Below are positions 1 through 26,459 of a stretch of 26,459 bases of DNA, piece by piece. A model generated the notes under the pieces. That model did not search any database and was not told the origin of the DNA. It saw nothing but the letters and a program-made list of their open reading frames with translations. The DNA comes from a virus. Both the position numbers and the translations under genes were made by a program. Positions within the stretch are counted from its first letter, which is position 1, and each line of letters starts with the position of its first letter. The stretch covers positions 1-26,459 of IMG/VR virus record IMGVR_UViG_3300046455_000637. One strand, written 5' to 3'.

Positions 1-44
1 TCTCGAGGCATCTCCACGCTGAGGGTTCGTCGTGCTGCACCCTG

Positions 45-1601
45 GTGCCGTCGTGTTACGAGTGCCGGCTGCGGCAGGCTGCCGTGTTGTCGATGGCGTC
101 CAGGCCGTCGCCGACGGATACGTACGTGGAGCCGGTGGGGTTCGATGTCGATCATGCGGTGTGGGATGTGCCGTGGCTGGATGAGTTGCGGGAGGTGCCG
201 GATGATGGGTGGTGGCCGCGGTTGATGACGGTGCCGCACCCGCGTGCGGTGGGTTCGATCGGTGTCGAGTTCGTCGAGTGGGTGCGGGTGGAGTTGGGTA
301 TCGAGTTGCGTTGGTGGCAGCGGTTGTTCGCGGTGCGTCTGCTCGAGGTGGACGTCGCCGGTCTGCTGGTGTGGACGTCGGCGTTGCTCACTCTCGCCCG
401 GCAGTGTGGGAAGTCGCTGTTCGTGTACTGCTTGGCGGAGTGGCGGTCGGAGCAGGTCGAGCGGTTTGGTGAGCCGCAGTTGGTGTTGCATACGGCGGAC
501 ACGTTGGAGCATGCGAAGGCGGTGTGGAATCTTGCTCATCGTCGTGCCCAGGCGCGGGGGTTCGGGTTGCGGAAGGCGGCGGGCGAGTACGAGATCTCGA
601 AGGACGATGGGAACTGGTTGGTGCGTTCGCAGGCGGCGACGGTCGGCTACTCGGCGAGCTTGGCGATCGCCGATGAGTGTCACGACATCAAGGTGGAGAC
701 GGTCGAGCAGCGGTTGGGTGCTACGACGATCGAGAAGGCGCAATCCCAACTGCTGTTGGTGTCGACGGCGTCGTCGGAATGTACTGATCTGTTCCCGGTG
801 CGTCGTGAGGGTGCGATCGCCCGTCTCGCAAGCCCGGATAACGAGTTGTTGGTGGAGTGGTCGGCGCCGCGGGGGTGTTCGGTGTTGGATCCGGTGGCTC
901 GCCGGCAGGCGTCGCCGCATTGGCATGCGCGTCGGGCTGATGACATTCGGGCGCATGCGGAGCGGGCGGCGCCGTATGAGGCTCAGCCGTTCCCGCATGA
1001 GCTGGTTGTCGGTGTCCGTACGCAGTGGCATAACGAGTGGCCGCGGGCGGGGGTGTCGGTGGGGAAGGGGGCTCTGTTTGTGACGGAGGATCGGTGGCAT
1101 GCGGGGTTGTGTGAGGTCGACGCTGCCGGTCCGTTGACGATCGGTGTGGAGGATTTCGGGGGGCAGGGCGCGGCGGTCGGTTTGTGCGGGCTGCTCGAGG
1201 ATGGTCGGTGGGTGTTGGGTGGCCGGCTGTGCGGGTCGCGGGTCGAGGCGTACGGGTTGGCCGCTCGGGTGGCGGTGTCGCGGCCGGGTTCGTCGTTGGT
1301 GGTGGGGGCGTCGTTGTTCGCCGATCCGGAGTTGGCTGATATCGATGTGGTGGATCGGGTGCGGGCGGGGGGGACGGAGACGGGGCCGGCGTTGTCGATG
1401 TTGCGGGAGATGCTGGCGACGGGGCGGGTGGTGCAGGACGGTTCGGCGGATTTGGAGGTGCAGGTGTTGGCGGCGAAGGTGACGGCCGGTGCGAGCGGCC
1501 TGTCGTTGGTGTCGGGTCCGCGGTCGGATTTGTTGCGTGCCGCGGTGTGGGCGTTGCGGGTGGCAGCCACGGCGCCGGCGGCGATCCCGGCGATCCGTTG
1601 A
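45..1601 (+). CDS. terL: Terminase large subunit (packaging ATPase/nuclease)
   Basis: This is the ATP-driven motor and nuclease that threads phage DNA into proheads through the portal. Visible motifs are a P-loop-type LARQCGKS near residues 117-124, a Walker B LAIADE near 206-211 and a coupling motif LLLVSTASS near 236-244. The C-terminal third looks like an RNase H-like nuclease, with VEDFGG near 370 and a terminal SDLLRAAVWAL containing a likely metal-binding Asp. A length of about 500 residues is normal. The frame is open to the left window edge, so the start is unsettled: GTG 45 is the longest within the window, while ATG 93 (MASRPSPTD) fits better where family similarity appears to begin. 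The Cys in RQCGKS replaces the more usual Asn or Ser. It is followed after 50 bases by the portal gene. Identity is confident; the start is not. Confidence 0.93.
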   Translation: MPSCYECRLRQAAVLSMASRPSPTDTYVEPVGFDVDHAVWDVPWLDELREVPDDGWWPRLMTVPHPRAVGSIGVEFVEWVRVELGIELRWWQRLFAVRLLEVDVAGLLVWTSALLTLARQCGKSLFVYCLAEWRSEQVERFGEPQLVLHTADTLEHAKAVWNLAHRRAQARGFGLRKAAGEYEISKDDGNWLVRSQAATVGYSASLAIADECHDIKVETVEQRLGATTIEKAQSQLLLVSTASSECTDLFPVRREGAIARLASPDNELLVEWSAPRGCSVLDPVARRQASPHWHARRADDIRAHAERAAPYEAQPFPHELVVGVRTQWHNEWPRAGVSVGKGALFVTEDRWHAGLCEVDAAGPLTIGVEDFGGQGAAVGLCGLLEDGRWVLGGRLCGSRVEAYGLAARVAVSRPGSSLVVGASLFADPELADIDVVDRVRAGGTETGPALSMLREMLATGRVVQDGSADLEVQVLAAKVTAGASGLSLVSGPRSDLLRAAVWALRVAATAPAAIPAIR

Positions 1602-1651
1602 CGGCTGAAGAACGCGGTCGCGTCGCTCGGAGCGCGTAGCCTTCCCGCTCG

Positions 1652-2932
1652 GTGCAGTCAACGACCCCTTCCGGGCTAACGATCGTGGAGAAGCGGGCGG
1701 CGTGGCGTGACGACACGCCGACGGTCCCGAACGACAATCCGGTGATCCCACCGGCGTCGGTCGGAGCGAACGCTGCAACCCCGGGGGATCCGCACGGTGT
1801 GCAGTTCGTCGACGAGGGTCCGGCGCCGCCGTGGCCGCGTTCGACGATCCGCCCGTCGCCGTGGTCGGGTTGGCCGGCCGAGTGGGCGACACCGAACTGG
1901 TACGGGCGGGTGGAGGCCCTGACGGACACGGCCTGGGCATGCCTGGACTTGAACAGCCGGGTGTTGGCGACGATGCCGCCGTACCTCGTCGGTGCGAGCC
2001 CGAGCCTGCCGGTGGACTGGTTGAACAACCCGGACCCGGAGCGCTATCCGTCGTGGCATGCGTTCGCTCGCCAGCTGTTCTGGGATTACCAGCTGGGTGA
2101 GGCGTTCGTGATCGCGACGGCCCGCTATTCGAACGGCTATCCGGCCCGGTTCCATGTGGTGCCGGCGTGGATGGTGAACGTCGATGTGACCGCCGAGGGG
2201 CGGGTGTATCACATCGGTTCGCTCGACGTGACCGCCGACATCTTGTCGATCCCCTATCAGATTTGTGAAGGGGAGGCGCGGGGTCACGGGCCGCTCGAGG
2301 CGGGGGCGGCTCGGGTCGTCGCGGCGAACGCGTTGTCGCGGTATGCGACGACGTTGGCGGCGTCGGGGGCGATGCCGAACGCCGTGCTGAAATATCCGGG
2401 GTCGTTGAAGGACACGCAGGCCGCCGATTTGCAGGAGGCGTGGGTGGCGGCGCGGATGTCGTCGATGGGTTTGCCGGCGGTGCTGTCGGGGGGGATCGAG
2501 TTCGAGGTGTTGCAGTTCTCCCCGCGGGACATGGCGTTGCTCGAGCTGTCGCAGTTCAACGAGTCACGCATCGCGATCCTGTTGGGTGTCCCGCCGTTCC
2601 TCGTTGGTTTGCCCAGTGGTGCGGACACGATGACTTACTCGAACACGCAGTGGGTGCTGCTGTTCCACTGGCGGTCGGGGCTGTCACCGAAAGCTGATGC
2701 GGTGATGTCGGCTCTGTCGCAGTGGCTTCTGCCGCGGGGAACCGACATCGAGTTGAACCGTGACGAGTACACGAAGGCCGAGTTGTTGGAGCGGGCGCAG
2801 ACATGGCAGATCTTGAACAGCATTCGTGATGCCGACATGAACCCGGTGTTGTCGGTCGCGGAGATCCGCGAGTTGGAACGGTACGGGACGGCAACGGCGA
2901 ACGCGCCGCTGACATCGGGGGTGCTGAAGTGA
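1652..2932 (+). CDS. HK97-type portal protein
   Basis: The portal forms the dodecameric ring at the capsid vertex through which DNA enters and leaves and on which the terminase docks. Family marks are LDLNSRVLATMPPYL near residues 90-105, FNESRIAILLGVPPFLVG near 305-322 and a DTMTYSNTQW segment just after it; these match the HK97 portal family in content and order. At 426 residues it is full length. The frame starts with GTG 1652; no good ribosome site precedes it, and GTG 1685 is an alternative. The stop overlaps the protease start by 4 bases (GTGA at 2929), implying translational coupling within the head operon. Confidence 0.93.
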   Translation: MQSTTPSGLTIVEKRAAWRDDTPTVPNDNPVIPPASVGANAATPGDPHGVQFVDEGPAPPWPRSTIRPSPWSGWPAEWATPNWYGRVEALTDTAWACLDLNSRVLATMPPYLVGASPSLPVDWLNNPDPERYPSWHAFARQLFWDYQLGEAFVIATARYSNGYPARFHVVPAWMVNVDVTAEGRVYHIGSLDVTADILSIPYQICEGEARGHGPLEAGAARVVAANALSRYATTLAASGAMPNAVLKYPGSLKDTQAADLQEAWVAARMSSMGLPAVLSGGIEFEVLQFSPRDMALLELSQFNESRIAILLGVPPFLVGLPSGADTMTYSNTQWVLLFHWRSGLSPKADAVMSALSQWLLPRGTDIELNRDEYTKAELLERAQTWQILNSIRDADMNPVLSVAEIRELERYGTATANAPLTSGVLK

Positions 2933-3549
2933 CCGAGGTTCTGTTTCGTTCGGCGGCACCGGAGGATGTCCGTTTCGATCTTCGTGAGATCGATGTGCTC
3001 GCCGTCCCGTACAACACGCCGACCGCGGTGATGGACTATTCGGGGGCGGAGTATCTGGAAACGATCGCGCCGGGCGCGTTCGCCGAGGTCGGGTTGCGAG
3101 CCCGGCGGATCAAGGTGCTGCGTGATCACCGCCCGGAGCGGGCGATCGGTAAATGCATTTCGTTGGACGCCGACCAGTCCGACGGGTTGCGTGCCACGCT
3201 GCGGATCACGCCGGGGATTCCGCTCGGTGATGAGACGTTGCGGCTCGCCGCTGACGGTGTGTTGGATGTGTCGATCGGGTTTTCGGCCCGGTCGGAACGG
3301 TGGAACCATGACCGTTCGGCGGTGACCCGGACGTCGTGTTGGTTGCATGAGTTGTCGCTGGTGCCGATGCCCGCGTATGACACGGCGACGGTGCTCGCCG
3401 TCCGCCAGCAGACCGCCCCGGTCGCGGTGGCGGTGAGCGCGACGCCGAACTTCGATGAGATCCGTGACTTGATGAGCGCGATGAAGTACCGTCAACACCC
3501 AATTGAATCCACCCGCGACGAAGCATCCCCCCCGTTGAAGACGGCGTAG
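2929..3549 (+). CDS. HK97-family prohead maturation protease
   Basis: This serine protease is packaged in the prohead and trims the capsid protein's N-terminal scaffold domain before expansion. It shows the family order: an N-terminal strand region with FDLREIDVLAVPYN, a His in LRDHRPERAIG (about residue 67), the nucleophile region LDVSIGFSAR (Ser near 111) and the conserved LHELSLVPMPAYD near 140-152. The length of 206 residues is typical. It starts at GTG 2929, inside the portal stop, so it is coupled. The TAG stop lies inside the first copy of a duplicated 29-base sequence. The capsid gene follows after about 80 bases, the usual protease-capsid order. Confidence 0.92.
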   Translation: MTEVLFRSAAPEDVRFDLREIDVLAVPYNTPTAVMDYSGAEYLETIAPGAFAEVGLRARRIKVLRDHRPERAIGKCISLDADQSDGLRATLRITPGIPLGDETLRLAADGVLDVSIGFSARSERWNHDRSAVTRTSCWLHELSLVPMPAYDTATVLAVRQQTAPVAVAVSATPNFDEIRDLMSAMKYRQHPIESTRDEASPPLKTA

Positions 3550-3593
3550 GCCGGCCGGGGGTTTCCCGTTGAAGACGGCGTAGGCCGGCCGGG
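3531..3593 (+). repeat. 29-bp exact direct repeat between protease and capsid genes
   Basis: Two identical 29-base copies lie at 3531-3559 and 3565-3593, with a 34-base period and a 5-base spacer. The first copy holds the last codons and stop of the protease gene; the second is intergenic. Both contain the palindrome GGCCGGCC. It looks like a recent tandem duplication. Whether it has a regulatory role ahead of the capsid gene is unknown. Confidence 0.9.
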
Positions 3594-3632
3594 AGCGAGG
3601 CGTAGCCGCAACTACCTCTCCGAGGAGTTGTG

Positions 3633-4847
3633 ATGCCCGCTACCGACGATTTGGCTTCCCGTCTTCAAGAGAAGATCGATCGGGCCAACGCGTTTATCGA
3701 GGAGATCGCCGAAGGCGCCCGCAAAGCCGAACGTGATCTGACCGACACCGAAGCGACGCTGGTCCGCGACCAGCTCGCCGACCTGGAGTCTTACAACCAG
3801 CGTCAGGTCGAGATGAAAGAGACGATGCGGATCGTCCGTGAGTCTCGGGCGAACTCCGCCGCGATGGCCGCGGAGACGTCCCGCGATCGGCGTGACACCG
3901 GCGACCGGTCTTTCGGGAAGGTCGAGTACCGCTCGGCCGGCCAGTATGTCGCCGAGCAGTATCTGGCGGCGATGGGCGACGAACCGGCCCGGCAACGCCT
4001 CGAGGTGTACAACCGGGCCGCCGCCCACCAGACCACCGCCGACAACCCCGGGCTCTTGCCGGAGTCGATCGTCGGTCCGGTCGTCAACTTCGTCGACACG
4101 GCCCGCCCGCTTGTCGCGGTGGTCGGCCCGACCGATCTCGGTACCGGTTCGTGGTCGTACGCCAAGATCACCCAACACACCCAGGTCGGTGTCCAGTCGG
4201 CTGAGAAGACCGAGTTGGCGTCGCGGAAGATGACGATCACGAAGACGGCGATCGCCGCGGAAACCTACGGCGGCTACGTGAACGTCTCCCGACAGGACAT
4301 CAACCGGACGTCGCCCGCGATCCTCGACATGGTCATCAACGACTTGGCCGGCCAGTACGCGATCCAGACCGAAGCGGCGTTGGCGACCGCGCTCACCACC
4401 GCGTCGCAGACCGGTCCGATCATCCCGACGACCCCGACGGGGGCGAACATCGCCACCGCGATCTGGGGGGCGGCCGGCTCGGTGTTCGCCGCCACCAAAG
4501 GTCAGGGTCGCACCGTTATCGCCCTGTCCCCCGATCAGTTGGGGATCATCGGTCCGATCTTCCCGAACGTGAACCCGACCAACGCCTTCTCCGGTGGTTT
4601 CCAGGCCGGGGACATCATGTCCGGTCAGGTCGGTTCGCTGTCAGGGCTCGCGGTGGTCATGTCGGCCGGGCTCGCCACCGACACGATCCTCGTGTTCTCG
4701 ACTGCGGCGGTGAACTGCTACGAGTCCCGCTACGGCGCGCTCCAGGTGGTGGAGCCGTCGGTGTGGGGTGTGCAGGTCGGTTACGCCGGTGATTTCCATC
4801 CGGTTGTCGTCGAATCAACCGCTGTTATCCGGGTGACCACGGCATGA
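3633..4847 (+). CDS. Major capsid protein, HK97 fold
   Basis: The main shell protein. Residues about 5-65 are charged and helical (LQEKIDRANAFIEEIAEG..., then a second helix with Gln/Glu/Arg), as expected of the delta-type scaffold domain removed by the upstream protease. The body carries family-like segments: VVNFVDTARPLVAVVGPTDL, a strand and E-loop region around TELASRKMTITKTAIAAETYGG, SRQDINRTSPAILDMV, and a C-terminal P-domain ending ESTAVIRVTTA. About 404 residues is usual. ATG 3633 is chosen over the adjacent GTG 3630 because GAGGAG at 3622-3627 is 5 bases from the ATG but too close to the GTG. The strong ribosome site fits high expression. The next ORF overlaps the stop (ATGA). Confidence 0.93.
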   Translation: MPATDDLASRLQEKIDRANAFIEEIAEGARKAERDLTDTEATLVRDQLADLESYNQRQVEMKETMRIVRESRANSAAMAAETSRDRRDTGDRSFGKVEYRSAGQYVAEQYLAAMGDEPARQRLEVYNRAAAHQTTADNPGLLPESIVGPVVNFVDTARPLVAVVGPTDLGTGSWSYAKITQHTQVGVQSAEKTELASRKMTITKTAIAAETYGGYVNVSRQDINRTSPAILDMVINDLAGQYAIQTEAALATALTTASQTGPIIPTTPTGANIATAIWGAAGSVFAATKGQGRTVIALSPDQLGIIGPIFPNVNPTNAFSGGFQAGDIMSGQVGSLSGLAVVMSAGLATDTILVFSTAAVNCYESRYGALQVVEPSVWGVQVGYAGDFHPVVVESTAVIRVTTA

Positions 4848-4987
4848 GCACGTTCGACGACCCGAACCGCGAAGCCGTCGGGCTGCCGCCGATTTGGACG
4901 GGGGCCGACGCGGAACCGAAGTCCCGCACGGTCGAAGCAGAACCGGAAGAGCCCGCACCGCCACCCAAGAGCCGCAGCACGAAGTAA
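4844..4987 (+). CDS. Small acidic/proline-rich ORF after the capsid gene
   Basis: A 47-residue ORF starting MSTFDDPNRE and ending PKSRSTK. It is rich in Pro, Glu and Ala and probably disordered. Its ATG sits inside the capsid stop (ATGA) and its TAA overlaps the next ATG (TAATG at 4985-4989), so it fits exactly into the coupled head-gene chain. Short ORFs of this kind are common between capsid and connector genes in actinophages, but no function can be assigned. Confidence 0.65.
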   Translation: MSTFDDPNREAVGLPPIWTGADAEPKSRTVEAEPEEPAPPPKSRSTK

Positions 4988-5298
4988 TGCGTGCCGACCT
5001 CGACGCCCTCCGTGCTTCGCTCGGCACGGTGTCGAATATCTCGAACACGAACCTCGACCGGTCGTTGGCTTCGGCGACCGCCTGGGTTCGCGACCGGGTG
5101 TACCCGGCCCGGTTCGAAGACGACGAGGTCCAGGAAGCGATCGTCCTGTTGGCGTCGAGGTTGTACAAGCGGCGCAACAGCCCGGAAGGGGTTGCCGGGT
5201 TCAACGACTTGGGTGTCGTGCGGATCGTCGCGTCGGATCCCGATATCGGCCGGTTGCTCGAGTTCAAGCTGGACATGACCGCGGTGGGGATCGCGTGA
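4987..5298 (+). CDS. Head-tail connector, gp6-like
   Basis: This adaptor ring protein binds beneath the portal and begins the neck. The segment AIVLLASRLYKRRNSPEG followed by GFNDLGVVRIVASDPDIGRLL is characteristic of the phage gp6-like/QLRG connector family, which is mainly helical. At 103 residues it has the expected size. ATG 4987 is used because it abuts the preceding stop; the longer frame upstream encodes an Arg/Gly-rich shadow of the previous ORF. The stop at 5298 overlaps the next start. Confidence 0.85.
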   Translation: MRADLDALRASLGTVSNISNTNLDRSLASATAWVRDRVYPARFEDDEVQEAIVLLASRLYKRRNSPEGVAGFNDLGVVRIVASDPDIGRLLEFKLDMTAVGIA

Positions 5299-5699
5299 TG
5301 GCGGCCGAGCCGTTCATCGTCGAGTTCCGCCGCCAGCTGCGTGACCTTCTGCGGAGTGAAGGCCCGGTGCCGGTGTACGGCTATCTACCCGACGATGTGG
5401 CACACCTGCCTGTGTGCGTCGTCGGGCGGCCGTCCACCGTCGAGTCCGGCACACCGGCCGTCATGACCCAGTCGCTCGACGTCATGCTCCTCGGCAGACG
5501 TATCGCTGATGAGGACGCCCAAACCGAACTCGACGGTCTGGGTGACGAGATCTTCGAAGTGTTGGGCGCCACCCGCGGCGTCAAAGTCGGGGCCGACATG
5601 TTCCGTTGCCTCGAGGTCCGCTCCGGCACGGTGTCGGTCGCCGGTCAGGAGATCCCCGCCTATTCGTTCACTGTCGCCCGCGACATCATCACCTGCTGA
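5298..5699 (+). CDS. Tail terminator / head-tail completion-like protein
   Basis: A 133-residue protein with alternating strands and one long helix (DAQTELDGLGDEIFEVLG near residues 75-92), then strands ending AYSFTVARDIIT. This alpha/beta pattern, size and position between the connector and the major tail protein match tail-terminator or minor capsid completion proteins, which cap the tail tube and join it to the neck. Assignment rests on context and fold pattern, not on a diagnostic motif. The start is ATG 5298, or GTG 5295 one codon earlier; both overlap the preceding stop. Confidence 0.65.
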   Translation: MAAEPFIVEFRRQLRDLLRSEGPVPVYGYLPDDVAHLPVCVVGRPSTVESGTPAVMTQSLDVMLLGRRIADEDAQTELDGLGDEIFEVLGATRGVKVGADMFRCLEVRSGTVSVAGQEIPAYSFTVARDIITC

Positions 5700-5709
5700 G
5701 GAGCCAACC

Positions 5710-6471
5710 GTGAGCCGCAACATTTTTATGATCGAGCAAGGCCAGTTCGGGTTGGCGGTCGTCAACAAGGCGGCGTCCGGCTATCTCGATTCGTGGCAGG
5801 CGCCGGGCGGGAAGACGGCGGTCAATGTGCTGTTGTCCGACTATGGGACCGACGCGGCGGCGTGGACGTGTCAGATCACGTCGGGTGCTCTGGTGGCGAC
5901 GCCGGATACGACGACGACCGACACGCCGGCGACGTGGTGTGAGGCGGGGGAGACAACGCCGGCGCCGGGGAAGACGACGTACGAGTTCACCGGTTCGTTC
6001 TTGCAGGACGCCAACGTGGTGACAGGTCTGAACCGGTATCTGTTCGAGCACGACACGGCGGAGGCGTACATCTACGCCGGGTTCTCCGGTGTCGACCCGC
6101 CCCGCATGATCGGCCGGTGCCGGCTGGCGTCGGGGACAATCGGCGGGGACGCTCGAGTGACGTTGACCGCTGATCTTTCTCTTCCGTTGACGCGGAAGCC
6201 GGACATCAACTTCGGGAACGCCACCACCTCCCACGTCGTCGAAGGGGCAGCGTCGGAGATGGCCGCCGCCCGTGCCGACGCGGCGCCTGGGGACACGTTC
6301 CCCGCCGACCCGGACATCACCGCCCAGGACTCCACCAACGCCGCCAAACTCGCCGGTGAGGGGTTCGTGGCGAACCCGATCACGGCGTGGACGACCGGAC
6401 AGAAGATCACCATCGGCACCTACCAGTTCAACTGGTCGGGGACGGCGTGGGCGGCGGGGGCGCACGCGTGA
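5710..6471 (+). CDS. Major tail protein (tube subunit)
   Basis: The probable tail-tube subunit, 253 residues. It has an N-terminal beta-rich domain starting MSRNIFMIEQGQFGLAV and strands such as TYEFTGSFLQDANVV and ARVTLTADLSL. A separate C-terminal module, residues about 220-253, reads ITAWTTGQKITIG...W.GTAWAAGAHA, resembling a surface decoration domain added to tail and capsid proteins in many actinophages. GTG 5710 is chosen because GAGGAG at 5698-5703 lies 6 bases upstream; the longer frame is a shadow of the preceding gene. Position just after the terminator supports the role. Confidence 0.78.
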   Translation: MSRNIFMIEQGQFGLAVVNKAASGYLDSWQAPGGKTAVNVLLSDYGTDAAAWTCQITSGALVATPDTTTTDTPATWCEAGETTPAPGKTTYEFTGSFLQDANVVTGLNRYLFEHDTAEAYIYAGFSGVDPPRMIGRCRLASGTIGGDARVTLTADLSLPLTRKPDINFGNATTSHVVEGAASEMAAARADAAPGDTFPADPDITAQDSTNAAKLAGEGFVANPITAWTTGQKITIGTYQFNWSGTAWAAGAHA

Positions 6472-6472
6472 C

Positions 6473-6931
6473 ATGGAGTTCCGTGCCGTCGCGGGGACCG
6501 ACCTCGAGAAGCTGACCGCTCAGGCCGCGAAAGGTCTGGTGTCGGCGCAACGCTCGATCGGCCGGGACGTCGCGAAGGTCGCCCGCCGTGCCGTGCTGGC
6601 CGATGTGAGAGCGAACCGTCCGGCCGGTCTGCGGTTCGGGAAGTACCGCCTCGGCGCGAAAGCGAAGGTGGAACCGGCCGGGCAGACCGTTCGGGTCACG
6701 TTGACCGGTTCGCCGGCCGGGTTCTGGTCGATGTCCGAATACGGGACGGTCGCCCATGAGATCAAGCCCCGTTTCGCGAAGGCGTTGAACTACGGCGACG
6801 TGTTCTACGCCCATGTCCATCACAAGGGCGCTACCGGTCATCCGTTCTGGTACGGGGCGGAACCGGCATTGGATGATGCGGTGACACCGGTGATCTTCGA
6901 TGCGTTCGACGAGGCGTTGGGAGCGACCTGA
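6473..6931 (+). CDS. HK97 gp10-like neck/tail completion protein
   Basis: A 152-residue protein with an N-terminal helix (LTAQAAKGLVSAQRSIGRDV) and a C-terminal motif pattern of GTVAHEIKPRFAKALNY followed by HHKGATGHPFW. This G-x-x-x-H-x-I-x-P-[KR] ... H-x-G-x-x-x-x-P-F arrangement is typical of the HK97 gp10 family, which takes part in head-tail joining or tail completion. ATG 6473 lies one base after the major tail stop. Its place after, not before, the major tail protein is unusual: tail assembly chaperones are expected here. Confidence 0.75.
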   Translation: MEFRAVAGTDLEKLTAQAAKGLVSAQRSIGRDVAKVARRAVLADVRANRPAGLRFGKYRLGAKAKVEPAGQTVRVTLTGSPAGFWSMSEYGTVAHEIKPRFAKALNYGDVFYAHVHHKGATGHPFWYGAEPALDDAVTPVIFDAFDEALGAT

Positions 6932-9252
6932 TGGCGAAAGAGCTTCGGTACGAGATCACGACCGACCCGTCGAAAGGGATCGCCGGACTGAAACAGTTCA
7001 GCTCCGCGGCGAAGCGTTCGATGAAAGACGTCGACGACTCGATGAAGGACTCGACGACCAACGCGCAGAAGCTGTCGAAGGTGTTGGCCGGGATGGCCGA
7101 CGACATGGAATCGGAGATGAAGAAAGCGGCGAAAGCCGCCGACGCGCTCGGCAAGGCACTCGGCCCCGAGATCTCGCAACGCACCGATCTGGATTCGGTC
7201 GTCGTCGACTTGAAGAAGATGGGCCTGTCGTTCGACGAGATCACCGCCGATGCCGACACCCTCGCCGTGTCGCTGAAACGTCTTGACGAGGTGCAACTGT
7301 CGAACGCCGGTCGCGGGATGCAGGAGATCGAGGATTCGTCGAAACGGGCGAAAGACGGTGTCCACGAGATAGGCCACGAAGCCGACCAGTCCCGCAGCGT
7401 GTTGGCGAACATGGTGGGTAACAGCACGCAGGATCTCGGCCAGCTCGGCGGTGTCGCCGGTACCGCGGGGGTGGCGATCGGCCAGCTCGGCGAGTACGCC
7501 GCCGAAGGTGGCATCTCTCTGGCCGGGTTGGCCTCGGTCGCCGGTCCGATGGCGGGCCTGGCGCTTGTCACCGAAGCTGTCAGCGCCGCGATGCAGATCT
7601 TCGCCGACCGGGCGAAACAGTCGAAGGAAGACACCGCCGCGTGGGTGGCCGCGATCGGTGAGGGTGGCGACGCGGCCGACAACATGGCTCGCCATCTCGC
7701 CGACGCCGGGCAGATACTCGCGGACACCTCGGACCATGCCGTCTCGTTGGCCAAGACGGCGAAGGTCGCCGGTGAGGAGCTGTTCAGCTTCGGTGGTGTA
7801 GCCAAGGACACGTTCAAGTTGTTGACCGGTGGTTTCAAGCCGGTCAAAGACATCACCGAACTGTTGGGTGAGGCCGGGATCACCGTTCAGCAATACACCG
7901 ATGCGCTTACCGGCGGAGCCGTGGGTGCAGAGAAGTTCAAGGACGCTCTGGCGGCGACGAACCTGTCGGCCGACGACCAGAGCAAACTCGTCAACGCGTT
8001 GGCGAACGGTCAGAAGGATTACGCGTCGGCTGCGGAGAACTCGGCTGCTGCGACGAAAGTGTTCGGTGACACATCCAAGGACGCCGCGGACGCCCAGCAG
8101 GAGTTGCAGAACAGGCTTTCCGACGCTCGAGACGATTGGGAAGCGCAGAAACAGGCGATCTCCGACGCCGCCGATGCGACCGCCGCGTACAACGATGCGG
8201 TCAACTCGATGGAGTGGAAGACCGCGGGGTTGGCGGGCGCGACGAAAGGGTTGTCGGAGTTCGCCGACGCGCAGTTCGGGCTGACCGACGCCATCATCGG
8301 TATCGAGGCGGCGTCGGATGACTTCGCCAAGTCTCTGACAGACACACAGACGAACATGAAGAAGACGCGGTTCCAGTTCGATCTGTCGACCGACGCGGGC
8401 CGTAAGAACCAGAAGGCGATGGAGGATCTCGCTCGGTCGATCGATGTGCAGGTGGCACCGGCGTTCGCTGATTCGCACGGCGATTTCGCGTCGTTCATGA
8501 AGGACGCCGACAAGATCACCAACCAGTCGCTCGCCGAGCTGACGAAACAGTTCAACCTGACCGCCCCGCAAGTCGAGGAGTTGAAGAAACAGTTGGGGTT
8601 GACCGCGGGGGATTGGGAAGCGAAGTTCAAGTTGTCGGGCGACGAGGAAGCCAGGGTCAAGCTCGGACTGATCCAGGGGGCGTTGACCGGGTTGGACAAG
8701 GACACCCAGTTGAAGATCGGCGCGCAGATCACCGCCGGTGATTTGCAGGGGGCGGTAGCGACGGCTCAGGCGGCGTTCAATGATCCGAACAACCAAGTGA
8801 ACATGCCGATCAAACCTCAACCGCCGAGCCCTCAGGAACTCTCCGACGCTGTCGATCTCATGCAACGCGACATCAGCAAGACCCCGCTGGTGGTCCCCGT
8901 CATCCCGAGCACACTCATACCGCTCAAGGGGAGATTCGACGCCGGAGGTACCGCCGGTGGAGAGGGAGGTATCGCCGGTGAACGCGGCCCGGAAATCCTC
9001 AACGACCGCTATCTGGTCACGGGTCCGACGTATATTCCGCCCGGTACCAGGGTGACGTCGCGGAAACGCACCGAACAGATCTTGCGAACCAACGGTGTTC
9101 GAGGGTTGAAGCGTTACGACGCCGGTGGTGTGGTGCCCCGCTCGACGAACGTGACGATCAATGCCGCGGTGATCGGTTCGACGTTCGATGTGATGTACGC
9201 CGTCAAAGACGCCGTGAAACGGGCGGACCGCCTGTTGCCGAGGAATCCGTGA
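6931..9252 (+). CDS. Tail tape measure protein
   Basis: This protein extends through the tail tube, sets tail length and usually helps DNA cross the host membrane. The N-terminal 160 residues are strongly helical and Lys/Asp/Ala-rich. Residues about 160-228 form a hydrophobic Gly/Ala block (LGQLGGVAGTAGVAIG, SLAGLASVAGPMAGLALV) that could insert in a membrane. Long helices follow. The C-terminus has a Gly-rich turn region (GGTAGGEGGIAGERGPEIL) and RKRTEQILRTNG, common at the end of actinophage tape measures. At 773 residues it implies a tail of roughly 110-120 nm by the usual 0.15 nm per residue. No peptidase or lysozyme motif was seen. It starts at the last base of the preceding stop. Confidence 0.9.
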   Translation: MAKELRYEITTDPSKGIAGLKQFSSAAKRSMKDVDDSMKDSTTNAQKLSKVLAGMADDMESEMKKAAKAADALGKALGPEISQRTDLDSVVVDLKKMGLSFDEITADADTLAVSLKRLDEVQLSNAGRGMQEIEDSSKRAKDGVHEIGHEADQSRSVLANMVGNSTQDLGQLGGVAGTAGVAIGQLGEYAAEGGISLAGLASVAGPMAGLALVTEAVSAAMQIFADRAKQSKEDTAAWVAAIGEGGDAADNMARHLADAGQILADTSDHAVSLAKTAKVAGEELFSFGGVAKDTFKLLTGGFKPVKDITELLGEAGITVQQYTDALTGGAVGAEKFKDALAATNLSADDQSKLVNALANGQKDYASAAENSAAATKVFGDTSKDAADAQQELQNRLSDARDDWEAQKQAISDAADATAAYNDAVNSMEWKTAGLAGATKGLSEFADAQFGLTDAIIGIEAASDDFAKSLTDTQTNMKKTRFQFDLSTDAGRKNQKAMEDLARSIDVQVAPAFADSHGDFASFMKDADKITNQSLAELTKQFNLTAPQVEELKKQLGLTAGDWEAKFKLSGDEEARVKLGLIQGALTGLDKDTQLKIGAQITAGDLQGAVATAQAAFNDPNNQVNMPIKPQPPSPQELSDAVDLMQRDISKTPLVVPVIPSTLIPLKGRFDAGGTAGGEGGIAGERGPEILNDRYLVTGPTYIPPGTRVTSRKRTEQILRTNGVRGLKRYDAGGVVPRSTNVTINAAVIGSTFDVMYAVKDAVKRADRLLPRNP

Positions 9253-11924
9253 CGGTCCCCGAGTTCGCGTTCACGAGCCGGGCACGGCCGGTCGCCGAGA
9301 TCGGCCGGTCGGCGCCGCTGTCCCCCGACAACATGTCGTGGATCGATATCGGTTGCGACGTCCACGAGATCGTGACGTCCACCGGTCGGGATTCGTTGTC
9401 GGACCGGTTCGTGCCGGGGACGGCGGTGATCACGGCGTCGAACGTGTCGGACTGGGCGGGTGGGACGGTGCCGGTCGAATGGTCGTTCTTCGCTGACGAT
9501 TTCATCCGTGACGGTCCGGCGTTGGGTTCGCGTTGGGAACCGTGGGTTCCGTTCGAGGCGTACCAGCCGGCTGACACCCTCGTCCTGGTCGACGAGGCGG
9601 CGCAGGTGGTGGCCCGCAACCCTGACGACACGGTGTCGACATTCGTGGGGGAAGCGTTGACGATGCGCGGCTCTCTCCTGGCGTCGGGGGCGGCGTCGGC
9701 GACGGTGACGATCGGACCGTTCCCCGACATCGAAGCCGGCGATGTCATCTTGATGATGTTGGCGCTCGACATGATCGCGTCGACCACACCGGGACCGTCG
9801 ACGTCGCCGACGATTCCGGGTTGGTCCGATGTGAGCCGCAACGCACCGGAAGGCGACTCGACCCTCAAATATTTTCGCCTGTGGCAACACCGGGTACAAC
9901 CGGAGGAGGCGGCGTCGGCGGCGACGTGGACGTGGCCGGCGGCGCTGCCGTCGACTGTCGCCTGGCATTACACGGCGATCGTGTTCGGTGGGGCGACCGA
10001 ACCGGCGCAGAACAACACGTTCACGAGCGGCAACGACGGGGTGTTCTGGTGGCTCGGCGGGGAACCCGGCATCCCGGTCCAGGCACCGGTCGATGGTTGC
10101 ATCGTTGTCCGGTTCGGTGGCAGCGAGCATCATCACGCGGTCACCGCGAACGCGGCGGTCGATGTTCTCGAGCATGCGGCGGCGACGGTCGATTGGACGT
10201 GGTCGACGTTGCTCGGTGTCGAGGTAACCGGCGGGGCTCCGAAGCTGTGGCCGGCGGGTTACATCCCGGAACGAAAACTGACGTGGACATCCGGCAGCGA
10301 ATGGCATCAGGAGATATCGGTCGTCGTCATCCCCGGACCGGCGCCCGACCCGGATTCGATCCCGATGCACGGCGCGTCGGCGGCGATTTGGGGGACAGGG
10401 TTCGCCGGTGAACAGTTCGTCGATGTCACGATGACCGGGCTGGCCGCCCCGGACCGGTTGTGGCCCGGTGGTGAGGCACAGATCCAGTTGGCGTTGCACG
10501 CGTCCGAAACGTCGCTCGCGGCGATCGTCGCGGTCATCGACTGGGTACCGGCGTGGGATATCGCCGGGGACGACACCGGACGCCTCGACTGGCAGGTCGT
10601 GCATCGTGACGACACCGGATCCGATTTCGCTCTCGACAGCGGACATCTCGATTTCAACTTGGACGGCCGGTTCCCGGCGACACCGGTTCGCATCCGGTTC
10701 GAAGCAACCGACCTCGCCGGCTACCGGCTGTACTTTCAGGGTGTCCTGCTCGGCTCTCACGCCGATTTCGATCTCGTGGCGACGACCGGTGACCGGGTTG
10801 CCGTCTACGCCAGCTATGACGTCGGGGCGGTCTCGATCGGCGGCAGCGATCAGATGGGTCCGCCCCGGTTCGAACAGATCGCCGGTGGGTCGACCTCGGC
10901 GCCGATCTACCTCGAGCCGGGTGTCGCGGTCCGCGTCGGGGTCGACCACGACGTGTTCGGTGTCCGCTGGTTGTTCCACGGTTTCGTCGACGCGATCGTC
11001 CCGACCTACGACCCGGCGGCGCGGCCGGTGTCACGCATCGAATGTATCGACGCGCTCGGCGAAGTCGGCCGGCTCCCGATCGAAGACATCGGTGGGATCA
11101 ATCCGGAGGAAGCATGGACGCGGGTGTCGCGCCTGTTGGACGAGATCCCGTCGTGGCCGGTCGAGTGGCGTGTCATCGAAGACGACGCGACGTGGATGGC
11201 GAACGAATCCGCCGCCCCCGACAAAGCCGTCGAGCTGCTCACCCAGACCGCCGAATCATGCGGTGGTGCGATCTACGGCGACCCCGAAACCGGGAACGTC
11301 GTGTTCCGTGCCCGCGACTGGCAGGCCTGGGATCCCGACCTCGCCCCGGAGGGATACATCACGAATCTGTCGACACCGTACGGCGATGCGATACCGGAGT
11401 TGGCGTTGGTGGTGTGCCCGTCGACGTGGCAGCGGGAGTGGCGCCGGGCGGACATGTCGACCCGCGTCACATACACCAGCGGGTTGGGCGACAAGTTCTC
11501 GTTTTCGAACCCGGACGCCGAAGCCCGTTTCGGGGTCGAACCGTACGAACGGTCACTCAACTCGATCGAACCGCGGATCATGCGGAAACTCGGGAACCGC
11601 CAGTTGAAACTGCGGGGGCCGGGCGCGTTCCCCCGTGTCACCTCGGTGCTGCTCGACGCGTCGACCGGGAACCATGCCGTCGACATGATGACGGTGTCGA
11701 CGTTCACCGGGCCGTCGCGTTACCAGTGCGGCCTGTCGATCGACGGGTTCACCGTGTTCGACCGCCAGTACCTCGTCACCGGCCTGCGGCACACCATCAC
11801 GAGGGACCGGTGGCAGTGCCAGCTCACCCTCGACATCGCCGACGTGTTCGCCACCAAGGGGGCACGATGGGGTATCGGACATTGGGGTCTGGCCCCGACC
11901 GACGTTTGGGGAAGGTCGATCTGA
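9249..11924 (+). CDS. Tail hub-like minor tail protein with large internal insertion
   Basis: An 891-residue tail-tip protein. Residues about 28-72 (SWIDIGCDVHEIVTSTGRD then RFVPGTAVITASN) and about 550-605 (IYLEPGVAVRVGV, WLFHGFVDAIV, RIECIDALGEVGRL) resemble the two halves of the beta-rich domain usually contiguous in actinophage hub/minor tail proteins. Between them lie roughly 475 residues that look like two beta-sandwich modules: residues about 135-365, Trp/Thr-rich, and about 375-535, with galectin- or LamG-like strands such as RIRFEATDLAGYRLYFQG. The C-terminal 280 residues complete the hub. It starts at GTG 9249 within the tape measure stop. The inserted modules could bind surface glycans; that is inference. 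Confidence 0.75.
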   Translation: MTVPEFAFTSRARPVAEIGRSAPLSPDNMSWIDIGCDVHEIVTSTGRDSLSDRFVPGTAVITASNVSDWAGGTVPVEWSFFADDFIRDGPALGSRWEPWVPFEAYQPADTLVLVDEAAQVVARNPDDTVSTFVGEALTMRGSLLASGAASATVTIGPFPDIEAGDVILMMLALDMIASTTPGPSTSPTIPGWSDVSRNAPEGDSTLKYFRLWQHRVQPEEAASAATWTWPAALPSTVAWHYTAIVFGGATEPAQNNTFTSGNDGVFWWLGGEPGIPVQAPVDGCIVVRFGGSEHHHAVTANAAVDVLEHAAATVDWTWSTLLGVEVTGGAPKLWPAGYIPERKLTWTSGSEWHQEISVVVIPGPAPDPDSIPMHGASAAIWGTGFAGEQFVDVTMTGLAAPDRLWPGGEAQIQLALHASETSLAAIVAVIDWVPAWDIAGDDTGRLDWQVVHRDDTGSDFALDSGHLDFNLDGRFPATPVRIRFEATDLAGYRLYFQGVLLGSHADFDLVATTGDRVAVYASYDVGAVSIGGSDQMGPPRFEQIAGGSTSAPIYLEPGVAVRVGVDHDVFGVRWLFHGFVDAIVPTYDPAARPVSRIECIDALGEVGRLPIEDIGGINPEEAWTRVSRLLDEIPSWPVEWRVIEDDATWMANESAAPDKAVELLTQTAESCGGAIYGDPETGNVVFRARDWQAWDPDLAPEGYITNLSTPYGDAIPELALVVCPSTWQREWRRADMSTRVTYTSGLGDKFSFSNPDAEARFGVEPYERSLNSIEPRIMRKLGNRQLKLRGPGAFPRVTSVLLDASTGNHAVDMMTVSTFTGPSRYQCGLSIDGFTVFDRQYLVTGLRHTITRDRWQCQLTLDIADVFATKGARWGIGHWGLAPTDVWGRSI

Positions 11925-12502
11925 TGCCTGCAACACCGACACCGCCGAGGGCGACGCCACGCACCCTGCCGACCGACCCGATCCCGCAGGTCGCCTACGG
12001 GGCGATCATCGAAGAAGGCTGGGGAGACTCGGTCGCGCAATCACTCAACAACTTGAACCAGATCTCGTTTCTCACCTGGCCCGCCGACCCCCCGGCCGGT
12101 TCGAGCACACCGACGGCGACGCCGACGGCGACGTCGATGTCGACCTGGCTCGAGGTCGGACAGTTGAACGTGCCGGACTGGTTGGCCGCCGACGCCCTCA
12201 TCCAAACCTCGATCGAAGCTGTCGTCGAAGGCACCGGCGGCCCGAACACGTACGACTTGGACCTGTCGGTCGGTGGGATCACCTCCGGTCGTATCTCCCG
12301 CCTCACGGCGCCGGTCGCGTCGGGTCAGTGGTTCACCGTCGTGTTCTCGTGTCTCATCCCGATCCAGACGTTGACCGGCTGGCAGGACGTCGAGATCCTC
12401 GCCCATCGTGTCTCCGGTTCCGGGGTGTGGACCGCGACCGCCGAAACCGCCGTCGCGGTCATCCCGCACTACCGCGATCCTGTCGGCTGGTACGGCGCAT
12501 GA
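11924..12502 (+). CDS. Putative minor tail protein
   Basis: A 192-residue protein with a Pro/Thr-rich start (MPATPTPPRATPRTLPTDP), a short helix with IIEEGWGDSVAQSLNNLNQ and then a beta-rich domain (TYDLDLSVGGITSGRIS, WFTVVFSCLIPI). The EGWGDSVAQSLNNLNQ segment resembles the start of small tail-tip proteins in actinophages. Its ATG is inside the hub stop (ATGA) and it lies just ahead of the fibre genes, so it is probably structural. Exact function unknown. Confidence 0.7.
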   Translation: MPATPTPPRATPRTLPTDPIPQVAYGAIIEEGWGDSVAQSLNNLNQISFLTWPADPPAGSSTPTATPTATSMSTWLEVGQLNVPDWLAADALIQTSIEAVVEGTGGPNTYDLDLSVGGITSGRISRLTAPVASGQWFTVVFSCLIPIQTLTGWQDVEILAHRVSGSGVWTATAETAVAVIPHYRDPVGWYGA

Positions 12503-12514
12503 GAAAGGGACGCT

Positions 12515-12928
12515 ATGGCTCTCGCTGTTGAAGCACCCGCCCGTGACGACATGAGCTGTCGCACCAACGACGACAAGTTGGTCGGTGCCCGCTGGCTCAA
12601 ATCCGACGGTGTCACCCCGGTCGTCGTCACCTCCGCGTCGTTGACCCTCGAGTTCGATCTGCCACCGCAAACGTTCGACGACGCCGGCCTGCCACTTCCG
12701 CGTGTCGCCGAGCGGCATGCGATCACGTCGACGACACCGACCGATCCGCTCGGCTGGATCGACCCGACCGGTCTGGCGTCGGGGATCGTGTTCGTCACGA
12801 TCCCGCACACGATCTGGTCGAACTATGTGATGCGAACCGGGATCTGGGATGTCGTCGCCGTCGGCGAAGGCGTCCACCGCTGTCTCGTACGTGGGACGTT
12901 CGTCGCGCAAGAAGGAGTGTCGACGTGA
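12515..12928 (+). CDS. Putative tail-tip/baseplate structural protein
   Basis: A 137-residue, beta-rich protein beginning [19 protein letters not shown]. It contains [23 protein letters not shown] and ends in a strand region with [26 protein letters not shown] at about 12504-12510 precedes ATG 12515. Overall pattern and placement before the collagen-like fibre suggest a small adaptor between hub and fibre. I recognise no specific family. The last bases overlap the fibre start (GTGA at 12925). Confidence 0.7.
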
Positions 12929-15636
12929 CCGATCTCGTCGCCGTCGAAGAACAAGCCCTCGTAACGCTCGTGGACGGCTTCGTACCCGTCGCCGGTCCTC
13001 CCGGGCCGCAAGGTGTCGGTTTGACGATCCTGGGGGAACTCAGCGACCCCTCCGAGCTTCCTACCGGTGCGGACCCTGGCGACGGCTACCTGATCGCCGG
13101 TGACCTGTGGGTGTTCGACGGGACGTCCTGGTCGAACGTCGGACAGATCCAAGGACCGCCCGGACCGGCCGGCGCAGACGGTGATCCCGGCGCGGAAGGC
13201 GTCCAAGGTCCGGAAGGCCCCGCCGGGGCGACAGGACCGACCGGACCGGCAGGTGCCGACGGAGGGGCGGCCGCCACCGGCCCGGCAGGACCGACCGGGC
13301 CGACCGGACCGCAAGGCGCCACCGGGGCGCCCGGAGCGAACGGCGCGGCAGGACCCGCGGGCCCCGTCGGCGCGCAAGGCGTACAAGGCGCCACCGGCGC
13401 CACCGGCCCCGCCGGATTGAACTTCCGCGGGTTGTGGTCGGCGTCGGCGACCTATGCGGTCGACGATCTCGTCACCTACAACGGCTCCGGCTGGTACTGC
13501 TCGACCGCGGTCGGCCCATCCGCCACTGTCCCCTCGAGCGACCCGAGCCACTGGCAACTCCTCGTCCTCCAAGGCGCCCCCGGCCCCCAAGGCCCGACCG
13601 GTAGCCCCGGAGCGACCGGAGCGACCGGAGCGACCGGACCGACCGGCGCGACCGGGTCGACAGGGTCGACAGGGATCGCCGGCCCCGCCGGTGCCACCGG
13701 AGCGGCAGGGGCGCTCGGCCCTGCCGGGCCGACGGGTGCGACCGGGGCGACCGGCGCGGCGGGCCCGTCCGGGGGCGGGACACTGTCGGGGACATTGACC
13801 GCGGCGATCAACGCGACGCAGACATCGTTCACCGCGTTGCTCAACCCGGAATGGCCGACCGGCCCGGTCGACCAGCGAGTGCTGATCGACAACGAACTGA
13901 TGCGGGTCATCTCCGCCGTGTTGGTTTCCGGGCAGACATACACGCTCACCGTGCAACGCCCGATCCTCGGGACCGCCGCGGCGACCCACAACAACAACCG
14001 CACCATCTTCCTGCGCCCGGCGCCGCTGTCGACGGCTCTCCCGTCCGCGACCGGAACACTGAAAGTCGGGATCTCGCAGCAGGCCGCTCGAGCAGACCAC
14101 GACCACGGTGTCACCGGCGGTTCGGGCGGCGGGTCGTCGACGTTGGCCGGACTGTCCGACGTGACGGTCACTGCACCCACCAACGGGCAAGCCCTCGCGT
14201 TCGAGACAGCCACCGGGAAATGGATCAACACGGCACCCGTCGCCGGACCGACAGGAGCGACAGGCGCGACCGGCGCGGCCGGACCGCAAGGCCCCGCCGG
14301 CACGACCGGCGCGACCGGACCCACCGGACCGCAAGGACCGACCGGCGCGACCGGCGCGACCGGGCCGCAAGGTTCGACGGGGGCGACCGGACCGCAAGGC
14401 ACCCAAGGCGTCACCGGCGCGCAAGGCGCCCCCGGCACCAGTGTCCGCATCATCGGCGAAGTCGCCACCGTCGGCGCCCTCCCGGCCGCCTCGAGCGTGC
14501 TGGTCGGCGACTCGTACATCGTCACCGCCGACGGTGACCTGTACACCTCGACGGGGACCGCATGGTTGGACGTCGGCCAGATCGTCGGCCCCCAAGGCCC
14601 CAGCGGTTCCACCGGAGCCACCGGAGCCACCGGCCCGGCAGGAGCCACCGGTACGGCCGGACCGACCGGCGCGACAGGTCCCACCGGAGCGACAGGCGCC
14701 CAAGGCCCCGCCGGTGCCACCGGAGCCACCGGGCCCGCCGGGACAACCGGAGCGACCGGACCGGCCGGCGCCGACTCGACCGTCCCCGGCCCGCAAGGCG
14801 ACCCCGGTGTCGCCGGTGGCGCGTTGCTCGGTGCGTTCTGGACGTACAGCAACACGACCAGCGCCCCGCCAGGTGCCGGGCAGATGCGTACCGACGCCGG
14901 GCTCACCACCATGTGGGTCCACGAAACCGACACCGACGGATTCGACCGGACCGCCGGACTCAACACGATCGTCGTCGGCGCGACGATCATGGTCCGCGCC
15001 TCGAACGGCACCGACGCCAACTGGCTCGTGTCCGGCACACCGGTCGACAGCGGCACCTACCGGACATTCCCGATCACCGTCACCTCCGGCACGGTCACGA
15101 AGGGCACGAAGACACAGATCAACTTCCTCGTCCCACCCCCGTACGGTCTGCCGACCGGAGGCACCACCGGGCAGGCGCTCACCAAAACGTCGGGCGCCGA
15201 CTACGCCACCGGCTGGCACACCCTCGTCAAAGGCGACGTCGGCCTCGGCAACGTCGACAACACCGCCGACACCGCCAAACCCGTCAGCACCGCACAGCAG
15301 ACGGCGTTGGACGCGAAAGCACCGATCCGCCGCACCGTCACCGCTGACACCACCACCGCGTTCGCGCCGACCACCAGCCACGAAAACCAGATGGTCACCC
15401 TCTCCAACGCGGCGGCGATCACCGTCACCCTCCCGCAGAACTCCACCCAGGCGTTCACCATCGGCGCCGAAGTCGACTTCCTGTGGTTGGGTGCCGGACA
15501 ACCCACCTTCGCCGCCGGCACCGGCGCCACCGTCAACGCCACCCCCGGACTGAAACTACGCGCCCAATACTCGGCGGCGACCGCCAAGAAGATCTCGACC
15601 AACGGATGGGTCGTCATCGGAGATCTCAGTGCCTAA
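12925..15636 (+). CDS. Collagen-like tail fibre protein
   Basis: A 903-residue fibre with Gly-X-Y triplets in four blocks, at about residues 77-164, 217-283, 441-505 and 555-614, dominated by GAT, GPT, GPA and GPQ triplets. Such blocks form trimeric collagen-type stalks in phage fibres. Between them are folded modules: a duplicated segment of about 45 residues at 32-76 and 508-554, each ending in a V-G-Q-I motif before a collagen block; a carbohydrate-binding-like segment at 166-215 ([18 protein letters not shown]); and a middle domain at 285-437 with ARADHDHG. The C-terminus carries [20 protein letters not shown] (769-788), common in tail fibres, followed by a beta-rich tip. Likely role is host recognition. 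It starts at GTG 12925. Confidence 0.9.
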
Positions 15637-16282
15637 CGCGGGGATCATGGCATCCGCAGTGTCCACCGGGGTCTGCACCGACGTCCTCGCCGAACCGTTC
15701 AACGACTTCACCACCAACAGCTGGACGAACACCAGCAGCACGATCGTCACCGGCCGCACCGGAAACGCCGCCCAAACCGCGGGCAGCACCGCCAAAGCCG
15801 CCTACAACATCGGCGCCATCAACCAGTTGGACACAATCACCGTCGGGTTCGCCTGGCGTTTCACCGACGCCAACCCCACCAACCAGCGCGACGTGGTCAT
15901 CTTCCGCTCCGACGCTGGGGCCACTCTCCACAACAAACTGATCGTCAACAACTCTGGCGGTTTCGGACTCATCGGTGTCACCCGAAATCTGACCACTGTC
16001 GCCAACAACAACACCCTGTCGTCGTTCGTGCAGAACACCTGGTACTACATCGAAGTCCAGATCACACTGCACGACACAGCGGGCGCGGTGATCATGCGGG
16101 TCAACGGGAGCCAAGTGATCAACGCCGGCGCCCTCGACACGAAGAACGCCGGGACGAAAACGGTGTACGACCAGATCACCATCGGCCCAACCGGGAACGC
16201 CGCGTTCACCGGCCAATACGACGACCTATATATGTCCGTCGGTTCCGGCTGCGGATTCAAAGGGGACCACACCATCCCATGA
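15629..16282 (+). CDS. LamG/concanavalin-like tail-associated protein
   Basis: A 217-residue protein. After a short N-terminus the sequence begins [13 protein letters not shown] and runs as alternating strands ([59 protein letters not shown]). That pattern matches jelly-roll LamG/concanavalin-type lectin domains used by phages to bind surface glycans. GTG 15629 is chosen: it overlaps the fibre stop by 8 bases and has GGAG about 7 bases upstream; ATG 15647 is an alternative. It is the last recognised tail gene and probably assists adsorption together with the fibre. Confidence 0.75.
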
Positions 16283-16295
16283 CAGGAGCAACACC

Positions 16296-16460
16296 ATGAG
16301 CGAACGTACCGACGCCAAACTCGCCGAGATCCGCGCCGCCGTCGACAGCCTGCGTACCGAACTCGACGGGATCGCCGCCGACGTCCGCGACCGCGCCGTC
16401 GAAGCGCTCGACGATCTATCCGACCGTCTCGACGAACTCGAAGCCACCCTCGCCCAATAA
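16296..16460 (+). CDS. Small coiled-coil protein
   Basis: A 54-residue, highly charged helical ORF starting MSERTDAKLAEIRAAVDSLR, with heptad-like Leu/Ile/Val spacing throughout (SLRTEL, DDLSDRLDELEATL). AGGAG at 16284-16288 stands 7 bases from the ATG, an optimal site. It was found by reading the sequence; it is short but convincing. It could be a small accessory structural or lysis-timing protein; no family is recognised. Confidence 0.7.
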   Translation: MSERTDAKLAEIRAAVDSLRTELDGIAADVRDRAVEALDDLSDRLDELEATLAQ

Positions 16461-16470
16461 AGGAGCAACC

Positions 16471-16578
16471 ATGTCCGACATCAACCTCGAACCCGACGAC
16501 GACCAGCCCGACGAAACCAACCCGGAAGACGGCACCCCCGAAGACGAAGAATCCACCGAACCCGAACCCGACCAGTGA
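16471..16578 (+). CDS. Very acidic 35-residue ORF
   Basis: An ORF starting MSDINLEPDDDQPDE and made largely of Asp, Glu, Pro and Thr. AGGAG at 16461-16465 lies 5 bases from the ATG, and its stop is overlapped by the GTG of the next ORF (GTGA at 16575). Probably disordered. Expression looks likely because of the good ribosome site; function unknown. Confidence 0.55.
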   Translation: MSDINLEPDDDQPDETNPEDGTPEDEESTEPEPDQ

Positions 16579-16661
16579 CCGACACCCAGAGCTGGTGGCT
16601 CATCGTCGAGGTCGGTGTCATCGCCCTCGCCGCGCTGGTCACGCTGATCAAGTCGCTGTGA
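16575..16661 (+). CDS. 28-residue single-helix membrane peptide
   Basis: Starts at GTG 16575 within the preceding stop. It encodes a Thr/Asp/Gln start followed by one hydrophobic helix (WWLIVEVGVIALAALVTLI) and ends KSL. Its stop overlaps the amidase GTG start at 16658, so it is the first member of the lysis cassette by position. Could be a small holin partner or regulator; nothing diagnostic is present. Confidence 0.5.
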   Translation: MTDTQSWWLIVEVGVIALAALVTLIKSL

Positions 16662-17353
16662 TCATCCCCCGCACCGCCTGGCAAACGACGACCAACCCGA
16701 TCGCCGGAACCCCGGCCGTGCCACACGAATGGCGCTACAACACCCTCCACTACTGCGGTGTCGACGTGAACACCTCCGACCCCGTCCGGCTGTTACGCAA
16801 CATGCAGACAGCGTGGACAAACCAGAAGGGCTACAGCCTCGGCTACAACTTCGCCGTCTTCACCGACGGCTCGAGCTACGAGATCCGCGGCCTCGACCTC
16901 CGCTGCGCCGCCAACGGCGACCAGACATCCAACCGGCCCGGAGTTGCCATCCTGTTGGCGATCCCCGCCATCGACGGCCAACCCACCGACCCGATGATCG
17001 AAGCCGTACGCGACCTCGTCGCCCACACTCGCGCACGGGTACCACAAAGTTTGCTGATCAACGGACACCGCGAAGTCAGACCTTCCCCGACCGCCTGCCC
17101 CGGCCAGACGATCATGCACATGATCGAAGCCGGCGTCTTCGAACCCACCACCGAACCTCTCGAGGAGGCCGGCATGATCTTCCGCACCACCGCCACCGCC
17201 GACGCCATCTTCGCTCAGGGAAGCGACATGAGCGTCAGACACGTCACCGCCCAAGAGGGAGCCGTCGCGCAAGCCGGGAACCCCGGCTGGGCCGACGGCG
17301 CGCCGACGCTCGAGCTGCCGGCCGACGTCACCGACTGGCTCGCCACCCTCTGA
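16658..17353 (+). CDS. N-acetylmuramoyl-L-alanine amidase endolysin
   Basis: A 231-residue endolysin of the amidase_2/PGRP fold that cuts the bond between MurNAc and L-Ala in peptidoglycan. Zinc ligands can be placed at His31 (NTLHYCGV), His137 (INGHREV) and Cys147 (TACPG), with Tyr63 in the usual YNFAVFTDG segment. The catalytic domain covers about residues 1-155; the remaining 75 residues, ending DVTDWLATL, form a tail with no recognised cell-wall-binding motif. There is no signal peptide, so release should depend on a holin. GTG 16658 is chosen because it overlaps the preceding stop and the protein opens directly with IIPRTAW, as in this family. Confidence 0.9.
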   Translation: MIIPRTAWQTTTNPIAGTPAVPHEWRYNTLHYCGVDVNTSDPVRLLRNMQTAWTNQKGYSLGYNFAVFTDGSSYEIRGLDLRCAANGDQTSNRPGVAILLAIPAIDGQPTDPMIEAVRDLVAHTRARVPQSLLINGHREVRPSPTACPGQTIMHMIEAGVFEPTTEPLEEAGMIFRTTATADAIFAQGSDMSVRHVTAQEGAVAQAGNPGWADGAPTLELPADVTDWLATL

Positions 17354-17427
17354 TGTACATCGGCGGCGGAGCCATCCTCGTAATCCTCGTCATCGTCCTG
17401 CTCGTCGTCTTGCTGCTGCGCCGATGA
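17353..17427 (+). CDS. 24-residue membrane peptide
   Basis: Starts MYIGGG, then an uninterrupted run of Ile, Leu and Val, ending in LLRR. It would be a single membrane helix with a positive end. Its start is the last base of the amidase stop, and its own stop overlaps the next ATG (ATGA at 17424). Too short for family assignment; the exact fit into a coupled chain is the evidence. Confidence 0.5.
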   Translation: MYIGGGAILVILVIVLLVVLLLRR

Positions 17428-17501
17428 TCGTCGCCGTCGTCATTGTCGGGCTCGCCGCCCTCACGATCCTCCTGGTGTCAGCCAACAACCGGGCGAGATG
17501 A
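17424..17501 (+). CDS. 25-residue membrane peptide
   Basis: Starts MIVAVVIVGLAALTILLV and ends SANNRAR: one membrane helix and a short basic tail. Both ends overlap neighbours by ATGA (17424 and 17498). It is the second of two consecutive single-helix peptides between endolysin and holin candidate. Role unknown; possibly a holin-like or holin-modulating peptide. Confidence 0.5.
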   Translation: MIVAVVIVGLAALTILLVSANNRAR

Positions 17502-17761
17502 CAGGACGCCGGCGATTCAACTTCGCCGGCACCGCCGTCCTCATCCTGTCGATCTGCCTCGGTGGCGGCTGGGCCACCGCACTCGTCCTGTCAGCGTCGC
17601 CGCGGACACCGCCGATCACCGACACCACCAAGGATCTGCTCGGCACCGTCGGCGGTGGGCTTGTCGGTGTCATCGCCGCCTACATCGGCGGCCAAATCGC
17701 CCGGCGGCGCGAACACCCGGACGAGCAGGACGACGAGGAACCTCCGAGCCCTCCACTCTGA
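17498..17761 (+). CDS. Putative holin, two membrane helices
   Basis: An 87-residue protein with a basic N-terminus (MTGRRRFNF), helix 1 at about residues 10-32, a loop with SPRTPPITDTTKDLL, helix 2 at about 48-68 (GGGLVGVIAAYIGGQIA) and a highly charged C-terminal tail (RRREHPDEQDDEE). Two helices, small size and location directly after the endolysin are the pattern of class II-type holins, which permeabilise the membrane at lysis. It starts inside the previous stop (ATGA). The neighbouring single-helix peptides could share or modulate this role. Confidence 0.65.
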   Translation: MTGRRRFNFAGTAVLILSICLGGGWATALVLSASPRTPPITDTTKDLLGTVGGGLVGVIAAYIGGQIARRREHPDEQDDEEPPSPPL

Positions 17762-17766
17762 CCGGA

Positions 17767-17979
17767 TCACCGCTTCTTCGGGCATCCACCAGAGTGAACT
17801 GACGCGCCATCGGTCTTGCGTTGAGTCACCTTGTCCTCGGGGCGGAACGACTGCCGACACGTCGCACACGCCCCACGATCCCGTGGCGGTAACGGCTCCT
17901 CGCTGCCGAGCACCCGCCCGACACGCGTGGTCGCGTGCCCTTGCTCCCGACGAACCTTGTCCCAGTTCATCTTCGCCAC
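17767..17979 (-). CDS. Small zinc-ribbon-like protein next to attP
   Basis: A 70-residue minus-strand protein starting MAKMNWDKVRREQG. It has CATCRQSF near residues 38-45 and HSGGCPKK at the end, a C-x2-C ... H-x3-C layout suggesting one zinc site. On the minus strand GGAGG lies 5 bases before the GTG start at 17979, a strong ribosome site; ATG three codons later is the alternative. It converges with the holin gene (5-base gap) and lies on the far side of attP from the integrase, so after integration it would sit at a prophage end. Candidate lysogen-expressed gene; function unknown. Confidence 0.65.
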   Translation of the reverse strand: MAKMNWDKVRREQGHATTRVGRVLGSEEPLPPRDRGACATCRQSFRPEDKVTQRKTDGASVHSGGCPKKR

Positions 17980-17994
17980 CTAGCCCTCCACCCT

Positions 17995-18021
17995 GAAAAC
18001 CCGCGGAAAACCCGCGGCTCG
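17995..18021. repeat. CCCGCGGAAAA array, left copy (27-bp direct repeat)
   Basis: Two CCCGCGG cores joined by AAAA and followed by CTCG. The whole 27-base block 17995-18021 recurs exactly at 18250-18276, so the pair brackets the attP segment. Each core contains the palindrome CCGCGG. A plausible protein-binding array for recombination or integrase control; no direct evidence of function. Confidence 0.85.
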
Positions 18022-18085
18022 ACCCCCTCAGTATCCACCAGAATCCCTAAAGCCCTGCTAGAAGGCACCAAGCAGTTTAGCCTCC

Positions 18086-18216
18086 TGACCTGGGGAGATA
18101 CATAGCGTTTCCCCAGGTCAGAGCCTCATTCCTGCCTGTGGACAACCTCCCTTACAAGGAAGGGGTCGGGGGTTCGAGTCCCTCAGCGCCCACCACAAAA
18201 CCCCAGGTCAGAGCCT
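18086..18216. repeat. Candidate integrase arm-type sites (CCCCAGGTCA x3)
   Basis: CCCCAGGTCAGAGCCT occurs at 18111-18126 and again at 18201-18216. Its first ten bases occur inverted at 18086-18095. The two long direct copies lie on either side of the tRNA-like core, as arm sites P and P' flank the core of lambda-type attP sites. Integrase binding is inferred from position and repetition. Confidence 0.7.
18146..18195 (+). other. attP: attP core: 3' half of tRNA-Val(UAC)
   Basis: The segment reads as the 3' half of a tRNA. The anticodon loop is CTTACAA (18151-18157, anticodon TAC), then the stem side GGAAG, a variable region, the T arm GGGGG-TTCGAGT-CCCTC (18168-18184), the acceptor strand AGCGCCC (18185-18191) and ACCA (18192-18195). 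The matching 5' half (acceptor GGGCGCT and D arm) is absent, so this is not a tRNA gene but a phage copy that would restore the host gene on integration. The integrase gene ends 83 bases away. Exact crossover limits need the host sequence. Confidence 0.85.
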
Positions 18217-18243
18217 GTTTGTCTCCGGATGACAAACTGGCAT

Positions 18244-18276
18244 CCCGCGGAAAACCCGCGGAAAACCCGCGGCTCG
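18244..18276. repeat. CCCGCGGAAAA array, right copy (three units)
   Basis: Three CCCGCGG cores at 11-base spacing, separated by AAAA, end two bases before the integrase stop. The last 27 bases duplicate 17995-18021 exactly. The 11-base spacing puts successive sites on about the same face of the helix, typical of cooperative protein binding. It could also affect transcript ends of the integrase gene. Confidence 0.85.
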
Positions 18277-18278
18277 CA

Positions 18279-19418
18279 TCACTTCGCAGGCTTTCGCACA
18301 CCGATCGGGACCACCGGTGCACGCTTCACGCGCTGCGTTTGTGCTGCCTCGACGATGGCGTCGAGGCCTTGCGCCAGCGCGGCGTCACGGGACTGGATCG
18401 TGTGCTGATACTTCGCCGCCGCCCGCGTCGACGAATGACCGATGCGCGCCATGATGTCGCGAGGTGTGGCACCGGTCGCCGCCGCCATCGTCCCCGCCGC
18501 GTGACGCAGATCGTGCAAGTGCAACTCGGGTCGGCCGATGGCGTCGCGTGCCGGTGCCCAGGCCTGGTTGATCGCCTTCGGTCGCAGCGGCGCGCCTCGC
18601 ACACCGACGAACACCGCAGCATCCGGCGCCGCCGGAGTGAACCGCTCGAGGTGCTCGGCGAGCGCGTCGCACACGATCGCCGGCAGCGTCACCGTCCGGT
18701 AGCCGGCCCGCGTCTTCGGGTCCTTCACCACACGACGACCGCTACCCACGAACACATGCGACGACTCGATCACCACCAGGCCGTGGATGAGATCGACATG
18801 GCGGCGCCGCAACCCGATCAACTCACCGCGTCGCAACCCACCCAGACCGGTCAACAGAACAAAGGCACGGAACCGGACATCGATCACCTCGGCCAGCTCG
18901 AGCACCTCGCCCGGAGAAACATACGGCCGTTCCGGTGAACGATCATCGCCGGCGCCGTGCACGCGGCACGGGTTCTTGGCGATGATCCCGTCTTCGATCG
19001 CCTGGTTCAACACACGGCGCAGCACCCGGTAGGTGGACGCCGCCACCGACCATGACCGCCGCTCGACCAACTCGCCGTGCCACATGCGGATGTCTTCGGG
19101 ACGTAGCTTGCCTAACGGGCGCCGCCCGAGCACCGGTGCGATGTGGAGCCGCCACGCGTCGTCGTAGCGGGCCTGGGTGGTGTCGGCGAGACGGGCATGG
19201 TTCGACGTCCACCACGACGCCCAGTAGTTGCTCAGCGTGCGCCGGCCTTGTGCCGGGTCGATGGCGATGCCGAGCACCGCCGACGCTTCTTCGGTGGCGG
19301 CGTGAGCGCGTGCGTCGGCGAGACGGACGAACCTACGGCTGCGTTCCTTCCCGTCGATCCGCCAGCGCACCTCGTAACGCGCCCCGCTCGCGGTCTGCAG
19401 TTTCTCGATGTGGGCCAC
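18279..19418 (-). CDS. int: Tyrosine recombinase integrase
   Basis: This 379-residue enzyme joins attP to attB through a covalent phosphotyrosine. The N-terminal 55 residues look like an arm-binding domain (EVRWRIDGKERSRRF), then a SAM-like core-binding domain (WASWW...RPEDIRMWHGEL), then the catalytic domain. Catalytic residues can be placed at Arg196 (GLRRGEL), Lys235 (PKTRAGYR), His302 and Arg305 (LHDLRHAAG), His328 (IGHSS) and Tyr337 (AKYQHT); all are present, so it should be active. The start is GTG at 19418, with 4 bases separating it from the upstream HTH gene. It is oriented towards attP. The tRNA-Val site agrees with the preference of this family for tRNA genes. Confidence 0.96.
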   Translation of the reverse strand: MAHIEKLQTASGARYEVRWRIDGKERSRRFVRLADARAHAATEEASAVLGIAIDPAQGRRTLSNYWASWWTSNHARLADTTQARYDDAWRLHIAPVLGRRPLGKLRPEDIRMWHGELVERRSWSVAASTYRVLRRVLNQAIEDGIIAKNPCRVHGAGDDRSPERPYVSPGEVLELAEVIDVRFRAFVLLTGLGGLRRGELIGLRRRHVDLIHGLVVIESSHVFVGSGRRVVKDPKTRAGYRTVTLPAIVCDALAEHLERFTPAAPDAAVFVGVRGAPLRPKAINQAWAPARDAIGRPELHLHDLRHAAGTMAAATGATPRDIMARIGHSSTRAAAKYQHTIQSRDAALAQGLDAIVEAAQTQRVKRAPVVPIGVRKPAK

Positions 19419-19422
19419 GATC

Positions 19423-19713
19423 TCAGTGCCCTTTCCGGTGGCCGAACCGGCGCTGGGCTTCCTGACGCGAATTCAGGCCGACGGTGTCGGCGATCTCCTG
19501 CCAGGTGACCTTGCATTCCCGTGCCCGATCGACGGCGGCCTGCACCGTGTCCTGGCTCTTGGCCTTCGCCTGTTCCTGTTTCCTGAGGGCGCGATTCAGC
19601 GCGACGAGCGCGTTCCAGCGGTCGCGATCGACGTCGAGGGGTGGCCGACCCCGGGGCATGGGGTCATCGTTGGGGCTGTCATCGGGTTCAGTCCAAACCG
19701 TCATTTCTCTCAT
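19423..19713 (-). CDS. HTH protein upstream of integrase (regulator candidate)
   Basis: A 96-residue minus-strand protein. The N-terminus is Asp/Pro-rich, the middle is a charged helix (ALRKQEQAKAKSQDTVQAAV) and the C-terminus reads TWQEIADTVGLNSRQEAQRRFG, a clear helix-turn-helix. It lies 4 bases upstream of the integrase in the same direction, so the two are probably co-transcribed from a promoter in 19714-19770. It may control integration or lysogeny. No C-terminal peptidase domain of a LexA-type repressor is present. Starts are ATG 19713 or the ATG three codons later. DNA binding is well supported; the exact role is inferred. Confidence 0.75.
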   Translation of the reverse strand: MREMTVWTEPDDSPNDDPMPRGRPPLDVDRDRWNALVALNRALRKQEQAKAKSQDTVQAAVDRARECKVTWQEIADTVGLNSRQEAQRRFGHRKGH

Positions 19714-19947
19714 GACAACGTTAAGTACACCCTGATGTCAGTGACTGTCAACTGAGTGATGACACTCACCTGGCATTACCGCAGGGTGGTGGCCGTTTGT
19801 GGGTTTTGGTGGATACGAGAATTCACAGCCTGTGGATTGTCGCGAACCCTTGTAAACGCTGAGTAAACGGTAGCAGGATGCCCGGCAGGGTCGACCACTA
19901 AACGCCAAGCCCCCGCTGCACGGAGTGGTCCCCGCAGAGGTGATCCC
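19714..19947. promoter_or_regulatory. Divergent control region between integrase and early operons
   Basis: No gene is seen in these 234 bases. On the minus strand TTGACA (19746-19751) is a perfect -35 with a weak TACTTA-like -10 about 18 bases on, which would place transcription start only a few bases before ATG 19713. TGACA/TGTCA half-sites recur at 19713, 19736, 19746 and 19760, overlapping this promoter, as for an autoregulatory operator. CACAG-C-CTGTG at 19824-19834 is a separate palindrome. GTAAACG recurs at 19852 and 19863, 11 bases apart, ahead of the plus-strand genes. AGAGGTGAT near 19936-19944 is the ribosome site of the next gene. Confidence 0.5.
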
Positions 19948-20148
19948 ATGGACGACGAGTTCTGCGACTTCCTGAAGTCCGACGAAACCGCTCAGTACCT
20001 GCGGCGATCGATCTGGACGCTGTACGACTGGCGTAAACGCGGTGTCGGTCCCCGACCAGAAAAGGTTGGTGGCGCCCTCCTCTATCGGAAGAGGGTGGTG
20101 GACCGCTGGATCGACGACGGCGGCCGGCTCGAGCCGTGGGACTCATGA
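19948..20148 (+). CDS. Excisionase-like HTH protein
   Basis: A 66-residue winged-helix-type protein of the MerR/HTH_17 class. It has SDETAQYLRRSIWTLYDWRK as the helix-turn-helix, then RGVGPRPEKVGGALLYRKRVVDRWI as wing and final helix, the standard layout of excisionases and related DNA-bending proteins. A strong AGAGGTGAT precedes ATG 19948. First gene of the rightward early operon and divergent from the integrase operon, so either excisionase (directionality factor for the attP site 1.7 kb away) or a Cro-like early regulator. It ends in an ATGA overlap with the nuclease gene. Confidence 0.75.
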   Translation: MDDEFCDFLKSDETAQYLRRSIWTLYDWRKRGVGPRPEKVGGALLYRKRVVDRWIDDGGRLEPWDS

Positions 20149-20549
20149 CCACCGCGACCGAAACCGACTTCTACGCCACCGTCATCGACACCGCCCACAT
20201 CTGCGGCTGGCAGGTCGCCCACTTCCGCCCGGCCTTGACGAAACACGGCTGGCGGACCGCCGTCCAAGGCGACGGCAAAGGGTTCCCCGACTTCGTCCTC
20301 GTCCACCCGGCCGGCCACATCTGGTTCGTCGAACTCAAACAGACGAAAGCCCGGTTGAGCCCCGAACAGCAGCAGTGGGCTCAAGTGCTCGAGCAAGCCG
20401 GCGCCATCTACCGCGTCGTGCGCGTCCCCGACGGCATCCAACGTTTCGTCCAAGACCTCGCCGACACCCGAGGAGGAGTCCCGTGTCCACCCACCATCCG
20501 TCGACCGGCGCCGACATCTCCGCCGCCCTCTTCCGAACCCAACGCATGA
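20145..20549 (+). CDS. VRR-NUC domain nuclease
   Basis: A 134-residue protein whose first 105 residues form a VRR-NUC-type PD-(D/E)XK fold: GKGFPDFVLVHPAGHIWFVELK gives Asp49, Glu63 and Lys65 as metal-binding and catalytic residues, followed by a helix (SPEQQQWAQVLEQAG) and a closing strand. Stand-alone VRR-NUC proteins of phages cut branched or flapped DNA and accompany replication/recombination genes. ATG 20145 overlaps the preceding stop (ATGA). The C-terminal 30 residues are Pro-rich and overlap the next gene's start region by 67 bases. Confidence 0.85.
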   Translation: MTTATETDFYATVIDTAHICGWQVAHFRPALTKHGWRTAVQGDGKGFPDFVLVHPAGHIWFVELKQTKARLSPEQQQWAQVLEQAGAIYRVVRVPDGIQRFVQDLADTRGGVPCPPTIRRPAPTSPPPSSEPNA

Positions 20550-20707
20550 ACCAGGTCACCGCCCCCCAACGCATCGACACCCACCTCAACGTCGCCCTCG
20601 ACGTCATCACCGGCATGGACGAAGCCGACAGCGACCTCCACGACCTCGCCCTCGTCATCTGGCACTGCACCAAAGCGTTGTGCACAGCGTTGGACACAAG
20701 ATCGTGA
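20483..20707 (+). CDS. Small hypothetical protein
   Basis: A 74-residue ORF starting at GTG 20483, with GGAGGAG about 4-5 bases upstream. It encodes mainly helices (ALFRTQRMNQVTAPQRIDT, NVALDVITGMDEADSDLHD, ALVIWHCTKALCTAL). It overlaps the end of the nuclease gene in another frame and its stop overlaps the next GTG (GTGA at 20704). The ribosome site and coupling make it likely real. No function recognised. Confidence 0.6.
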   Translation: MSTHHPSTGADISAALFRTQRMNQVTAPQRIDTHLNVALDVITGMDEADSDLHDLALVIWHCTKALCTALDTRS

Positions 20708-20967
20708 CCGCCCGGAAAACGGTGACCCCGACCGACGATCCTCGATGGGAGGAACCATCAGTCGCCCGCCCCCACAAGTACAAGCAGTTACGTGTCGCGT
20801 TGCGGCAGAGCCCCGGCCGCTGGGCTGTCGTCAACGATTTCCAATACCCACCCGCCGGGCAGGTCGGCTATTGGAAGCGGCAAGGTTTCGAACTCCAGAC
20901 GCGCAGACAACCGGACGGAAGCTATCGGCTGTATGCCCGCTGGCCTAAGAACGGCGACAAGCCATGA
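20704..20967 (+). CDS. Small hypothetical protein, probably DNA-associated
   Basis: An 87-residue ORF starting at GTG 20704, inside the preceding stop. After a flexible start it reads HKYKQLRVALRQSPGRWAVV, then GYWKRQGFELQTRRQPDGSYRLYARWP: a basic, aromatic alpha/beta pattern of about 60 residues. Basic composition and position between two nucleases suggest nucleic-acid contact, but the family is not one I can name. It ends in an ATGA overlap with the exonuclease gene. Confidence 0.6.
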   Translation: MTARKTVTPTDDPRWEEPSVARPHKYKQLRVALRQSPGRWAVVNDFQYPPAGQVGYWKRQGFELQTRRQPDGSYRLYARWPKNGDKP

Positions 20968-21863
20968 CCGGCCCGACCCGCGTCACCAAATCCGGAAACG
21001 GCCACTCGTACACCCTCGACGGGCAACCCGTTCCCGGTGTCACCACCATCCTCTCCAACGGGATACCGAAGCCGGGGCTCATCGGGTGGGCGGCGTCGAC
21101 GACAGCCGACTTCGTGATGAACCGGTTGACCATCGTCGACGGTCACGTCGTCGCCGACGAACTCGTCAACGATCTACGGGAATGGAACCGGACCCGTAAA
21201 CGTCCCACACGGATCTCGGCAGCCGACGCCTTACCTCGCGCCGATCTCGGCGAAGTTCTCAGCAACGTCCGCTACCGCGATCTCGACGAAGCCGGTGGCA
21301 AAGGCACCGATGTCCACACGCTCGCCCATCGCATCGCCGAAGGCGAAGCCGTCGACGTCCCCGACGCCCTCGCCGGGCACGTCATGTCATACATGCGTTT
21401 CCTCGACGACTGGCAGCCCTACGACGCCCTCGTCGAGGCGTACGGCATCAACCGGCGCTGGCGCTACATGGGACAAACCGACATGATTGCCCGCTGCGAC
21501 CGGCTCCCCGACTGGCTCGCCGACCGCATCGGCGCCCGTTCCGGGGTCGGACTGTGGGATCTCAAAACCGCTCGCTCGGGGATCTACGCCGAAGTCGCGT
21601 TGCAGCTCGAGGCGTACCGCAACTTCGAAACGCTGTTCGACCCGGCCACCGGCAACGAGACACCGATGCCTCACATCGATTTCGTCGCCGCCGTCCACGT
21701 CCGCGCCGACGGCTACGACGTCATCAGCTTCGACATCGAAACCACCAAACGCCCGACGACGTTCGACATCTTCCTGTACTGCAAACAAGTCGGCGACTGG
21801 CTCGACTGGAAGAACGGCACAGCAGCCACCATCAAATCCCCCGCGCTCGTCCCGGTCGCATGA
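20964..21863 (+). CDS. PD-(D/E)XK exonuclease (RecB/RecE-like)
   Basis: A 299-residue nuclease with the order of RecB-type exonucleases: GKGTDVHTLAHRI (His118), MGQTDMIARC (Asp173), LWDLKTAR (Asp199, Lys201) and VALQLEAYRN (Gln214, Tyr218). The motif III acidic residue is Asp instead of the commoner Glu, which is tolerated in this family. It lies directly ahead of recT and overlaps it by 4 bases, so it most likely resects DNA ends to give single strands for RecT, as RecE or lambda Exo do for their annealing partners. Start ATG 20964 overlaps the preceding stop. Confidence 0.87.
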   Translation: MTGPTRVTKSGNGHSYTLDGQPVPGVTTILSNGIPKPGLIGWAASTTADFVMNRLTIVDGHVVADELVNDLREWNRTRKRPTRISAADALPRADLGEVLSNVRYRDLDEAGGKGTDVHTLAHRIAEGEAVDVPDALAGHVMSYMRFLDDWQPYDALVEAYGINRRWRYMGQTDMIARCDRLPDWLADRIGARSGVGLWDLKTARSGIYAEVALQLEAYRNFETLFDPATGNETPMPHIDFVAAVHVRADGYDVISFDIETTKRPTTFDIFLYCKQVGDWLDWKNGTAATIKSPALVPVA

Positions 21864-22894
21864 TGGCCGCCGAACTCGTCACCTACCGGCAGCCCGTGTC
21901 GTCGCTCGAGCTGGCCGGTGACGCCTGGGTGCTCGCGCAGAAGATCGCCGCCACCGAGTTCGTCCCGCCCCCGTTGCGTGGGAAACCCGAAGCCGTGTTG
22001 GCGTGCATCCTCGCCGGCCACGAAGCCGGCATCAGCCCCATGCAGAGCCTCGCGAAAATCCATGTGATCGAAGGCAAACCGGCGATGGCCGCCGAACTCA
22101 TGCGCGCCCTCGTCTTACAACACGGCCACGACATCCACTTCACCGAAACCGGCAACACCCGCGTCACCGTCACCGGCGCCCGCCGCGGCTCAGAACGCCC
22201 CGCAACACAAATCACCTACACGTTGGATGATGCGAAACGCGCCGGACTCGCCGACAAACCCAACTGGCGGCGCTACCCGCGCGCCATGCTCACCGCCCGC
22301 GCCACCGCCGAACTCTGCCGCATGCTCTTCCCCGACGTCCTCGCCGGCATCAGCTACACGATCGAAGAACTCACCGACGGCGACAACCTCGACAGCGACA
22401 CCGGGCCGACACCGTGGGGCACCGACCCCACCGTCAGCGACACCACGAGCCGCATCGTCACCGCCAAGGCACGGAACAAGCCACGTAAAGCAATCACGCG
22501 TCCCACGGCCATACAGACGGCACACACGGAAGAACACAACGAACCACCGGCCCCCGAAGTCCCCGAACTCCCCGAACTCCCCGAACCACCCGGCGACCCC
22601 TGGCCCAAAGGCGACTGGGCCGGCGACAACGAACCCGAACCCGTCAACCAACCCCGCTACAGCGCCAGCCAACTCATCGCCATCCGCTTCGCAACCCTCG
22701 GCGTCAAAGGCGACGACCGCTACCGCATCGTCTCCAACATGGTCGCCCGCCCCATCAAAAGCTCCAAAGAACTCACACCCGCCGAACGCGACTACGTCCT
22801 CGCCCGCTCCAACGAACTCACCCGCGAAGAAACCGCCGACCTCCTCGCCCACCTCGACGAACCCGAACAACCCACCCTCATCGACCCCGCATGA
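21860..22894 (+). CDS. recT: RecT family single-strand annealing protein
   Basis: This protein binds single-stranded DNA and anneals complementary strands in phage recombination. Residues about 20-180 match the actinophage RecT type: AQKIAATEFVP, LRGKPEAVLACILAGHEAGI, HVIEGKPAMAAELMRAL, TLDDAKRAGL, NWRRYPRAMLTARATAELCR and FPDVLAGISYTIEEL. Then comes a Pro/Glu-rich linker (PEVPELPELPEPPGDPWP) and a C-terminal helical region (SASQLIAIRFATLGV...REETADLLAHL), an add-on that may bind partners. Length is 344 residues. ATG 21860 overlaps the exonuclease stop; ATG 21863 is equally possible. Confidence 0.92.
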   Translation: MMAAELVTYRQPVSSLELAGDAWVLAQKIAATEFVPPPLRGKPEAVLACILAGHEAGISPMQSLAKIHVIEGKPAMAAELMRALVLQHGHDIHFTETGNTRVTVTGARRGSERPATQITYTLDDAKRAGLADKPNWRRYPRAMLTARATAELCRMLFPDVLAGISYTIEELTDGDNLDSDTGPTPWGTDPTVSDTTSRIVTAKARNKPRKAITRPTAIQTAHTEEHNEPPAPEVPELPELPEPPGDPWPKGDWAGDNEPEPVNQPRYSASQLIAIRFATLGVKGDDRYRIVSNMVARPIKSSKELTPAERDYVLARSNELTREETADLLAHLDEPEQPTLIDPA

Positions 22895-22966
22895 ACCCCG
22901 ACAGCAACCGCCCGGACCCAGCGGACGCCGTCTCCTGCGCCACCACCAGAGAACGGCCCATGACCA

Positions 22967-23347
22967 ATGACAGGCAGCCAACCGCCCGACCGGTGGGTCC
23001 GCCTCGCTGCGGGCTACCAGAGCGACCCACGCATCCTCGCCGCCGGCAACGCCGGCGAACTGATGTGGGTGAGAGCGCTCGCGATCAGCAGGCAAACCCA
23101 CACCGATGGACACGTAAACCACGAGCATCTCGCACAGTTATCGCGTGGTTTCGACAGAAACCGCGGCCCGGCCATCGCCGGCCGGCTCGTCACCGTCGGA
23201 CTGTGGGAACCATGCGACGACGGCTGGCGAATCCCGTACGAACGCTGGTCACGCTGGCAAGTTACCGAATCCGAACTGGTCGAACAGCGAGCTGCGGCGA
23301 CCGCTCGACAGGCGCGCTGGCGGGCGCGGCGGAACGGCGATACATGA
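22967..23347 (+). CDS. Replication initiator-like HTH protein
   Basis: A 126-residue protein beginning MTGSQPPDRWVRLAAGYQSD. The segment ELMWVRALAISRQTHTDGHV is typical of the N-terminal winged-helix domain of phage replisome organisers. It continues to GRLVTVGLWEPCDDGWRI and a basic C-terminal helix (EQRAAATARQARWRARRNG). The usual long C-terminal extension is missing, so the domain stands alone or the remainder is split into the following ORFs. ATG 22967 is the first start in frame after a TGA. The 72 bases between the recT stop and this start are the only sizeable break in the coupled chain. Its probable role is origin recognition. Confidence 0.7.
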   Translation: MTGSQPPDRWVRLAAGYQSDPRILAAGNAGELMWVRALAISRQTHTDGHVNHEHLAQLSRGFDRNRGPAIAGRLVTVGLWEPCDDGWRIPYERWSRWQVTESELVEQRAAATARQARWRARRNGDT

Positions 23348-23505
23348 CCCGCGACGGAGTTGTCACGCGTCTACGCGACGCCCAGTACGAGTACGAGTAC
23401 GAGTACGACATAAAAGCTGCTGCTGCTGCTGCAATTGTCAGCTTGCGCGCACGCGCACGCGAGGCCAGACGCAACAGCAGCAGCAATCGGACGAAACATC
23501 CATGA
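23344..23505 (+). CDS. 53-residue low-complexity ORF
   Basis: It starts MTRDGVVTRLRDAQ, then EYEYEYEYD from a hexamer repeat, IKAAAAAAIVSL from a GCT tract, then ARAREARR and NSSSN. Both ends overlap neighbours by exactly four bases (ATGA at 23344 and 23502), which argues that it is translated. The repeats suggest that the DNA, not only the peptide, is under constraint. No function assigned. Confidence 0.5.
   Translation: MTRDGVVTRLRDAQYEYEYEYDIKAAAAAAIVSLRARAREARRNSSSNRTKHP
23384..23485. repeat. Hexamer, GCT and CAG tracts; origin candidate
   Basis: AGTACG is repeated four times at 23384-23407. An A-rich ACATAAAAG follows, then GCT x5 at 23416-23432 and CAGCAGCAGCA at 23475-23485. The last two can pair over about 11 bases. 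The loop includes GCGCGCACGCGCACGCG, alternating purine-pyrimidine. It lies between the initiator-like and helicase-loader-like genes, where phage origins with iterons often occur. Origin function is inference. Confidence 0.6.
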
Positions 23506-23951
23506 CCAGAACCGACTGCCGCCAACTCCTCATCCGCCGCCGCGAACTCACCGGCGAAACCTTCAACGACGGCACCATCGACGCCTGGACCGACACCTTC
23601 CCCGAACTCGCCCTCGACGTCGCCCTCACCACCATGGGACGCGCCGCCCGCGACCGCGACCGAGTCACCGTCCACGCCTTCACCGAAGCACTCCCACCCC
23701 GACCACCCGCATCCACCGAACCCCCACCCGACCCCGACTTCACCCCCGTCCCCGCCGACCGTGTCCGACAGCTCCTCGCCGAAGGCATCGAGCAAGGACG
23801 CGCCCACCGACTCGCTCGAGCGGTACTCGGCGACCCGGCCGTTCTCGCCCGGCTCGACTGGTGGCGTGCCGGTGGTGAAGGCCACTACCCCGGCTGCAAC
23901 TGCAAACGCTGCCGCGACACGGCGCTGTTCATGCGGGAGGACCGCTCATGA
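23502..23951 (+). CDS. Putative helicase loader-like replication protein
   Basis: A 149-residue protein. The N-terminal 65 residues (LLIRRRELTGETFNDGTIDAW, FPELALDVALTTMGRAARDRD, VTVHAFTEAL) have the helical layout of small phage helicase-loader domains, in which a conserved Trp and a run of helices end in a PT/VT-x-x-x-F segment. A Pro-rich linker (residues about 66-85) leads to a C-terminal helix and CNCKRCRD, a possible metal site. Adjacency to the initiator-like gene supports a replication role. Family assignment is moderate; it has ATGA overlaps on both sides. Confidence 0.6.
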   Translation: MTRTDCRQLLIRRRELTGETFNDGTIDAWTDTFPELALDVALTTMGRAARDRDRVTVHAFTEALPPRPPASTEPPPDPDFTPVPADRVRQLLAEGIEQGRAHRLARAVLGDPAVLARLDWWRAGGEGHYPGCNCKRCRDTALFMREDRS

Positions 23952-24412
23952 AAGCCGTCCTCGCCGCCGTCGCCGTCGCCGTCCTGCTCTACCCGCGTGC
24001 CGCCGTCGCCGACATCGCCGGACCGATACCTATGGACGCGACAGCGATCATGCCGGCCACACGCCTCGACCCACCCGAACCCGAACCCGTGCTCGAGGCC
24101 CCGCCCGGCTCGAGATGCCCCGAGCTCTACGCTGTCGCCGTCGAGCACTGGCCCGGGGCTGTCCTCCACTGGCCGGTGCTCGACAAGATCTTCTGGCGCG
24201 AATCACGCTGCCACCCGCAGGTCGTCAACCGCTACGGGTGTGTCGGGCTCATGCAGATCTGCCGCATCAACCACGCCCGCCTCGGAGTCACCCGCTCCGA
24301 TTTGCAGGAGGCCGGCACCAACATCGAGATCGGCTACCAGCTCTGCCTCGAGCAGCAGCAGCGTGGCCGCTCGTGCTGGCGGCCGTGGTGGCTGGGCCGG
24401 TGGCGGCCATGA
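23948..24412 (+). CDS. Exported lytic transglycosylase (SLT-like)
   Basis: A 154-residue protein with a clear Sec signal: MKAVLAAVAVAVLLY, then AAVA before Asp at about residue 22, a good signal peptidase I site. After a Pro/Glu-rich spacer comes an SLT-type domain: DKIFWRESRCHPQVVNRYGCVGLMQI, with Glu88 of WRES as probable catalytic acid and GLMQI as the expected second motif, then NIEIGYQLCLEQQQRG. Several Cys residues could form disulfides outside the cytoplasm. Such enzymes cleave the glycan strand of peptidoglycan. It is placed in the early operon, far from the lysis genes, with ATGA overlaps on both sides. Confidence 0.8.
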   Translation: MKAVLAAVAVAVLLYPRAAVADIAGPIPMDATAIMPATRLDPPEPEPVLEAPPGSRCPELYAVAVEHWPGAVLHWPVLDKIFWRESRCHPQVVNRYGCVGLMQICRINHARLGVTRSDLQEAGTNIEIGYQLCLEQQQRGRSCWRPWWLGRWRP

Positions 24413-25131
24413 CCGTGCCCCCCAACGCCGATTTGGGGGCAGCCCTCAGCCTCGGCGCGGGTGTCCAGTCGACGGCCGTGCTGCTGCTCGCCCTCGACGG
24501 CGTGCTGCCACCGTTCGACATGATCGTGTTCGCCGACACGGGTGACGAACCGGCCGCGGTGTACGAGCATCTCGATCGTCTGCGTGCCGTCGCGCCGATC
24601 GTGACCGTGAGCGCCGGGCATCTCGGCGCGACCATCAACGATTCGTTCATGCCGATCCCGCTCTACGACGGGCGCGGCGGGATGGGTCGACGCCAATGCA
24701 CGTACCAGTTCAAGCTCCGACCGATCCGCCGCCAGCTACGAACCATCGGCCGACCCGTCAACCTGTCAGTGTGCATATCGACCGACGAGCACCTACGGGC
24801 CAAAGACTCTGGGCTGCTCTGGTGTCGGAACGTGTTCCCTTTGCTCGATCTCGGCTGGTCACGTGACGACTGCAAGCGTTACCTCAGCGAACGGTGGCCG
24901 TGGCCGGTACCGCGATCGGCGTGCGTGTATTGCCCGCTCAAGGGTGACCGTGAATGGCTCGACCTGCGCGAGAACCATCCCGACGACTGGGCTGCCGCCG
25001 TCGCGTTCGATGAAGCGGCGCGGCCGTTCGGCTACGTCCACCGGTCGGAGCGGCCGCTCGCGACAGCCATCCTGATACCGGAGGACGCGGGGCAACTGAC
25101 GCTTGAGTGCGAAGGGATGTGCGGCGTATGA
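24409..25131 (+). CDS. PP-loop ATPase, PAPS reductase/DndC-like
   Basis: A 240-residue adenine nucleotide alpha-hydrolase fold protein. The PP-loop is SLGAGVQS (residues 14-21), followed by MIVFADTGDEP (39-48). RRQCTYQFKLRPIRR (94-108) and SACVYCPLKGDREW (170-183) give Cys97, Cys172 and Cys175, with Cys234 and Cys238 near the C-terminus as further possible iron-sulfur ligands. This is the arrangement of phosphoadenosine phosphosulfate reductase-like proteins found in many phages and in DNA phosphorothioation (DndC). It probably activates a substrate with ATP and may transfer sulfur to nucleic acid or a metabolite; the substrate is unknown. No other dnd genes are in the window. The start ATG 24409 overlaps the transglycosylase stop. 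Confidence 0.82.
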   Translation: MTVPPNADLGAALSLGAGVQSTAVLLLALDGVLPPFDMIVFADTGDEPAAVYEHLDRLRAVAPIVTVSAGHLGATINDSFMPIPLYDGRGGMGRRQCTYQFKLRPIRRQLRTIGRPVNLSVCISTDEHLRAKDSGLLWCRNVFPLLDLGWSRDDCKRYLSERWPWPVPRSACVYCPLKGDREWLDLRENHPDDWAAAVAFDEAARPFGYVHRSERPLATAILIPEDAGQLTLECEGMCGV

Positions 25132-25163
25132 CCCTGCCCCCTAACGACGGGAGTGCGCCATGA
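25128..25163 (+). CDS. Possible 11-residue leader ORF
   Basis: MTLPPNDGSAP, with ATGA overlaps at both ends (25128 and 25160). It carries one copy of a 20-base repeat. It may only serve to pass ribosomes to the next gene, or be a remnant of the MTVPPNAD start of the upstream protein. Translation is unproven. Confidence 0.3.
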   Translation: MTLPPNDGSAP

Positions 25164-25323
25164 GCGACGCTGCTCCGTCCGACGACCTTGACTACGCCGC
25201 CTGGGTGCTGCTCGCCAACGGCGCCTATTGGGATCACACCGACCCGAAGGGCATCGCCGATTGGAACGCCGCTCGTGATCGCTGGCGCGATCGCTTCCAC
25301 GCCACCCTGTCCCCTAACGACGG
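25131..25323 (+). repeat. 20-bp direct repeats flanking the 58-residue ORF
   Basis: ACCCTGCCCCCTAACGACGG at 25131-25150 recurs at 25304-25323 with one change (19 of 20 identical). The copies lie just before and at the end of the small gene 25160-25336. A related start sequence opens the PP-loop gene at 24409. It suggests duplication or cassette insertion. Confidence 0.8.
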
Positions 25324-25336
25324 TTCGCGGGCATGA
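25160..25336 (+). CDS. 58-residue hypothetical protein
   Basis: An ORF starting MSDAAPSDDLDYAAWVLLAN and containing WDHTDPKGIADWNAARDRWRDRFH, a Trp/Asp/Arg-rich helical segment. ATG 25160 overlaps the preceding stop (ATGA). It closes the rightward early operon and converges with the minus-strand membrane gene that ends at 25389. The 52 bases between them hold no recognised gene. Likely a small soluble protein; no function can be proposed. Confidence 0.6.
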   Translation: MSDAAPSDDLDYAAWVLLANGAYWDHTDPKGIADWNAARDRWRDRFHATLSPNDGSRA

Positions 25337-25388
25337 TGGGTCGGGGTGGTCGACTGTCACCTCCACGTTCGGTCGATCACCCCGCCGG

Positions 25389-25604
25389 TCACGACGACAG
25401 CGCCTTCCTGATGAACGCCCCACCAACCACCAGACCGATACCAGTCAGCAGGATCGGAGCGAACGGAACGCTGTTGATGGCGCACACCGCGGCGAGCACC
25501 GTGAACACGGCGATCACGATGATGCCGGTCCAGAGATCCATCTGGCTCTGGCGGGGCTGGGCTACGGGTGCGGGCCACGGCTGGGTGGGTTCTTCGTTGG
25601 TCAT
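25389..25604 (-). CDS. Small two-helix membrane protein
   Basis: A 71-residue minus-strand protein starting MTNEEPTQPWPAPVAQPRQS, a flexible Pro/Gln-rich cytoplasmic-type tail, then helix 1 (WTGIIVIAVFTVLAAVCAI), a short SVPFAP turn, helix 2 (ILLTGIGLVVGGAFI) and RKALSS. The open frame runs upstream to 25823, but the extra residues look like a shadow; ATG 25604 begins the protein-like part. The ribosome site is weak. The plus-strand frame opposite it is a poor coding candidate. It may be an envelope protein expressed in the lysogen, such as a superinfection-type factor, but this is only inferred from its isolated reverse orientation. Confidence 0.6.
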   Translation of the reverse strand: MTNEEPTQPWPAPVAQPRQSQMDLWTGIIVIAVFTVLAAVCAINSVPFAPILLTGIGLVVGGAFIRKALSS

Positions 25605-25638
25605 TCGGTCCACTGAACCACGAGAAACGGCGAGCGGA

Positions 25639-25656
25639 ATCATCAACTTTGATGAT
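25639..25656. promoter_or_regulatory. 18-bp perfect palindrome, operator-like
   Basis: ATCATCAA-CT-TTGATGAT lies in the divergent gap between the minus-strand membrane gene and the HNH gene. It is AT-rich in a GC-rich setting, with 8-base perfect arms and the size of a dimeric repressor site. Which protein binds is unknown. Confidence 0.55.
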
Positions 25657-25700
25657 GAGGGGTGGCCGCTGCTACCTCCACGTCGGCCAGGCCAACCCCT

Positions 25701-25706
25701 TATGAT
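25701..25706 (+). promoter_or_regulatory. Possible -10 box for the HNH/late genes
   Basis: TATGAT differs from consensus TATAAT at one base and stands out in GC-rich DNA, 68 bases before ATG 25774. No recognisable -35 is found at 16-18 bases upstream, so it is a weak call. If the genome is circular it could drive HNH and then terL. Confidence 0.3.
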
Positions 25707-25773
25707 CGGGCCAACCCCAGCGCACCACACGCTGAGGCCGGCCCTACCGAACGCCTGTGTGGAGGCGATACGG

Positions 25774-26427
25774 ATGCAGCAAAGTCTGTTCGACGACAAC
25801 ACCGACGACCAGTCCCACTGCAAACATCCCCAGGTCTCAGGAGAGACCGGCTACCGCTACGGCTGCCGATGCCCACGCTGCAGCGAAGCACACGCCCGAT
25901 GGAAACACCCGACCAGCCAATGTGCTGAAGACAACTGCACGGCACCCAGACTTAAGCATCGACGGTGGTGCATTGAACACGTGCCACGCCCACGACCATC
26001 ACAGATACGGGCCGAAGCAGACTGCGAACTGTGTGGCCGACACCACTCGTGGTACGAGTCGGTACTTGAGCACAACATGCGTCCAGAGATCCGCGACCTC
26101 TACCGACGGACATGTAGCGGTTGCCGTCGGAGATACGTCGGCGCCATCAAGATGCACCGGCTCGATACCCACACCGCGTTGCGTCTGATCACAGCCATCG
26201 AGTGCGAGCTTTGCCACGAGCGATTCGCCATTGACCGCCAGGGCCGTCGACACAGCGTCGTTGACCACGACCACGACCACTGCCCTGGGCAGCACAGCTG
26301 TGGTGCCTGCGTACGTGGGATCATCTGCTCGCGCTGCAACCATGACGTCGGCGTGCTTGAGCGCATTGATCGCACGGTCGGGATCGACAAGCTCGCCGCG
26401 TACCTGGCACGCGAGCGGTGGCCGTGA
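25774..26427 (+). CDS. Endonuclease VII/HNH-type nuclease with zinc sites
   Basis: A 217-residue protein with a C-terminal endonuclease VII-type treble clef: CELCHERF (residues 144-151), VDHDHDHC (163-170), CGACVRGIICSRCNHDVGVLE (176-196). The DHDH segment supplies catalytic His/Asp and the Cys pairs bind zinc. Further Cys/His groups at 16-36, 50-69 and 84-117 suggest two more zinc-ribbon units, longer than a minimal family member. ATG 25774 is chosen for GGAGG at 25761-25765; the longer frame from 25333 crosses the opposite-strand membrane gene and lacks protein character. HNH enzymes next to terminases support cos cleavage and packaging in several phages; this gene would adjoin terL if the window is circular. 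Confidence 0.85.
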   Translation: MQQSLFDDNTDDQSHCKHPQVSGETGYRYGCRCPRCSEAHARWKHPTSQCAEDNCTAPRLKHRRWCIEHVPRPRPSQIRAEADCELCGRHHSWYESVLEHNMRPEIRDLYRRTCSGCRRRYVGAIKMHRLDTHTALRLITAIECELCHERFAIDRQGRRHSVVDHDHDHCPGQHSCGACVRGIICSRCNHDVGVLERIDRTVGIDKLAAYLARERWP

Positions 26428-26459
26428 CCAGGGCGTTTTTGGTGCTCTTCTCCCCTGAC

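Follow-up and report, generated by a model that had tools for sequence, protein, structure and literature searches.

The question raised by this locus is why a half tRNA gene should stand between genes of a phage. The window analysed here, 26,459 bases long, comprises an entire IMG/VR record, which is linear and consists of a single contig; in it the 3' half of a tRNA-Val(UAC) lies, as an initial annotation had stated, between the lysis region and an integrase gene. Terminase, portal, protease, capsid and tail genes make up the left part of the record, and the tail genes and an amidase endolysin gene (16595-17353) lie on the left side of the site. To the right follows the gene of a 379-aa tyrosine integrase (18279-19418, minus strand), which has a SAM-like domain and matches Pfam Phage_integrase (9.9e-18) and the PHROG integrase family phrog_1 (3.3e-61). 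Upstream of int a small HTH protein is encoded on the same strand (19423-19713; phrog_686, 1.1e-4), and a MerR-like HTH_17 protein on the plus strand (19948-20148; Pfam HTH_17, 4.5e-8; phrog_66, excisionase and transcriptional regulator, 9.9e-8) is a candidate excisionase (RDF). After the HTH_17 gene come genes for a VRR nuclease, an exonuclease, RecT, a PAPS reductase and an HNH protein. The phosphoadenosine phosphosulfate reductase-like gene (23761-25131, phrog_424) is a candidate auxiliary metabolic gene. Among cultured phages, Mycobacterium phage MooMoo has the nearest capsid (45%). From gene content, integrase cassette and capsid likeness, the source is therefore a temperate tailed phage that carries its integration cassette internally, as is usual for actinophages; its lysogeny we infer. 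The integrase is at most about 38% identical to phage records among the matches listed, and as a single query against viral contigs it gave no confirmed match. At its left end the contig opens within a coding stretch that continues further in relatives; the record is thus probably incomplete, and reading the contig ends as physical genome ends is unsupported. A tRNA-Ser(GCT) called by ARAGORN over the end of a coding frame (4879-4974, minus strand) is treated as probably false, because Rfam gives no match there.

The tRNA-derived sequence constitutes the common core of a putative attP. On the plus strand it runs from the anticodon loop to CCA (18151-18195, CTTACAAGGAAGGGGTCGGGGGTTCGAGTCCCTCAGCGCCCACCA) and comprises the loop CTTACAA (18151-18157) with the TAC anticodon at 18153-18155, the 3' anticodon stem, the variable loop, the T arm GGGGG-TTCGAGT-CCCTC, the acceptor strand AGCGCCC, the discriminator A and CCA. 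The 5' half is missing, since ARAGORN finds no complete tRNA at the core. The initial annotation had described the half as running from anticodon stem to CCA and placed it at 18146-18195; the block stands, with its start moved to 18151, as the homology shared with partial tRNA-Val copies in other genomes always begins at CTTACAA. For the same reason the crossover is placed in the anticodon loop, the likely overlap region of strand exchange. The preceding bases ACCTCC (18145-18150, plus strand), which resemble the 5' anticodon stem of some hosts and match it in part, would represent the left half of the core, an integrase core site. The core is 44-47 nt long and present once in the record. Further 3' halves that lack the 5' half occur at two viral and about a dozen other cellular loci. 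With CCA included, the exact core is absent from the 84,980 genomes and from the viral collection searched. Matches to the core in phage and plasmid records were, among those listed, mostly whole tRNA genes of unrelated phages, the others lying in bacterial replicons without annotated features.

Core and flanks together look like a complete lambda-type attP, about 280 bp long, with arms and three inner sites. The left arm-type pair is an exact 11-bp tandem repeat (AAAACCCGCGG twice, P1 and P2; 17996-18017, plus strand) that 0 of 300 shuffles reach, and an exact 27-nt copy of the left arm stretch is found on the right side. There ATCCCGCGG and two further copies of AAAACCCGCGG (P'1-P'3) occupy 18242-18272 (plus strand), such that pairs of AAAACCCGCGG flank the core on both sides (17996-18017 and 18251-18272) as putative arm-type sites. 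Mycobacteriophages have pairs of 10-11 bp arm-type sites (PMC3203893; PMC3706429), and tandem repeats of this kind fit them. The inner sites are copies of CWGGTCAG, which occurs three times in the 26 kb window, always inside the same 130 bp. Two are located on the P side, one inverted (CTGACCTGG, 18085-18093, minus strand) and one direct (CCAGGTCAG, 18113-18121, plus strand); the third (CCAGGTCAG, 18203-18211, plus strand) is on the P' side, 7 nt from the CCA. The CWGGTCAG letters themselves are placed at 18085, 18114 and 18204 in the three copies. An imperfect palindrome, GCCTGTTTGTC-TCCGGAT-GACAAACTGGC (18213-18241, plus strand), which is largely kept, its core included, in the contig L119 described below, separates the P' inner site from the right arms. 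In a first reading CWGGTCAG was itself taken for the arm-type site; this was dropped, the 11-bp tandem repeats having been found further out at a near-constant distance.

A sister attP is found in a second phage contig, L119 (IMG/VR contig 3300045284_000365), whose integrase is 81% identical. The attP regions are 79% identical over 194 nt and share the core (44 nt identical), the arms, with the left repeat pair in the same place, and the P-side inner sites, among them the inverted copy at the corresponding position; the P' inner copy is degenerate in L119 (CCTGCTCAG). The window's terminase has no match in the L119 record, so the integration cassette may have moved between phages with different terminase genes, or the L119 record omits that part.

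These features bear on the suspicion that the fragment is no attachment site but the remnant of a tRNA gene carried by the phage, or a stretch that resembles a tRNA by chance. Phages do carry tRNA genes, and Rfam yields no match to the tRNA family at the site or anywhere else in the window. The likeness is nonetheless not due to chance, since over 50 nt the core block is 96-98% identical to complete tRNA-Val(TAC) genes (E values within the set of fetched loci, 5e-19 and 6e-18). A remnant, moreover, does not account for a break at the anticodon loop, where the other partial copies all begin too, for the adjoining integrase and the arm repeats on both sides, or for conservation of the attP region in L119. 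Both the pairing of the arms and the split arrangement in integrated elements contradict it, and we give it practically no weight.

Intact tRNAs of Gly, Val, Ala, Glu, Pro, Phe, Arg and others are followed by homologues of the integrase (28-47%). Behind the tRNA, 17 integrated acidimicrobial elements have tandem repeats with a period of 10-11 bp, their sequence differing from one element to the next, and in most attL sites tested the arm repeats (11-bp period) begin 56-72 nt behind the tRNA. When these 17 elements and both sides of the window and of L119 were subjected to a repeat test, 14 of the 21 stretches beat their shuffles (p 0.05 or less). Of 12 tRNA sites located by the motif alone on long contigs of other Acidimicrobiales genomes, 6 show the same tRNA 3' half again at a distance of 6-23 kb, in most cases with an integrase in between. 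At the far, attR ends of the elements, the P-side motif stands left of the core in 4 of 5 read, and in G422 C4 and C7 it forms an inverted pair. The parts that are contiguous in the window are hence, in integrated acidimicrobial elements, split between attL and attR, 6-23 kb apart.

That the same parts are split between both ends of integrated elements is direct evidence that the window represents the joined, non-integrated form. We conclude, with a probability of about 94%, that the region of about 18000-18272 is the attP of a temperate siphophage whose host is an Acidimicrobiales bacterium, and that it was caught in this joined state. An integrated prophage has host DNA beside attL and attR; here phage genes lie on both sides, and arms, core and integrase are contiguous, which bears out the initial annotation in calling the site an attP and not a prophage end. 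Its further description of the molecule as a virion or excised form holds insofar as the form is joined and non-integrated, but does not set it apart from a tandem junction: judged by sequence, virion, excised circle and tandem junction would share one attP. The tRNA piece might then mark the junction of two tandemly integrated prophages, or of a concatemer, and the molecule be chromosomal after all, the more so as stacked partial copies at tRNA-Val are known in other genomes (e.g., L107). Such an arrangement is improbable, given a core in single copy, 26 kb with one integrase and one structural gene set, and no host gene seen in the record.

With core, arms and integrase in the window, whole matching tRNA genes in hosts and split versions in integrated relatives, the joined attP would work as follows. 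The phage integrase, on our assignment of protein to sites, would connect the core with the outer tandem arm repeats, and strands would be exchanged between the phage anticodon loop (18151-18157) and its counterpart in the host tRNA-Val(UAC) gene. The new 3' half supplied by the phage would rebuild the host tRNA at attL, with the integrase adjoining, and the displaced host 3' half would come to lie at attR, the other prophage end. Excision would be the reverse, probably with help of the HTH_17 protein as the putative direction factor.

The initial annotation had also held that the host attB could be named from sequence, and staked its reading on a tRNA match in some host. A degenerate tRNA pattern gave 94 places in the genome collection, mostly Acidimicrobiia by title; the phage 3' stem GGAAG pairs with CTTCC, and most of the nearest places have CCTCC instead. 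A search of 395 genomes of the class with an exact 41-nt stretch found it inside a complete tRNA-Val(TAC) gene in genome G170 and, with one mismatch, in G357. Over 18145-18194 the two host genes agree with the phage at 49/50 (single mismatch at 18147) and 48/50 positions, respectively. Against the best host gene the tRNA-derived block spans 18148-18194, and the host gene continues with CCG, not CCA. Both genomes belong to one family (six genomes in the collection) of an order that includes Acidiferrimicrobium, i.e. Acidimicrobiales. The attB was thus nameable as foreseen, and the phage host is probably an acidimicrobial bacterium with tRNA-Val(UAC) as target; the match to host genes is not full and the exact species is not reached. 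Hosts of the L113 type (GGAGG stem) are possible, yet have a mismatch inside the core, and G170 and G357 fit better. In this way 50 bases link an anonymous metagenomic phage to a host family, a useful gain given that few papers were found on prophages of Acidimicrobiia.

In both G170 and G357 another integrase gene is located directly behind the tRNA-Val, which is therefore an integration hotspot. The integrases behind this tRNA-Val in two genomes of the candidate host family (L152 and L151) differ from each other. In L107, several partial tRNA-Val 3' halves lie within 8 kb (minus-strand positions 2535 and 5591) together with a whole tRNA, which points to repeated integration at one site. The search for prophages at such genes that had been proposed initially thus returned the host genes and other integrases, but not this phage in integrated form: a search for integrated copies and relatives by capsid protein gave no match in 397 genomes of the order, nor in the six that represent the candidate host family, an empty answer that proves little.

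A less ordinary by-product, and the part worth a second look, is the occurrence of CWGGTCAG beside integrated elements across actinobacteria. The motif sits 6-13 nt behind the 3' ends of tRNAs of many isotypes. Where an integrase lies within 1.5 kb of the tRNA, CWGGTCA was found at this offset in 17 of 36 cases, and where none does in 1 of 62, a comparison that relies on an integrase model built from the homologues and is partly circular, many members of the first group having been chosen by integrase. The motif was therefore also searched alone. A T-loop followed by CWGGTCAG is present in 128 of 248 Acidimicrobiales genomes, and a T-loop followed by the reversed letters in 5. An integrase lies within 1.5 kb at 10 of 30 motif places sampled, with about two thirds lacking one. 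The order is not its limit: in a sample taken across the phylum Actinomycetota, 59 of 198 genomes carry the motif (a count of the forward motif only), and it adjoins the cores of four of six cultured phages read, namely Fred313, ChipMunk, Validus and Finkle. In Fred313, arm-like tandem repeats (TGCAACTC pairs) are located elsewhere than the motif. Partial coverage of the literature, figures excluded, turned up no published description of CWGGTCAG with integrase and tRNA.

The copies of CWGGTCAG could be transcription terminators only and not recombination sites, a reading that concerns the inner sites and not the attP. The P-side pair could form a 15-bp hairpin (z -6.7), and the P' copy lies in a terminator-like hairpin in Fred313, ChipMunk and Finkle; in L119, however, the pairing is reduced to the motif itself, and in the window the P' copy is outside the stable hairpin. 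The large excess of the motif over its reverse behind tRNAs also counts against terminators, because these do not need such a bias, and we regard the reading as unlikely. By analogy, CWGGTCAG between core and arm sites takes the position of the lambda IHF site H'. We know of no protein that binds it. Tentatively, it might be an inner site general to the attachment sites of tyrosine integrases in actinobacteria, H'-like in position and maybe bound by a conserved factor, as it is common to integrases with differing outer arm repeats. A host protein that bends DNA, mIHF for example, may bind it and act with Int, or the motif may be a conserved integrase or excisionase contact. As the host factor of L5 integration mIHF stimulates the reaction, and by itself it has no sequence preference on attP (PMC3724605). 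If a protein site, the motif would bear on this question of stimulation without own sequence preference, and would reveal integrated elements at tRNA genes even where the integrase is missed; if a general inner site, it would offer a simple way to recognise occupied tRNA sites.

The site resembles several known systems. Like the mycobacteriophage cassettes of Omega and cluster J, Boilgate and L5 (PMC3706429, PMC10865867), the window combines a tyrosine integrase with a tRNA attB, a core (43-44 bp in the mycobacteriophages) that spans the tRNA 3' half and on the left ends in the anticodon loop, paired arm sites of 10-11 bp to either side of it and an attP beside int; in Omega the attP is likewise on the 3' side of int. 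Unlike them, it has an acidimicrobial host, tRNA-Val(UAC) as target, CCCGCGG-type arm repeats and the divergent integrase noted above. With the lambda attP (layout after PMC4111918 and general knowledge) it shares P arm, core and P' arm with tandem arm sites on the P' arm, and H' lies between core and arms about where the window has its inner motif. Of the two, only the window has a tRNA-derived core, and actinobacterial mIHF is unrelated in sequence to E. coli IHF (PMC3724605). The tRNA-dependent lysogeny of Fionnbharth also pairs a tyrosine integrase with a tRNA attB, but has a core of about 10 bp and a whole tRNA supplied by the phage (PMC10865867), whereas the window has neither a short core nor a phage tRNA gene of the same isotype, and carries the whole tRNA 3' half in a core of 44-47 nt. 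The site is thus of an ordinary, textbook kind, a tyrosine-integrase attP at a tRNA gene of the temperate actinophage type.
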